DNA of 52,249 bases, from NCBI GenBank assembly GCA_017522065.1, contig JAFXAD010000047.1, positions 1-52,249 on the forward strand, read 5' to 3'. The position numbers were made by a program, and so were the translations under genes. This document shows, piece by piece, positions 1 to 52,249 of this stretch. Source of the DNA: Bacteroidales bacterium (GTDB taxonomy: Bacteria > Bacteroidota > Bacteroidia > Bacteroidales > P3). The notes under the pieces are model-generated. The model saw nothing but the letters and a program-made list of their open reading frames with translations. It was not told the origin of the DNA and ran no database searches. Position 1 is the first letter of the stretch. Each line of letters opens with the position of its first letter.

Positions 1-1
1 C

Positions 2-220
2 CTTGCAACCATCATCAAGGAAGAAAAGTTGAAGACGGCAGAGACCAAGAAGTTTATCAGCAATGCATTCCGAGACGGACAGTTGAGAACCACTGGCACC
101 GACATCGACAAGATACTTCCGGCAATGTCGAGATTTGGCGGTGGCGGCAACAGGAGTTATAAAAAGACATCCGTCATCCGAAGGTTGAAGGAGTTCTTTG
201 AGAAGTATCTGGGTCTGTAA
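2..220 (+). CDS. hsdR: Type I restriction endonuclease HsdR subunit, C-terminal fragment (5' end outside window)
   Basis: The reading frame is open from base 2 with no start in view, so this is the last ~72 codons of a gene that begins before the window. The visible residues contain the motif FISNAFRDGQLRTTGTDIDK followed by MSRFGGGG and a basic, helical end with FFEKYLGL. I recognise this arrangement from the extreme C-terminus of EcoR124/EcoEI-type HsdR proteins, the ATP-dependent translocase/endonuclease subunit of type I restriction-modification enzymes. The motor and nuclease domains lie outside the window and cannot be checked. A TTG at 29 is in frame but is not a credible start because the family motif continues upstream of it. 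Whether hsdM and hsdS are adjacent cannot be seen. Confidence 0.75.
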   Translation, partial: LATIIKEEKLKTAETKKFISNAFRDGQLRTTGTDIDKILPAMSRFGGGGNRSYKKTSVIRRLKEFFEKYLGL

Positions 221-427
221 TCACGATGCATAACACAATACAATTTGCATTGGGTATATATCCTTTAAACCCTCGTATTTCTCGTTTCCAAATTTATATA
301 TATCACTACTTTGCCACATAACTTTATCATCACAAACACCATGCTTTGACAAGATTGCCAATGCTGTTCGTCGGAATTTCCGACAAACTGAAATGCTAAA
401 AAAAATGGGCGTTCCCATTTTTTTGTG

Positions 428-435
428 TACTTTTG
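428..435 (+). promoter_or_regulatory. Bacteroidetes -7 box upstream of the YciO/Sua5 gene
   Basis: TACTTTTG matches the Bacteroidetes -7 consensus TAnnTTTG and lies 22 bases before the ATG at 458. It falls inside the upstream extension of the reading frame that would begin at the GTG at 425, which argues for ATG 458 as the true start. No clear TTTG -33 element is visible at the expected distance. Confidence 0.6.
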
Positions 436-457
436 CAGATTCAAAAAAGCCAATAAA

Positions 458-1078
458 ATGCTGTTGAGAATATACCAAGACAATCCTAACAGTCGGGAAG
501 TCAACAAGGTGGCGGATATCATCAATCGCGGCGGCATCGTCGTGATTCCTACCGATACGCTCTATGCTTTCGTCTGCAGCATGGAGTTCAAAAAGTCCGT
601 CGAGATAATAGCACGACTGAAAGGCTTCTCGTTGAAGAAAGCCATGTACTCTATGTTGTGCGCTGACTTGAGCAGTGTTTCGGAGTATGTGCGTCCGATG
701 GACAAAGACGTCTTCCAGCTACTGAAGCAATGCCTGCCGGGTCCATACACTTTCATTATGGACGCTAACAACAACGTGCCTCGCAACTACCAGAACGCCA
801 ACAAGACAATAGGCATCCGCGTGCCTGCAAACTCAGTATGCAACGCTATAATACAAGCCGTAGGCTGCCCCCTGATAGGCACATCAGTTCGCACCCTCGA
901 CGAGGAACGTGAGTCAGAATATCTTACCGACCCCGAATTGATACATGAACTCTTTGGCTCCCAGGTCGATGCAGTCGTAGACGGCGGAATAGGGGAGGAC
1001 ATACCCTCGACAGTCGTCGACTGCAGCGCCGGCAACATGGAAGTAATCCGCTACGGAAAAGGAGAAATTGAAATATGA
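458..1078 (+). CDS. yciO: YciO/Sua5/YrdC-family protein (L-threonylcarbamoyladenylate synthase-like)
   Basis: A 206-residue single-domain protein of the YrdC-like fold. It shows the N-terminal IPTDTLY motif, a central LPGPYTF segment and KTIGIRVP. These match the nucleotide-binding groove of a family whose TsaC/Sua5 members make threonylcarbamoyl-AMP for the t6A37 modification of tRNA. The region after IPTDTLY and the LPGPYTF/TIGIRVP spacing resemble the YciO branch more than TsaC. YciO branch function is less settled, so the biochemical role is inferred. It lacks the C-terminal Sua5 domain. The start at 458 is chosen because a promoter-like box covers 428-435. The stop overlaps the next gene's start by four bases (ATGA), so the two are probably translationally coupled. 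Confidence 0.85.
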   Translation: MLLRIYQDNPNSREVNKVADIINRGGIVVIPTDTLYAFVCSMEFKKSVEIIARLKGFSLKKAMYSMLCADLSSVSEYVRPMDKDVFQLLKQCLPGPYTFIMDANNNVPRNYQNANKTIGIRVPANSVCNAIIQAVGCPLIGTSVRTLDEERESEYLTDPELIHELFGSQVDAVVDGGIGEDIPSTVVDCSAGNMEVIRYGKGEIEI

Positions 1079-1542
1079 GAATAGACATCACCACACACCA
1101 GCAGCGGCAGTCAGGCCCCATGGGATTCCTGATGCGCACAATCATACTCACTCTCGCCATCATTATCGCTATCCGCATCCTTCCTGGCGTCCGCATCGAA
1201 GGCGGCAGCGTTGCAACAGCCGTTTTCACCGCCCTCGTCATCTCGCTGCTCGACAACTTCATCCGCCCCATCCTCATTTTCATCACCCTGCCCTTCACCG
1301 TGGTGACAATGGGACTGTTCATATTCATAATCAACGCTGTGATTATCGAGCTGGCGGCAGGCATCGTCGGCCCCTTCCAGGTCGACTCGTTCGGCTACGC
1401 GCTGCTTTTCAGCCTCATCATCACCGCCCTCAACTACCTGCTCGAGCTGCCCAACCGCTGGCTGAACCGCACCACCTACAAGCCGCGCAGTGATTCCGAC
1501 ACGGACAACGACGGCTTCACCCCATACGAAGAAGTGGAATAG
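1075..1542 (+). CDS. Four-helix integral membrane protein of the PF04020 (phage holin superfamily IV-like) family
   Basis: A 155-residue protein with four hydrophobic segments separated by short loops: about residues 20-38, 46-72, 75-98 and 104-124. It has the internal pattern LLDNFIRPIL that I associate with PF04020, widespread small bacterial membrane proteins often annotated as phage holin family although they are chromosomal. The C-terminal ~30 residues are polar and acidic and likely cytoplasmic. The start ATG overlaps the stop of the preceding YciO/Sua5 gene. The first 16 residues are polar and could be trimmed if the internal Met at residue 16 is used. Function is unknown. There is no phage context here, so a lysis role is unlikely. 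Confidence 0.75.
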   Translation: MRIDITTHQQRQSGPMGFLMRTIILTLAIIIAIRILPGVRIEGGSVATAVFTALVISLLDNFIRPILIFITLPFTVVTMGLFIFIINAVIIELAAGIVGPFQVDSFGYALLFSLIITALNYLLELPNRWLNRTTYKPRSDSDTDNDGFTPYEEVE

Positions 1543-1550
1543 TCGCAACG

Positions 1551-2372
1551 CTACGGCAGCCGAAACATAATCGGAAGGGTGTACTCCGTGCGTACAGGCT
1601 TGCCACTCTGTCTGCCAGGCTTCCACTTCGGCATACCTTCCACGATGCGCTTGCCCTCGGCACCACAGCCACCGCCTATTTCGCGCAAAATACCCACATT
1701 GCTTACCGAACCATCCTTCTCGACGACAAACCGTACGACGACAGTACCCGAAATGCACTCTTCGCGTGCCTTTTCAGGATAACGCAGATTGTCTTCAATG
1801 TACTTGTTCAGTGCCTCTTCGCCGCCGGGAAACTCCGGATATTCGGACACGAAGACATAGATTTCCTCCTCGGGGTTGCTCTCGGTCGCAACCACATCGG
1901 TCATCATGTCTTCTGGTACTGCTTCACCTTGCAGTATCTCGATATCACCCGCCGTTATTTCAGGTAAATCCTCTTCCGACAACGGCTCTACAATCCCCAA
2001 TTCCGTGGATACTTCGGGCTCCTCCTCAATGCCCTCGACATAAAGGCTGTCGTCGCCAAGGCTGTCGGTGCCGCTGGCGGGCAGCGAGGTGTCGCCCGGC
2101 AGGGGTGTGTCGGTGGCAAGGGTGCTGCCGCCCGAACCGCCGCAGGCAACGAGCGAAAGCGTCAAGCCTGCCACGGTGGCGGCCTTGCCCACACTGAGAC
2201 GGCGGCTCAGTTCGCGCTCCAAGTAGCGCACCTCGGCCTCGCAGCGCGGACAGGTGCCGCGACAGTCGCCCGTGTGGGTGCATTCCTTGAGCTCTAACGG
2301 TATGCCGTTTTCTTCGGCAATCTGCTGTCGTACAGCCTTCAAGTGGTTGCAAATCTTCTTTCCTCGTGTCAT
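1551..2372 (-). CDS. TonB-like C-terminal domain protein with an N-terminal Cys cluster
   Basis: A 273-residue protein. The C-terminal ~100 residues (EYPEFPGGEEALNKYI, RYPEKA, GTVVVRFVVEKDGSV, then KWKPG) are a typical Bacteroidetes TonB_C domain, which energises outer-membrane receptors by contacting their TonB box. The N-terminus is unusual. About 60 residues carry C8, C31, C37, C41 and C44 in the order CNH, CTHTGDC, CPRC, suggesting a cytoplasmic metal-binding or redox module. A hydrophobic stretch (62-77) follows, ending in LVACGG, which looks like a lipobox but lies far from the N-terminus. A long acidic, Ser/Thr/Pro-rich linker then spans the periplasm. The ATG at 2372 is chosen because a -7 box lies immediately upstream at 2396-2403; the longer in-frame extension would run through that promoter. 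No exbB/exbD is nearby. Confidence 0.8.
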   Translation of the reverse strand: MTRGKKICNHLKAVRQQIAEENGIPLELKECTHTGDCRGTCPRCEAEVRYLERELSRRLSVGKAATVAGLTLSLVACGGSGGSTLATDTPLPGDTSLPASGTDSLGDDSLYVEGIEEEPEVSTELGIVEPLSEEDLPEITAGDIEILQGEAVPEDMMTDVVATESNPEEEIYVFVSEYPEFPGGEEALNKYIEDNLRYPEKAREECISGTVVVRFVVEKDGSVSNVGILREIGGGCGAEGKRIVEGMPKWKPGRQSGKPVRTEYTLPIMFRLP

Positions 2373-2395
2373 GATTCCGTATGTTTTTCGAACTG

Positions 2396-2423
2396 CAAAG
2401 GTACAAAAAAATTTAATTCTCAA
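2396..2423 (-). promoter_or_regulatory. Bacteroidetes promoter for the TonB-like gene
   Basis: On the minus strand, TACCTTTG (2403-2396) matches TAnnTTTG. A TTG at 2423-2421 is spaced about 17 bases upstream as a -33 element. It sits 24 bases before the ATG at 2372. Confidence 0.65.
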
Positions 2424-2650
2424 CACCGACCGACAGAAAAAATGGTGTGCAAGTATCCTCTTTTTTCGTACGCAAGCGGTCTGCAACGGTGTAGCGGTTC
2501 GGGTTGCGGAGGGTTTTATTTTTATTGTGGCAGCAAAATAAAAGCCTCATCTCTGCGTTATGGATTCGCTTTGTTGTCTGCCGGACTGCGAACCCGACGG
2601 CTTGCAAAGCAACAGCGAACCAGATTCTTAACATAAACCATCAATACAAT

Positions 2651-3532
2651 ATGCAGAAATATACTAAAGTAGCAGAAATAAAAGATGCTATTGCAAAAGT
2701 TAAGGCCGACGGCAAAACAATAGGTTTGGTGCCCACCATGGGCGCTTTGCACGAAGGACACCTGTCGCTGATACGCCGTGCCGCGCAGGAGAACGACGTC
2801 GTGGTTGTCAGCCTGTTTGTCAATCCGATACAATTCAACAACAAAGAGGATTTGGCAAAGTACCCCCGCACCGTGGATGCCGACCTCAAACTCATTGAAA
2901 GCGTCGAAGGAACAATCTTCGTGCTTGTCCCCTCGGTCGAGGAAATGTACCCCGAGCCCGTGAAAGAAGAGTACCATTTCGGACCCCTCGAGGAGGTGAT
3001 GGAAGGACCACAGCGTCCGGGCCACTTCTCGGGCGTCGCCGTCGTCGTGCGTCGTCTGTTCGACATCGCCACCCCCGACCGCGCCTACTTCGGCGAGAAG
3101 GACTATCAGCAGCTGGCAATAATCCGCAACCTCATCGAACAGATAAAATATCCGATTGAAATTGTCGCCTGCCCGATAGTGCGCGCCGACGATGGTCTGG
3201 CCCTCTCAAGCCGCAACATGCGACTCTCGCCAGCAGCACGCGCCGTTGCACCTGCCATCCACGACACTCTCGAACAAGCAGCCGAAATGGCTGAATACGA
3301 GGATGTCGACGACGTGAAAGAGTGGGTGATGAGCACCCTCGGCTCCTTCCACGAGGTCAACGCTGACCAATGCCCTGACGGACTGAAGTTTGAACCCGAA
3401 TATTTCGAAGTCGTCAACGCACGAACCCTCCAGCCCATCGAGAACTGGGAAGAGGCCGGCAACGACGGTGCCGTAGGCTGCATCGCCGTATGGCTCGACG
3501 GAGTGCGACTGATAGATATCGTCAAGTTCTAG
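2651..3532 (+). CDS. panC: Pantothenate synthetase (pantoate--beta-alanine ligase)
   Basis: A 293-residue enzyme that condenses pantoate with beta-alanine using ATP in the pathway to coenzyme A. The nucleotide-binding HIGH-type motif is intact (VPTMGALHEGHLSLI, residues ~26-40). FVNPIQFNNKEDLAKYPR, the AYFGEKDYQQL segment and the KMSKS-like LALSSRNMRLS all match PanC. Length is normal (~280-295). The ATG at 2651 gives the family's usual N-terminus; the in-frame extension to 2504 encodes nothing family-like. The gene is divergent from the TonB-like gene and no panB or panD is within view. A strong hairpin terminator follows at 3592-3623, so it looks monocistronic. Confidence 0.97.
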   Translation: MQKYTKVAEIKDAIAKVKADGKTIGLVPTMGALHEGHLSLIRRAAQENDVVVVSLFVNPIQFNNKEDLAKYPRTVDADLKLIESVEGTIFVLVPSVEEMYPEPVKEEYHFGPLEEVMEGPQRPGHFSGVAVVVRRLFDIATPDRAYFGEKDYQQLAIIRNLIEQIKYPIEIVACPIVRADDGLALSSRNMRLSPAARAVAPAIHDTLEQAAEMAEYEDVDDVKEWVMSTLGSFHEVNADQCPDGLKFEPEYFEVVNARTLQPIENWEEAGNDGAVGCIAVWLDGVRLIDIVKF

Positions 3533-3537
3533 AACTG

Positions 3538-3590
3538 CGTACGAAAACGAAAACGAAAAACTTCGTACGAAAACGAAAACGAAAACAAAA
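3538..3590 (+). repeat. ACGAAA-type hexamer repeat tract
   Basis: Eight-plus units of ACGAAA and close variants fill the 50 bases between panC and its terminator, interrupted once by a CTTCGT inversion. The same hexamer family occurs on the opposite strand at 32585-32667, 44119-44230 and 47038-47060. Confidence 0.85.
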
Positions 3591-3591
3591 A

Positions 3592-3623
3592 AAATAGGCG
3601 GCGCCATTCGGCGCCGCCTATTT
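3592..3623 (+). terminator. Intrinsic terminator after panC (possibly bidirectional)
   Basis: A perfect 14-bp stem (AAATAGGCGGCGCC paired with its complement at 3610-3623) closes on the four-base loop ATTC. The left flank is A-rich and the right flank begins TTT, so it could stop panC transcription and also minus-strand transcription from the lipoprotein gene at 3836-4798. Confidence 0.85.
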
Positions 3624-3840
3624 CATTTCCAGTAGAACCCAAATAATCGTTGACCTCAATATTCGCAAAATTCGAGTTTTGTTTGCAAAACTAATTCGTT
3701 GTGTTGCATAAACATATTCGTATAATTCGCGAAATTGCTCATTGTGTTTTCTTTATTTATTAGGTATTCGCAGGCATGCCACGTGTTCAAAAAAATTAGC
3801 GGTCTCCTATTTGCGTTCAAAAAATTAGCGGTCTACTATT
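3624..3840. repeat. Repeat-filled intergenic region: AATTCG motifs, dispersed 51-bp element, 27-bp direct repeat
   Basis: No gene is seen here. The segment 3733-3783 matches 42190-42240 with about six differences in 51 bases, so it is part of the dispersed MITE-like element described at 42035. Next to it, a 27-base direct repeat (GTTCAAAAAAATTAGCGG and following bases) occurs at 3785-3811 and 3815-3840; the second copy runs into the stop codon of the lipoprotein gene. AATTCG-type hexamers are scattered before it. Confidence 0.7.
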
Positions 3841-4798
3841 CGTATTCGAAATATTCGGTGATTTTCCAGCTGTTCTGTCCGATGGTGCTGCTATACGATT
3901 CCTCTTGGCTGCGCGAAACGGGCCACTTGCCGTCGTAGGTGTAGGTGTAGTTCACTTCATCGGTGTCGCCGTCGAGGTCGGAAAGGACAATCTTCGTGAT
4001 GTTGTTCTTGTTGCAGAACTCTACGCCAATCTCGCTCTCTCCGTAACCGCCGAACATAAGACCAAAGCCCTTGAAGGGGTTGTTCTTGTCGTCGTAGGTG
4101 AAGGACATCGTGGCGTTGCCGTACGGCGTGACAGCGGTGATTTTGCTTACGTTGTCACCATCCCAGGTGAGGTTCATCTTGATGCTCTGAGTCGACTTCG
4201 CTGCTTTGGCGTGCAACTCGCGCATTACTTTTTCTGTAGTCTTGCTCTGAGGAATTATGTTGCCAAGCAGCAACTTCTCCATGCGGCTGACGGAAGCGGA
4301 TTTCTTTTTGTAAATATCTCCGTCGCCCGTCATCGTTATAGTGCTGATTTTCTTGCCGTCATGCTCGAACTCATAGACAAAGTCGGGAGTCGTCTTTTCA
4401 TCATAAATTTCGGCTTTCTGCAACTTCTTGCCGTCGTAGGTGAATACCATACGGAACTCGTAGTTGGCTTTGACCTCGGTCAGCTGGCTGCCGTCGTAAG
4501 TGAAGCGCAGCACATCCTGATCCCCGTCGAGCACCATATTGCCCTCGTCGTCGTAGTCGTATGACGGATACGCTATCTGCGCAAGTTTCTTGCCGTCCCA
4601 GGTCCACTGCTCGGTGACGTGCTTGGGCGTGCCATTCGTCTCGGTTTGCCAGCCCTCACCATCGTTGTAGGAATAGCTGTTCGATACTTCTTCGTAAACT
4701 TTGGCGATTTTCTCCTTGGGGTTGTACTTGCCATCTTTCTGGCAGGCTCCGAAGAGGAGCAGCGCAGCAGCAGCTGCAAATAAGACTGTTCGTTTCAT
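3836..4798 (-). CDS. Lipoprotein with repeated beta motifs (YDGKKL type)
   Basis: A 320-residue exported protein. Residues 1-19 form a lipoprotein signal peptide ending LLLFGAC, so Cys19 would be lipidated and the protein anchored in the envelope. The mature part repeats a short beta-strand pair several times: WDGKKLAQI, YDGSQLTEV, YDGKKLQKA, HDGKKISTI, WDGDNVSKI and YDDKNNPF, ending in a YTYDGKWP unit. This resembles the RHS/YD-like beta-hairpin repeats of Bacteroidales surface lipoproteins such as DUF4595-like proteins. I do not recognise a catalytic motif and make no functional claim. It is divergent from the M1 peptidase gene. Its last codons overlap a short intergenic direct repeat, so the extreme C-terminus may have been altered by that repeat. 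Confidence 0.8.
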   Translation of the reverse strand: MKRTVLFAAAAALLLFGACQKDGKYNPKEKIAKVYEEVSNSYSYNDGEGWQTETNGTPKHVTEQWTWDGKKLAQIAYPSYDYDDEGNMVLDGDQDVLRFTYDGSQLTEVKANYEFRMVFTYDGKKLQKAEIYDEKTTPDFVYEFEHDGKKISTITMTGDGDIYKKKSASVSRMEKLLLGNIIPQSKTTEKVMRELHAKAAKSTQSIKMNLTWDGDNVSKITAVTPYGNATMSFTYDDKNNPFKGFGLMFGGYGESEIGVEFCNKNNITKIVLSDLDGDTDEVNYTYTYDGKWPVSRSQEESYSSTIGQNSWKITEYFEYE

Positions 4799-4884
4799 GG
4801 TTGTTTTTTTTAAAAGTTATAATCATATAACGTTTTAGGTGCCGAAATCTTACACTCAGTAGTGAAATTTTTAAAAAAAAATCG

Positions 4885-4892
4885 TATTTTTG
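4885..4892 (+). promoter_or_regulatory. Bacteroidetes -7 box for the M1 peptidase gene
   Basis: TATTTTTG fits TAnnTTTG and lies 47 bases before ATG 4940, in the divergent region with the lipoprotein gene. A matching -33 element is not obvious in the A-rich sequence upstream. Confidence 0.6.
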
Positions 4893-4939
4893 CAAAATAA
4901 TTATTGATTGTCAACCATCACTATATAAAACGTATTCAG

Positions 4940-7273
4940 ATGAAGAAATCACTCTTATTTGCAATCGTGACGGCTTTTGTCGCCTCTCATTTTTCGAATT
5001 TGCAGGCTCAGGACAACATCAGCGACAGCATCGATGTGCTGCACTACGACCTGCGGCTGGATATCGGCAACAGGAGCTTTAAACGCATGGAAGGCTCGGC
5101 ATCGGTAACGATGCGCCTCTTGCGCCAGGTAGACAGCATTGCCCTTGAGCTCTGTCCGGCAGATGTCGACTCGGTGTGGGTTGACGGCGTCGCCGTGTCG
5201 TTCGACTTCGTAGAGCAGCAGCGACTGCTCCGCGTCGCAAACTCAGCAGCGCAGGGCGACACTCTTACGATGACCGTTTTCTACCGCAAAGGTCAGCACA
5301 TAATGCAGCAGGGATGGGGCGGATTCTACTTCGACAACAACATCTACTACAATCTCGGCATTGCCATTTATGAATATCCGCACAATGTCGGAAAAGCCTG
5401 GTTCCCATGCCGCGACAATTTCTACGACAAGGCCACCTACCATTTCGAAATCACCGCCAAACCCGAATGGAAAGCTATCTGCACAGGCCTGCTCGACACG
5501 GTAGTGAACCATTCCGACGGCAGCAGCACGTGGTGCTGGACGCTCGACAGACAGACGCCTACCTACCTGGTCGGTGTTGCAGTAGCTCCGTTTCACGTTA
5601 TTGAACGTCAGTATGTAAGCGAAGACGGCACCTATCCCGCCATCTTGGGCTTCCTCGCTCACGACAGCGCCAACGTCTGGAAGGCATACGAGAATATGAG
5701 CAAAGTGATTCCTATGTACGAACGCTGTTTCGGACCCTACCGGTGGGACCGCGTCGGATATGTCTCCACACCCAAAGGCTCGATGGAACATGTAGGCAAC
5801 GTGGCCTTTACGACCGAATGTATGGCCTCGTCGCAAGTCTCCTGTCTCGCAACGATGTCGCACGAGTTCGCACATTCCTGGTTCGGAAACCTGGTCACCT
5901 GCGCCAGCAGTGCCGACATGTGGATTAATGAAGGCGGTGCCTCGTTTTGCGAAGAGGTCGCTGTGCAGGCTATCTTTGCAGAAACCAATCCCAACCGCTA
6001 TCGCACCTACGCCAACGACAACCTGCGCGATGTCCTCCTGCAAACCCACATCAGGGACAACGGTTTCAAACCTCTCTATGGGCAGACAAGCAACTATACT
6101 TACGGCTCGACAGTCTACAACAAAGGGGCTACGGTCTGGCACTCGCTGCGCGGATATGTGGGCGACTCGCTCTTCTACGCAGCTATGCGAAAACTCTTCG
6201 ACCGCTGCGCTTTCCAGAATATCGACAGCTGGCAGCTGCGCGACAGCCTGTCGCTCTATACCGGAATGGATTTGACCGATTTCTTCGATTTCCATGTCTT
6301 CCGCCCCGGATTCGTCGATTATGTCATCGACTCCATGAGGTGTAGCCAGGAATCGACTGCCGTCTACCTGCGACAGAAACTCTATGGCACCGACACTTTT
6401 GCCAATGGCAACAGGGTGTGGGTCACGTTTTTTGCAGACGACTTTAGCGAGGCTCGACGCCTTGCCGTCTTCGACGGCGAGACGACTAAGGCGGTTTTCC
6501 AGTTGCCGTTTGTGCCGGCATTTGCTGTGGTCGACTACGACGAAGCCCTCTCAAAGGCATCGATAGGAGAGCGCCTGAATGTCAATCAGACGGGTCTGAG
6601 CAACCTCCACAATGCCCTTTTCAGAACAGAAGTGGCCGAGGTGGACCCGTCGTCCAAAAGCAGGCTCTACATCGCTCACCACTGGAGTTCGCCCGACCCC
6701 GACCCCAATCCGCATATCGTCAAGATGGCCGACCACTACTGGACTGTCGACGGCATTCTGACCGAGGGAACAAAGATGAACGGACAATTCCGTTTCAGCG
6801 CCACCGGCAGCGACAACACGCTCGACAACGACCTGCTCGGCTCCGGTTACGACATGTCGATGCTCCGCCTGATGTACCGCAGAGGTGCTGGCGACCGGTG
6901 GCGTCCGGTCTCGGAACTCCATTCGGGCAGCACCCAAGGCTATTTCACCGACACCCTGCTCAAACTGGGCGAATACACTCTGGCCTATATCGATGAGGAT
7001 TATGTCGGAATATCGCAGCCGTCGGAATTCACGGCAAAGAACGTGACTGTTTATCCCAACCCGACAACAGGCAAACTGACCATCAGCACCGGTCGCGCCG
7101 GCGAGCAACTCGTGGTGGAAATCTACGACACAACGGGTCGTCGCCAATGCAGTCCGTTCAGAACCAATAGCGGTGACAGCTTCGTCGCCCCAGTCCGTGC
7201 AGGTGCGTATGTCTTTGTCGTCCGAAGGGTTCAGGGTTCGGAAAGTGTAAGCCTGAATGTGCAGGTGCGCTGA
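4940..7273 (+). CDS. Secreted M1-family metallopeptidase with T9SS type A sorting domain
   Basis: A 777-residue exported zinc peptidase. Residues 1-23 are a signal peptide ending LQAQ. The M1 catalytic centre is complete: HEFAH at 308-312 and the third zinc ligand E331 (HEXXH-x18-E). The exopeptidase-type substrate motif appears as GSMEH at 280-284 instead of the canonical GxMEN, so true aminopeptidase specificity is uncertain. The last ~75 residues (VYPNPTTGKL, VEIYDTTGRR, AGAYVFVV) are a T9SS type A C-terminal domain, which directs passage across the outer membrane and surface attachment. The ATG at 4940 is chosen because it starts the signal peptide and follows the -7 box at 4885. The likely role is extracellular peptide degradation for amino-acid supply. 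It is followed by the ECF sigma operon but has no clear transcriptional link to it. Confidence 0.92.
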   Translation: MKKSLLFAIVTAFVASHFSNLQAQDNISDSIDVLHYDLRLDIGNRSFKRMEGSASVTMRLLRQVDSIALELCPADVDSVWVDGVAVSFDFVEQQRLLRVANSAAQGDTLTMTVFYRKGQHIMQQGWGGFYFDNNIYYNLGIAIYEYPHNVGKAWFPCRDNFYDKATYHFEITAKPEWKAICTGLLDTVVNHSDGSSTWCWTLDRQTPTYLVGVAVAPFHVIERQYVSEDGTYPAILGFLAHDSANVWKAYENMSKVIPMYERCFGPYRWDRVGYVSTPKGSMEHVGNVAFTTECMASSQVSCLATMSHEFAHSWFGNLVTCASSADMWINEGGASFCEEVAVQAIFAETNPNRYRTYANDNLRDVLLQTHIRDNGFKPLYGQTSNYTYGSTVYNKGATVWHSLRGYVGDSLFYAAMRKLFDRCAFQNIDSWQLRDSLSLYTGMDLTDFFDFHVFRPGFVDYVIDSMRCSQESTAVYLRQKLYGTDTFANGNRVWVTFFADDFSEARRLAVFDGETTKAVFQLPFVPAFAVVDYDEALSKASIGERLNVNQTGLSNLHNALFRTEVAEVDPSSKSRLYIAHHWSSPDPDPNPHIVKMADHYWTVDGILTEGTKMNGQFRFSATGSDNTLDNDLLGSGYDMSMLRLMYRRGAGDRWRPVSELHSGSTQGYFTDTLLKLGEYTLAYIDEDYVGISQPSEFTAKNVTVYPNPTTGKLTISTGRAGEQLVVEIYDTTGRRQCSPFRTNSGDSFVAPVRAGAYVFVVRRVQGSESVSLNVQVR

Positions 7274-7410
7274 TGGCCGTTTCCCTCCTCGCGATACGCG
7301 CTGTCTATGCTTATTGAAAACGGTCGAGAAAAGACGTTTTAATATTTTTTAACAATTTTTATAAAACTTTTTCGGGTCTATTCTCATCTTGTGACACAAA
7401 GCGGTAAACG

Positions 7411-7965
7411 ATGCTGACTCTTGACGAAGTAATAGAAGGCTGCCGAAACGGTGATGCGACGATGCAAAAAGAACTGTACGACAGATACAGCGCCCGGTTC
7501 TATTCCATCTGTTTGCGTTATGCGCCCGATGCCGACGTCGCGAAAGACATGCTCATCGAAGGCTTCTTGACCATCTTTTCGGAGATAGAGACCTTCAGAG
7601 GGGAAGGGTCGTTCGAGGGGTGGATGCACGCCGTTATGCGTAGCGCTATTGTCGCCGAATACCGCCGCAACCGTAAGCACCGTGAGAGTGTGGCGTTGGA
7701 CGAGGCCGACGAAGTGGGTTCCCATACGTCGTCCCCGGAAAGCAGCATCGATTTGCGTTCCGCTCTTCAGGAAGCCATGAAAAAGCTGAGCGAAAAGGAA
7801 CGTGTCGCTTTTAACCTCGTGGCCGTCGACGGATATACCCTCGACGAGGCAGCGAAGCTGATAAAAGAACCGCTGTCGACGATAAAGACACGCTATTACA
7901 GCGCCAAAGAGAAAATGAGACTAATACTTTTGAAAAAAATAGGAAAAGACTATCTGAAAAAATGA
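7411..7965 (+). CDS. RNA polymerase ECF-type sigma factor
   Basis: A 184-residue ECF sigma factor. The sigma-2 region spans about residues 10-75 (LYDRYSARFYSICLRYAPD, then DMLIEGFLTIF and GSFEGWMHAVMRS), and the sigma-4 region about 115-170 (LSEKERVAFNLVAVDGYTLD, then a helix-turn-helix and TIKTRYYSAKEKMR). It has no extra C-terminal domain. No housekeeping TAnnTTTG box is visible upstream, consistent with a self-activated ECF promoter. The stop overlaps the start of the next gene (ATGA at 7962-7965), so the two are co-translated, as is usual for a sigma factor and its anti-sigma or membrane regulator. The regulon is unknown; nearby secreted-protein genes are possible targets. Confidence 0.93.
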   Translation: MLTLDEVIEGCRNGDATMQKELYDRYSARFYSICLRYAPDADVAKDMLIEGFLTIFSEIETFRGEGSFEGWMHAVMRSAIVAEYRRNRKHRESVALDEADEVGSHTSSPESSIDLRSALQEAMKKLSEKERVAFNLVAVDGYTLDEAAKLIKEPLSTIKTRYYSAKEKMRLILLKKIGKDYLKK

Positions 7966-8837
7966 AAGACATAGAAGACATATTCCGCGAGCAATTTGCC
8001 GATGCCGAAACGCAACCTCCAGCCGATGCGTGGCAGACTATAGAAAACCGTCTGCCCAAGCGGATGGCGGCAAAACGGCGTAAGGGGAGAAGGCTATTGT
8101 CGTATGCCATCGCTGCGGTCGGTGTCGTTGCCGCAGTGACGGTTGCGGTTGCTCTGCTGCACGACAATACGGAAGTTGAAGAAAAGACTATCGTAGCCCA
8201 GACGTCGATCGAGAACGTCCGGCAAGTGCCGTCATCCGTCACCGACATCCCGCAGGTGAGCACGGAACAGGAAAAGCAATCGTCGGTGCCGGTCGTCAAA
8301 AAAGATGCCGGCAACCAGACCGTCGAGGTCGTGAAACAGGAAACCAATACCGCAAAACTTGCTGAGCGACAATCGGTAGCCAATCAGCAGCGACCTTCGC
8401 AACCTCAAACTGTGGTAGGTAAGAGCGCAACCATCCGGTCGGAAAATGTCGCCGAAAACTCCGCCCCCGATGTAGAAAAGTATGAGATTCCTGACGAAGA
8501 GACCTCGCACAGCATCGCCGCGGAAACCAACCCTACGGCCGAAAAAGAGACATCGGAGCCGATACAGCAGCGTCCCGAGCAACAAAAGATTGTCATACCG
8601 AATCTTGTGACGCCCAACGGCGACGGATACAACGACTGCTGGGTGATTCCCGATTTGGAGAAATACGGTCCGATGCAGGTACAGATCTACACGGCGCAAA
8701 GCAAGCGAGTCTATTCGTCGCAGGACTATAGGAACGATTTTTGCTTCGAGGGCCTTCCCGACGGCAATTACTTTTATATTATTGTCTTCAAAGAACTCAA
8801 CCGTACCCTCCGCGGCGTACTGGTCGTGAAGAGATAG
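7962..8837 (+). CDS. Single-pass membrane protein with anti-sigma-like N-terminus and T9SS type B (CHU_C) C-terminal domain
   Basis: A 291-residue protein with no N-terminal signal peptide. Residues 1-44 are cytoplasmic and amphipathic (DIEDIFREQFADAE, then AWQTIENRLP and a basic cluster). This layout is common in Bacteroidetes proteins encoded right after an ECF sigma factor. A single transmembrane helix spans about 45-66. Residues 70-205 are a polar, Gln/Glu/Thr-rich periplasmic linker. Residues 210-291 (PNLVTPNGDGYNDCW, then IYTAQSKRVYSS and GLPDGNYFYIIV) match the gliding-motility-associated C-terminal domain that T9SS uses as a type B sorting signal. With a membrane anchor at the other end this copy cannot be released like ordinary cargo. 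I infer an anti-sigma or co-sensor that presents a T9SS-type domain in the periplasm. Confidence 0.8.
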   Translation: MKDIEDIFREQFADAETQPPADAWQTIENRLPKRMAAKRRKGRRLLSYAIAAVGVVAAVTVAVALLHDNTEVEEKTIVAQTSIENVRQVPSSVTDIPQVSTEQEKQSSVPVVKKDAGNQTVEVVKQETNTAKLAERQSVANQQRPSQPQTVVGKSATIRSENVAENSAPDVEKYEIPDEETSHSIAAETNPTAEKETSEPIQQRPEQQKIVIPNLVTPNGDGYNDCWVIPDLEKYGPMQVQIYTAQSKRVYSSQDYRNDFCFEGLPDGNYFYIIVFKELNRTLRGVLVVKR

Positions 8838-9203
8838 GGTCGGAAGGATTGAATAGGTTGAAAGGGTTGGAAATGGTTGAAAAGCATAAAGGGTTGAAGG
8901 GTTTAAAGGGTTAAAAGATGGAAGGATTAAAAGTTGAAATATTGATTGCTTGATAGGTAAAAGAACATTTTCAAGTATTCGAGTAATTCGTTGGTCGTGT
9001 GCGACCATTCGCGAAAATGGAGATTAATAAAATATAACCTTTAAAAATCGTTTAATTCGCTCAATTCGTTTAATTCGCCGTTTAAAAAGTAATTATTAGA
9101 GGTGCCCAAAAATTCGTTTTATTCGTATAATTCGTGGTCAAATAAAGTTTAAAGAGAATCCTGGTACGCAAGCATTCCTGCTTGCTAAAAAAATGTAAAA
9201 AAT
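8838..9203. repeat. Gene-free repeat region: GGTTGAAA-type heptads, AATTCG motifs, MITE fragment, REP-like hairpin
   Basis: There is no gene here. 8838-8940 is a degenerate run of GGTTGAAAG/GGGTTGAAG units with period near seven. 9047-9105 holds AATTCG hexamers running into TAATTATTAGAGGTGCCC, which is nearly identical, in inverse orientation, to 47359-47411 (one end of the MITE-like element). 9163-9188 is a degenerate copy of the CGCAAGCA/TGCTTGCG hairpin repeat. The msr gene starts 15 bases later, so these repeats form its upstream region. No TAnnTTTG promoter box is recognised. Confidence 0.7.
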
Positions 9204-10166
9204 ATGAAAGAAGAAAAATACGAGTTGTTATATAAACAGATAGCATCGCTCCTTGAAGGCGAGACCGATGCTGTGGCGACGATGTCGAATGTCGCTGCAA
9301 TGATTCATGACGCGTTCCGCTTTTGGTGGACGGGCTTCTACCACGTCAGCGGTGGCGAACTGCTGCTCGGTCCTTTCCAGGGCCCCGTGGCTTGTATGCA
9401 CATAGGCTACGGCAAGGGTGTATGCGGCACGGCATGGAAGGAGCGTCGCACGGTGGTGGTGCCCGACGTGGAACAGTTTCCGGGCCACATAGCCTGCAGC
9501 AGCGAGAGCCGCAGCGAGATAGTTGTGCCTGTCGTTCAGCGCGGTGTCGTGGTTGCGGTGCTCGACATAGACAGCCGTGAGCTGGGCACCTTCGACGATG
9601 TCGATGCACAATGGCTCGAGAAGATTGTTGCCCTGTTGCCGCCGATGCCTCTTGCCGAGCAGGAAATATACCTTGCCGCCGGCTGCTTCTGGGGTGCCGA
9701 GAAATATCTGAAACTCATTGAAGGTGTTACCTTTACCGAGGTGGGCTTTGCCAACGGCAACACCGAGAATCCGACCTATAAGGAGGTCTATACCGACCAG
9801 ACGGGCTATGCCGAGACGGTCAAGCTGCGTTACAATCCTGCTGTCGCCAGCCTGCGTTTTCTGCTCGAGATGTACTTCAAGGCCATCGACCCCACCAGCC
9901 TCAACAAGCAGGGCGAGGACGAAGGAACACGCTATCGCACAGGTATCTATTACACCGACCCTGCCGACCGTGCCATTATCGACAAAGTCGTTGCCGACGA
10001 AGCCAAGAAGTACGGCCTGCCGCTGCAGGTCGAGGTGGAGCCGCTGCGCAACTTCTATCCTGCCGAGGAATACCATCAGGACTACCTCGACAAGAACCCC
10101 TCCGGCTACTGCCACCTGCCTGTCGCCCTGTTTGAACTTGCAAAGAAAGCCAAAGACACTAAATGA
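9204..10166 (+). CDS. msrA: Fused free-methionine-(R)-sulfoxide reductase (GAF) and MsrA
   Basis: A 320-residue two-domain cytoplasmic repair enzyme. Residues 1-147 form a GAF-fold fRMsr with the three family cysteines at C64, C74 and C98. Their 10 and 24 residue spacing equals that of E. coli fRMsr (84/94/118). This domain reduces free Met-R-sulfoxide. Residues 152-320 form MsrA: the catalytic GCFWGAE motif with C160, YRTGIYY near 243-249, the substrate region EVEPLRNFYPAEEYHQDY, and a C-terminal C303 as likely resolving cysteine. MsrA reduces Met-S-sulfoxide, free or in protein. The fusion would cover both diastereomers of free Met sulfoxide. The next gene (secreted, T9SS type B) starts two bases after this stop, so they are probably co-transcribed. 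MsrB is not nearby. Confidence 0.93.
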   Translation: MKEEKYELLYKQIASLLEGETDAVATMSNVAAMIHDAFRFWWTGFYHVSGGELLLGPFQGPVACMHIGYGKGVCGTAWKERRTVVVPDVEQFPGHIACSSESRSEIVVPVVQRGVVVAVLDIDSRELGTFDDVDAQWLEKIVALLPPMPLAEQEIYLAAGCFWGAEKYLKLIEGVTFTEVGFANGNTENPTYKEVYTDQTGYAETVKLRYNPAVASLRFLLEMYFKAIDPTSLNKQGEDEGTRYRTGIYYTDPADRAIIDKVVADEAKKYGLPLQVEVEPLRNFYPAEEYHQDYLDKNPSGYCHLPVALFELAKKAKDTK

Positions 10167-10167
10167 G

Positions 10168-11916
10168 ATGTTTTGCAGGGGGAAACATATAGGGCTGTTG
10201 CTAATGCTGCTTTGCTGTGCCAATCTGCGCAGCCAGGTTGTCGTCACCCTGCCATTCTATGAAAATTTTGAGAGTTATATAGAAGACTCTATAAGGCATA
10301 TAGATGCAACCCATACATTTTATACCCCTGCCTATCATTTTTTCGGCGGCTGGGAAGGCTGTTCGCGCGGTTGGGCAGGAACTATGTTCTGTCGACCTCA
10401 TTTTTTGCTTGTGCCTTACAACAATTACAGCTATATCAACAATGGTACGGTGCGTATGGACTATGCCGGTGCTTGGAATGACTATCATCCGGCGCCAGGT
10501 TTTTGGGACACAACCTACGACTACAAGTGCGGTGGGTCCCTGCTGGCATCCCCCTGGTTCTACGAACTGCCAGCAAGAGTCACTTTCGATTTCGTTGTTG
10601 CAATAGACACAAACAGTCCAGATCCGGGTGCAGAACTGATACCGCTCGAGATAGAGGTGGGCATTCTGACCGACTCGGTGCCTGACACTACAACGACAAA
10701 CTGGTGGACAGAAAATCGCACCAGTTGGCCCTGTAATCCCACTTGCGGACGCGATTTCATTCCATTTTCTACACAGACATACACGCTCAACGGCTGCGAG
10801 TGGCAACAGTTCGATGTCAATGTGCTCGGTATGTTCGACGGTGTCATGCCTCCCTACCGCATAGGCTTTCGAACGAAAAGATGCGACACTCTTTCTATTG
10901 GATTCCCTGCCGCCAACTCCACATTCCTTGATAATGTTCGCATCTATCCCGCCCATATCACCACAAGCGACACACTGCTTCACGCCGATACCATCTGCCT
11001 CGGAACGCCATACAGTGGTTACGGATTCACCCCATCAGTCAGTCAGACAAGCACACCCGGCACATACACCTTCGTCTACACAGAGTTGGTGAACGACAGC
11101 ACCACTGAGGTCCATCTGCTGACGCTGACCATACTGCCCACAAGCGACACCGTTCTCTACGACACCATCTTTATAGGTGACAGCCTTTCCTTTTTCGACA
11201 CCACGCTGACTCAGAACGGCGTATACTTGTATACCGCTGTCGCAGCCAACGGATGCGACTCGACGGTGACGCTGCATTTGCAAACCGTAATCCGTATAGA
11301 CACCGTAACTGTAAGAGACACCATCTGTCTCGGCGAGCTGTATAATGGCTATGGCTTTTATGTCCAACCAACGATGCCAGGCACTTTCACATTCCAGCGC
11401 GACAGCGTGAACGACTTTGCTCAGCGACACTATGTTTTAAAACTGTTTGTCAGCCCGACAGACTCAACAGTCCTGCACGTCAGCATCGATGCCGGCGACA
11501 CCCTTCGATACGGCGGTACCGCCATCGCTGACAGCGGCGAGTATATCTTTCATTTCACCAACCAGTATGGGTGCGACTCTATGGTGACGCTGATAGTCGG
11601 TCTGAATGCCGTCCCTCCACCACCGCCCGAAGAGCCGCCGATGTACAATATATGGTTTCCCAACGCCTTCACGCCCGACCAGGAGACAAACAACCGCTTC
11701 CGCGGCCACCTCAGTTTTGAGCCAGTCAAGTATCAATTATACATCTACAACCGCTGGGGCAACTTGATTTTCAGCACCACCGACCCCAGTGCCGCTTGGG
11801 ACGGTACCGCCAAAGGCATACCTCAACCACAAGCAGCATACGTTTACAAATATGAAGTGCACCTCCCCGACGGCATAGTCCGCGCAGGCATCGGCACGGT
11901 GACAATGATAAGGTAA
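10168..11916 (+). CDS. Secreted modular protein with T9SS type B (gliding-motility-associated) C-terminal domain
   Basis: A 582-residue exported protein. The signal peptide is residues 1-23 (LLLMLLCCANLRS then Q). An N-terminal beta-sandwich-like region begins FYENFESY and contains ASPWFYELPARVTFDFVV, resembling jelly-roll or choice-of-anchor domains. The middle holds short repeats of the type DTICLG..Y.GYGF and NGCDSTVTLHL that are typical of large Bacteroidetes adhesins. The last ~90 residues (IWFPNAFTPDQETNNRF, LYIYNRWGNLIFS, WDGTAKG, YVYKYEV) are a clear CHU_C type B sorting domain. The start at 10168 follows the msrA stop by one base; an upstream in-frame extension lies entirely inside msrA and is discarded. 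A surface adhesin or matrix role is plausible but not shown. Confidence 0.88.
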   Translation: MFCRGKHIGLLLMLLCCANLRSQVVVTLPFYENFESYIEDSIRHIDATHTFYTPAYHFFGGWEGCSRGWAGTMFCRPHFLLVPYNNYSYINNGTVRMDYAGAWNDYHPAPGFWDTTYDYKCGGSLLASPWFYELPARVTFDFVVAIDTNSPDPGAELIPLEIEVGILTDSVPDTTTTNWWTENRTSWPCNPTCGRDFIPFSTQTYTLNGCEWQQFDVNVLGMFDGVMPPYRIGFRTKRCDTLSIGFPAANSTFLDNVRIYPAHITTSDTLLHADTICLGTPYSGYGFTPSVSQTSTPGTYTFVYTELVNDSTTEVHLLTLTILPTSDTVLYDTIFIGDSLSFFDTTLTQNGVYLYTAVAANGCDSTVTLHLQTVIRIDTVTVRDTICLGELYNGYGFYVQPTMPGTFTFQRDSVNDFAQRHYVLKLFVSPTDSTVLHVSIDAGDTLRYGGTAIADSGEYIFHFTNQYGCDSMVTLIVGLNAVPPPPPEEPPMYNIWFPNAFTPDQETNNRFRGHLSFEPVKYQLYIYNRWGNLIFSTTDPSAAWDGTAKGIPQPQAAYVYKYEVHLPDGIVRAGIGTVTMIR

Positions 11917-11936
11917 TAACTAAAACTACGTCAAAT

Positions 11937-14240
11937 ATGAGAAACATCAAGAGAATTAGCTTATTGCTTACATTTGTTGCTCTTTTCCTCGCCGCCCACG
12001 CCCAGCACTTCGACTGGGCCAAGAGCTTTTATGGCTACGGTGACAAATACAGAAACTTTCCCTGCGGCCTGGTGGCCGACAGCGAGGGCAACACCTACCG
12101 CCTGATGCAGGTGGCCAGCGGCGGCCGGCTCGACACCATCGATCCCTTCGAGGTCGTTACAAACCACAACCCCAGCGCCCTGCTGGTGAAGATGTCGCCC
12201 GACGGGCAATACCTGTGGCACCGCATCATCAACCCTTGGGAGTTTGGCGGCGACAGCGGCGTGAAAGTACACGACCTGCGTATGCTTGGCGACACGGCTC
12301 TGATGATGATGGTGGACATTCCGCTGCCACACACCACCGTCTACGACAATATAGTGCGGACAAAGCTCTACTACCTCGACACGCTGCTAACCACCAGCGA
12401 GTTGCTGCTGCCAACGGATAGTGTGTACAATTGGAGAGCCACGGCCTTCATCACCCTGGGACTGGACGGCACGCTGCTGGAACACCACTTCCTGCAGGTC
12501 ACCTATCTCGACAGCGTGGGACAGCCCGTCAGGCGCGGGCAAAAGGTGTATGGCGAATGGTTGGATGCCGGGCACTTCGATGTGGACAGTCGCGGCAACA
12601 TCTATGTCGTCCGCCTCACTCAGGATCGGGCTTTCACCGGGATGGATCCTCTTTATTTTCACGATGGCGGATTGAGCGGATTCCGCTTTATGGTGGACGG
12701 CACGCGCTTCCATACCCATATCCCGCCTTACACTACAGGCTTTTGGAACCAGCAGGTGCTGAAGTTCTCACCGCATTTCGACAGCCTGCTCGACGCCTCC
12801 TACCTTGCCGGCGATGCGCCGTGGGTAGATCCCTTCCATACCAACTGGCTGGAGATAAGGTCGTTCGATATCCACGAGGACGACCAACTATACTTCACCT
12901 TCAATGCAAAAATAGAACACGACAGCATACCCATTGCGCGGTCGGCCGGGCTGGTGTTGCACGTGGACACACTCTCGCTGGCCTGGGGCACCGACTGTAT
13001 GCTCCGCCTCGACACTGGCCTGAATGCCAACCTGCTGATGCAATTTGACTACGTGCCTGGCGACAGAAACTACCCGGCGGTAGAGCTCAGCGCCACCTGC
13101 ACCGACACCGCCACGGGGTCGCTCTTCGTGCTTGGCATTGCAGGAACAGATTCCTACACCGGCAACAGCAATCCACACCAGTTCATCTACCGTGGCGACA
13201 CCCTCGACAACCGCGACGATGCCTTCTGGCTCCGCGTGGGGATTGATGACGGACACTACCTCTCCTACGGGCGGATGCACTCCGCCTGGGGCAGCTCGGC
13301 GGGTGGCTTGTCCATCGCCGCACGCGACAACCGAGTCTTTGCGCAGGTGCGCTACTCGGGCAGTGTTTACTTTGCCGACACCGTACTCAACACCGGTGGA
13401 GCAAGCGAAGTAGGACTGGCTCTGGCGCAGTGGGACTACGACGGCAACGAGGTGGCCATATACCCCTTCCACTGCATCCATTCCGACAGCCAGGCCGGAC
13501 ACCTGCTGCTGACGGACACGGTGGTGTATGTGACCGGCAACAGTTTCAGCAGCACCACCAACTTCGGAGGCATCGCTTGTGGTATGGGGCAATACATAGC
13601 CAAACTGGTCGACACCTCGATGCGGTCGCCATACGTCTACCCCGACCTCCACGCCAACCAGTCGATTGTATGGCCGGGAGGCAACATTCTTCGCATTCCC
13701 AATCCGGGTTCCAATCCTAACCTGGCGCTCAATGCCACGGCCACCAGCGGCCTGCCGGTTGTCTACACAATCTCTGACCCCTCAATGGCGACGTTTTTGA
13801 ATCGCAACGGCGGTTTTGAATTATTGGCGACGTGCCAGCAGGGTGTCTGCCAGGTCACCGCAAGCCAGCCCGGCACCAGCTACTGGAACCCTGCCTCGCT
13901 CACCAAAACACTCGTCATTGGCAATGCAACTCCGCCGCCTACAGGCATCGAGGAGGTGACGCCCCCAGAGGTGTACGTCTATCCCAATCCCACCAAGCAG
14001 AAAATAACCATTAGGGTTGAAAGCGGAGAGTTGAAAGTTGAAAACGGGGTTGCAACCGCCTGGCTCACCGACCTCACCGGCCGCCGCGAGCAAGTGCGCC
14101 TCACACCTGACGGCCCCGGACAGTACTCCCTCGACCTCACCTCCCGCCCGCAAGCCACCTATCTCCTCACCCTCACCACCGCCGACGGCAAGCAGCACAC
14201 CATCCGCCTGCTGAAACAATCGGATATCTTTTCTCGATAA
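11937..14240 (+). CDS. Secreted T9SS type A cargo protein, paralogue 1 (HFDWAKS family)
   Basis: A 767-residue exported protein. The signal peptide ends AAHAQ and the mature N-terminus is HFDWAKSF. The body looks like SBBP-type or beta-propeller repeat sequence: ADSEGNTYRL, KMSPDGQYLWH, VDSRGNIYVV, LKFSPHFDSLLDA and QWDYDGNEVAIY. The C-terminus (EVYVYPNPTKQK, AWLTDLTGRRE, YLLTLTTADGKQ, KQSDIFSR) is a type A sorting domain. It is paralogous to the proteins at 14352 and 19415: signal peptide and sorting domain are close and the middle is more divergent. A low-complexity insert (VESGELKVENG) in the sorting domain is encoded by GTTGAAA heptamers. It starts 20 bases after the preceding type B gene and is likely in the same transcript. 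Function unknown. Confidence 0.87.
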   Translation: MRNIKRISLLLTFVALFLAAHAQHFDWAKSFYGYGDKYRNFPCGLVADSEGNTYRLMQVASGGRLDTIDPFEVVTNHNPSALLVKMSPDGQYLWHRIINPWEFGGDSGVKVHDLRMLGDTALMMMVDIPLPHTTVYDNIVRTKLYYLDTLLTTSELLLPTDSVYNWRATAFITLGLDGTLLEHHFLQVTYLDSVGQPVRRGQKVYGEWLDAGHFDVDSRGNIYVVRLTQDRAFTGMDPLYFHDGGLSGFRFMVDGTRFHTHIPPYTTGFWNQQVLKFSPHFDSLLDASYLAGDAPWVDPFHTNWLEIRSFDIHEDDQLYFTFNAKIEHDSIPIARSAGLVLHVDTLSLAWGTDCMLRLDTGLNANLLMQFDYVPGDRNYPAVELSATCTDTATGSLFVLGIAGTDSYTGNSNPHQFIYRGDTLDNRDDAFWLRVGIDDGHYLSYGRMHSAWGSSAGGLSIAARDNRVFAQVRYSGSVYFADTVLNTGGASEVGLALAQWDYDGNEVAIYPFHCIHSDSQAGHLLLTDTVVYVTGNSFSSTTNFGGIACGMGQYIAKLVDTSMRSPYVYPDLHANQSIVWPGGNILRIPNPGSNPNLALNATATSGLPVVYTISDPSMATFLNRNGGFELLATCQQGVCQVTASQPGTSYWNPASLTKTLVIGNATPPPTGIEEVTPPEVYVYPNPTKQKITIRVESGELKVENGVATAWLTDLTGRREQVRLTPDGPGQYSLDLTSRPQATYLLTLTTADGKQHTIRLLKQSDIFSR

Positions 14241-14340
14241 TGAAAACGGATTTAGCAACGTTTCGCAAAGCGAACGCAGAACCAAACTTGTTTGAGTTAT
14301 GCTGAGCCAAAGAAACGTCAACGAAGTTAAACGCACAAAA
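14241..14340 (+). repeat. Dispersed repeat copy (MITE core) in the upstream region of paralogue 2
   Basis: This segment begins right after the stop of the preceding gene and is ~95% identical to 19309-19405. It contains CGTTTCGCAAAGCGA, ACTTGTTTG and AGCCAAAGAAACGTCAACGAA. The same core occurs in the MITE-like elements at 47359-47547 and, inverted, at 42035-42270. Homology with 19309 continues past the repeat into the coding sequence up to about base 14440. Confidence 0.85.
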
Positions 14341-14351
14341 ACAACACGACT

Positions 14352-16418
14352 ATGGCAAGAAAGACCCTCACCTTTGCGCTCTTTGTGCTGCTGGCAATCA
14401 CCGCCCACGCCCAGCATTTCGACTGGGTGAAATCCTACTTTGGTCCTGACTATAGAAACGGAGACGCTGCCAACGATTTATACGGCTCGGTGATGGACAG
14501 CGAAGGGAACATCTATATTCTAGGACATTTCCTTGGCGGCGCCCGGTGGGACGACGATACAGAAATACTGCCTTTCTCGGCTCATCGCAACCGCTGTGCC
14601 GTCATAGCCAAGTTCTCGCCCGATGGCGAAATGGTGTGGCACAAAGAACTATATTCCAGCTATACCGATGTTAATGTATACACAATAAGGATGGTAGGTG
14701 ATACCGCATTGATGTTGTATGCGTGGTTTATGTTACCGTTTGATTACGGACTCCCCGGCGAAAAGAATGAGTTGTATTACTTTGATACACTCCTGACCTC
14801 CGCCGAGCATTTCCCCGCATCGCCCGACAGTCTTCAGATCCCCATTTATTATGATGCTTTTATCACATTGGGTCTTGAGAGTGGCAATGTCATCGATGAA
14901 CATTTTTTTGCACTGACATTTGTTAAAAATGATGGGTCATTGTTGAGAAATAAAATCTCGAACTATTTGGAGACAAGTCATGGAATACGGAGTTCCTTCA
15001 ATGTTGACAACGAGGGGAACATCATACTGGCACGACAGATAAATGATCGGTTTTATGAAATGTGCGACACCTGTCCCGACGGATTATACTGGTGGTCACT
15101 ATATGATGGCAACATCAGCACAATGCGGTTGATGGTGGATGGAGCCACGAAGCAGTTGGATGTTCCTTTGGAGCCTTCTGCTCTGTGGAACTGGCAAATC
15201 ATCAAACTGTCGCCGCACCTGGACAGCGTGTTGGCAAGCACATATGTATTCGACCGGTCTATGGAATTCGAGCCCATCGACCCCAATGAATACTTCAGTC
15301 TCTATTTGGAATCTATCGACATCGACATTTACAACAATATGTACATCAGTTTCTATCGCCGTCAGCCCCGGTACATCTATCTGCCTGTAAAGAACTCCGA
15401 TTCAATCCAAATGGAGTGGGTGGACTGTGTGTTGCGATACTCCCCTGACCTCGTGCCTACAGGAATTGTACAGACACCGACAACGTATATTCCAAGCGGG
15501 CATCCCGCCGGCGACATTGTCTGGCTCAGCACCATTCTCGACACGGCTACCAACAGCCTTTTCCTGATGGGAAATGCGGCGCGAGACACGGTGTATGCAA
15601 CATTTGTTTACGACGGTGACACTCTGAACATTAAAAACAACGCCTGCTGGCTGCGGCTTAACGCCGATGACCTCAGCCTCATCTCCTACGGCAAGGCTCG
15701 CTCCATAGGCACGCATTCATACGAAAGGACATATCTATATACCGACAAATACGTATGGGCTCACAACGGTTCCTTTGTGGCAGGGAACAACCGCGTCTTC
15801 TGCCAGGTGAAATACCAATGCAACATACTCTTCCAAAACACTCAAATTAACAATCTATACGGTATGGGGCTCTTCGTTTGGGATTACGATGGTCACGAAC
15901 TCGAATACATCGACTACAACTCGCCCGGCCAAACCAACGAACAAGGCTATATATTCCTTAAGGACAGCTCGCTATGGCTTACCGGCACCCTTACCGCCGA
16001 CGCCGACTTTGGCAGTTTCCACGTAAATGCAGCCTACAACAGCCACGCCTACATTGCCCACTACACCGACACGGCGTTTATGACCCCCTACGTCCACACA
16101 GACGACCCCGGCGAGGTGAACATCACGCTGGTGGAGGGAGGAAACGCTTTCGTGGCATACCCAAATCCCTTCCGGCAGAGTGTGAAGATTAAAGTTGAAA
16201 GTGGAGCGTTGAAAGTTGAAAACGGGGTTGCAACCGCCTGGCTCACCGACCTCACTGGCCGCCGCGAGGTAGTGCACCTCACCCCTATAGGCTCTGGTCA
16301 ATACTCGTTGGATTTAACCTCCCGCCCCCAAGCCACCTACCTCCTCACCCTCACCACCGCCGACGGCAAGCAGCACACCGTCCGCCTGCTGAAGCAATCG
16401 GATATCTTCGCTCGATAA
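14352..16418 (+). CDS. Secreted T9SS type A cargo protein, paralogue 2 (HFDWVKSY family)
   Basis: A 688-residue exported protein. The signal peptide (MARKTLTFALFVLLAITAHA then Q) is followed by HFDWVKSYFG. Repeated motifs of the paralogue family are present: MDSEGNIYIL, KFSPDGEMVWHKEL, VDNEGNIILA, KLSPHLDSVLAST and VWDYDGHELEYIDY. The C-terminal ~95 residues (VAYPNPFRQSVKIKVE, AWLTDLTGRRE, YLLTLTTADGKQ) are a type A sorting domain. The first ~90 coding bases plus the upstream repeat are almost the same as for the protein at 19415, and the last ~330 bases are about 90% identical to it, while the central 1.6 kb is far more diverged. A promoter and an ATPase gene follow. Surface exposure is inferred; no enzymatic motif was recognised. 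Confidence 0.87.
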   Translation: MARKTLTFALFVLLAITAHAQHFDWVKSYFGPDYRNGDAANDLYGSVMDSEGNIYILGHFLGGARWDDDTEILPFSAHRNRCAVIAKFSPDGEMVWHKELYSSYTDVNVYTIRMVGDTALMLYAWFMLPFDYGLPGEKNELYYFDTLLTSAEHFPASPDSLQIPIYYDAFITLGLESGNVIDEHFFALTFVKNDGSLLRNKISNYLETSHGIRSSFNVDNEGNIILARQINDRFYEMCDTCPDGLYWWSLYDGNISTMRLMVDGATKQLDVPLEPSALWNWQIIKLSPHLDSVLASTYVFDRSMEFEPIDPNEYFSLYLESIDIDIYNNMYISFYRRQPRYIYLPVKNSDSIQMEWVDCVLRYSPDLVPTGIVQTPTTYIPSGHPAGDIVWLSTILDTATNSLFLMGNAARDTVYATFVYDGDTLNIKNNACWLRLNADDLSLISYGKARSIGTHSYERTYLYTDKYVWAHNGSFVAGNNRVFCQVKYQCNILFQNTQINNLYGMGLFVWDYDGHELEYIDYNSPGQTNEQGYIFLKDSSLWLTGTLTADADFGSFHVNAAYNSHAYIAHYTDTAFMTPYVHTDDPGEVNITLVEGGNAFVAYPNPFRQSVKIKVESGALKVENGVATAWLTDLTGRREVVHLTPIGSGQYSLDLTSRPQATYLLTLTTADGKQHTVRLLKQSDIFAR

Positions 16419-16501
16419 CCGCGCGGGTCTCGTCACGGTCAGCAATATCCATTTTCGATATGTGTAATGGATAAAAATAAGGAAATTTGTCCAATAAGCA
16501 C

Positions 16502-16530
16502 TTGTGTATTGAATAAAATTTGTATCTTTG
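16502..16530 (+). promoter_or_regulatory. Bacteroidetes promoter for the ATPase gene
   Basis: TTG at 16502-16504, then 18 bases, then TATCTTTG at 16523-16530: a good match to the Bacteroidetes consensus. It lies 20 bases before ATG 16550, so the ATPase has its own promoter inside the cargo island. Confidence 0.75.
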
Positions 16531-16549
16531 CAGTCGAAGTATTATCATT

Positions 16550-17791
16550 ATGAAGAGCACAATATTAATGCAACGCGCTGAGCGAGACAGAATTGCCGCC
16601 CGGCCATACATTGACCGCAAAACGAACTATCGAACCACCGAGATGCTGGAAAGTCCGCTGATAAAGCTGATTACCGGTCCACGCAGGGCTGGCAAGTCGG
16701 TGTACGCGATGCTTATGCTTAAAGGGTGCAACTTTGCTTACCTCAACTTCGACGACAAGCAGTTGCTCGACCGCTGGGACGACGAACTTGTTGAGCGTAC
16801 GCTCGACGAGGTCTATCCCGGTTACGAATACCTGATGCTCGACGAGGTGCAGAACCTGCCTGGATGGGATCTGTGGGTGAGCAAGCTGTACCGCAACGGC
16901 AAGAACCTCGTCATCACGGGCAGCAACGCCAATATGCTGTCGAGCGAGATGGCTACGGTGCTTACCGGCCGGTATCTGCAAATCGAGATGCTGCCTTTCA
17001 GTCTGGCCGAGGTGATGGCGGCTGAAGGCATCGACATTGCCGACATCAAAGCAGAACAGCAGACCCGCGCAAGCCTCATAGCTGACGACTATCTGCGCAA
17101 CGGCGGCTTCCCCGAGACGGTACTGGCACGTGGCATCACGGGGAACTACCTTGCCACGCTCTTCGACTCTATCCTGCTGAAGGATGTGGCACAGCGACAC
17201 CACGTCCGCAAGACCACCGACCTATATGGCCTGGCCACCTACCTGCTTTCCAATTTCTGCAACCCTTTTTCCGCTAACGACCTTGCCGAAGAGCTGAACA
17301 TCGCCAGCGTCACCACCACAAAGAAATACTGCGACTACCTGAACGAACCGTTCCTCTTCTTCTTCCTGCCGCGCTTCAACAACAAACTGAAGCTTATGGC
17401 CAAAGCCGACCGCAAGGCATACGTTGTCGACAACGGCTTTGTACAGTCGTCGGCGTTCAACCTGAGCGACAACCTGGGACGGCTGCTGGAGAATCAGGTG
17501 TTTGTGGAACTGCTGCGGAAAGGCTACGAACCGGGCAAGACACTCTTCTACTACCGCTCGCGCAACAACCGAGAGGTCGACTTCGTCACCCGCCGAGGCA
17601 CGAAAGTGGAGCGTCTGATACAGGTATCCTACAGCCTCGACTCGGCAAAGACGCGCAAACGTGAGGCCAGTGCCCTGGTGGAGTGCGGCGAAGAGCTGAA
17701 ATGCGACGACCTATGCATAGTCACCTTTTCGGAAAAGGAAAAGATTGATGGCGCAAGCCCCATCTCAGTCATTCCCATCACCGAGTTTTGA
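16550..17791 (+). CDS. AAA+ ATP-binding protein with C-terminal DUF4143 (nuclease-fold) domain
   Basis: A 413-residue cytoplasmic protein. Walker A is GPRRAGKS (43-50) and Walker B is YLMLDEVQ (94-101). A sensor segment VITGSNANML and the LTGRYLQIEMLPFSLAEV stretch are typical of the ATPase half of DUF4143 proteins. The C-terminal half (FNLSDNLGRLLENQVFVELL, then FYYRSRNNREVDFVTRRG and LIQVSYSL) is the DUF4143 domain, which has a restriction-endonuclease-like arrangement of E, D and Q residues. These proteins are very common in gut Bacteroidetes, often horizontally mobile, and of unproven function. The start at 16550 is set by the promoter at 16502-16530. The gene is wedged between a T9SS cargo gene and an orphan sorting-domain tail, which suggests it arrived by insertion or recombination. 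Confidence 0.92.
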   Translation: MKSTILMQRAERDRIAARPYIDRKTNYRTTEMLESPLIKLITGPRRAGKSVYAMLMLKGCNFAYLNFDDKQLLDRWDDELVERTLDEVYPGYEYLMLDEVQNLPGWDLWVSKLYRNGKNLVITGSNANMLSSEMATVLTGRYLQIEMLPFSLAEVMAAEGIDIADIKAEQQTRASLIADDYLRNGGFPETVLARGITGNYLATLFDSILLKDVAQRHHVRKTTDLYGLATYLLSNFCNPFSANDLAEELNIASVTTTKKYCDYLNEPFLFFFLPRFNNKLKLMAKADRKAYVVDNGFVQSSAFNLSDNLGRLLENQVFVELLRKGYEPGKTLFYYRSRNNREVDFVTRRGTKVERLIQVSYSLDSAKTRKREASALVECGEELKCDDLCIVTFSEKEKIDGASPISVIPITEF

Positions 17792-17830
17792 CCACAACCT
17801 CCCCTCTATCTCCTGATGATATCCATCACC

Positions 17831-17908
17831 ATTCTCACCCTCACCACCGCCGACGGCAAGCAGCACACCGTCCGCCTGTTGAAACAATCGGATATCTTTG
17901 GGCAATAA
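17831..17908 (+). pseudogene. Orphan T9SS sorting-domain tail (remnant of a lost cargo paralogue)
   Basis: The translation ILTLTTADGKQHTVRLLKQS followed by DIF and a stop at 17906-17908 is the last ~25 residues of the paralogous cargo proteins at 11937, 14352 and 19415, with the DNA nearly identical. There is no start or upstream domain: 40 bases upstream the ATPase gene ends. This is a relic of a fourth cargo gene whose body was replaced or deleted. Confidence 0.85.
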
Positions 17909-17946
17909 ACTGGCGAATTTCACGTTATTGATCAAAACGGAAAACG

Positions 17947-18945
17947 ATGAACGACAGACTGACAAAGGTTCTGGATGAGTACAAGCGTTTGGGAATCGCC
18001 GAGCAGATAGACTACGACAAGTTCTATCTCTACTCGCTCATTACCCATTCCACCGCCATCGAAGGCTCCACGGTCACCGAGATTGAGAACCAGCTGCTCT
18101 TCGACGAAGGCATTACCGCCAAGGGACGGACGATGCAGGAGCAGATGATGAACCTCGACCTCAAACGAGCATACGAACACAGCATTCGCTTGGCAAAGGA
18201 GCATACGCCTTTCTCTGTGGAGATGCTGCGCGGCCTCTCTGCCATCGTGATGAAAAACACCGGTTCGTCCTACAACACGGTACTTGGCTCATTCGACGCA
18301 TCGCAGGGCGACCTGCGTCTGGTCAACGTCAGCGCAGGCTTTGGCGGCAGCTCCTATATGGATTTCCACAAGGTGCCCGTCGCACTGGAGGGTTTTTGCC
18401 AATGGCTCAACGAACGTCGCCGTGCCGTGGAAAATGATATGATGGCGCAGTATAACCTTAGTTTCGATGCACACCTGCGGCTGGTCACCATCCATCCCTG
18501 GGTGGACGGCAACGGACGTATGTCGCGTCTGGTGATGAACCACCTGCAGTTCGAGTACGGACTTGTGCCTGTGAGGGTCAACAAGGAGAACCGGGCAGAG
18601 TATATCGCTGCCCTTGTCGCTTCGCGCGAAGCCGAGTCTTCAGATCCCTTCCGTCGCTTTATGCTCAATGAGCACATTTCCAACTTGAAGCGTGAGATGG
18701 CGGAGTACACACGTCAAACAGGTGGACAGAAAACTGCCGAGGTGGACAGAAAAGGTGGACAGAAAACCCGCGAAGTCCTGCTGCAAATGATCGCCGCCGA
18801 CCCCAGCGTCACCACCACACAGATGGCATCTGCCCTCGGCATCAACCGCAGCGCCGTCTCCAAGCATCTCGACCGCCTCAAAGCCGACGGACGCCTACGC
18901 CGCGTCGGCCCCGACAAAGGTGGCCATTGGGAGCTGCTGATGTGA
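17947..18945 (+). CDS. Fic-domain protein with N-terminal inhibitory motif and C-terminal winged helix
   Basis: A 332-residue Fic protein. The catalytic loop is HPWVDGNGR at 183-191 (canonical HPFxxGNGR with Phe replaced by Trp). It carries the catalytic His183, the anion-binding GNG and Arg191, so AMP or other NMP transfer to a target hydroxyl is expected. STAIEG at 35-40 matches the (S/T)xxxE(G/N) inhibitory helix motif of class II Fic proteins, so activity is probably self-restrained by Glu39. Residues ~262-332 (TTQMASALGINRSAVSKHLD and following) form a winged helix-turn-helix, suggesting DNA binding or autoregulation. A GGQKT motif occurs twice, at about 250 and 258, in the linker. The target is unknown. 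It follows the orphan sorting tail; no separate antitoxin gene is seen. Confidence 0.93.
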   Translation: MNDRLTKVLDEYKRLGIAEQIDYDKFYLYSLITHSTAIEGSTVTEIENQLLFDEGITAKGRTMQEQMMNLDLKRAYEHSIRLAKEHTPFSVEMLRGLSAIVMKNTGSSYNTVLGSFDASQGDLRLVNVSAGFGGSSYMDFHKVPVALEGFCQWLNERRRAVENDMMAQYNLSFDAHLRLVTIHPWVDGNGRMSRLVMNHLQFEYGLVPVRVNKENRAEYIAALVASREAESSDPFRRFMLNEHISNLKREMAEYTRQTGGQKTAEVDRKGGQKTREVLLQMIAADPSVTTTQMASALGINRSAVSKHLDRLKADGRLRRVGPDKGGHWELLM

Positions 18946-18960
18946 CCCCGTCCCTTCTTT

Positions 18961-19106
18961 CCGTTGCGGCGGATTTGCAATCCGACGCTGCTTAATATAA
19001 GGATTAGCAATCCGCAAAACACAAAAAATACCTGTAAAAGTATTAATGTTGGCGGATAAAAAATCCTGATATTAAAGAGTATCGGATTGCAAATCCGATA
19101 CAACAC
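18961..19106. repeat. Palindromic element, GGATTTGCAATCC family
   Basis: It starts TTGCGGCGGATTTGCAATCC and ends ATCGGATTGCAAATCCGAT followed by ACAAC, so the ends are inverted relative to each other. Internal GGATTAGCAATCC and GGCGGATAAAAAATCC are further palindromic units. The same family fills 26415-26488 and 26696-26903. The rest of the 469-base gap (18946-19414) has an AT-rich stretch near 19180-19280 with no recognisable gene. Confidence 0.8.
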
Positions 19107-19308
19107 AGTAATTACTGTTTCCTCCCTTGTCGGCCAAGCCTACGGCACACCACGGCTGCGACTTGGCGATAATGCGCGCCCAAAATGTTAAAAATACATA
19201 AATAATGTTAAAAAACAAACTTTTTTGCGCCGTTATTCTACTTATAGGGTGACAAGAAAATTTTTTCAGCGTTCCTTGTCATAGAAGCCCCCAATGGGCT
19301 CGGTTAAG

Positions 19309-19405
19309 AAAACGGATTAAGCAACGTTTCGCAAAGCGAACGCAGAACCAAACTTGTTCGAGTTATGCTGAGCCAAAGAAACGTCAACGAAGTTAAACGC
19401 AAAAA
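19309..19405 (+). repeat. Dispersed repeat copy (MITE core) in the upstream region of paralogue 3
   Basis: Near-identical to 14241-14340 and continuous with the conserved first ~90 coding bases of the following gene. The duplicated unit therefore includes the upstream region, start codon and signal peptide. Confidence 0.85.
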
Positions 19406-19414
19406 AACACGACT

Positions 19415-21517
19415 ATGACAAGAAAGACCCTCACCTTTGCGCTCCTCGCGCTGATGGCAATCACCGCCCACGCCCAGCACTTCGACTGGGTGAAGTCCTA
19501 CTGGGGAATAGCAACGAATGGCGGTCAGGCTGACGGCAACAAAATTATAGGCACTGATGCCGACTCGGACGGCAATGTGTATGTGATAGGTGAATTCACA
19601 TTGGGCGCACAAATAAATGGCGTTGACCTATTGCCGATGACTCCTTATGGACCCTCCAATAGAACAGTAAATGTTGTCATAGCCAAATTGTCACCCACTG
19701 GTGAGTTGCTGTGGCACAAAGCCATTCATTCAAACAATGGGCTCCATACTAGACCCATAGGCATAAAATGTGTAGGTGATACATCCATCGCTTGTATGGC
19801 TGATGTCGATTTGCCCGGAGGTAGCAATTATGCGTATTTTTTGGACACACTCCTTCCTAATTCGGAAAGCGGTTTTTTTTTGATGGACATTGACTCAATA
19901 ATGTCTGGATCGGTGACTGCTTGGCTGTTGTTTTCACCCGATGGCGACCTACAGGAAAGGAAACTGCTGTCAATAAGTTATATTGACAGTTCCGGCAACG
20001 ATATTATGGGGGACAGAAACTCTCCGAATGGGTCTCAGTATGCCAAAATGTATTATAACCAAGCTCCCGCCGTCCAAGCTTTTACTGTTGATAATGATGG
20101 CAATATCATAATGACGCGTGCAGCTTGGGACCGTTTGTTCTTATACTGCGACACCTGCGATTACCATCAGCAAGAATTCTCACCGGAAAATGGCCTAATT
20201 ACTGGATTTAACATTCTAGTCGGCGATACTGGAGGATTGAGAAAACTACGTTGTTCAATACCAGAGCCAACATCGCTTAAGAATTATCAACTGTTGAAAT
20301 TTTCACCGCATTTTGACAGTCTGATTGCCACTGCATACTACTTCGATATGTCGCCAGACGATACGGTTGTCAGCCACATCTCCCTCTCCGATTTACACTC
20401 TGTAAAAACCGATAGTAGGAACAGAGTGTATGTTACAGGATCTATTGTGAACGATGCGAGTTACAGAAATGCATTTAATCTTGCGATTCCCAATAGTGAC
20501 AATTTGATTCTTGATGTGCAGGAAGCCAACAATACAACAGGATTCTTAATCCAATATGATTCCCGACTGGTACCTCAAAGAATAGCCCAACTTAAAGGAG
20601 TCAACAACAATTCTCAGTTTACTATGAACTCGACGTTCCATTGTATGAATTTTGACGAGGACAGCAATGTTGTCATTTTAATTGATGTCGGTAAAACTAC
20701 CGATGATACGAATGATGGCAGATACTTCTTGTATGATACAACCCGACTGGATATAGGCATAACCACCTGTTTTTTGAGAATTGACACAGCCTGGAACTAT
20801 CTGTCTTCAGGGCAAATCAACAGCCCATCCTCTATTTCCAGATTAAACAAAAGAGTCAAACAGTATGACATTGCCGTACAGAACAACAGAATTATGGCAC
20901 AAGTCAGATATTGGAATAGACTGGCTACGATAGACAGCACATTTATCACATCGGGGCGTTCGCACGGCCTGATTACTTGGGACTATGACGGGCATTGTAT
21001 ATCTTTCATCGACTACCATTCGCCCTCCATAAACACGACAATGGGAGGCACCATTCTTCGGGATAGCATCTTATATCTGTCTGGAACATTCCAAGACGGC
21101 GCGACTCTACAGAACTTTTCCGTACCAAGCAACGGCTACTGCAACGCCTACATCGCTAAATATGTTGACACGGCGTTTATATCCCCCTACGTCCACGCAG
21201 ACGATCCTGGCGAGGTAAACATCACGCTGGTGGAGGGTGGAAACGCTTTCGTGGCATACCCCAACCCTTTCCGGCAGAGCGTGAAGATTAAGGTGCAGGG
21301 CGGACAGCTGAAAGAACATAACGGCACCGTCACCGCCATCCTAACCGACCTCTCCGGCCGCCGCGAGGAGGTCCGCCTCACACCCGACGCCCCCGGCCAG
21401 TACACCCTCGACCTCACCTCCCGCCCCCAATCTACCTATCTGTTGACCCTCTTCACCGCCGACGGCAAGCAGCACACCGTCCGCCTGATGAAACAATCGG
21501 ATATCTTTTCTCGATAA
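19415..21517 (+). CDS. Secreted T9SS type A cargo protein, paralogue 3 (HFDWVKSY family)
   Basis: A 700-residue exported protein. The signal peptide (MTRKTLTFALLALMAITAHA then Q) is followed by HFDWVKSYWG. Family motifs in order are ADSDGNVYVI, KLSPTGELLWHKAI, VDNDGNIIMT, KFSPHFDSLIATA, TWDYDGHCISFIDY and a type A sorting domain (VAYPNPFRQSVKIKVQ, ILTDLSGRREE, YLLTLFTADGKQ, MKQSDIFSR). Compared with paralogue 2, the ends are ~90-95% identical in DNA, whereas the centre is more AT-rich and strongly diverged. This is a cassette-like pattern of constant ends and variable centre. The heptamer-coded insert found in the other two sorting domains is absent here. No catalytic residues were recognised. 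Surface location is inferred from the sorting domain. Confidence 0.87.
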   Translation: MTRKTLTFALLALMAITAHAQHFDWVKSYWGIATNGGQADGNKIIGTDADSDGNVYVIGEFTLGAQINGVDLLPMTPYGPSNRTVNVVIAKLSPTGELLWHKAIHSNNGLHTRPIGIKCVGDTSIACMADVDLPGGSNYAYFLDTLLPNSESGFFLMDIDSIMSGSVTAWLLFSPDGDLQERKLLSISYIDSSGNDIMGDRNSPNGSQYAKMYYNQAPAVQAFTVDNDGNIIMTRAAWDRLFLYCDTCDYHQQEFSPENGLITGFNILVGDTGGLRKLRCSIPEPTSLKNYQLLKFSPHFDSLIATAYYFDMSPDDTVVSHISLSDLHSVKTDSRNRVYVTGSIVNDASYRNAFNLAIPNSDNLILDVQEANNTTGFLIQYDSRLVPQRIAQLKGVNNNSQFTMNSTFHCMNFDEDSNVVILIDVGKTTDDTNDGRYFLYDTTRLDIGITTCFLRIDTAWNYLSSGQINSPSSISRLNKRVKQYDIAVQNNRIMAQVRYWNRLATIDSTFITSGRSHGLITWDYDGHCISFIDYHSPSINTTMGGTILRDSILYLSGTFQDGATLQNFSVPSNGYCNAYIAKYVDTAFISPYVHADDPGEVNITLVEGGNAFVAYPNPFRQSVKIKVQGGQLKEHNGTVTAILTDLSGRREEVRLTPDAPGQYTLDLTSRPQSTYLLTLFTADGKQHTVRLMKQSDIFSR

Positions 21518-21530
21518 TGAAAACGGATTT

Positions 21531-23207
21531 ATGAAAGCAACACAGGAAAACCTTTTGTTCTCCGCTTGGCTGCACTCCGTTAGCCATCCTTCGGAACGCT
21601 ATCGAAAGCCACCGGCTTTCTTCATACTGCTGGCGGCACTTGTTGCCTCCTCGTTTGTTGCCAATGCCCAGTCAGAACAATGGAAGGCCTATTTGGACAT
21701 CCGCAAGCAGTCACGTGCTGACATGACGCCCTGCGAGAAGATGGAGCTTTTTGCACGAATAGACTCCCTGTTCGATGGATATATCCCGATGCGCCGTGTG
21801 GAAATGAACTACATGGAAGCAGCCCTGCAGTGCGGCGACACGGCGACATTCAAGCGGCTGGCCTTCCGCGTGGTCCGATGGAAAGGGTGGAATCCGCTGG
21901 TGTTCTACTACACAGACCAATACAAGTTTTTGAAAGACTGCGACTGGTGGCTGGAACTGGACTCTATCCAGCAGGCCGTCCACAGCAGGAAGGACTACAG
22001 CTATGCCGAAACCCTCCACCAGATGCAACAGGAAGACCAAGCGGCACGCCGTGCTTTCCGCAATTCCTCGCTCACGCCCGCTGACGAAGATTCGCTCGGT
22101 CGCAGGATGCGAGATGTGGACTCGGCTAATTTGGTGAAGCTGAAGTGGCTGATCGACACCTTGGGCTTCCCAACATGGGATCGTGTCTGCTCCTATGGCT
22201 CTGCCGATGCCTGGATAATTGCGCAGCATGCGCACCCATGGTTCCAGTACGGCTATGTCAAGCAGATGCGTCAAGCGGTGGCGGATACCAATGCCGACCC
22301 GTCAAATCTGGCCTACCTCGAAGACCGTCTGCGCACAGGGCGCGGGCTGCCACAAATCTACGGCACGCAGTTCACCTCCACCAGCGAGGACAACCGCACC
22401 GTGTGGCAATGCCCCGTCGCCGACATCAAGAACGTCAACTTGCGACGCGAACAAATGCTCATGCCGCCGCTGGAGGACTATATCGAAGGCTATCTGACAT
22501 CCTCCGCCGAAGATGGAATGCTCGACAGCGACACACCGCTGACAGAGATAGGCGACAACTATGTGCGATACTACTACCTCGGCGACCAGTTTTCGCTCCT
22601 GCCTATGGACATGCAGCAGGGGGTGACGGACGCCGTAGCATACAGCGCTGCGAGCGATTACTGCGCAGCAATTCCCATCTTCTGCTCACGGTTCTCGAAC
22701 CATTACCCCTTTGTGCGCGACCTTAAGCGCTACCTGGAATGCCTTCTGCACAGCGAGTGCGTGGGAAACCAGTACTGCTACATCAGCCATTATGAGGTGC
22801 TGGAGCGCATGGTGCTCTGCGGCTACGAGCCGGACGCTTGGCTCAACTCGCTGCCCGACACGCTCACTGCACCCCTGCTGGCCGACTACGCAAACCTGCG
22901 CGACGAATACCTGCGCTACCTCAACCACGAGGACGACGCTGAGCTCACTGCCGCCCTCGCCAGCCGCGCCGACTTCGAGGCTCTGCTTCGAAGCGGCAAG
23001 AACTACCACCGTTACGAACTCGACGCATGGAACCATGCCTATCCTTCGCTGCAGAAAATGACCGACGAACTGACCAAACGCGACTATGAAGCGTTCTTCG
23101 CCCTCCTCTGGCGCGAAGTGGAGCGTGGTAACCTCCACGCCGAAGACTACGCCTCGCTCTACGACCGCACCTACTATCGCCTCCATGGCAAAGACTGGAG
23201 CAAATGA
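21531..23207 (+). CDS. Exported DUF6624-like domain protein
   Basis: A 558-residue protein. The N-terminal ~25 residues are polar, then a hydrophobic segment (FFILLAALVASSFVANA then Q) forms a signal peptide with unusually long n-region. Around residues 203-280 the run LIDTLGFPTWDRVCSYGSAD, then AWIIAQHA, FQYGYVKQM, NLAYLEDRL and GLPQIYGTQF matches DUF6624. Members of that family are found in many bacteria without a known activity. The flanking helical regions (21-200 and 300-558) are rich in Tyr, Trp and Cys and match nothing I know. There is no T9SS domain, so it is probably periplasmic. It begins 13 bases after paralogue 3, within a 17-base repeat also found after paralogue 1. It overlaps a 40-codon reading frame at its 3' end. 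Confidence 0.82.
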   Translation: MKATQENLLFSAWLHSVSHPSERYRKPPAFFILLAALVASSFVANAQSEQWKAYLDIRKQSRADMTPCEKMELFARIDSLFDGYIPMRRVEMNYMEAALQCGDTATFKRLAFRVVRWKGWNPLVFYYTDQYKFLKDCDWWLELDSIQQAVHSRKDYSYAETLHQMQQEDQAARRAFRNSSLTPADEDSLGRRMRDVDSANLVKLKWLIDTLGFPTWDRVCSYGSADAWIIAQHAHPWFQYGYVKQMRQAVADTNADPSNLAYLEDRLRTGRGLPQIYGTQFTSTSEDNRTVWQCPVADIKNVNLRREQMLMPPLEDYIEGYLTSSAEDGMLDSDTPLTEIGDNYVRYYYLGDQFSLLPMDMQQGVTDAVAYSAASDYCAAIPIFCSRFSNHYPFVRDLKRYLECLLHSECVGNQYCYISHYEVLERMVLCGYEPDAWLNSLPDTLTAPLLADYANLRDEYLRYLNHEDDAELTAALASRADFEALLRSGKNYHRYELDAWNHAYPSLQKMTDELTKRDYEAFFALLWREVERGNLHAEDYASLYDRTYYRLHGKDWSK

Positions 23208-23326
23208 AAACCGATGTCGATGCTGCCCTGAAGCAACTCTACCGCAAACACAAACATACTATTGTGAGTCGGGATACCTTCCTTGATGAATGTAAGATGT
23301 TTAAGAAATGGATGAAGGCTGAATGA
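23204..23326 (+). CDS. Small 40-residue basic protein (possible gene)
   Basis: ATG at 23204 overlaps the stop of the DUF6624 gene (ATGA). The frame encodes 40 residues with many Lys/His (ALKQLYRKHKHTIVSRDTFL, then DECKMFKKWMKAE). Translational coupling is possible. I do not recognise a family; it may equally be the 5' piece of a degraded gene, because an open frame ending SINQDK follows at 23322-23426 without a start codon. Confidence 0.4.
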   Translation: MKTDVDAALKQLYRKHKHTIVSRDTFLDECKMFKKWMKAE

Positions 23327-23504
23327 TTGTAAACAGAAATCCGAGGTCTTCCACCTCGCAAACGACGAAGAGAAACACGCCGTACTCTATCACAACATTA
23401 AGAAATCAATCAACCAAGACAAATAAATATTGACATTGACCACCGCATCGGGCAATACCCACACCTTAAGACACATGAAAATGTCCAACATATTCTCACG
23501 ATGA
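23322..23504 (+). pseudogene. Gene remnants including a second orphan T9SS sorting-domain tail
   Basis: From 23427 the frame reads ILTLTTASGNTHTLRHMKMS then NIFSR and stop (23502-23504). This aligns with the end of the cargo paralogues (LLTLTTADGKQHTVRLLKQS, DIFSR) but is more diverged than the tail at 17831. The same frame upstream, separated by one stop codon at 23424, reads SEVFHLANDEEKHAVLYHNI and KKSINQDK with no start. The tail's stop overlaps the next gene's ATG (ATGA at 23501-23504). Confidence 0.7.
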
Positions 23505-26407
23505 AACCAATTAGAAACATTATACTTTCGTTCCTGCTGTTTGGCATCGGTGTGCCATGTGGAGCTCAGGGAGTCGTCAACAGGATGCTGGGGACGGACT
23601 TCTGGATGATGTTCCTGAGGCAATACGAAATGAGTGTTGAAGCAGGAATGGCTGTCGACTGCTTTTTCGTGCTTACCGCCACCGAGGAGAGTGATGTAAC
23701 CCTAAGCTACAGTGCCACAGGATGGGACACTCTCGTTACTGTTCCTGCAGGCGGAGCAGTGCGAGTCTCAGTACCTGACGACCAGTCGCCGACCCACCAT
23801 TTCGGAGCTAGGATAGACAGCAACGCCTGGCACATACAGGCCACGACACCAATCTCAGTCACAGCCTACAATGACATAGACTACAGCTACGACGCCTCTG
23901 CCATACTCCCCACCGACGCCCTGCGGACATACCATATTACACAGGTCTATCAGGCTTTCCCCCACGGACCAGAAGTAGGCATCGTGGCACCCTACGACAG
24001 CACACGCGTTTGGTCGGTGCTGGAGAAGAATATTTGTAGTGACACAGGGTTTCTCGACCGAGTTATCTTCTCTGCTGGCGACACGATAGAATTCCTGTTG
24101 ATGCGAGGGCAGACCTGCCTGCTGCGCAATGCAGGCTGGACAGCTGCACAGGTGAATTGGATAAGCGAGTGCAGCCTGAATGGTTTGCGTATCCACAGCG
24201 ACAAGCCGATAGCAGTATTTCAGGGCAACAACGCAGCACCTATGCCACAAGGCGGTGACAGCCAGGCTCAAGACCATCTCTACGACCAGTGCATACCTGT
24301 AGAATATTGGGGTGACCATTTCGTCATTGAGCCTGTCATAGGACGTCAACCCTATTCTATGGGTTATCCACCCAGAACATTCCATAACTATGGTGATATT
24401 GTGCGAGTGATGGCAAAGGATGACAACTGTCATATCAGTCTTGACGGGCAGGAGGTTGCGGTGCTACAATCGGGACAAATCTATAGCTTTGTGCTTTCAG
24501 ACCATCCTGCCTCGCTGCCTGCCTCCTGGGGTATGGACTTCTACCAGTCGCCCTGCATAGAGCTTACCGCCACGTCGCCGGTGATGGTGTGCTACTACAT
24601 TACTGGTGAATTGTTTGGTGGCGACCCCGGCGACCCCTCCGTTATGACCGTCCCCCCCATCGAGAACGGTGTAAATCACGCCATCTTCCAACCGCACAAT
24701 ACGCCTGTCTCGACACAGCATTGGATAAATATCGTCACGCCGTCGGTGTATGTGTCGCAAATCACTCTCGACGGAACGAATATCAGCAGCCGGTTCTCTA
24801 CTACTGTAGGTGGCTACAGCTATGCCTGCATTCCCGTGTCGCAAGCTACGCATACCATTGACGCTGGCAACGGCATATTCATCGCCTATCTTTATGGACT
24901 TGGCAATGCTGAAAGCTACCTGCACACGGTGGCGTCGAACACGGAGAACATACCCTACAATGTATGGACACAACGGCACGACGCCTGCGTTGGCGACACT
25001 GTCACGGTAAGTTTTTTAAAGTATGCCGACAGCCTGTCGTCCGTATGGTACATTGACGGTAATCTGGCTGGAATAGCGATGGACACAATGAACGTAGCAT
25101 TCGACAGTACTGGCACGCATCAGATAATGACTGTTATAACTCCAATAGGCGACACGGTATATACTTATATTAACGTTCAAAAGTATCATACAACACATTC
25201 AATCGAGACAATATGCTCTGGTGAGTCCTATGACTGGCGCGATCTAACACTAACTATGGCTGGAAACTACTATGACACAGTGTTTGGAATGGGAATATGC
25301 GACACTATCTTGGCTCTGCATCTCAATGTTACGCCACCGCCTGTTAGCACATTATACGACACTCTGTGCCAAGGCGACACATACACTTGGCGCGGAAGGA
25401 CGCTTAACGAAGAGGGCGAATACGCCGACACGCTGTCAAATGCCGTCGGGTGCGACTCTGTTCTGGCTCTGAGTTTGTACTTGCGCCCCTATCCGGAAGT
25501 CACTGTCTACGATACATTCTGCACAGGTACCGTTTACCAATGGTATTATGGTCGTTCTATTACAGCGGAGGGTACGTATGTCGATACCATAGGCGTACAC
25601 GACGGCTGCGACAGCATAGTTAAACTGGAACTGTCATCTCTCGTAACGCCACAGATATCACTTGCTATATATGAGGACTGTAACAGTAAGGAATACACCA
25701 TTGTATCAGCTGTGGAACCCGACGACGACATATCACCGTTCTGGTATTCTCTGCCGACTGACAGCACATTGGATGGGCAACAATGGGACAGTATTGTCAT
25801 TTCTCCCATAGCCGCAACGCTCTACACCCTTGCCTTTGAGGGCCGTTGTCCTAACGACACTGTTATATTGCTGAATCCATCGGAATGGCCTGTTGCAGCG
25901 ATGGAAGTGCATCCACCAATGCTTGATTTGGACAACCTGCAACTGGTGGCGCAGGATGTAAGCCTCAATGCTACAGGGCGGACTTGGTATGCGGACGATG
26001 AAACTGCCGGATATGCCTCGACGCTGTATTATTCTGCCTCTGCTGATGCAGACAGTGTCTTGCTGACTCTTGTGGCCAACCGTGGCGAATGCACCGACAC
26101 GACATCTGCCACAATACCAATCATCCATAGTGTGATATGGGCTCCCAATGCCTTCACTCCTAATGGCGATAACAACCAACGCTTTATTATTAAAGGCAAT
26201 GATGTTACGATGATAGACCTGTACATCTACGCCCGCAATGGTACCCTTGTATGGCACAGCAACAATCCGTCGGAAGGATGGGATGGTAATCTCAAAGACG
26301 GGAAATCTTGTCCTCAAGCCACATATACTTGGATATTGCGATACAGCCGTAAAGACCAGCCAAAAATAATACAGAAGGCTGTGGGTACGGTAACCTTGTT
26401 GCGATAA
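23501..26407 (+). CDS. IgGFc-binding-domain adhesin with T9SS type B C-terminal domain
   Basis: A 968-residue exported protein with signal peptide MKPIRNIILSFLLFGIGVPC then GAQ. Residues ~30-480 carry hallmarks of the IgGFc-binding N-terminal domain family: GTDFWMMFL, a PISVTAYN.D segment, ASAILPTDALRTYH, FQGNNAAP.P.G, CIPVEYWG and HWINIVTPS. The middle (~560-740) has repeats of the form ETICSGESYDWR, YDTLCQGDTYTWRG, YDTFCTGTVYQWY and GCDS-V-L-L. The last ~90 residues (IWAPNAFTPNGDNNQRF, LYIYARNGTLVWHS, EGWDGNLKDGK, YTWILRYSR) form a type B sorting domain. It is likely a large surface adhesin; IgG binding is not implied by the domain name. Its start codon overlaps the stop of an orphan sorting tail. 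Confidence 0.9.
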   Translation: MKPIRNIILSFLLFGIGVPCGAQGVVNRMLGTDFWMMFLRQYEMSVEAGMAVDCFFVLTATEESDVTLSYSATGWDTLVTVPAGGAVRVSVPDDQSPTHHFGARIDSNAWHIQATTPISVTAYNDIDYSYDASAILPTDALRTYHITQVYQAFPHGPEVGIVAPYDSTRVWSVLEKNICSDTGFLDRVIFSAGDTIEFLLMRGQTCLLRNAGWTAAQVNWISECSLNGLRIHSDKPIAVFQGNNAAPMPQGGDSQAQDHLYDQCIPVEYWGDHFVIEPVIGRQPYSMGYPPRTFHNYGDIVRVMAKDDNCHISLDGQEVAVLQSGQIYSFVLSDHPASLPASWGMDFYQSPCIELTATSPVMVCYYITGELFGGDPGDPSVMTVPPIENGVNHAIFQPHNTPVSTQHWINIVTPSVYVSQITLDGTNISSRFSTTVGGYSYACIPVSQATHTIDAGNGIFIAYLYGLGNAESYLHTVASNTENIPYNVWTQRHDACVGDTVTVSFLKYADSLSSVWYIDGNLAGIAMDTMNVAFDSTGTHQIMTVITPIGDTVYTYINVQKYHTTHSIETICSGESYDWRDLTLTMAGNYYDTVFGMGICDTILALHLNVTPPPVSTLYDTLCQGDTYTWRGRTLNEEGEYADTLSNAVGCDSVLALSLYLRPYPEVTVYDTFCTGTVYQWYYGRSITAEGTYVDTIGVHDGCDSIVKLELSSLVTPQISLAIYEDCNSKEYTIVSAVEPDDDISPFWYSLPTDSTLDGQQWDSIVISPIAATLYTLAFEGRCPNDTVILLNPSEWPVAAMEVHPPMLDLDNLQLVAQDVSLNATGRTWYADDETAGYASTLYYSASADADSVLLTLVANRGECTDTTSATIPIIHSVIWAPNAFTPNGDNNQRFIIKGNDVTMIDLYIYARNGTLVWHSNNPSEGWDGNLKDGKSCPQATYTWILRYSRKDQPKIIQKAVGTVTLLR

Positions 26408-26414
26408 AGTTGGA

Positions 26415-26488
26415 TATCCGTTGCGGCGGATTCCGTTGCGGCGGATTTGTAATCCGACGATGCTTAATATAAGGATTTGCAATCCGCA
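26415..26488. repeat. Palindromic element, GGATTTGCAATCC family (partial copy)
   Basis: Carries CCGTTGCGGCGGATT twice, then GGATTTGTAATCCGACGATG, and GGATTTGCAATCCGC. It is homologous to the left half of 18961-19106, including the shared GCTTAATATAAGGATT junction. Confidence 0.8.
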
Positions 26489-26496
26489 AAACAATG

Positions 26497-26529
26497 AAGG
26501 GCAAAAGGGGACAGGTCATTTTTGCCCTT
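26497..26529 (+). terminator. Hairpin downstream of the adhesin gene, possible terminator
   Basis: AAGGGCAAAA (26497-26506) pairs with TTTTGCCCTT (26520-26529) over a 13-base loop, followed by T and C. It is the first strong hairpin after the stop at 26407 apart from the palindromic element. Confidence 0.5.
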
Positions 26530-26550
26530 TCTGATAGGGGTGAACTTAAA

Positions 26551-26694
26551 CTATTTGTCATAACGCTTTCGGATTTGTTTTGTGGTTAGTCCTGTGTGGC
26601 TTACAGCCTGTCGGACCGAGGCACCGGCATCAATGATTGATCTGACGGCCATATCTTGCACGTCGCGCGGCAGCAGTTGAAACTCGGGAATATT
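26551..26694 (-). pseudogene. C-terminal helix-turn-helix remnant cut off by palindromic repeats
   Basis: The minus-strand frame encodes about 47 residues (FQLLPRDVQDMAVRSIIDAG, then ASVRQAVSHTGLTTKQIRKR and YDK) and ends in a stop at 26551. Its 5' side is abruptly replaced at 26696 by the palindromic repeat, and no start belongs to it. The SVRQ..SHTGLTTKQI segment looks like a helix-turn-helix, reminiscent of the tail of REP-associated tyrosine transposases. That family link is a guess. Confidence 0.45.
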
Positions 26695-26695
26695 C

Positions 26696-26903
26696 CCGTT
26701 GCGGCGGATTTGTAAACCACCGCATATTTTTAATCGTATCGGATTGCAAATCCTTATATTAAATTGTGTCGGATTGCAAATCCGACACAACGGAATATTC
26801 CCTTCCCGTTGCGGCGGATTTGTGAACCACCGCATATTTTTAATCGTATCGGATTGCAAATCCTTATATTAAATTGTGTCGGATTGCAAATCCGACACAA
26901 CGG
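26696..26903. repeat. Two tandem 98-bp palindromic elements
   Basis: Copies at 26696-26793 and 26806-26903 differ by one base across 98 (TGTAAACC versus TGTGAACC). Each starts CCGTTGCGGCGGATTTG and ends GATTGCAAATCCGACACAAC then GG, giving imperfect inverted ends. Each holds ATCGGATTGCAAATCC internally. AATATTCCC precedes both copies, so the unit was duplicated with its flank. A 26-codon frame (26905-26985) follows directly and is probably not a gene. Confidence 0.9.
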
Positions 26904-26991
26904 CATGACCGACCTCGACTACACAGTCGTCGATACCCTTCGGTATGTCCCTCAGGTCTGCACTCCCGACGGCCGATGCGAATAAAAAAAA

Positions 26992-27007
26992 CGGGCAGAA
27001 GTGCCCG
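26992..27007 (-). terminator. Intrinsic terminator of the minus-strand lepA operon
   Basis: CGGGCA-GAAG-TGCCCG forms a six-bp G/C stem with a tetraloop. On the minus strand it is followed by TTTTTTTTATT, the U-tract expected after the gene at 27062-27607. Confidence 0.75.
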
Positions 27008-27017
27008 CTTGTCGTTT

Positions 27018-27047
27018 TGGTACGCAAGCATCCCTGCTTGCGAAAAA
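27018..27047 (-). repeat. REP-like hairpin (CGCAAGCA/TGCTTGCG)
   Basis: One of five copies of the dispersed hairpin in the window. It lies between the stop of the gene at 27062 and the terminator at 26992. Confidence 0.8.
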
Positions 27048-27061
27048 TTGATTAAACCTTG

Positions 27062-27607
27062 TTATGCGAATCTCTCCTGTATCTCCTGCTTCATAAATTC
27101 GATAGCCTCGTCGGTGGGAATCTTGCTCTTGGCGCAGCTTTCGAAGATGGCGCCGGCCAAGCTCGACGGGTCGGCATCGGCGGGCAGCTTGACGGCGCTG
27201 CCGTTGATGAGGTTGATCATCTCCTCCTTGGCTTCGCGGATGCGGTTCCAGCTCTCGGCGCTGAGGTACACCTGCTGGCTGAGGTTATGTTCCCACTCGT
27301 CGCGGATATTCTTGGTCATTGCCACTTGCAGTGCCTTGATGTCCATTCCGGGGCGGAAGGTGCGGAGGATAAGGCTGTTGGGCGAGATGCGCTCCAGATA
27401 GAGGGCCATACGCTCGTAGGCCTGCAGGCGGATGGGGGTGACGACCTTGAGCGACTCCTTGTGCTCGTCGATCTTCATCTGCAGCATCTGCGTCTTCTGC
27501 TGGTTGTTGAAATAGGTCTGGGCGACCTTGTAGAATATAAGTCCCGTCACGCCGACGCTGAGCAGGGCCGTGAGGACGATGATGATTGCTATTGCAGTTG
27601 TGGACAT
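27062..27607 (-). CDS. Membrane-anchored coiled-coil protein conserved in Bacteroidetes
   Basis: A 181-residue protein. Residues 5-27 (AIAIIIVLTALLSVGVTGLI then FYK) form a single transmembrane helix. Next comes a cytoplasmic helical region (NQQKTQMLQMKIDEHKESLK, then RLQAYERMALYLERISPNSL) and a second helical part with NIRDEWEHNLSQQVYLS and EAIEFMKQEIQ. I recognise the layout (short TM, then RLQAYERM.L.LERI.P..L) as a conserved Bacteroidetes family annotated DUF7935 or hypothetical; no function is known to me. It lies downstream of lepA on the same strand, separated by 223 bases that are mostly heptamer repeats, and is followed by a terminator. If co-transcribed with lepA, the repeats lie within the message. 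Confidence 0.8.
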   Translation of the reverse strand: MSTTAIAIIIVLTALLSVGVTGLIFYKVAQTYFNNQQKTQMLQMKIDEHKESLKVVTPIRLQAYERMALYLERISPNSLILRTFRPGMDIKALQVAMTKNIRDEWEHNLSQQVYLSAESWNRIREAKEEMINLINGSAVKLPADADPSSLAGAIFESCAKSKIPTDEAIEFMKQEIQERFA

Positions 27608-27620
27608 GGGTGGGTGAACG

Positions 27621-27774
27621 GTGATTGGTGATTGGTGATTGGTGATGAGTGATTGGTGATGAGTGATTGGTGATGAGTGATTGGTGATGAGTGATTGGTG
27701 ATTGGTGATTGGTGATTGGTGATGAGTGATTAGTGATTAGTGATTGGTGATTGGTGATGAGTGATTAGTGATTG
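27621..27774. repeat. 22-copy heptamer tandem array
   Basis: Exactly 154 bases, equal to 22 consecutive 7-bp units. All begin GTGAT and end TG (14 units), GA (5) or TA (3). There is no indel in the array. It occupies the upstream leader of the gene at 27062-27607. Confidence 0.97.
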
Positions 27775-27786
27775 AGAACGGAGATT

Positions 27787-27827
27787 CTTTAACCTTTAAC
27801 CTTTAACCTTTAACCTTTAACCTTTAC
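27787..27827. repeat. CTTTAAC heptamer array, 5 perfect copies plus a partial
   Basis: Five consecutive CTTTAAC units (27787-27821) and a sixth diverged unit (CTTTACA) end three bases before the lepA stop codon. It is a second, unrelated 7-bp repeat only 12 bases from the 22-copy array. Confidence 0.95.
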
Positions 27828-27830
27828 AAA

Positions 27831-29618
27831 TTAATCCAGTTTCAGCACGGCGAGGAAGGCGCTTTGCGGCACTTCTACGTTGCCCACCTGGCGCATGCGC
27901 TTCTTGCCCTCTTTCTGTTTCTCGAGCAGTTTGCGCTTGCGGGTGATGTCGCCGCCGTAGCACTTGGCGGTGACGTCTTTGCGCACCTGGCGCACCGTCT
28001 CACGGGCGATGATTTTGCTGCCGATGGCGGCCTGTATTGCCACGTCGAACTGTTGGCGCGGGATGAGGTCTTTCAGTTTCTCGCACATCTTGCGTCCGAT
28101 GGGGTAGGCGTTGTCGACGTAGGTCAGTGTCGACAGGGCGTCGACGGGGTCGCCGTTGAGCAGTATCTCGAGCTTCACCAGCTTACTGGGTTTGAAGCCG
28201 TTGAGGTAGTAGTCGAACGAGGCGTAGCCCTTCGAGATGCTCTTCAGCTTGTCGTAGAAGTCGAAGACCACCTCGCCCAGCGGCAGGTCGAAGGTTATCT
28301 CGATGCGGTCGGTGGTGAGGTAGTTCTGGTTCTTCAGTATGCCGCGCTTGTCCATACAGAGCTTGATGACGGGGCCGATGTAGTCGGCCTTGGTGATGAT
28401 CTGTGCGTGGATGTAAGGCTCGTAGACCTCGCTGATGTTGTTGGGTTCGGGCATTCCCGAGGGGTTGTAGACATCGATTTCGGTGCCGTTGGTCAGCTTC
28501 ACCTTGTACTGCACGTTGGGCACGGTGGTGATGACATCCATATTGAACTCGCGCGTCAGGCGTTCCTGCACAATCTCCATGTGCAGCAGGCCGAGGAATC
28601 CGCAGCGGAAGCCGAAGCCCAGGGCCAGCGACGATTCGGGCTCGAAGGTCAGCGATGCATCGTTGAGCTGCAGCTTTTCGATGCTGGCGCGCAACTCCTC
28701 GTAGTCGTCGGTGTCGACAGGGTAGACGCCGGCGAAGACCATGGGTTTGACTGACTCAAAGCCTTCGATGGCCTTGTCGCAGGGCTGCTCGACGTGGGTG
28801 ATGGTGTCGCCTACGCGCACCTCGCGGCTGGTCTTGATGCCACTGATGATGTAGCCTACATCGCCGGCACGCAGCTCTTTGCGCGGCTCCATATTGAGAC
28901 GCAGCACACCGATTTCGTCGGCGTGGTAGTCCTTTTCGGTGCTGACAAACTTGACGTGGTCGTTGGTGCGCAGCGTGCCGTTCATGATGCGGAAATAGCT
29001 GATGATGCCGCGGAAGGGGTTGAACACCGAGTCGAAGACCAGGGCCTGCAGCGGAGCATTCTCGTCGCCCTTGGGGCAGGGGATGCGGTCGACGATGGCG
29101 TCGAGGATTTCGGGCACGCCGACGCCCGTCTTGGCGCTGCACGACAGGATGTCCTCGCGCTGGCAGCCCAGCAGGTCGATAATCTCGTCGGCCACCTCTT
29201 CGGGCATGGCGCTGTCGAGGTCTATCTTGTTCATCACGGGGATGATTTCCAGGTCGTTCTCCAAGGCCAGGTACAGGTTCGAGATGGTCTGTGCCTGTAT
29301 GCCCTGAGTGGCGTCGACCACGAGCAGGGCTCCTTCGCAGGCGGCAATGGAGCGGCTCACCTCGTAGCTGAAGTCCACGTGGCCTGGGGTGTCGATGAGG
29401 TTGAGCACGTAGGCCTCGCCGCCGCGCTGGTAGTTCATCTGTATGGCGTGGCTCTTGATGGTGATGCCGCGCTCTTTCTCAAGGTCCATATCATCGAGCA
29501 CCTGGTCCTGCATGTCGCGTTGCGACACGGTGTTGGTCACCTCCAGCAGGCGGTCGGCCAGCGTGCTTTTGCCGTGGTCGATGTGTGCGATGATACAGAA
29601 GTTGCGGATATTCTTCAT
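27831..29618 (-). CDS. lepA: Elongation factor 4 (LepA), ribosomal back-translocation GTPase
   Basis: A 595-residue translational GTPase of normal length. G1 is AHIDHGKST (residues 10-18), G3 is DTPGHVDF and G4 is NKID. The EF4-specific C-terminal domain is present ([20 protein letters not shown] and following). [15 protein letters not shown] and the domain-IV-less layout separate it from EF-G. EF4 remodels stalled or mis-translocated ribosomes and helps ribosome assembly. The start ATG lies three bases after the stop of a small secreted-protein gene, so the two are co-transcribed, and the DUF7935-like gene lies downstream across the heptamer arrays. Confidence 0.98.
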
Positions 29619-29621
29619 TTG

Positions 29622-29951
29622 TTATTTCTTGACTGCAGTCTTGGGCTCGTCAGTTTTTTTTGCTGCGGGTTTCATGCTGTCCTTGTTGCAGCATTTCTTT
29701 TCGGCAGCGGCTTCGCTTTTCGGTTGAGCATTCACGTCGGCTTTCTTGCCGCATTGCTGATGGTGCGGGCATTTGCCGCAAGCGGGCTTGGCAGCGGGAG
29801 TGCTGTTGTCGGTTTTGGCGGCAGGGTTGGTCTGAACCATCTTAGCCTCGGTGGTTTTGGACTGTGTGCTTTTCCCCTTGACGGGAGATTGTGCGAAAGA
29901 GATGCCTGCGCAGAGAAGCATTGTGGCGGCAAAAAGAACTAATTTTTTCAT
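29622..29951 (-). CDS. Small secreted Lys/Ala-rich cysteine protein
   Basis: A 109-residue protein with a signal peptide (MKKLVLFAATMLLCAGISFA then Q). The mature chain is low-complexity, rich in Lys, Ala, Thr and Pro, with a compact cysteine/histidine cluster (CGKCPHHQQCGKK, then KKCCNKD). Five Cys and two His in ~40 residues suggest metal binding or a disulfide-linked periplasmic protein. I know no named family. It is the first gene of the lepA operon (3-base gap), but no functional link to EF4 is evident. No TAnnTTTG promoter box was found in the divergent region towards the peptidase gene at 30092. Confidence 0.75.
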   Translation of the reverse strand: MKKLVLFAATMLLCAGISFAQSPVKGKSTQSKTTEAKMVQTNPAAKTDNSTPAAKPACGKCPHHQQCGKKADVNAQPKSEAAAEKKCCNKDSMKPAAKKTDEPKTAVKK

Positions 29952-30091
29952 GATTTATTAATTTTGATTTGTTGTTCTGATTAACGTCAAAGAGAGTGAA
30001 AAAGTATGCAGGCTGAAAATATTTTTGGCTATGTGTAATATTTCGTGCGCGAAAAACGTTTTACAATTAAAAGATTTTTAAACTCTATACG

Positions 30092-32269
30092 ATGAAAAAA
30101 ACATTTTTGATTGCTACACTAATAGCATTTTTCAGCTTCCAGTTTCCGATTCAGCAGGCTCATGCCGACGAAGGCATGTGGCTCCTGTCTTTAATCGGCA
30201 AGAACTATGCCGACATGCAAAAAGCCGGCTTCAAACTAACCCCTGAAGACATCTACAATGTAAACCAAAGCTGCCTGAAGGATGCCGTTGTCGGTCTCGG
30301 CGAGGCTGGTCAGCCCTTCAGCCACTTCTGCACCGGAGAGATTGTGTCGCCCCAAGGTCTTATGACCACCAACCACCACTGCGGTTTCGAGAAGCTGCAG
30401 CAGCATTCGACAGTCGAACACGACTATCTGCGCGACGGCTTCTGGGCCTACAGCAAGGATCAGGAGCTGCCCAATCCGGGCTTGACGGCTTCGATACTTG
30501 TCCGCATGGAGGATGTGACCGACCGCGTGAAGGCCGCGCTGAGCGACGAGATGAGCGAGACCGAGCGCGAGAAGGCTATTGCTGAGGTGTCGAAACAGAT
30601 TGAGCGCCAGGCTTCCGAGGGCACCATCTACGATGCCCATGTCGAGCCTATGTTCAACGGCAACCAGTTCTTCCTCTTTGTGCATATCATCTACAAGGAT
30701 GTGCGCCTTGTGGGTGCCCCGCCGTCGTCGATGGGCAAGTTCGGTGGCGACACCGACAACTGGATGTGGCCGCGCCACACGTGCGACTTCTCGATGTTCC
30801 GCATCTACACTGCTCCCGACGGCAGCCCGGCAGAATATTCGGACGTCAATATTCCCCTCAACCCCAAGCACTACCTTCCCGTCAGCAATCGCGAACTCAA
30901 AGAGGGCGACTATGCCATGACGATGGGATTCCCCGGCACGACCGACCGTTTCCTCACCAGTTACGGCCTTGTCGAGACCGAACGCGAGAACCAGCTGCGC
31001 TTCGATATCCGTTCGGTGAAAATCAATGTCATGCGCGAGGAGATGGCCAAAGATCAGGCTGTGCGCATCAAGTACGACTCGAAGTATGCCGAATGCTCCA
31101 ACTATTGGAAGTACAGTGACGAGCAGAACAAAGCCCTCAAGCAGTTGGGAACGATGAACGTGAAACGCCAGATTGAGAACCAGTATCGCCAGTGGGCCTC
31201 GGGCAAGGCCGCCAAATATGGCGAGGCGCTGTCGCTGATAGAGAAAGGTTACAAAGACCGCGAGGCCTTCAGCGCTGCCAGCACCTATATTGTCGAAGGG
31301 CTCCTCATTGGCCCCGAGCTCCCGTGGCAGGCCTTCCAGATGGCTAAAGGTATCGAGATGCTCGACGACCCGAAGTACGAGATGTTCCGCGATGCCGTTG
31401 TCCAGTCGGTGAATGGTTACGTCCAGAATTTCTATAAAGATTATGATGCCAAGCTCGAGCAGCGGTTGGAGGCCGAGATGTTCAAGTATGTGGCCCAGCA
31501 CCTCGACGTGCAGTATCAGCCCGAGTTCCTCAAGCAGGCTGCGAAAAAGTACAAAGGCGACTTTGTCAAATATGTGGCCGACCTGCACAAGAAGTCCATC
31601 TTCGCCAGCCGTGAGAGTCTGGAGAAATTTCTCGCCAAGCCGGATATGAAAAAGTTGCAGAAAGACCCGTTATATCTTGTCGGTGGCGAGATCTATGCCA
31701 AATATGTGGAGCTCAGCAGTATGGTCCCGAAGGAGTCGAGCGAAGGTCTGGAACGCGGCATCCGCAACTTCACCGACGGTGTGATGCAGATCAATGAAGG
31801 ACACAAACTTATGAGCCCCGATGCCAACAGCACCATCCGTCTCAGCTATGGCAACGTGAAGGCTTATGAGCCGCGCGATGCTGTCGCTTACAGCTACTAT
31901 ACCACCATAGATGGTGTGCTCGAAAAGGAAGGCCCTGCCGGTGGCGAGTTTGAGGTCCCGGCCCGACTGAGGGAACTCGTCACGCTTCGCGACTTCGGCC
32001 GCTATGCCGACAAGGACGGCAAGCTGCACGCCTGCTTTGTCACCACCAACGACATTACCGGAGGCAATAGTGGCAGCCCTGTCATCGACGGCGAGGGCAA
32101 CCTTATCGGTCTGGCCTTCGACGGCAACAGCGAGTCGATGTCGGGCGATATCGACTTCGAGGAACGCCTGCAGCGCTGCATCTGTCTCGACACGCGCTAT
32201 ATGCTGTGGGTTATAGACAAATATGCCGGTGCCAAAAACCTTATCGACGAGATGACCATCGTCGAATAA
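30092..32269 (+). CDS. S46-family dipeptidyl-peptidase, DPP7-like
   Basis: A 725-residue periplasmic serine exopeptidase with a signal peptide ending QQAHA and mature start DEGMW, as in DPP7/DPP11. The chymotrypsin-like triad regions are present: MTTNHHCG (His95/96), a DNWMWPRHTCDFSMFR segment carrying the Asp, and TGGNSGSP with nucleophile Ser660. Eighteen residues after the Ser, the position known to set specificity (Arg673 in P. gingivalis DPP11, Gly in DPP7) is Gly678. I therefore infer release of dipeptides with hydrophobic or broad P1 residues rather than Asp/Glu. Length fits the family (~700-720). It is monocistronic, followed by a perfect 15-bp-stem terminator. It probably acts with the secreted M1 peptidase in a peptide-based nutrition scheme. 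Confidence 0.93.
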   Translation: MKKTFLIATLIAFFSFQFPIQQAHADEGMWLLSLIGKNYADMQKAGFKLTPEDIYNVNQSCLKDAVVGLGEAGQPFSHFCTGEIVSPQGLMTTNHHCGFEKLQQHSTVEHDYLRDGFWAYSKDQELPNPGLTASILVRMEDVTDRVKAALSDEMSETEREKAIAEVSKQIERQASEGTIYDAHVEPMFNGNQFFLFVHIIYKDVRLVGAPPSSMGKFGGDTDNWMWPRHTCDFSMFRIYTAPDGSPAEYSDVNIPLNPKHYLPVSNRELKEGDYAMTMGFPGTTDRFLTSYGLVETERENQLRFDIRSVKINVMREEMAKDQAVRIKYDSKYAECSNYWKYSDEQNKALKQLGTMNVKRQIENQYRQWASGKAAKYGEALSLIEKGYKDREAFSAASTYIVEGLLIGPELPWQAFQMAKGIEMLDDPKYEMFRDAVVQSVNGYVQNFYKDYDAKLEQRLEAEMFKYVAQHLDVQYQPEFLKQAAKKYKGDFVKYVADLHKKSIFASRESLEKFLAKPDMKKLQKDPLYLVGGEIYAKYVELSSMVPKESSEGLERGIRNFTDGVMQINEGHKLMSPDANSTIRLSYGNVKAYEPRDAVAYSYYTTIDGVLEKEGPAGGEFEVPARLRELVTLRDFGRYADKDGKLHACFVTTNDITGGNSGSPVIDGEGNLIGLAFDGNSESMSGDIDFEERLQRCICLDTRYMLWVIDKYAGAKNLIDEMTIVE

Positions 32270-32290
32270 TAGGATTGCTTATTGGTCTAT

Positions 32291-32328
32291 AAACGAGGGT
32301 GTCCCAAGAGTCAGGGACACCCTCGTTT
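32291..32328 (+). terminator. Intrinsic terminator after the S46 peptidase gene
   Basis: A perfect 15-bp stem (AAACGAGGGTGTCCC paired at 32314-32328) with an 8-base loop, ending in TTT then CGTTT. It begins 21 bases after the stop codon. Confidence 0.9.
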
Positions 32329-32454
32329 CGTTTAACCAGTGTTTAGAATTTTGTTCCAAATAAGCAAAATCCCGTTGAGTCTTTTCTCCTTTCCGCTGCC
32401 GCGGCAGAGATCTTGTAAATCTTATAAAATACTCAACTTTCGCAAAATTCTATG

Positions 32455-32550
32455 TTGGTGGTAATGATAGAAGTCGAGGTTCCCTCGACAGGGATATATA
32501 TAGTCCGTTCTGCCGACGGCAGAAGCAGGAAGTGTGTGGTTGTCAAATGA
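32455..32550 (+). pseudogene. Orphan T9SS sorting-domain tail of a lost BspA-like paralogue
   Basis: The frame reads IEVEVPSTGIYIVRSADGRS then RKCVVVK and a stop at 32548-32550. It matches the last 30 residues of the leucine-rich-repeat protein ending at 40577 (IEVKVPSTGIYIVRTGDGRS, RKCVVVK), and the downstream terminator is conserved too. There is no upstream domain or start codon: only ~125 bases of non-coding DNA separate it from the previous terminator. Confidence 0.88.
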
Positions 32551-32580
32551 AAAAGGCTTCGACGCAGGTCGAAGCCTTTT
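32551..32580 (+). terminator. Terminator hairpin belonging to the orphan tail
   Basis: AAAAGGCTTCGAC, loop GCAG, then the perfect complement (13 bp) and CTG/TTT. It is nearly the same hairpin as at 40580-40607 after the intact paralogue. Confidence 0.85.
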
Positions 32581-32584
32581 CTGT

Positions 32585-32685
32585 TTGGTTTTCATTTTCG
32601 TGCCGTAGGCCTTTTCGTTTTCGTTATCGTTTTCGTGCCGTAGGCTTTTTCGTTTTTGTGGTTTGCCGTCGGCTCGGCCGACAAC
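32585..32685. repeat. TTTTCG hexamer repeat plus GTCGGC/GCCGAC hairpin
   Basis: TTTTCGTTTTCG-type units interleaved twice with GTGCCGTAGGC end in GCCGTCGGCTCGGCCGACAA. The hexamers match the linker-coding segment of the fused sigma factor (44119-44230), and the hairpin end matches 47061-47083 almost exactly. Confidence 0.85.
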
Positions 32686-32693
32686 GAAGTCGA

Positions 32694-34070
32694 TTAGCCG
32701 AGGCGTTTGAACTGGCATGTGAAGTGGCGCATCAGCTCGGCTTCCCAAGTGATCTCGAGACCGCGCTTGATGGTGTCGCGACGGTCGTAGACGTTCTTGA
32801 GGGCGGCGGCGATGACATCCATGTGGTTGTTGGTGTAGACGCGGCGCGGGATGCAGAGGCGTACGAAGTCGTTGCCACCGAAGCGGTTCTCGCGGGTTAC
32901 GGGGTCGCGGTCGGCGAGGACGTAGCCGATTTCGCAGGCGCGGATGCCGGCCTCGAGGTAGAGCTCGCAGGTCAGTGTCTGTGCGGGGAATTCCTCTTTA
33001 GGGATGTTGGTCAGCACCTTGTCGGCGTCGACGAAGATGGCGTGGCCACCGGCGGGGCGCTGGTAGGGGATGCCGTATTCGTCGAGTTTCTGGGCCAGGT
33101 AGTGGACCTGCTTGATGCGGGTCTCGACCATCTCGAACTCGATGTTCTCTTTCAGACCGACGGCGAGGGCGTCCATATCACGGCCGTTCATACCGCCATA
33201 GGTGAGGAAGCCTTCGAAGGGGATGCAGTACATCTTGGCACCTTCGTACCATTCTTTCTTGTTGGTGGCGATGAAGCCGCCCATGTTGACGAGACCGTCC
33301 TTCTTGGCGCTCATGGTCATGGAGTCGGCGTAGCTGAACATCTCGAGGGCTATTTCGCGGAGGGTCTTGTTCTCGTAGCCCTTCTCGCGGGTCTTGATGA
33401 AGTAGGCGTTCTCGATAAAGCGGGCGCTGTCGACGTTGACGGGCACGCCGTATTTGTGGCAGAGTTCGCAGGTCTCGCGGATGTTCTGCATCGAGACAGG
33501 CTGTCCGCCTACGGTGTTGTTGGTGACGGTGAGGACCATGAAGGGAACGTTGCCCTTGTTCTCCTGGAGGATTTTTTCGAGTTTTTCGAGGTCGACGTTG
33601 CCTTTGAAGGGGACTTCGAGCTGGGTGTCGTAAGCCTCACGCACGGTGACGTCGATGGCGAAAGCCTTGCGGCTCTCGATGTGACCCTTGGTGGTGTCGA
33701 AGTGGGCGTTGCCGGGGATGATGTTGCCCGGTTTGACGAGGTAGCTGAAGAGCACGTTCTCGGCTGCGCGTCCCTGGTGGGTGGGGATGACGTACTCGAA
33801 GCCGGTGAGTTCGGTGATGGTGTCCTTCATGTGGTAGAAGGAACGGGCTCCGCCGTAGCTTTCGTCGCCCATCATCATGGCAGCCCACTGACGGTCGCTC
33901 ATGGCGCCGGTGCCGCTGTCGGTGAGGAGGTCGATGTAGACGTAGTCGCTCTTGAGCATGAATACATTCTGATGGGCTTCGTTGAGCCATTTTTCGCGTT
34001 GTTCGCGAGTGGACTTCTTGATGGGTTCAACCATCTTGATTTTCCACGCTTCTGCAAATGGGAGTTCCAT
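32694..34070 (-). CDS. tnaA: Tryptophanase (L-tryptophan indole-lyase)
   Basis: A 458-residue PLP-dependent beta-eliminating lyase that converts tryptophan to indole, pyruvate and ammonia. Family signatures include IDLLTDSGTGAMSD, THQGRAAENVL, VNVDSARFIENAYFI and the PLP-lysine motif SAKKDG (K257). The choice between tryptophanase and tyrosine phenol-lyase rests on two positions. Residue 381, Arg in C. freundii tyrosine phenol-lyase, is Ile here (CEIG, as in tryptophanases). Near the C-terminus MRHFT carries the His equivalent to E. coli TnaA His463 where the phenol-lyase has Phe. Indole production is therefore the expected activity. A promoter lies ~210 bases upstream, with a short leader frame and hairpins between, hinting at regulation in the leader. 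No tnaB permease is adjacent. Confidence 0.93.
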   Translation of the reverse strand: MELPFAEAWKIKMVEPIKKSTREQREKWLNEAHQNVFMLKSDYVYIDLLTDSGTGAMSDRQWAAMMMGDESYGGARSFYHMKDTITELTGFEYVIPTHQGRAAENVLFSYLVKPGNIIPGNAHFDTTKGHIESRKAFAIDVTVREAYDTQLEVPFKGNVDLEKLEKILQENKGNVPFMVLTVTNNTVGGQPVSMQNIRETCELCHKYGVPVNVDSARFIENAYFIKTREKGYENKTLREIALEMFSYADSMTMSAKKDGLVNMGGFIATNKKEWYEGAKMYCIPFEGFLTYGGMNGRDMDALAVGLKENIEFEMVETRIKQVHYLAQKLDEYGIPYQRPAGGHAIFVDADKVLTNIPKEEFPAQTLTCELYLEAGIRACEIGYVLADRDPVTRENRFGGNDFVRLCIPRRVYTNNHMDVIAAALKNVYDRRDTIKRGLEITWEAELMRHFTCQFKRLG

Positions 34071-34133
34071 AATATTAAATTTTGTTAATTATTTATAGAT
34101 TTTTGGATTTCCAAACTGACAAAACACAAAAAT

Positions 34134-34163
34134 CGGCATACAATTGCTCGTATGTCGATGCCG
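34134..34163 (-). terminator. Candidate attenuator hairpin in the tnaA leader
   Basis: On the minus strand CGGCAT and ATGCCG (outer pair) or CATAC and GTATG (inner pair) form alternative stems around AATTG, followed by ATTTTTGTGTTTT. This is a U-rich, terminator-like arrangement ~60 bases before the tnaA start. A second hairpin (GAGACG/CGTCTC, 34165-34186) precedes it. Confidence 0.4.
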
Positions 34164-34185
34164 TGAGACGTGACCTGCAGCGTCT

Positions 34186-34260
34186 CTAAAAAAGACAATA
34201 AACGTCTCTTTTCTTGATATTTAAGAAAAGTAAACGGGCGTTTATGTCGATGTTGTTCAT
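34186..34260 (-). CDS. Putative 24-residue leader peptide of tnaA
   Basis: The first ATG after the tnaA promoter (19 bases downstream of the -7 box) opens a 24-codon frame (MNNIDINARLLFLNIKKRDV then YCLF) whose TAG stop overlaps the first hairpin stem. The position fits a regulatory leader peptide. It lacks Trp and Pro, so it is not a simple TnaC homologue although the length is the same. Expression is unproven. Confidence 0.35.
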   Translation of the reverse strand: MNNIDINARLLFLNIKKRDVYCLF

Positions 34261-34278
34261 AGTCTTTGTTTGGAGTTG

Positions 34279-34311
34279 CAAAGATACGTGTTTTTTTTGA
34301 ATCGGGGCAAA
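34279..34311 (-). promoter_or_regulatory. Bacteroidetes promoter for the tnaA transcript
   Basis: TATCTTTG (34286-34279 on the minus strand) is a good -7 box. TTTG at 34311-34308 lies 21 bases upstream, slightly longer than the usual 19. Confidence 0.65.
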
Positions 34312-34313
34312 AA

Positions 34314-34859
34314 AACAAAAATAAAACATTGAATGGTAAAATAGTTGTAACTTTGCACTCGTAAATCGAATGTCAAATCACGGTTGTCTGGCATATTAAC
34401 GGGTTATGTCTGTTTGGATGACCAAAAAGTGAATAAATAGAACCCACAAAAAAAATGGAGTTGTGACGCAGCAAATTTGACGTTTTCCGAGACTATATAG
34501 TTAAAGACGCAACGTAAGGTGGAAATGCGATTCGGATAAATTTTTTTACAGGTGATTAGTCGGAGAATCGATGTAATAGTCTTTTTGACGACTAAAAATG
34601 CAGGTTTTGTTTTAATAGTGAAATTGTATATGATTCTTTTGTTTTATTTTTTAAAAAATAAGTATATTTGCAGATGTAATCAAAATAATAAAGGTATGAA
34701 TAAAATATTGAAATCCATTTTCTTATCTCTAATCATTCGTCGTTAATGTGCTTTTGAGAAAACTTTTTCGAAAAGTTTCGCATTTTTTTCTTTGATTGCT
34801 CTCTTGTTGAGAAGATGTGTTTATATTGATAATATTGAGATTTTTAATAATTAAAGTAT
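34314..34859 (+). other. AT-rich gap with two promoter-like boxes and only tiny reading frames
   Basis: Two -7 boxes on the plus strand stand out: TAACTTTG at 34348-34355 (TTG at 34329-34331) and TATATTTG at 34663-34670 (TTTG at 34638-34641). After the first, only frames of 8-9 codons occur, so it may drive a non-coding RNA or a dead gene. After the second, a 16-codon frame (34696-34746, MNKILKSIFLSLIIRR) resembles the start of a signal peptide and then stops. The intact secreted-protein gene begins at 34860. No further structure was recognised. Confidence 0.5.
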
Positions 34860-36446
34860 ATGAAAAGATTATTTGTGTCTTTTTTTAGTGTTGTTTTTAA
34901 TGTATTTATATTCAATACCGTATTGGCTCAGAGCAGCGGTATGGTACGAATGGTTTCCGACAATGAACATGTTTCATTTAAGACAATAGTCAGAAACTAT
35001 AATGATAAGTATAATATTGTTATGGATTATGGTTTGGATGTTGCTGGACCTAATCCTAATAATTTGGTATCGCAGTATTCTACTTTTTATATGCACAATA
35101 TTGAAAGTGGAGAATTGATACGACTTTTCAAATTGGAATTCGGGTATTGTGTTAATGACGTGAGATTTGTTGCTCTAAAAAGGGATTCGACGGGAATGGA
35201 TATTGATACTTTTTGTTGTTTTTGTGGGACAAAATACATTTATAGAGGGGAGGAGCTGCTTCCCTCATTAGAAGATGATCCGACACCCGTGCAATATGTT
35301 GTCGACAGCGCTGGTTTTGCTGGTTTTTTTTTGATGGATGATGCTGTAGATGCAACATTAAATCCTTCGCAGCCTTCAAATGCAACTGCTAAAGTACGCG
35401 AGGTAGAAGGTACTTCTTCATTATATAGAATGGCAAGCTATTCGGAAGCCCCCTCTCGCTATTATGAGGGATCAGGCTACTATGAAAACGCTGTTTTGGA
35501 CATAATAGGGATAACGGCAGACACTTTAAATTCCAGACCTTGCTTTGCAAGAGCCAAATTCTATCCTGAGTACAACAACTCAATACTTTGGGACAATAAT
35601 CTGCGTTACAATGAATTCTCTGACGAGATAATATGTGATGTTACAAGCACGAACGATTATGTTGTTACGGTATCAAAGTTTAAGGGTAACAGGCATGATG
35701 TTTTTTTACGGGTTAGTGAAAAAGAATCATTAAGTTGCATGGGCGGATGTGAATTGAATGATCAAGTGTATTTTCTTGATTGGAAAGGATTATCTATATG
35801 TGCATTTGAAGGTGTAGACGGTGATGGTGTTGTTGTGTGGGACTCGTTGAGGTTGTGCTATTTGGATAGGCACGTGGATGAATATGCATTGGCTATAGGT
35901 ATACAAGCAGACACATTGAGTGGTATACTTACGTTAAGATATATGATTAAAGGGAAGAATTCTTTTTTGAGGGGAAGCTTTGAAAGGGGTTTTTATCGTT
36001 TAAGCGAGTTGGCTTATATGCCGATACAAAAAACGAACATCACGTTGACGCGCGACAGAGACAGTAATTATTCGATTTCGAGATTTAATGCGTGGCCGTT
36101 TGACAATGATAATGTGTGTGATTTTTTTGATCATTATGTTAGTTCGCCTAATTATCAACAACAATCAATAGCCATATATAATGGTTATGGGTTAATAAGG
36201 GGATGCGTAAATGAAAATGGTCATGAGCCTTTTGCATTAATGTTTTATCCCTGGGCTAGCCCTCAAAATGCAAATGACTGTGCTATGATTACGCATGATG
36301 CTTGGTACAAAGCATCAATAGATACCGAGGACGATACAAGGCAATTCAGAATAAAAATAAGATATCCATATAACACTATAAAGTATCCAAATTATTATAT
36401 ACCTTTTGAACCATACATTCAACCGATGGAGCAATTGTGCGAATAG
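34860..36446 (+). CDS. Secreted protein of unknown function, AT-rich gene
   Basis: A 528-residue protein with a signal peptide (MKRLFVSFFSVVFNVFIFNT then VLAQ). The mature part is Asp/Tyr/Ser-rich with beta-strand-like alternation and several Cys (CCFC near residue 118, CMGGC near 296). Short segments such as VGNRHDVFLR-like KGNRHDVFLR and DWKGLSICAFE do not match a family I recognise. There is no T9SS sorting domain at the C-terminus (ends PMEQLCE), so it is probably periplasmic or exported otherwise. The coding sequence is clearly more AT-rich than genes on either side, with many ATA, TTA and AAT codons, suggesting a different origin. It is followed 56 bases later by a T9SS cargo gene of similar composition. 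Confidence 0.7.
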   Translation: MKRLFVSFFSVVFNVFIFNTVLAQSSGMVRMVSDNEHVSFKTIVRNYNDKYNIVMDYGLDVAGPNPNNLVSQYSTFYMHNIESGELIRLFKLEFGYCVNDVRFVALKRDSTGMDIDTFCCFCGTKYIYRGEELLPSLEDDPTPVQYVVDSAGFAGFFLMDDAVDATLNPSQPSNATAKVREVEGTSSLYRMASYSEAPSRYYEGSGYYENAVLDIIGITADTLNSRPCFARAKFYPEYNNSILWDNNLRYNEFSDEIICDVTSTNDYVVTVSKFKGNRHDVFLRVSEKESLSCMGGCELNDQVYFLDWKGLSICAFEGVDGDGVVVWDSLRLCYLDRHVDEYALAIGIQADTLSGILTLRYMIKGKNSFLRGSFERGFYRLSELAYMPIQKTNITLTRDRDSNYSISRFNAWPFDNDNVCDFFDHYVSSPNYQQQSIAIYNGYGLIRGCVNENGHEPFALMFYPWASPQNANDCAMITHDAWYKASIDTEDDTRQFRIKIRYPYNTIKYPNYYIPFEPYIQPMEQLCE

Positions 36447-36502
36447 GCTGACATGTTGGTGTGTGTATTTTTTTTGTTATGAATTTAAATAAATATATTG
36501 TT

Positions 36503-38266
36503 ATGAAAACAGAAGTTAAGGTCGGATTCTTTTTGAAAATATTTATTTTATCGTTAGTTCTTTTATCAAATGAGGCGTCCTTTTGCCAAATACCAATAAC
36601 ACATAGAGTTTATCCGGCATTGTTCTGCTCCGACTGTGATACTATTCCCTCGCGCTACGATAAATACTATTATACCCAATGGTACGACGAGTTGCCGTTG
36701 TATGGCGCTACGGACAGTTGTTATACGGATAGTTTTTACGCAGATTACATGGATCTTACACTTGCAGTGTGGCACTATGCGAAACAGCCGATGCAGGTCA
36801 AAGGGTTGGTGGCTTTGGTGGATCCTACATCCTGTGGACAACCGTACTTGGAAGATGTGAAGCTGCCGGAATATACGCGTCTGTATCAGTTGACGATGAA
36901 GGACTCGTCGTGGAATGGCATGCCAACGCCATGGGCAATGAATATCGATCTGCAGTTGTTGGACTCTCTCCGTTGGGACACGGTCAAACCGCATTGGATG
37001 CCTATCGAACAGGGTGGTATCCACAATATTGTGAAGTATATTTATGCATACGAATGCTATTTCGATACGCCTATATGGGTGGATTCGGATTTCTATATTG
37101 ATGGGACTTATAATAACAATGTGCCTTATCATGATACTATTTGGGGTATGACATACGAGCATGTGGCTTATACAATCCCGACATGGTATGTGGCTATTGG
37201 GAGGACAAATGTTCCGAAAAAGGGTTTTTGGGATGAGGATTGTCCCAATTGGAGGACCGAGGACCCTATATGGTCGGTTATGGATGGGCATGTGGCTGTG
37301 TATGATCAAGTTGGGAATTATGGATGGCACTGCCCATGGCCAGTCAGCTATATAGGTATGTTCCTGCCCATTGTGGACCAACTGAACATAGAGGTGGGTG
37401 TATGCGACACGGCACGTGGAAGCGTGCGCGGTGGAGGGCGGTATCCCGTCGGATGGTACGATACGCTGGTGGCTGTGCCTAATTATGGATACGCCTTTGA
37501 TGGGTGGAACGATGGCTGTACGGACAATCCACGAATTGTACATCCTGATGGAGACACTTCGTTTTCGGCATGTTTTGTCTCAACGAGTTGTCATGATATT
37601 CAAGTGCTTTCGGACAACGAGGCTTGGGGCTCCGTGAGTGGTGGGGGGTGCTACTATGAGCAGCAACCGGCTACAATTGAAGCTACACCGACACCGAGGC
37701 ACTTGTTCTCACATTGGAACGATGGAAACACTGACAATCCGAGGATTGTATATGCCAGTAGCGACACTCTCTTTACGGCTCATTTCACTGAACCGTTGTA
37801 TATGCTGACTGTCACTTCGGACAATGAGGACTTGGGCACTGTCGACGGAAGTGGCATATACTATCATGGCGACACGGCAGTGATATCGGCCACACCGATA
37901 GGGTATACGCTTTTCGACTCGTGGAACGATGGCGACTGGAGTAACCCTCGCAGCGTGGTCGTCTCGCAAGACACGTCATTCAAGGCTTTCTTTATGTCGT
38001 TAGACGGCATTGAGAGTCCATACGTATTGCATTTCAGCATAGCTCCTAACCCGGCAACGAACAGCATCGGCATTGTTGTGGGAAGTGATATGGAGAATGG
38101 ACACTATGAGGTTGATATTTTTGACGACAAGGGGAGCAAGGTTTTGTCGACAACAATAGAAGGCCCAAACTCGGAGGTGGACATATCCTCGATAAGCAGT
38201 GGTATATACTATCTGCGTGTGTCTGCAAACGGGAAGATGGGGGTGAAGAGTTTTGTGAAAAAGTGA
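36503..38266 (+). CDS. Secreted protein with three InlB-B-like repeats and T9SS type A domain
   Basis: A 587-residue exported protein. The start at 36503 gives a proper signal peptide (MKTEVKVGFFLKIFILSLVL, then LSNEASFCQ); the upstream in-frame GTG at 36461 adds only polar residues. The N-terminal ~300 residues are Trp/Tyr-rich and unknown. Three ~70-residue repeats follow, each of the form RGSVRGGGRYPVGWYDTL, YAFDGWNDG.TDNPRIV and D.SF.A.F. These are the divergent InlB B-repeat/Flg_new-like beta-grasp units common in surface adhesins. The last ~75 residues (FSIAPNPATNSIGIVV, VDIFDDKGSKVLS, SSGIYYLRVS) form a type A sorting domain. A 101-bp tandem repeat begins 21 bases after the stop. Surface attachment is inferred. 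Confidence 0.86.
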   Translation: MKTEVKVGFFLKIFILSLVLLSNEASFCQIPITHRVYPALFCSDCDTIPSRYDKYYYTQWYDELPLYGATDSCYTDSFYADYMDLTLAVWHYAKQPMQVKGLVALVDPTSCGQPYLEDVKLPEYTRLYQLTMKDSSWNGMPTPWAMNIDLQLLDSLRWDTVKPHWMPIEQGGIHNIVKYIYAYECYFDTPIWVDSDFYIDGTYNNNVPYHDTIWGMTYEHVAYTIPTWYVAIGRTNVPKKGFWDEDCPNWRTEDPIWSVMDGHVAVYDQVGNYGWHCPWPVSYIGMFLPIVDQLNIEVGVCDTARGSVRGGGRYPVGWYDTLVAVPNYGYAFDGWNDGCTDNPRIVHPDGDTSFSACFVSTSCHDIQVLSDNEAWGSVSGGGCYYEQQPATIEATPTPRHLFSHWNDGNTDNPRIVYASSDTLFTAHFTEPLYMLTVTSDNEDLGTVDGSGIYYHGDTAVISATPIGYTLFDSWNDGDWSNPRSVVVSQDTSFKAFFMSLDGIESPYVLHFSIAPNPATNSIGIVVGSDMENGHYEVDIFDDKGSKVLSTTIEGPNSEVDISSISSGIYYLRVSANGKMGVKSFVKK

Positions 38267-38287
38267 CAGAGGATTGATTACTTTTTT

Positions 38288-38756
38288 AACGGCGAATTAC
38301 TCTAATTACTCGAAAGCTACGCAGGACTTGAATACAGGCAAATTACTCTAATGAATTACTAAACGGCGAAATACTCTGATATTTTTTAAACGGCGAATTT
38401 CTCGAATTACTCGAAAGCTACGCAGGACTTGAATACAGGTAAATTACTCTAATAAATTATTAAATGGCTAAATACTCTGATATTTTTTAAACGGCGAATT
38501 ACTCTAATTACTCGAAAGCTACGTGGGAATTGATTACAGGCAAATTACTCTAATGAATTACTAAACGGCGAAATATTCTGATATTTTTCAAACGGCGATT
38601 TTTTCGAATTACTCGAAAGCTACGCGGGAATTGAATACAGGCGAATTACTCTAATGAATTATTAAATGGCTAAATACTCTGGTATTTTTTTAACGGCGAA
38701 TTTCTCGAATTACTCGAAAGCTACGCGGGAATTGATTACAGGCAAATTACTCTAAT
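38288..38756. repeat. 101-bp tandem repeat, 4.6 copies, ending at a candidate start codon
   Basis: Copies begin with AACGGCGA at 38288, 38389, 38490, 38591 and 38692: four intervals of exactly 101 bp. The fifth copy stops after ACTCTAAT at 38756, directly before an ATG. Each unit contains TACTCGAAAGCTACG and TACAGG followed by AAATTACTCTAAT. Two subtypes alternate in the second half (CTAAACGGCGAAATA versus TTAAATGGCTAAATA), so some higher-order 202-bp structure is visible. Confidence 0.97.
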
Positions 38757-38833
38757 ATGAAAATTAATGTTTTGAGGAGGCAGTGTGCCATGATGATGAA
38801 AAACATTCGCAAAAAGCAAAGGGCTCCTTTCTT

Positions 38834-38860
38834 TCCGCAAGCAAGGATGCTTGCGTTCCA
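38834..38860 (+). repeat. REP-like hairpin copy just before the leucine-rich-repeat gene start
   Basis: CGCAAGCAAGGATGCTTGCG forms an 8-bp stem with one internal change. It ends two bases before ATG 38862, which is one reason not to accept the upstream in-frame ATG at 38757 as the start. Confidence 0.8.
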
Positions 38861-38861
38861 A

Positions 38862-40577
38862 ATGTGGAATCGTACCAGTTTTTCGTTTTTGTACATAGTT
38901 TTTTTTCTTGTACAGTTTTTGGGAGTCCATACGGAGGCTAACGCTCAGACCTATTCCGAAGTGTCGCCGTCGGGCGACCTGCTTTATTACACCATCGCGA
39001 ACGGTTATGCTACGCTGACGGGCAGGAGCCATTCCGTCACGAGTGCAAATCCTTACATCAATTTAGTCATACCGTACCATATAACCTACAATGGGACACC
39101 AATGCCCGTAAGGATTATAGGCGACAGCGCTTTCTTAAATGACTACGAGTTGGCTGACGTTGTGATTCCTCAGAGCGTCAAGGAAATAGGGCAAGAGGCT
39201 TTCGGATACTGCTGCTCGTTGGGGACAATCCATGTCCCCTCCTCCGTGCTGTCGATAGGGAACGGCGCATTCAAGAGTGTCCCCAACGTGGAATATCACG
39301 GCAGTGCAGAGGAGGCCGATGAATACTGGGGTGCAATGTACATGAATGCATTCGAGGAGGATGGGTGGTGCTACGAAGACAGTACGCGAAGGTTTCTGAT
39401 TCATGCCGATAGGAGTGTGACGAAATATATGCTTCCGAGCGGTGTGGAGTATGCCTTATACACTGCATTCAATGGAACCATGGTCGACACGGTGTATGTA
39501 GACTCGGAGCACCCGATGAGCGATGCCTTCTCGTTCAAGAGATGCCTAAACCTAAAAGTCGTATACTTTGATATGAATTCCCGCGTCTTGGCGATTTATG
39601 ATGTTTTTGCCAGCTGCCCGCAATTGAGGGAATTCAACATCGGCAGTACCATAGTGGATTTGCCTCTTTCGGTGTGCAAGGACTGCCCCTCGCTGCGAGA
39701 GGTATACATACCAGGCAACATCACAAGGCTACATCCCGAATCCTTTGCCAGATGCAGCGGATTGAGAACGGTGTATATAGACAATGGACTAATCGAGATG
39801 TACGACGTCTGTTTTTCCGGATGCACGAGTCTGCGAGATGTATACCTTGGGGGAAAGCTAAAGACTATAGGACCCGGCTGCTTCGGTGGCTGCGACAGCA
39901 TCAGAGAAGTGGTGTTGCCAAAAAGCGTCGTGTCGATTGGCGGGGCGTTCAAGATGTGCCCCAATATCGAAAAGGTTACATGCATGGCCCCGGTGCCGCC
40001 TGCCGTAGGCAGTGGCAGCAATAGGGCTTTTCAAGGTTGCCCCGCCGATGTGGAGGTTACCGTGCCCTGTGGTGCCGAGGATGACTATTCGGCAGCATGG
40101 ACCATGTTCGGTTCCTTTGGTAGTGCTCCGTTCTCGGTACGGGCCGTCTCGGAGGATGAAAAGAAAGGCATTGCACAGACGACGCAACAGCCCACATGCG
40201 ACAATCCATACGCCACGGTCGAGGCATTCCCACTTGTTGGCTATGCGTTTGACCGTTGGAGCGATGGCTCGACGCAGAACCCGTACACAGTCCGCCTCAA
40301 CGATGGCGGAACCGTTGAACTCGTGGCCATGTTCAAATCGCTCAATGCAATAGAAGAGCCCCCCGTTGCCGCGCCTATTGTGGTATATACGCGCGAAGGG
40401 AGCATTGTCGTGGCGGGATGCAACGGCACCACCGTCGAAATCTACGACATTCAGGGACGTAGAGTTGGTGGTGGAATTGTAGTGTCGGACAGGATAGAAG
40501 TCAAGGTCCCGTCGACAGGTATATACATCGTCCGTACCGGCGACGGCCGAAGCAGGAAATGCGTTGTAGTGAAATAA
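38862..40577 (+). CDS. BspA-type leucine-rich-repeat surface protein with InlB-B repeat and T9SS type A-like domain
   Basis: A 571-residue exported protein. The signal peptide from ATG 38862 is MWNRTSFSFLYIVFFLVQFL then GVHTEANAQ. Residues ~55-350 hold LRR_5/BspA units: IGDSAFLNDYELADVVIPQS, IGQEAFGYCCSLGTIHVPSS, CPSLREVYIPGNITRLHPES and CTSLRDVYLGGKLKTIGPGC. Around 410-450 there is one InlB-B-like unit (GYAFDRWSDGSTQNPYTVRL). The C-terminal ~75 residues (VEIYDIQGRRVGGG, TGIYIVRTGDG) resemble a compact type A sorting domain. BspA-like proteins mediate adhesion to host or matrix proteins. An upstream in-frame start at 38757 would translate through a REP-like hairpin and is less likely. The gene ends in a terminator, and an orphan copy of its last ~95 bases lies at 32455. 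Confidence 0.88.
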   Translation: MWNRTSFSFLYIVFFLVQFLGVHTEANAQTYSEVSPSGDLLYYTIANGYATLTGRSHSVTSANPYINLVIPYHITYNGTPMPVRIIGDSAFLNDYELADVVIPQSVKEIGQEAFGYCCSLGTIHVPSSVLSIGNGAFKSVPNVEYHGSAEEADEYWGAMYMNAFEEDGWCYEDSTRRFLIHADRSVTKYMLPSGVEYALYTAFNGTMVDTVYVDSEHPMSDAFSFKRCLNLKVVYFDMNSRVLAIYDVFASCPQLREFNIGSTIVDLPLSVCKDCPSLREVYIPGNITRLHPESFARCSGLRTVYIDNGLIEMYDVCFSGCTSLRDVYLGGKLKTIGPGCFGGCDSIREVVLPKSVVSIGGAFKMCPNIEKVTCMAPVPPAVGSGSNRAFQGCPADVEVTVPCGAEDDYSAAWTMFGSFGSAPFSVRAVSEDEKKGIAQTTQQPTCDNPYATVEAFPLVGYAFDRWSDGSTQNPYTVRLNDGGTVELVAMFKSLNAIEEPPVAAPIVVYTREGSIVVAGCNGTTVEIYDIQGRRVGGGIVVSDRIEVKVPSTGIYIVRTGDGRSRKCVVVK

Positions 40578-40579
40578 AG

Positions 40580-40607
40580 AAAGGCTTCGACGTGGGTCGA
40601 AGCCTTT
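40580..40607 (+). terminator. Intrinsic terminator after the leucine-rich-repeat gene
   Basis: AAAGGCTTCGAC, loop GTGG, perfect 12-bp complement, then TTC. It begins three bases after the stop. Confidence 0.88.
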
Positions 40608-40621
40608 TTCGTAAATATGAG

Positions 40622-40651
40622 TTTTTCGCAAGCAGGGATGCTTGCGTACCA
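40622..40651 (+). repeat. REP-like hairpin (CGCAAGCA/TGCTTGCG)
   Basis: CGCAAGCAGGGATGCTTGCG is a perfect 8-bp stem with a 4-base loop, followed by TACCA as in the copies at 27018 and 52158. It lies between the terminator and the next promoter. Confidence 0.88.
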
Positions 40652-40676
40652 GATTTATAAAACATGGGATGTCAGA

Positions 40677-40707
40677 TTTGGGATTGAAACTGTGTATTAT
40701 ATATTTG
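40677..40707 (+). promoter_or_regulatory. Consensus Bacteroidetes promoter
   Basis: TTTG (40677-40680), exactly 19 bases, then TATATTTG (40700-40707): a full match to the housekeeping consensus. It sits 20 bases before ATG 40728 and fixes that start. Confidence 0.85.
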
Positions 40708-40727
40708 TAACCAGAAGTTACCATAAA

Positions 40728-42071
40728 ATGTGGCCGAAATTGACTATACTGCTTTTGATGATGATGTCTGCTGCTGAGATTCACTGTCAGCAGGACTCGC
40801 TGTTGGTGCTGAGCGGCAGGGTGCTCTGCTCGGGACGCCCTGTGCCGTACGCCGCGCTTCAACTGCAAGGCTCGTCGGTAGGGGTGCACTGTAACGATGC
40901 TGGCGAGTATCTGCTCAAGATTCCTCAGGGCCGGGAACGTGATACCGTGACGGTCCGCTCGTTAGGGTACGAAGGGCGGAAAGTGCCTGTCGGCAAGCTG
41001 TTGAAGAATGGTGATGTGCGCCTTAAGGCTCGGGCTATTGAACTGAAAACGGTTACTGTTTCCGATTACGGCACTGCATACCAGTTGCTTCTTGCTGCGG
41101 TGGAAGGTATAAAACAGAATTATCACCAACAAACGGCATGGTCGACATTCTTCTACCGCGATTGGCGTGCTGTCGACGGCGAGTTGTTCCTCTTTGACGA
41201 GGCGGTGATGTGCGTCCAGCGATGTCCCTATTCGCAATATGCCGACAAACGCGGTTATCTGCTGGACCCTTCGCAGCGTGAAATGGAGAGCAACATCAAA
41301 ACCATCCTGCGGCACAGGCTATTGGTCTACGACCGTAAATTACTCGAAAGCAAGATTGTACGAGGACGCGGATGCGATCAGATGCTCGCCTATTCGGACA
41401 ATGTGGACTTTTTCGACCCCGTGGCCACTCCCCAGGCCAGCTATGCCCTTGCTGAACGCATTCTGCGGCAGCACCGCTTCGAACCGATACGTACGTTTGT
41501 CGATGACGGCGAGGTGTATTATCTGCTCCGATCGGTGGGCCCTTGCCGCACTCCCAAGGCCCGCACCAACTATGAATACACAATCCGACGGCGCGACTTG
41601 GCACTGGTGCGCCTGGTGTCTTCGAAACAGACCTTCCGCCACCGTGCACCGACCGACCCCTGGGTCAACTGGTACTACAACACGATGATAGACGAGACCG
41701 ACTCATCGGTATGGACATACGCAGTGCGCAACGGACACTACACGCTGACGCATTACTACAATGCAACGTCGTCGAGGCTGGAGTCGAGCCGCAACGGACA
41801 TGATGGGGAAAAGCAGCATTGGATGCAGTGTCACGAGTGGGTACTTACCGACTTTGACATGATTGGTGCCAATGGGAACAATGACGAAAACAACGATAGG
41901 CAGGTGCCTGTACATCCACAGTTGCTGCCCAGTGCATTTGGAATCAGCAGCTACGACAAGGATTTCTGGGGGCGATACAATACGATACCCATCGACTCGC
42001 TGCCACTGCAGCTGCTGAAACAAAAATATAGTAAGGCAGCCTCCAAAAAATCGTTTAATTATCTTCGTTGA
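40728..42071 (+). CDS. Carboxypeptidase-regulatory-like domain envelope protein
   Basis: A 447-residue exported protein with signal peptide ending AAEIHCQ. Residues ~25-95 (LSGRVLCSGRPVPYAALQLQ, then NDAGEYLLKIP and SLGYEGRKV) form a CarboxypepD_reg-like beta-sandwich. This module is typical of SusC N-termini and of stand-alone Bacteroidetes outer-membrane proteins. The remaining ~340 residues (TAYQLLLAAVEGIKQNY, FYRDWRAVDGELFLFDEAVM, a basic middle, YEYTIRRRDLAL) match a family seen in Bacteroidales but with no function I can name. ATG 40728 is preferred because a perfect promoter ends 20 bases earlier; an upstream frame from 40617 would cross the REP hairpin and the promoter. The last ~12 codons lie inside a MITE-like element, so the natural C-terminus may have been replaced. 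Confidence 0.82.
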   Translation: MWPKLTILLLMMMSAAEIHCQQDSLLVLSGRVLCSGRPVPYAALQLQGSSVGVHCNDAGEYLLKIPQGRERDTVTVRSLGYEGRKVPVGKLLKNGDVRLKARAIELKTVTVSDYGTAYQLLLAAVEGIKQNYHQQTAWSTFFYRDWRAVDGELFLFDEAVMCVQRCPYSQYADKRGYLLDPSQREMESNIKTILRHRLLVYDRKLLESKIVRGRGCDQMLAYSDNVDFFDPVATPQASYALAERILRQHRFEPIRTFVDDGEVYYLLRSVGPCRTPKARTNYEYTIRRRDLALVRLVSSKQTFRHRAPTDPWVNWYYNTMIDETDSSVWTYAVRNGHYTLTHYYNATSSRLESSRNGHDGEKQHWMQCHEWVLTDFDMIGANGNNDENNDRQVPVHPQLLPSAFGISSYDKDFWGRYNTIPIDSLPLQLLKQKYSKAASKKSFNYLR

Positions 42072-42270
42072 CATTTCTTTGGCTCTGAAAAGCAAACAAG
42101 TTTTCTTTTCTCTCGCTTTGCGAAACGTTAGCGTTTTGCTTGCTAAACAAATTTTTTATTGTCAACAAATTAATTCGCTAAATTCGTACAATTGCTCATT
42201 GCATTTTCTTAACTCATTAGGTATTCGCAGGCATACCACGCCGTTATAAAAATAATTATTAGAGGTGTCG
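42035..42270 (-). mobile_element. MITE-like element with imperfect terminal inverted repeats, copy A
   Basis: About 236 bp bounded by GGCAGCCTCC (left) and AATTATTAGAGGTGTCGG (right; the complement reads CCGACACCTCTAATAATT). Inside are an ~100-bp core that is the near-perfect reverse complement of 47433-47538, an AATTCG-rich part and the 51-bp segment shared with 3733-3783. It has no coding capacity. Its left end overlaps the last codons of the gene ending at 42071. Confidence 0.7.
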
Positions 42271-42321
42271 GTAAGTGATCATGATTAGTTTGCAAAAATC
42301 CCCACTAACACTAAACATAAA

Positions 42322-42930
42322 ATGAGGACGAAACTGAATATACTGTTTTTGCTGTGCTGCCTGCTGCCACTTGCTGTTGTGGCGCAACAACCCGACACCG
42401 ATGTCGACAGCGTTTGGGTTGAAGGATTTGTTGTGGATGTGGCCACCAAGAATCCCATAACCATGTGCGAGGTGCAGTTTATGCAGGATGGCGAGGCCAA
42501 AGCCATCGTGTTCTGCGACGACAAGGGTTTTTACAGCGTTGGAATGATGCCTGTGGGGCTCTACAGCATCTCTGTCGTGGCGGAAGGCAAGTCGCTCCAT
42601 TATGCGGAACTGCAGCTTGCGCAAAGCTCATTGGTCAATATTGCCCTGGCTATGGACTCGCTGAAGTACAAAACCCTGAAGCCGGCGGTTGTCAATGCTG
42701 AACGACCCAATCCTAAAGCGGTTTACAAACCGATAGTCTCGCCCGACGATCCGCGCCTCTGGAACCTTAACAGTGTGGAGACTCTGATGCTGTCGGGTCC
42801 CGCAAGCAAAGACCTGAGCGGCGGCCCTACGTTGTCTGGTCTTGCCAGCCATAGGCCGGCGTGGTTGGATGTGCCGTTTGACACATTAAAAAAGTCACAA
42901 GCTCCAGTGGAGCGCGTGGAGGAGCCCTGA
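42322..42930 (+). CDS. Small envelope protein with carboxypeptidase-regulatory-like domain
   Basis: A 202-residue exported protein with signal peptide MRTKLNILFLLCCLLPLAVV then AQQ. Residues ~30-110 (VEGFVVDVATKNPITMCEVQ, CDDKGFYSVGMMPVGLYSIS, VVAEGKSLHYAELQL) form a CarboxypepD_reg/DUF4480-like beta-sandwich, like the plug-proximal domain of TonB-dependent receptors but without a barrel. The C-terminal ~80 residues (ERPNPKAVYKPIVSPDDPRL and following) are polar and end in Pro/Glu-rich sequence. A weak -7-like box (TTAGTTTG at 42285-42292) precedes the start. The MITE-like element ends 51 bases before the ATG. Its function is unknown; it may be a cell-surface or periplasmic accessory. Confidence 0.78.
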   Translation: MRTKLNILFLLCCLLPLAVVAQQPDTDVDSVWVEGFVVDVATKNPITMCEVQFMQDGEAKAIVFCDDKGFYSVGMMPVGLYSISVVAEGKSLHYAELQLAQSSLVNIALAMDSLKYKTLKPAVVNAERPNPKAVYKPIVSPDDPRLWNLNSVETLMLSGPASKDLSGGPTLSGLASHRPAWLDVPFDTLKKSQAPVERVEEP

Positions 42931-42950
42931 GCGTGGCAGCCCCGTGGCCG

Positions 42951-43457
42951 TTAATTTATTCTATGTCCGGTTGAGTCGTATGTTCCGTATGGTGGCCACA
43001 TCTTTATGTCGCGCATCTCCTCAGTTGGAGGGAAGTGGAGACTCCAGTTTAGTTGCTGCAAATTACTCAAGCTTAAATCGTAACGCTGCAAAACGAGATT
43101 GTTGTTTTTTGCATAGTCCCATCCGTAAAAAGTCAATGAGTCTGCATTGAAAACAAACACCATCAATGTATCGAAATCGTTGCCAAACAAAATCTCGTAA
43201 GGATCCCACTGCATAAGTGCATCGTTGTGTGAACGGTGGTGTGGTTCGACTTTTAAATTCCATCCAGGTATCGTGACATCTTGTACATGCAAAAGAGAAG
43301 TGTCGGGATAATTAAAATCTTCACCGTGATATATAGCATAATCAGCATCGTTGTAAAACTTTATACGATGGTGCGCATTCGGTCCATCTTTGGTGCAATC
43401 CATGGCAGTGAAAAGCAAGCATCCGCATATTAGCAAAAATCTTTTTTTTATATTCAT
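42951..43457 (-). CDS. Small exported protein of unknown function
   Basis: A 168-residue protein with a hydrophobic N-terminus (MNIKKRFLLICGCLLFTAMD then C). The cysteine position resembles a lipoprotein, but MDC is a poor lipobox, so lipidation is uncertain. The mature part is rich in Trp, Tyr, Asp and His (DYAIYHGEDFNYPDTSLLHV, then PYEILFGNDFDTLMVFVF) and resembles the small Bacteroidales envelope proteins further along this strand, although no shared motif was established. It is convergent with the gene at 42322 (20-base gap). A distant promoter-like box lies at 43689-43696 on the same strand. Confidence 0.65.
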   Translation of the reverse strand: MNIKKRFLLICGCLLFTAMDCTKDGPNAHHRIKFYNDADYAIYHGEDFNYPDTSLLHVQDVTIPGWNLKVEPHHRSHNDALMQWDPYEILFGNDFDTLMVFVFNADSLTFYGWDYAKNNNLVLQRYDLSLSNLQQLNWSLHFPPTEEMRDIKMWPPYGTYDSTGHRIN

Positions 43458-43780
43458 ATATATTTAAATATTAGTAATTTTCTAGTGAAAGCCAATTTAT
43501 TAAGCCTGTAAATAGTATATCCCCAGGAAGTAAATAGTTGTACCATGCAGTGCCACCATGCGTCCGTCGGCTCGGATGGCGTCAATGTGTCGTGTGCCTG
43601 CCGCTGTCACCTCCACCTCGCAGTCTCAGCATTCTCACCTCGGGATAGTGAGCAGGCTCCTTCTACTCTCGGCTTATCAAAAACTTTGCAAAAATACGAA
43701 AAAAAAATAAATTCAATACAGTTACGTTTTTTTTAACTTTTTTTCACAGGAAACGGGCATGGCGCGGGGAAGAGAAGCCG
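43458..43780. other. Gap with a minus-strand promoter-like box and a possible gene remnant
   Basis: TATTTTTG on the minus strand (43696-43689) is a good -7 box directed at the gene ending at 42951, implying a ~230-base leader. Within that leader a start-less minus-strand frame (about 43500-43625) reads VTAAGTRHIDAIRADGRMVA then LHGTTIYFLGIYYLQA and a stop. It looks protein-like but matches nothing I can name, and may be a gene fragment. No riboswitch fold was recognised. Confidence 0.4.
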
Positions 43781-44812
43781 CTAAAGCACTAACAGAATCT
43801 CCTCGCGATTGCCTATCTGAAGGCGGAAGTAGTAGTCCGTCAGATGCAGCACAAGGCTGTGTTTGGGGAAGGGGTCGAGGATGCACAGCCCGTCGGCGAC
43901 ACCACTTGCCACAAGGTTCCCGCTCATGTCGTAGATCCTGACTGTCTCGCCCGTATTGCCGGTGATGATGATATTGTCGCCATTGATGGATAGGGCAAGT
44001 TTGCTGTCGGCAGCGGGTACGTATATCGTGTCGGAAGATGGCAACAGTTGCGAGATGTCGATAACCGGGAGGCGTTCAATAGAGGTGATTTTGGCGTTTG
44101 TGACGGAAGTCGGTGGCTCGTTTTCGTTTTCGTCATCGTTTTCGTCCAAAGTTGTTCCCGTTTTCGTTTTCGTGTCGTAGGCCTTTTCGTTCTCGTCTTC
44201 GTCTTTGTCTTTGTTTTCGTGCCATAGGCCTCCCCATTTGTTGCTGAAAATAATGTCCCACTGTGGGACGACAGCGATGGCGGTGGCTCCGGCCGTAATC
44301 AGAAGGACAAGGATAAGTACCGTGTACCGCATCTTTTTGATGGCCCTGTGCATGCGCTGATAGACGGCATCGCGGCTGGTGCCTATTTTCTGTCCAATCT
44401 CGTCGGCGTTGTAGCCCTCAAGGTAGAGTTGCATTAGCTGCTGGTCGTTGTCGCTGAGAGAGGCGATGTAGCTGTCGATAATGTTGGCATGGCTTTGCGA
44501 GTCGTCCTTCAGGCTGTTGGCTATGTGGTCGGTAAGAGGTTCTGTCGGGGGGCGCTTTGACCGTCCGATGCGGAAAAATGTAGATCGGGCTCTCCAGCCG
44601 ACCCATGCTCGTTCCTGCTGGGGCGATGCTTCGGGGCGCAGTTTGTCGAGATGGTTCCACAGGTCGATGGATACCTCTTGCATAAGGTCTTTGCAGCACT
44701 CGGTGTCCCTGCCTGAGCGACGCCAACACATACGCCACAGCATAGGGCGGTGACGGCTAAGTAGGGATGTGAATAGAGTCTCGCGGTCGGTCATCTGTGT
44801 TGGGTGAAGCAT
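43781..44812 (-). CDS. ECF sigma factor fused to a transmembrane helix and a sorting-domain-like C-terminus
   Basis: A 343-residue protein (326-337 if an internal Met is used; Met7 at 44794 is the main alternative). Residues ~8-85 form sigma-2 (LLSRHRPMLWRMCWRRS, then KDLMQEVSIDLWNHLDKLRP and WVGWRARSTFFRI). Residues ~117-162 form sigma-4 (LSDNDQQLMQLYLEGYNADE, IGTSRDAVYQRMHRAIKK). A hydrophobic helix (163-182) follows with almost no linker. Residues 199-233 are an acidic Glu/Asp/Lys/Asn low-complexity stretch encoded by the dispersed TTTTCG repeat. Residues 270-343 (LSINGDNIIITG, VRIYDMSGNLVASG, YFRLQIG) resemble the compact T9SS type A domain of the leucine-rich-repeat protein at 38862. The topology implies a DNA-binding sigma factor tethered to the inner membrane with a periplasmic domain. 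Release or membrane-bound action is unknown. Confidence 0.8.
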   Translation of the reverse strand: MLHPTQMTDRETLFTSLLSRHRPMLWRMCWRRSGRDTECCKDLMQEVSIDLWNHLDKLRPEASPQQERAWVGWRARSTFFRIGRSKRPPTEPLTDHIANSLKDDSQSHANIIDSYIASLSDNDQQLMQLYLEGYNADEIGQKIGTSRDAVYQRMHRAIKKMRYTVLILVLLITAGATAIAVVPQWDIIFSNKWGGLWHENKDKDEDENEKAYDTKTKTGTTLDENDDENENEPPTSVTNAKITSIERLPVIDISQLLPSSDTIYVPAADSKLALSINGDNIIITGNTGETVRIYDMSGNLVASGVADGLCILDPFPKHSLVLHLTDYYFRLQIGNREEILLVL

Positions 44813-44865
44813 TACTTATAATATACACATTTTTGACCCCGTATCTGACATGGTACTTGAAATAT

Positions 44866-45438
44866 TTATGATTTTTTGCCGAAAGTGCTGTCGATAAGGC
44901 GTGTGAATTCTTGGTAGGGGAGGGTGTCGGACAGTGGGGAAAGGGCTTGGGCCAGGTTGCGGTAGTACCAGTGGATGTCGCTTTTGCCGCCTGGGGTGTG
45001 GAAGCGGCTCCAGAGGTCGTCGCCAATGGTATGGTAGTCGGCCGCGATGGTGCGCATGTTCGAGAGCTTGTCGCCAAGAGCGACAATCATGCCGTCGCGG
45101 TCGCTGTCGGCTATCTTGTCGATTTGCAGCTGTTTGCGTTGGTGCCAGGAGAGGCTGTGGTCTTTGGTGCCTGTGTCGTGAAGTACCAGTCGCGCCACGC
45201 GTGGGCCGAAGAGGGTTTCGATCTGTTCGATGGTTGTATCGGTGTCCTCTACGGTGTCGTGAAGTATGGCTGCGGCGAGCAACTCGGGGTCGTTGGTTAT
45301 GGAAGCGACAATGGTGGCGGCTTCCATGGGGTGGACGATGTATGGGAATCCCTTTGCACGACGTTCGGTGCCGCTATGGGCCAGGATAGCAAATTGTGCA
45401 GCGCGGTCGAAGAGGCTGGTGTCTAAGGGGTTGTTCAT
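44866..45438 (-). CDS. HD-domain alarmone (ppGpp) hydrolase-like protein
   Basis: A 190-residue single-domain protein of the MESH1/SpoT-hydrolase type. Metal-binding residues are in place: H21, H36 (FPYIVHP), H60-D61 (AAILHDTVEDTDTT with E64-D65) and a downstream D in VALGDKLSNMR. Such enzymes remove the 3'-pyrophosphate of (p)ppGpp, or related modified nucleotides. The ATG at 45438 overlaps the stop of the upstream synthetase gene by four bases, so it is translated with it. An alternative start at 45483 lies inside the synthetase gene and is unlikely. Synthetase plus hydrolase as separate overlapping genes resembles either a split Rel-type pair or a toxSAS-antitoxin pair. Sequence alone does not decide between them. 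Confidence 0.88.
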   Translation of the reverse strand: MNNPLDTSLFDRAAQFAILAHSGTERRAKGFPYIVHPMEAATIVASITNDPELLAAAILHDTVEDTDTTIEQIETLFGPRVARLVLHDTGTKDHSLSWHQRKQLQIDKIADSDRDGMIVALGDKLSNMRTIAADYHTIGDDLWSRFHTPGGKSDIHWYYRNLAQALSPLSDTLPYQEFTRLIDSTFGKKS

Positions 45439-46586
45439 AGTATGTTCCTTTTCAAGGGGCCTTTTTCTCGCCTCAGCATACAAGCAAGCTTGTCTGCGTT
45501 CGGCTTAACGAAAAAGTTTGTTTTTTGGGCTTGCTGGTAGATGCGTGCGGCGCGCTGGATGTTGTAGTCCGATTCGCCATAGAGGGAGTCGAACATGCGA
45601 ACGAGTCCCGCTTCGCCAAAGCCTTGCTTGAGGATATGGACGATGCAGATGTTCTGCAGGGCGACGGAGTAGGCGATGATGTCGAGTCCCGTTCCGGCGA
45701 GTTGGATGAGGGCGAGCTGGTAGGCACTGTCGCTGTTCTCTATGCGCATGCGTTCGATGTCGCCAATGGTCTTCATTCCCATCTGGAGGAGCACTTTATA
45801 GTATGGCATGATGCTGTCGTCGTATATCTCAGCCTGGTTGATGGTGGCAATCTTGTCGACGAGCCGTTTGAAGGGCTGGAGTTCGCTGTAGGAGCGGAAG
45901 GTGTCGCCGTTGAGGGGCACTTCGTTGAAGTTGCCGCTGGCGACGAGCGACTGCACGTTGCGGCGGTAGTCGTTGATTTCCTTGCGTATGCGGCTGAACT
46001 GTTCGTCGGCGAGTTCGAGGATGCCGGCGAGGCGGTTGAGGCTGCGCTGGTAATGGATGGGGATTTCGACATCGCTCTTGTAGCCGGTGTCGTGCTGCAT
46101 GTTGGCCCATACGTGCTGGAGGGCGGTACGCATCTGCAGTTCGAAGCGCAGGGTGTTTAGCTGTGGCGTCGAGGGGTCGTCGCAGATGCTTTTGGGCAGA
46201 CGGCAGATGTAGTGGAGCGACATGTAGCCGAAGCGGTCGATTTCGAGCATCTTGCGTTTGTCGACGGAGTTTTCCCAGTCGATGTCGAACAGTTTTTCGG
46301 CAAGGGCGGAGATTATGTCGACTTCGTCGCTGAAAAAGGTTATGATACGAAGGCCGACGATGTCGGTGATGTCTTCGACGGTGCGGTATTTGTAGCCTTT
46401 GAGTTCAAGTTTGCCAGTGAGACTTTTTTCGGTCTTTATGCGTCCTTCGAGGCCTGTGACGATGATGCCGTTGTCGGCCAGGCATTTTTGAATGGAATCA
46501 AGGGCGATGTCCTTGATTCTGTTGTAGACTGGGAGATTGTCGCGATACTGGTCGAGTATCATTTCGCCGTGCATGTCCAGCTTCAT
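45435..46586 (-). CDS. RelA/SpoT-domain nucleotide pyrophosphokinase with long C-terminal extension
   Basis: A 383-residue protein. Residues ~30-170 are a RelA_SpoT synthetase domain: GRIKTEKSLTGKL (48-60), DIVGLRII (75-82), GYMSLHY (120-126) and FELQMRT (148-154) with the catalytic Glu, followed by LQHVWANMQHDTGY. All match active-site segments of (p)ppGpp synthetases and small alarmone synthetases. There is no hydrolase, TGS or ACT domain. The ~200-residue C-terminal extension is helical (NRLAGILELADEQFSRIRKE, then IKTIGDIERMRIE-like KTIGDIERMRIEN) and of unknown role. The hydrolase gene follows with a four-base overlap. A promoter (46706-46713) lies ~120 bases upstream, so the pair forms its own operon. 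Confidence 0.88.
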   Translation of the reverse strand: MKLDMHGEMILDQYRDNLPVYNRIKDIALDSIQKCLADNGIIVTGLEGRIKTEKSLTGKLELKGYKYRTVEDITDIVGLRIITFFSDEVDIISALAEKLFDIDWENSVDKRKMLEIDRFGYMSLHYICRLPKSICDDPSTPQLNTLRFELQMRTALQHVWANMQHDTGYKSDVEIPIHYQRSLNRLAGILELADEQFSRIRKEINDYRRNVQSLVASGNFNEVPLNGDTFRSYSELQPFKRLVDKIATINQAEIYDDSIMPYYKVLLQMGMKTIGDIERMRIENSDSAYQLALIQLAGTGLDIIAYSVALQNICIVHILKQGFGEAGLVRMFDSLYGESDYNIQRAARIYQQAQKTNFFVKPNADKLACMLRREKGPLKRNIL

Positions 46587-46705
46587 TGGCGTTGCTGTTT
46601 TTTGTGTTGTTAGCTAACGATGGTCAGCCTCGAAATAATCATAATGCTCTTCGAGCAGAAATCAAACAAATCAAAAACAAATTGTGTGGAATTTCACTTT
46701 CTGTC

Positions 46706-46713
46706 CAAAGATA
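46706..46713 (-). promoter_or_regulatory. Bacteroidetes -7 box of the alarmone operon
   Basis: TATCTTTG on the minus strand, 120 bases before ATG 46586 and about 24 bases past the stop of the STAS gene. The -33 element is not clear. Confidence 0.6.
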
Positions 46714-46736
46714 AGATTTAAAACTCGCGTAAGCTG

Positions 46737-47039
46737 TCAGACGATGGTGATGATGTTCGAGAACCCGGTGATGTCGAACACTTCTTTGACTTGCGGGTTC
46801 ATATTGCGCATGACCATTTTGCCGCCACGGGCCATCACGCTTTTCTGTAGGGTGAGGAAAAGGCGCAGGCCTTGCGACGAGGTGTAGGTCATGCCAGTGC
46901 AGTCGATGTCGATATCTGGTTTGTCGCCTTGCATAAGAGGGGCGATGTCTTGTTGGAACTGGTCGGCATTGGAGGTGTCGAGACGACCGTCGAGGGTCAC
47001 CATTGTCTTGGAATCAGCAGTATTAATTTTTATATTCAT
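46737..47039 (-). CDS. STAS-domain protein (anti-sigma factor antagonist type)
   Basis: A 100-residue cytoplasmic STAS domain (VTLDGRLDTSNADQFQQDIA, DIDIDCTGMTYTSSQGLRLF, FDITGFSNIITIV). The conserved loop carries Ser54/Ser55, where SpoIIAA-like proteins are phosphorylated by an anti-sigma kinase. In Bacteroidetes such proteins usually work in partner-switching or as parts of larger signalling complexes; no kinase or phosphatase gene is beside it. A promoter box lies at 47165-47172, leaving a ~120-base leader that includes the GTCGGC hairpin repeat. It is upstream of the alarmone operon on the same strand, but that operon has its own promoter. Confidence 0.92.
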   Translation of the reverse strand: MNIKINTADSKTMVTLDGRLDTSNADQFQQDIAPLMQGDKPDIDIDCTGMTYTSSQGLRLFLTLQKSVMARGGKMVMRNMNPQVKEVFDITGFSNIITIV

Positions 47040-47083
47040 TTTCGTCTTCGTTTTCGTGGTGTGCCGTCGGCTCGGCCGACAAC
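47038..47083. repeat. TTTTCG repeat and GTCGGC/GCCGAC hairpin in the STAS gene leader
   Basis: TTTTCGTCTTCGTTTTCGTG is followed by GTGCCGTCGGCTCGGCCGAC, almost identical to 32655-32683. The hairpin would form in the mRNA leader of the STAS gene. Confidence 0.85.
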
Positions 47084-47164
47084 AAGATTCTGTATATGAA
47101 GTTAAAGTTATACAATAGGTTAATATGTCTTTCGGCTATAGTTTTAACGTTAGATTTGAAATTG

Positions 47165-47172
47165 CAAATATA
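47165..47172 (-). promoter_or_regulatory. Bacteroidetes -7 box for the STAS gene
   Basis: TATATTTG on the minus strand, about 126 bases before ATG 47039. No convincing -33 element. Confidence 0.55.
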
Positions 47173-47358
47173 CGAAAAAAATGATTTAGAGGACATAAAA
47201 ATATCATTATTTTGGATGTTACATGTCTAAATCAATGCTATGATTGGGTTTGCTTACATATATTTCCAGAATATTTTTGCGAAATCACGCCGTGTCTGCC
47301 CATTTTATGTATTTATTGTGGGGATGGTTATGAGAAGTATTTGTGTTTTTTTTCATAA

Positions 47359-47547
47359 GGGCACCTCTAATAATTACTTTTCAAACGGCGAATTAAACGA
47401 ATTGAACGAATTAATATGTTGCCATTAAGGATTTTGTTTTGCAAACAAAACGCGAACGTTTCGCAAAGCGAGAGAAAAGAAAACTTGTTTGCTTTTCAGA
47501 GCCAAAGAAATGTCAACGAAGATAATTAAACGATTATAGAGGTCGCC
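47359..47547 (+). mobile_element. MITE-like element with terminal inverted repeats, copy B
   Basis: A 189-bp element with ends GGGCACCTCTAATAATTA (left) and ATTATAGAGGTCGCC (right; its complement reads GGCGACCTCTATAAT). The left third, with AATTCG-type hexamers, is nearly identical to 9047-9105 inverted. The core (47433-47538) is the near-perfect reverse complement of 42049-42154. It has no coding capacity. The rest of the gap between 47172 and 47358 is AT-rich with no recognised gene. Confidence 0.75.
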
Positions 47548-47558
47548 ATAAATAATAA

Positions 47559-48164
47559 TCAAAATTCAAAATTAATTCCTAATCCGCCAGGATATACACC
47601 TAATTTGCATTCGTAACCATTGGCAAACAAATGACCTCCGTTTTGGGATAGTTGCACGGCGGATTCCGTGTTTTTCCCGGTTTTTTTGAAAAGCACGATT
47701 GCGGGGATGGCAGTCCCGACAGAAACAGTGTAAAACAAAAGCCCTATGGCTGTATTGAATGGCACTGTCAGATCAACAGGACCCTCTCCATCTGTTCTGT
47801 AATGGTTTTTGTTATAATCATAGCCTCTGGCCCACGCGATGAAACAAGTTCCGGTGACAAACGATACTCCAGATATGACGGCTAAGGTTTTTGCCCAAAA
47901 ACAGGAATGGTTGTTTTTGTAGTATCGTGTAGAAGAAAAACCTTGGTTTTTCTCTGGTGAAAAATTGTCGCTTACATTCTCATATAGCAAAGTATGCCCA
48001 TTGCTGTCAAATTGATGTACATCTATAACATTGACATCAAATCCCTTTGTGTAAAGCAATTCTGTTTTTGCTACAGCAATCGCTTCTTCTATTGTAACTT
48101 GCTGACACAACGACCACTTCCAACATAAAATTAATATAATTGCGACTGCTATTTTAGTTTTCAT
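47559..48164 (-). CDS. Exported protein of unknown function with two internal hydrophobic segments
   Basis: A 201-residue protein with signal peptide MKTKIAVAIILILCWKWSLC then QQ, similar in its MKTK start to the lipoproteins upstream. The N-terminal part (VTIEEAIAVAKTELLYTKGF) is like the beginning of Spi/C10-type propeptides, but this is weak. Hydrophobic segments at ~93-110 and ~138-160 could be membrane helices. The C-terminus (GYECKLGVYPGGLGINFEF) resembles the last strand of a beta structure. The start overlaps the end of the preceding lipoprotein gene by 11 bases, so the two are co-translated. Function unknown. Confidence 0.65.
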   Translation of the reverse strand: MKTKIAVAIILILCWKWSLCQQVTIEEAIAVAKTELLYTKGFDVNVIDVHQFDSNGHTLLYENVSDNFSPEKNQGFSSTRYYKNNHSCFWAKTLAVISGVSFVTGTCFIAWARGYDYNKNHYRTDGEGPVDLTVPFNTAIGLLFYTVSVGTAIPAIVLFKKTGKNTESAVQLSQNGGHLFANGYECKLGVYPGGLGINFEF

Positions 48165-48606
48165 AATTCTTCATTGTTATTAGTTGTCCTGTTGATATAA
48201 GAAAATCATTACTTTCTGGATCATATTGGACAGTACCAGTAGCATATACAAAAGAATCGTATGGATTTTCTGGCATTATTGAATCAAATGGCATAGGATA
48301 CGTTTCTATTAGAACATAAGGATTTGAAAACAGTAAAGAACTATTATGACTGAATTGTATATCTTTTCTGTTTGTCAGAATCCCTCCATGTGGTGCATTC
48401 TCCCACGAGTTGTCGAATAACCACCCATACACTTTTAAAGTGTCTCCTTTATGTGCCATACTTTCACCTTTAAGATACTTGAAGTTACACCACACATCTT
48501 CGACAGTATTGTAGTCTGTCCACGAGAGCGCATTGCATTCGTGTTTTCTGCATCCGGTGAAGATAATACTCAGCAAAAGGATTGCTATAATTGTCTTGGT
48601 TTTCAT
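48154..48606 (-). CDS. Small lipoprotein, cassette family member 1
   Basis: A 150-residue lipoprotein. The signal peptide MKTKTIIAILLLSIIFTGC ends in a good lipobox with Cys19. The mature sequence LSWTDYNTVEDVWCNFKYLK then HKGDTLKVYGWLFD aligns with the member at 51461 (ISWTEYNTERAVNKYFKYPK, HKNDTVLICGYIL). It also aligns more loosely with those at 50943 and 50286, defining a paralogous family with a GDT-x-x-x-x-GW core. The fold may be OB-like, but that is a guess. The leader upstream (48607-48741) is a repeated unit with a promoter. It is followed with overlap by the gene at 47559. Confidence 0.75.
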   Translation of the reverse strand: MKTKTIIAILLLSIIFTGCRKHECNALSWTDYNTVEDVWCNFKYLKGESMAHKGDTLKVYGWLFDNSWENAPHGGILTNRKDIQFSHNSSLLFSNPYVLIETYPMPFDSIMPENPYDSFVYATGTVQYDPESNDFLISTGQLITMKNYEN

Positions 48607-48741
48607 ATTCTTTTACTTTTGTTGTTTCAGTTTGTTGATTTTGTAGGTCGATGATGTGGAAGGCGATAGTCGTAAATACGGGAAAAATGATAGCTTTCTT
48701 TTCAGTATGGTGGTTTTTGTGTTTTTGCGAGTGCAAAGTTA
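48607..48741 (-). promoter_or_regulatory. Repeated leader unit with promoter, copy 1
   Basis: Begins with the -7 box TAACTTTG (48741-48734) followed by CACTCGC, then GAAAAGAAAGCTATCATTTT and TCGACCT, and runs into the lipoprotein start. It is ~90% identical to 51983-52122. Part of it still reads as a protein fragment (KKAIIFPVFT then IIDLQ), probably the remnant of an upstream gene copied with the cassette. Confidence 0.75.
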
Positions 48742-48892
48742 CGATTTTTTTATTTCTGTTCGTATGCTACGAAAGTATTCTTCTTGATTATCCTGTCAGT
48801 TCCTAAGCCGACCGAGCACGCAGTCGCTATAACGCAATTCAGAATATGCTGCCAATATATGCATGCACCGCTGACGGCTCGGCCGCCAGCAG

Positions 48893-49576
48893 TTAACGTG
48901 TTTTGAAATTTAGCTTAGAATACAGAAGCATAGTTGGCATCGCATGATATCTATTGTAGTGTCTCTCCTCTGGCATTAAATCACACTGCTCATTATAATT
49001 GTAATATCTGAGAATTCCACATGAGGTCCGGAAACCTATTTGAAGGTCTTTTCCGTTTGGCAACGGGAAGTTCCATCCGATATCGACAATAGGGGCCAGA
49101 AAAAAATGAGAGGCTCTCACAACGCCAACTGGGTAATGCGATGTGCTGCTACGATACATCTCGTATGCCAATTCCATACCAGCCCCAAAATATAAATTAT
49201 ATTTGCAATGTTCGATACTGACTGGAATAGCCAAATAGTTTTGGTGGAACTGTCCACCATACAGCCATATATTGTCGTTTTGCTTGAACGTGTTTGAATG
49301 CTGGAACGACAAACCGCCTGTCAATCTCCAATAATTCGATATATCTTTGAAAACGCATATATCCACTTCGAATACCGACGAATATCCCTCAGACGGAGAC
49401 GAAGCGTCAGCAATAAGAAAACTTGGAAAAAAAAGATGCCACCTGTCGTAAGAGTCCACACCAGCCATTAGACCGAAGCTATATCCATGTGACAAGGGGG
49501 AGCTGTCTTGTGCAAATGTCCGAAAAGACAAGAACAAGCATAGAATCAGGAAAGGATAACAACGTTTTGTGCTCAT
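48893..49576 (-). CDS. Outer-membrane beta-barrel-like protein
   Basis: A 227-residue exported protein with signal peptide ending SFRTFA then Q. The chain has alternating hydrophobic strands and Tyr/Trp/Phe-rich ends: YSFGLMAGVDSYDRWHLFFP, WRLTGGLSFQHSNTF, NLYFGAGMELAYEMYR, LQIGFRTSCGILRYY and a terminal LLYSKLNFKTR. This pattern suits a small (8-10 strand) outer-membrane barrel of the PorT or outer-membrane-beta-barrel type. No ligand or enzyme motif is seen. It lies between two lipoprotein genes on the same strand, with 63 bases to the next one and 155 bases to the promoter at 48734-48741. Function unknown. Confidence 0.7.
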   Translation of the reverse strand: MSTKRCYPFLILCLFLSFRTFAQDSSPLSHGYSFGLMAGVDSYDRWHLFFPSFLIADASSPSEGYSSVFEVDICVFKDISNYWRLTGGLSFQHSNTFKQNDNIWLYGGQFHQNYLAIPVSIEHCKYNLYFGAGMELAYEMYRSSTSHYPVGVVRASHFFLAPIVDIGWNFPLPNGKDLQIGFRTSCGILRYYNYNEQCDLMPEERHYNRYHAMPTMLLYSKLNFKTR

Positions 49577-49639
49577 TGTTTCTCAAATTTTAGGGATGTC
49601 GTTTTGCCTGACTTTTTGATGATTTTTGTTGTGTGTCGC

Positions 49640-49996
49640 TTAAATATACCATTCTCCATTACGCCAAAGCAGAGCTGTGAACTCGGCGGCAGTCTCAAAA
49701 TCTTCCAATCCAGGAGACCAGTTCAGATGTGTTGACATTGAAAAGTAGGCCAGTCCTATCAAGTATCCTTTTTTGTTGTATAATGCTTTAGCAATACCGT
49801 AGTCGGAACTGAATTGGTCCTTTACAGACAGCAGAAATACGGTTTCGCCATGATAGTTATACGATGAAACGTCAACAATATCAGATTCTTGTTCTTCCAC
49901 AATTTCGAAAAGAAATGTTGGCACATTTGTTTCTGAATCTTTGCAACTATATGTGGCCAAAGAGCATATAATGATAAATAAAATAATTTTTCTCAT
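49640..49996 (-). CDS. Small lipoprotein of unknown function
   Basis: A 118-residue lipoprotein with signal peptide MRKIILFIIICSLATYSC (Cys18 lipidated). The mature part (FLFEIVEEQESDIVDVSSYN, then GETVFLLSVKDQFSSDYGIA and KALYNKKGYLIGLAYFS) has strand-rich character, and its GETVFLLSVKDQ is weakly like DUF6970-type lipoproteins (not certain). It does not share the GDT-GW core of the neighbouring cassette family. The leader upstream (49997-50086) is a repeat shared with 51391-51480. It probably belongs to the minus-strand lipoprotein cluster as an independent member. Confidence 0.65.
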   Translation of the reverse strand: MRKIILFIIICSLATYSCKDSETNVPTFLFEIVEEQESDIVDVSSYNYHGETVFLLSVKDQFSSDYGIAKALYNKKGYLIGLAYFSMSTHLNWSPGLEDFETAAEFTALLWRNGEWYI

Positions 49997-50086
49997 TTTT
50001 GTTGTTTCAGTTCGTTGATTTGTTTTTGCAGGTCGAGTATGATTATATTTTTTTCATAGCTTATCATATTTCTGTTGAAAAACTTA
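49997..50086 (-). repeat. Leader/remnant repeat, copy of 51391-51480
   Basis: About 88 bases nearly identical to 51391-51480, including TTGTTTCAGTT, GATTTGTTT, TGCAGGTCGA and CATAGCTTATCATATTTCTG. Read on the minus strand both contain the remnant DLQKQIN..K of a coiled-coil gene end. Confidence 0.8.
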
Positions 50087-50296
50087 TTGACTGTAATGAA
50101 CGCAATAAAGGCAGAGTGTGTCGTTTAAATAATCTTCCTCAATATTCAACAATTGTCCTGTAGATAAACCAATGCTTCTTAGAAAATTAGTAGATACAGT
50201 CACAGCTTGGTTTTAGTCAATTCTATTCTGTGCTGTCATTTCGGCAGGTACAACCAATAGTGCAAAGACTAGTATTATGTATTTCCTACTTTTCAT
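50084..50296 (-). pseudogene. Truncated exported-protein gene with in-frame stop
   Basis: ATG at 50296 opens a signal-peptide frame (MKSRKYIILVFALLVVPAEM then TAQNRID) that hits TAA. The same frame continues for 42 codons (NQAVTVSTNFLRSIGLSTGQ, then LLNIEEDYLNDTLCLYCVHY) to a second stop at 50084. The AVTVSTNFLRS pattern resembles the start of a Spi/C10-peptidase propeptide, but the rest is missing. Interpreted as a dead fragment. Confidence 0.6.
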
Positions 50297-50750
50297 CGTT
50301 GTTAGGGTTTATTGGTTCAAATATAATGTCTTCTTCTCTTAATAGTCTAAAACCATAGACCCAATCGCATTGGCATTCGACAGCATAATGATAAAATATT
50401 GCGGTTGCATACACTTTGCAAGGCCTATCATCGGGTATTTCAATTAAAACACTATTGACATATCTTGAAATCTGTGCGAAGTGACTGAATGACTTTTGGC
50501 GACCATCCCAAACAAAAGAAGAGTCATCTTTGATATTTATAAAATCATCATCGAACCCTGCTTCTTGATCCAGCCAACCCCAGATCATGACAGTGTCGCC
50601 CCAAGCTAAAGTGTGGCGATGTTCAAAAATATAATATGGATCAACGTAATGATTGTTCCATTTCTTTGGAGGACGGTCTGCATAATACAATTTGTCACAT
50701 GATGTGAGCATCAAAACGGCCGTCATTATTAAAAAGACTCTTGTTTTCAT
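50286..50750 (-). CDS. Small lipoprotein, cassette family member 2 (diverged)
   Basis: A 154-residue lipoprotein with signal peptide MKTRVFLIMTAVLMLTSC (Cys18). The mature sequence PYYIFEHRHTLAWGDTVMIW then GWLDQEAGFDDDF keeps the GDT-x-x-x-x-GW core of the family. It then has an acidic segment (IKDDSSFVWDGRQKSF) and a stretch IEIPDDRPCKVYATAIFYHY comparable to the CKVYATG-like and KIFAKVFCAA segments of the others. It is preceded on the same strand by a tail-fibre-type gene remnant (50757-50947). Its end overlaps the dead gene at 50084-50296. Probably outer-membrane anchored; role unknown. Confidence 0.72.
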   Translation of the reverse strand: MKTRVFLIMTAVLMLTSCDKLYYADRPPKKWNNHYVDPYYIFEHRHTLAWGDTVMIWGWLDQEAGFDDDFINIKDDSSFVWDGRQKSFSHFAQISRYVNSVLIEIPDDRPCKVYATAIFYHYAVECQCDWVYGFRLLREEDIIFEPINPNNDEK

Positions 50751-50756
50751 AATTGC

Positions 50757-50947
50757 TTATTTTTGTTGTTTTTTCAATTCGTTGATTTGTTTCTGCAGGT
50801 CGATGATGTAGAGAGTGAGTTCCTCTACTTTCTGCAGCAGCATGGCGTTCATCTGGCCGAGGTCTATGCCTTGCTGTTCCACCTCTGCAGCCGAGGGGAT
50901 GTCGGGCAGGTGGCGGTGACGTGCGATGTAATAGTGTGCATTTCATA
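50757..50947 (-). pseudogene. C-terminal remnant of a tail-fibre/S74-chaperone-type cell-surface protein
   Basis: The minus-strand frame reads HYYIARHRHLPDIPSAAEVE, then QQGIDLGQMNAMLLQKVEEL, TLYIIDLQKQINELKKQQK and stop at 50757. HLPDIPSA followed by G(I/V)DLG.MNA.LL.KVEELTLY is the standard C-terminal coiled coil of Bacteroidetes tail-fibre-domain proteins. Only ~62 codons remain and no start is present. Shorter pieces of the same end (IIDLQKQI...) precede other lipoprotein genes here. Confidence 0.85.
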
Positions 50948-51383
50948 ACTTCTCAATCTTTATAATATCTAAAAGCAATTTACAATTGCAACATACCTCA
51001 TTCCAATCGATGGGCGCGGATATATAGGCTGTCACTTTTGACATACAGGTAGTGTCATACGATGGCCATGGTGCACCATCTGGGAAGTAGATTGGTATGT
51101 TATTATCCGGCGTCATTAGTGCATCAGAACATATTGCCAACATATGTGTTAGGCGGTCCTTTTTTATATATCCACATACCTCTATATTTCTATATTTATT
51201 AATTATGATTGCGCTGTCGTGACAATCAAAATACGCTTTCAAAGTCTTGACATCATTACACCCATCCCATGAGATTGTCACGCCGGGCTCTGGCCAATGT
51301 GACGTTTTACACTCTGTTGGTTTTCTGCATCCGTTGAAGATAATACACAGCAAAATGATTGCTATAATTGCCTTGGTTTTCAT
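50943..51383 (-). CDS. Small lipoprotein, cassette family member 3
   Basis: A 146-residue lipoprotein. The signal peptide MKTKAIIAIILLCIIFNGC is almost the same as in member 1, in DNA as well. The mature part (VTISWDGCNDVKTLKAYFDC, then IEVCGYIKKDRL) aligns with the SW-x-x-x-N and V-x-GY/GW positions of the family but lacks the GDT triplet. Eleven cysteines in ~125 mature residues are striking for a Bacteroidetes lipoprotein and suggest disulfides or metal binding. The leader at 51391-51480 precedes it. Its stop overlaps the start of the tail-fibre remnant. Confidence 0.72.
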   Translation of the reverse strand: MKTKAIIAIILLCIIFNGCRKPTECKTSHWPEPGVTISWDGCNDVKTLKAYFDCHDSAIIINKYRNIEVCGYIKKDRLTHMLAICSDALMTPDNNIPIYFPDGAPWPSYDTTCMSKVTAYISAPIDWNEVCCNCKLLLDIIKIEKL

Positions 51384-51390
51384 AGTTGTT

Positions 51391-51480
51391 TATTTTGTTG
51401 TTTCAGTTTGTTGATTTGTTTCTGCAGGTCGATGATGATTATAGTTTTTTTCATAGCTTATCATATTTCTGTTGAAAAAC
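51391..51480 (-). repeat. Leader/remnant repeat, copy of 49997-50086
   Basis: Near-identical ~88-base unit between member 3 and member 4. On the minus strand it encodes the coiled-coil remnant IIIIDLQKQINKLKQQ followed by the member 3 start. Its far end overlaps the last codons of member 4. Confidence 0.8.
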
Positions 51481-51982
51481 TTATAGCGTGCATTTTAATT
51501 AACCAGGTACATCCGCTGTCATCCATAGGGTCGGATGCTGCACAGAATACTTTTGCGAATATTTTCGTGCCCGCTTTATAGTTTTTTAGCCATTCCATTT
51601 GTTCCAACGAACCGAATATTGGACTGTAATGTCTTCCGGGGTGGGCTCTTCCGTCAAAACGGTCATCCGGGTCGTCTGTTATATCAACCACTACAATGCA
51701 CATTTCCTCACCGTCATCATTTAAAAATCTAACTGGCTTCTCATATAAAGAGCGATAGTATCCAGTGTCGTCTTCCCCCAAAATATATCCGCAAATCAAA
51801 ACGGTATCGTTTTTGTGAAGTGCCGCTGTTTTAGGATATTTGAAATATTTGTTTACAGCTCGTTCTGTGTTATATTCCGTCCATGAAATCTTGACGTTTT
51901 CAGGAGCGTACCCATCGCATTTTGAGCCGCAGTTATACAGGAAAAAACAGCAGATCATTAATATAATTGCCTTGGTTTTCAT
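51461..51982 (-). CDS. Small lipoprotein, cassette family member 4
   Basis: A 173-residue lipoprotein with signal peptide MKTKAIILMICCFFLYNC (Cys18). The mature sequence VKISWTEYNTERAVNKYFKY then HKNDTVLICGYILGEDD is the closest match to member 1. Later parts (IVVVDITDDPDDRFDGRAHP, GSLEQMEWLKNYKAGTKIFA) are unique. The C-terminus (HAISFSTEI) is encoded within the start of the 51391-51480 repeat. A consensus promoter and leader lie at 51983-52145. As the first gene after that promoter it may head a minus-strand transcript running through members 3 and 2. Confidence 0.75.
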   Translation of the reverse strand: MKTKAIILMICCFFLYNCGSKCDGYAPENVKISWTEYNTERAVNKYFKYPKTAALHKNDTVLICGYILGEDDTGYYRSLYEKPVRFLNDDGEEMCIVVVDITDDPDDRFDGRAHPGRHYSPIFGSLEQMEWLKNYKAGTKIFAKVFCAASDPMDDSGCTWLIKMHAISFSTEI

Positions 51983-52145
51983 AGTTGTTTATTTTTGTCG
52001 GTTCAGTTCGTCGATTTGTTTCTGAAGGTCGATGATGTGGAAGGAGATAGCTGTAAATACGGGAAAAATGATAGCTTTCTTTTCAGGATGGTGGTTTTAG
52101 TGGTTTTGCGAGTGCAAAGTTACGACATTTTTTTCAATTGGCAAA
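51983..52145 (-). promoter_or_regulatory. Consensus promoter and repeated leader unit, copy 2
   Basis: On the minus strand TTTG (52145-52142), 19 bases, TAACTTTG (52122-52115): a perfect Bacteroidetes promoter. The ~130-base leader is ~90% identical to copy 1 (48607-48741) and includes a remnant frame KKAIIFPVFTAISFHIIDLQ then KQIDELNRQK ending just before the lipoprotein ATG. Confidence 0.82.
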
Positions 52146-52157
52146 GGGAAATGTTTA

Positions 52158-52186
52158 TTTCGCAAGCAGGGATGCTTGCGTACCAT
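52158..52186. repeat. REP-like hairpin (CGCAAGCA/TGCTTGCG)
   Basis: CGCAAGCAGGGATGCTTGCG followed by TACCA, identical to 40627-40651. The remaining ~60 bases of the window show no gene. Confidence 0.88.
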
Positions 52187-52249
52187 ATTGCGTTTTACAA
52201 ATCGGGAGAAAAGAGAAACGAATTTCGACGGGGCGGTCATTTCTTTGCG

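Follow-up and report, generated by a model that had tools for sequence, protein, structure and literature searches.

The window (the whole stretch of 52,249 nucleotides that was analysed, from a gut or rumen Bacteroidales bacterium) carries a gene whose product joins an ECF sigma factor, a membrane helix, an acidic linker, and, at the C-terminus, a beta domain in one chain, together with the further features listed in Table 1. The gene lies on the reverse strand, and the forward strand of the same interval is interrupted by stop codons. An alternative start at M7 (44794) corresponds to the start position of several relatives.

Table 1. Features of the window discussed in the text. Residue numbers refer to the encoded fusion protein.
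Feature	Coordinates	Strand	Evidence
Separate ECF sigma of an analogous two-gene system, 184 aa	7411..7965	+	Pfam, NCBIfam
Partner of this sigma, 291 aa: short N-terminal segment, hydrophobic segment, linker, CHU_C/type B CTD	7962..8837	+	CHU_C E 1.3e-16
Second motif copy, TGTCAGATTT-N12-GTGTATTAT, no mismatch	40670..40700	+	Motif search
Secreted CarbopepD_reg_2 protein gene, 447 aa, probable regulon member	40728..42071	+	Motif upstream, BLASTP cluster
ECF sigma-helix-acidic linker-CTD-like fusion gene, 343 aa	43781..44812	-	ORF, Pfam, relatives
C-terminal beta domain, residues 256-343, Cys310	43784..44047	-	hhalign homology to cargo T9SS type A CTDs; model strands
Acidic periplasmic linker, residues 183-255; evolves fast, probably disordered	44048..44266	-	dN/dS, composition, model pLDDT
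Membrane helix, residues 164-182, no linker after last sigma-4 helix; then VVPQW	44267..44323	-	Hydrophobicity, conservation, model
Sigma-70 region 4, residues 111-161	44330..44482	-	Sigma70_r4_2 PF08281 E 4.4e-8
Sigma-70 region 2, residues 17-81	44570..44764	-	Pfam PF04542 E 8.6e-7
ECF-type promoter motif of the fusion gene, TGTCAGATAC-N12-GTGTATATTAT, immediately before the first ATG	44818..44850	-	Motif search

Sigma70_r2 and Sigma70_r4_2 were both matched above their Pfam cut-offs, as was TIGR02937 above its own, and the superfamily model was the only one above cut-off among the best 25 NCBIfam matches listed. In having just regions 2 and 4, each over its curated cut-off, the protein has the domain content of an ECF sigma factor. 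At the E-values used, PF04542, PF08281, and TIGR02937 matched 21, 23, and 23, respectively, of 23 representatives of the fusion family described below. The sigma profile match ends at residue 162, leaving one residue before the best 19-residue hydrophobic window, which begins at residue 164 with a mean of 2.64. Windows starting outside residues 145-185 never exceeded 0.97, and residues 161-185 form the single strongly hydrophobic segment. Residues 191-250 contain 16 D/E and 8 K/R, and VRIYDMSGNLVASG occupies residues 291-304. The cleavable N-terminal signal peptide of T9SS cargo is absent, since the protein starts with the sigma domain. The full-length structural model is poor (mean pLDDT 53.4, pTM 0.28; pLDDT below 50 for residues 166-270), and its fold comparison covers essentially the sigma part. 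In this low-confidence model, residues 147-177 form one continuous helix and the beta strands fall within residues 262-342. The domain matches in Pfam and NCBIfam, the hydrophobicity, and the acidic composition of the linker all agree with an earlier sequence-only reading of this DNA, which had described a single polypeptide with a sigma factor, a transmembrane helix, a linker, and a beta domain.

A search with the window protein in 99 related genomes, 58 of them from the same genus, retrieved relatives that match most of its length at 36-64% identity, as well as further relatives that match it through the membrane helix and have longer open frames. Fusions were present in 24 of the 58 same-genus genomes, a class assigned by reading the search listing. 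In total, 53 non-identical fusion proteins were catalogued, 37 fetched by homology and 16 by the DNA motif described below; 51 of them are complete, at 320-815 aa. Some genomes have several fusions side by side, with three on contig 6 of G056. The domain order proposed in the sequence-only reading is kept in these relatives, one of which, L060, has another tail. That reading had also allowed for an assembly frameshift joining two genes. Although the genome is a draft of 62 contigs, the 53 non-identical same-genus fusions, which come from many assemblies, share one junction, and this rules out such an artefact, to which we assign a negligible probability.

The junction itself is nearly invariant. 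The distance from the end of the sigma profile to the best hydrophobic window was exactly one residue in 51 of the 53 fusions, and 0 and 2 elsewhere; the profile end was fixed by the chosen query residues 7-162, so the constant feature is the spacing from the end of sigma region 4. The mean net charge across the fusions was +4.9 on the inside versus +0.9 on the outside of the helix, which indicates an N-in/C-out orientation. Just after the helix, V182, P183, W185, and R186 are at least 90% conserved in the 23 representatives, although the window protein itself has D at position 186, and A178 is also conserved. When 393 genomes of the order were scanned with a sigma-plus-helix profile, matches outside the genus were confined to the sigma part and reached only profile position 168 of 186; at most eight candidates were scored per genome, so the absence of fusions outside the genus is unproven. 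The same scan, with the same number of candidates, gave no fusion in the same-genus genome G109.

A number of sigma genes that belong to the same group stop after approximately 154-167 residues and overlap a second gene by a few bases. Seven split partners encoded by such second genes (L120, L161, L107, L165, L062, L145, and L129; 343-669 aa) are built alike, with about 42 N-terminal residues followed by a helix and then by a tail that is homologous to those of the fusions; the partners of L107 and L165 stop before the CTD-like part. Residues 42-371 of the L129 partner share 58.5% identity over 340 aa with the L053 fusion tail, in a match that begins at the helix, and the same partner is 60.1% identical over 321 residues to the tail of the L052 fusion. 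The L161 partner (669 aa) is 40-43% identical over 643-661 aa to the tails of the ~800-aa fusions. A profile of the fusion helix region found the helix in six of the seven partners at E <0.001, and L129 gave a weak match (E 0.45).

The pattern M[STM][DE]G[LF]x[EQ]W occurs within the first 50 residues of 15 of the 16 partners examined, including all seven long ones; the 16 include short partners whose tails gave no BLASTP match to the fusion tails. The same pattern was found after residue 140 in none of the 53 fusions. From this distribution we infer that the ~42-aa segment would be the sigma-binding, anti-sigma part of the partner, with which the fused proteins appear to dispense. Since the split partners are homologous to the fusion tails, a fusion corresponds to a sigma factor plus the anchor and tail of the anti-sigma, minus this segment. 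A single clade of fused proteins was rejected in a sigma-domain tree of 51 fused and 15 free sigmas (AU p 0.00028; at least three state changes), from which 10 of 76 rows, mostly long-branched, had been left out beforehand. Swapping of heads and tails could also produce a fused set that is not a single clade, and a sigma-domain tree cannot separate fusion from fission.

The operon at 7411-8837 had been considered by the sequence-only reading as a second use of one design. It does encode a sigma factor plus a CTD-bearing membrane protein; however, these are separate genes, the CTD is of type B, and the partner has no significant BLASTP similarity to the window fusion. On sequence homology, the true two-gene counterparts of the fusion are the split loci in sister genomes, rather than 7411-8837.

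The fusions occur in forms of 320-392 aa, whose tails consist of the linker and one C-terminal domain, of 492 aa, and of 737-815 aa. BspA-type LRR_5 repeats were found in 7 of the 23 representatives (best E 2.7e-71), and the exceptional tail of L060 is lipoprotein-like and not CTD-like. The C-terminal part of the window protein alone gave a partial match to TIGR04183 (13.9-14.1 bits, E 0.035-0.041), under the cut-off of 23, and it is therefore filed as homologous to, rather than as a member of, this family; Pfam Big_6 also fell below its cut-off on this part. At E 0.1, TIGR04183 matched only 9 of 24 fusion tails.

The tails were compared with a set of CTDs from LRR cargo (n = 25), which comprised those of 24 proteins encoded behind the promoter motif and that of the window LRR protein at 38757. 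At E 0.1, TIGR04183 found 24 of the 25 CTDs in this set (best 4.1e-16), and the profile of the set retrieves the solved T9SS CTDs of RgpB, RemZ, RemA, and the 35 kDa hemin-binding protein from the PDB. The fusion C-terminal domains as a set matched the cargo CTDs at 99.3% in a profile-profile comparison, the compact fusion tails at 97.6% (hhalign), and the five closest proteins of the window fusion alone at 93.5-95.6% (hhalign), whereas in two control hhalign comparisons an unrelated secreted CarboxypepD domain reached 1.6% and 5.0%. Against four classical CTDs of the window, the compact tails reached just 36.8% (hhalign), which indicates that the link between the tails and the classical CTDs runs via the LRR cargo. 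On these profile similarities, the C-terminal beta domain of the window protein is firmly assigned as a homologue of the T9SS type A CTDs of cargo. The type A sorting-domain layout noted in the sequence-only reading thus stands as homology, at the 97.6% given above, but does not extend to a TIGR04183 match over the cut-off. The tail profiles also hit WD40/NHL and designed-propeller structures in the PDB; these hits were mostly sums of many weak repeats, with no stretch passing alone, and were set aside.

The window genome contains a SprA/Sov homologue, which indicates that a T9SS is present, and 64 TIGR04183 matches, of which 60 are over the cut-off; the window sigma is not among them. In the strong form of the idea in the sequence-only reading, the tail would be a working T9SS signal: the CTD would dock on the PorV/Sov side, the tether would report T9SS capacity, and outer-membrane pulling or sortase cleavage would start the release of sigma. 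The homology of the tails to CTDs, which for the full set of 24 tails extends to the gingipain RgpB CTD chains 5hfs and 7pq4 (E 5e-4), is compatible with this reading, as are the 60 over-cut-off CTD matches in a T9SS-bearing genome, the TIGR04183 matches of 24 of the 25 cargo CTDs, and the influence of PorA, a CTD protein, on the PorXY-SigP route in P. gingivalis (PMC7712824). We nevertheless regard it as rather unlikely, because the window domain lies below the TIGR04183 cut-off and only 9 of the 24 tails match even at E 0.1, the L060 tail is not CTD-like, and the compact-tail profile A5 found no CTD chain among the best 60 of 111 PDB matches. The PNP motif of classical CTDs is also absent from the window tail, and likewise from 17 of the 25 cargo CTDs.

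The DNA upstream of the fusion genes has the motif TGTCAGATTT-N12-GTGTATTAT in common. A match with up to four mismatches lies upstream of 47 of the 53 fusions, the window's own included (33 of the 37 fetched by homology and 14 of the 16 fetched by the motif), with a spacer of 12 in 46 of the 47. When each upstream stretch was shuffled 20 times, the best match had four mismatches in one case and five to eight in all others. For the window fusion, the four mismatches to the consensus in a fixed frame are caused by an extra TA, and the position of this copy suggests that the gene is likely to be autoregulated via the motif at 44818..44850. A close match within 160 bases was lacking in 6 of the 53 fusions. 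Among them is L173, which does have a perfect site, at 143 bases before its start.

Within the window, two motif matches were observed versus 0.01 expected, and a looser motif gave four matches in the whole window genome, whereas the reversed control gave none. The four matches precede the fusion gene, the CarboxypepD gene at 40728, an LRR-cargo gene that adjoins a sigma gene (contig 15), and, directly, another sigma gene (contig 58). No motif was found upstream of the window LRR gene at 38757 or the gene at 42322. Across the 99 genomes, 128 sites with at most two mismatches were found in 48 genomes, as opposed to three sites for the reversed pattern. A site was present in 21 of the 24 fusion genomes and in 7 of the 34 same-genus genomes without a fusion (p 5.6e-7), with both classes taken from reading the listings. 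In G006, one of these seven, a sigma ORF behind the site is cut by the contig end.

Sigma genes stand behind 51 of the 126 distinct sites (39 fusions, 10 free, and 2 cut by contig ends), a BLASTP cluster of secreted LRR cargo behind 31 (its member L042 was checked as LRR_5 by Pfam), and the CarboxypepD cluster, that is, the BLASTP cluster of the 40728 protein, behind 16. The remaining sites precede other genes (19, of which 13 were read as lipoprotein-like) or no ORF (9). Sigma, LRR-cargo, or CarboxypepD genes are thus found behind 98 of the 126 sites, in counts that are partly selected, since many loci were fetched for holding the motif. At the seven split loci, the motif lies 8-10 bases before the sigma gene in three, and 693-1984 bases upstream, before a CarboxypepD gene in the same direction, in four. 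The start codon is within 10 bases of the motif for 38 of 51 sigma genes versus 13 of 66 other genes, and the short distance before the sigma genes is a hint of leaderless messages. We infer that the fusion sigma itself, rather than a paralogue, reads the TGTCAGATTT-N12-GTGTATTAT promoter.

Most tails resemble proteins encoded behind this motif. In a small database of 66 non-sigma proteins behind the motif, 38 of the 53 tails had a BLASTP match at E <=1e-3, the shortest of 24 residues, and the other 15 had none. In nine long tails, the identity to such a protein is 50-76% over 461-533 residues, and these matches begin at the first or second residue of the product, so the signal-peptide region is included. 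A signal-peptide-like segment was found before the cargo part in eight of the nine longest fusions (8 of the 13 fusions of at least 480 aa) with a hand-made pattern, which also matched two split partners, the L145 match being plainly spurious. The L060 tail matches a co-regulated lipoprotein-like protein with E 1.2e-9, compared to 0.0045 for the best of 100 shuffled tails. For the window tail, its own BLASTP match to a product is short (24 residues, E 1e-5). This short match is backed by the profile comparison with the cargo CTDs. Because the putative sensor tail resembles a product of the regulon, our reading moved away from a purely T9SS-centred one.

A tail that resembles a product could also be a remnant of the joining of a sigma gene to a nearby cargo gene. 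It would then have no sensing role, and the sigma would be freed by general turnover. The signal-peptide-like segments present in eight of the nine longest fusions would fit such an origin, as would the pair L049:12341 and L054:3657, whose heads are 46% and whose tails are 96% identical, a contrast by which tails appear to have been swapped between paralogues. This explanation is nonetheless very unlikely in our view: the tail is retained across 53 proteins, and in three close pairs (L042, L043, and L044) the dN/dS of the tail domain is 0.12-0.22, with 0.07-0.16 for sigma and 0.25-0.44 for the linker. In addition, all 51 complete fusions have either CxxxC (27) or a Cys near the end (24). CxxxC was found in the last 110 residues of 27 of the 51 complete fusions whereas among 30 long co-regulated proteins a single one had it in its last 75 residues. 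Because only one Cys is present in the window protein, and because Cys also occurs within the last 60 residues of 12 of 29 cargo proteins, we make no claim of a redox or metal site for CxxxC.

We consider it fairly probable, with appreciable doubt, that the fusion is an autoregulated, IutY-like one-piece system, in which an ECF sigma is joined to the anchor and tail of its former anti-sigma partner, is held by the tether, and is freed by intramembrane proteolysis under the control of a product-like sensor tail. The support, all from sequence, consists of the architecture, the constant spacing, the absence of the anti-sigma-like segment, the upstream motif, the occurrence of the motif before genes for secreted proteins, and the similarity between tails and products. 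In this mechanism, the direct fusion of sigma region 4 to the helix would hold sigma inactive at the inner membrane. The tail would sense a periplasmic event, namely a change in how a partner that also handles tail-like secreted products is occupied, exported, or processed; our favoured guess is that the tail senses whether it is occupied by an export or assembly partner that the look-alike products also use. The sensed event would expose the tether to a site-1 protease such as Prc, and RseP would then cut within the membrane to free sigma. The freed sigma would direct transcription of the fusion gene itself and of a few further genes, for surface LRR/T9SS cargo, CarboxypepD proteins, and lipoproteins, and positive autoregulation would make the tethered sigma a switch. 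The window genome has homologues of Peptidase_M50 (RseP family) and of Prc, in keeping with the regulated proteolysis that the sequence-only reading gave as an example; such homologues are also present in 14 of 14 and 11 of 14 control genomes, respectively, and being so widespread, their presence proves little.

Cleavage would be unneeded if the sigma were active while tethered, bringing RNA polymerase and promoters to the membrane in the manner of ToxR/CadC. The sigma parts of the fusions are intact, and membrane-bound transcription regulators that work without cleavage exist. The one-residue distance between the sigma match and the helix in 51 of 53 fusions, however, leaves no linker with which to reach DNA or polymerase, and together with the continuous helix 147-177 of the low-confidence model this makes a tethered sigma unlikely to work at a promoter. 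Moreover, intramembrane proteolysis is the established route of release for IutY of P. putida, which has the same architecture: its truncated forms depend on RseP if they retain the helix, and on Prc as well if they are longer (PMC5411451). We therefore judge activity in the tethered state to be quite unlikely.

In a bolder reading, the tail may act as a tethered decoy of the regulon's own product, a proposal that we put forward tentatively and judge less likely than not. Such a decoy would share the export or surface-assembly partners of the product, and the cell would read free capacity or product supply by the occupancy or cleavage of the decoy and adjust synthesis. New tails would arise by the capture of regulon members (LRR-CTD cargo, a CTD alone, or a lipoprotein) and by tail swaps between paralogues, and the anti-sigma segment would have been lost at fusion.

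Tethered sigmas have so far been studied in a few single cases. In this one genus, the same sigma group occurs in dozens of fused and no fewer than seven long split forms with homologous tails, which makes possible a direct comparison of regulation by an anti-sigma with regulation by a covalent tether. Since most tails resemble predicted regulon proteins, the question of how Bacteroidota set surface-protein synthesis against secretion capacity takes a testable form. The likeness between tail and product suggests that the cell may read the state of its own secreted proteins via the fusion sigma, and the conserved motif provides a first regulon prediction for other genomes of the genus.

Membrane-tethered sigmas are already known, in IutY, ECF52/48/53, and Dma3. 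The sequence-only reading, which took ECF factors to be usually soluble, was right for most of them but overlooked the tethered IutY, ECF52, and Dma3. IutY-type hybrids have a FecR-like periplasmic domain. No FecR family appeared when the window protein (E up to 1) and the 23 representatives (E up to 0.01) were searched against Pfam. IutY of Pseudomonas putida is an ECF243 sigma/anti-sigma hybrid activated by Prc and RseP (PMC5411451, PMC8999054), and it resembles the fusions in having a cytosolic ECF sigma, a single membrane segment, and a periplasmic regulatory domain in one chain. Whereas IutY has a periplasmic anti-sigma domain and answers to the outer-membrane aerobactin receptor, the fusions here have CTD-like, LRR/CTD, or lipoprotein-like tails, belong to Bacteroidales, have split homologues, and have a different predicted regulon.

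For ECF52 (SCO4117), ECF48, and ECF53 of Actinobacteria, autoregulation and proteolytic release have been proposed (PMC5826349, PMC8999054), and these proteins likewise have a sigma with a C-terminal membrane anchor and a long extracytoplasmic tail. They keep a zinc-finger anti-sigma domain between sigma and helix, whereas the fusions have nothing there: in 51 of 53, a single residue separates the sigma match from the hydrophobic window. Dma3 of Bacteroides thetaiotaomicron, described as a member of the Dma family that carries a sigma domain at its N-terminus (PMC13088901), is likewise from Bacteroidota. The Dma family is said to end in a beta-barrel, in contrast to the C-terminal domain of the window protein and its relatives, which has ~88 residues and is homologous to CTDs.

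In the PorA-PorXY-SigP system of P. gingivalis, a CTD protein acts upstream of an ECF sigma whose targets are T9SS genes and the sigma gene itself (PMC7712824). That system consists of separate proteins and a two-component system, whereas here sigma and the CTD-like domain form one chain, and the regulon predicted here comprises cargo-like proteins rather than T9SS parts as described for SigP. No sigma fused to a T9SS CTD was found among the titles and abstract openings listed from open-licence PMC papers. What is new here, as judged from the sequences, is a family of tethered sigmas with CTD-, LRR-, and lipoprotein-like tails, in which homologous split and fused forms occur together and the predicted regulon mirrors the tails.

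For the fusions at L049:12341-13483 and L054:3657-4808, two loci from genomes of the same genus, the tails are 96% identical and the sigma parts 46% identical. Judging from these sequences, heads and tails are swapped between fusion paralogues.

A CxxxC motif was observed within the last 110 residues in 27 of the 51 complete fusions, and the remaining 24 have a Cys within the last 80 residues. Among the long proteins encoded behind the shared promoter motif, CxxxC occurred within the last 75 residues in 1 of 30. In addition, a pattern search detected an internal, Met-containing signal-peptide-like segment, directly ahead of the LRR part, in eight of the nine long fusions (737-815 aa). Each such gene could possibly give rise to a separate secreted cargo protein, either through cleavage within the fusion or through translation from a second start codon.

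Start codons of the sigma genes lay at most 10 bases past the -10-like element at 38 of 51 sites (L042-L066, L100-L176), whereas those of the non-sigma genes behind the motif did so in 13 of 66 cases and lay at 25-80 bases in 45 of 66. This proximity suggests that the sigma-gene mRNAs are likely leaderless.

The features located are listed below. The overlapping HD_4 and RelA_SpoT genes may together encode a (p)ppGpp enzyme that is divided between two reading frames.

Positions of features in the window and in the long fusions
Feature	Position	Remark
Separate ECF sigma and membrane partner	window 7411-8837	C-terminal end of the partner, CHU_C / type B CTD
HD_4 domain gene overlapping RelA_SpoT domain gene	window 44866-46586	directly upstream of the sigma gene
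STAS-domain gene	window 46737-47039	
Internal signal-peptide-like segment	L059 residue 275; L056 residue 274; L163 residue 277; five others	pattern

In this genus, loci L103, L123, L127, L139, L143, and L149 hold a further split pair, in which the sigma is 166-167 aa long and the partner contains MEQDYKEQLRMMTEGLGEW.... At these loci, the pair uses the variant motif TGTAAGATTT...GCGTATTAT and is followed downstream by a large secreted-looking gene, the product of which, as judged by reading its sequence, resembles a CarboxypepD protein.

The separate sigma-partner pair in the window has a Dma-like layout in which a T9SS sorting domain takes the position of the barrel.
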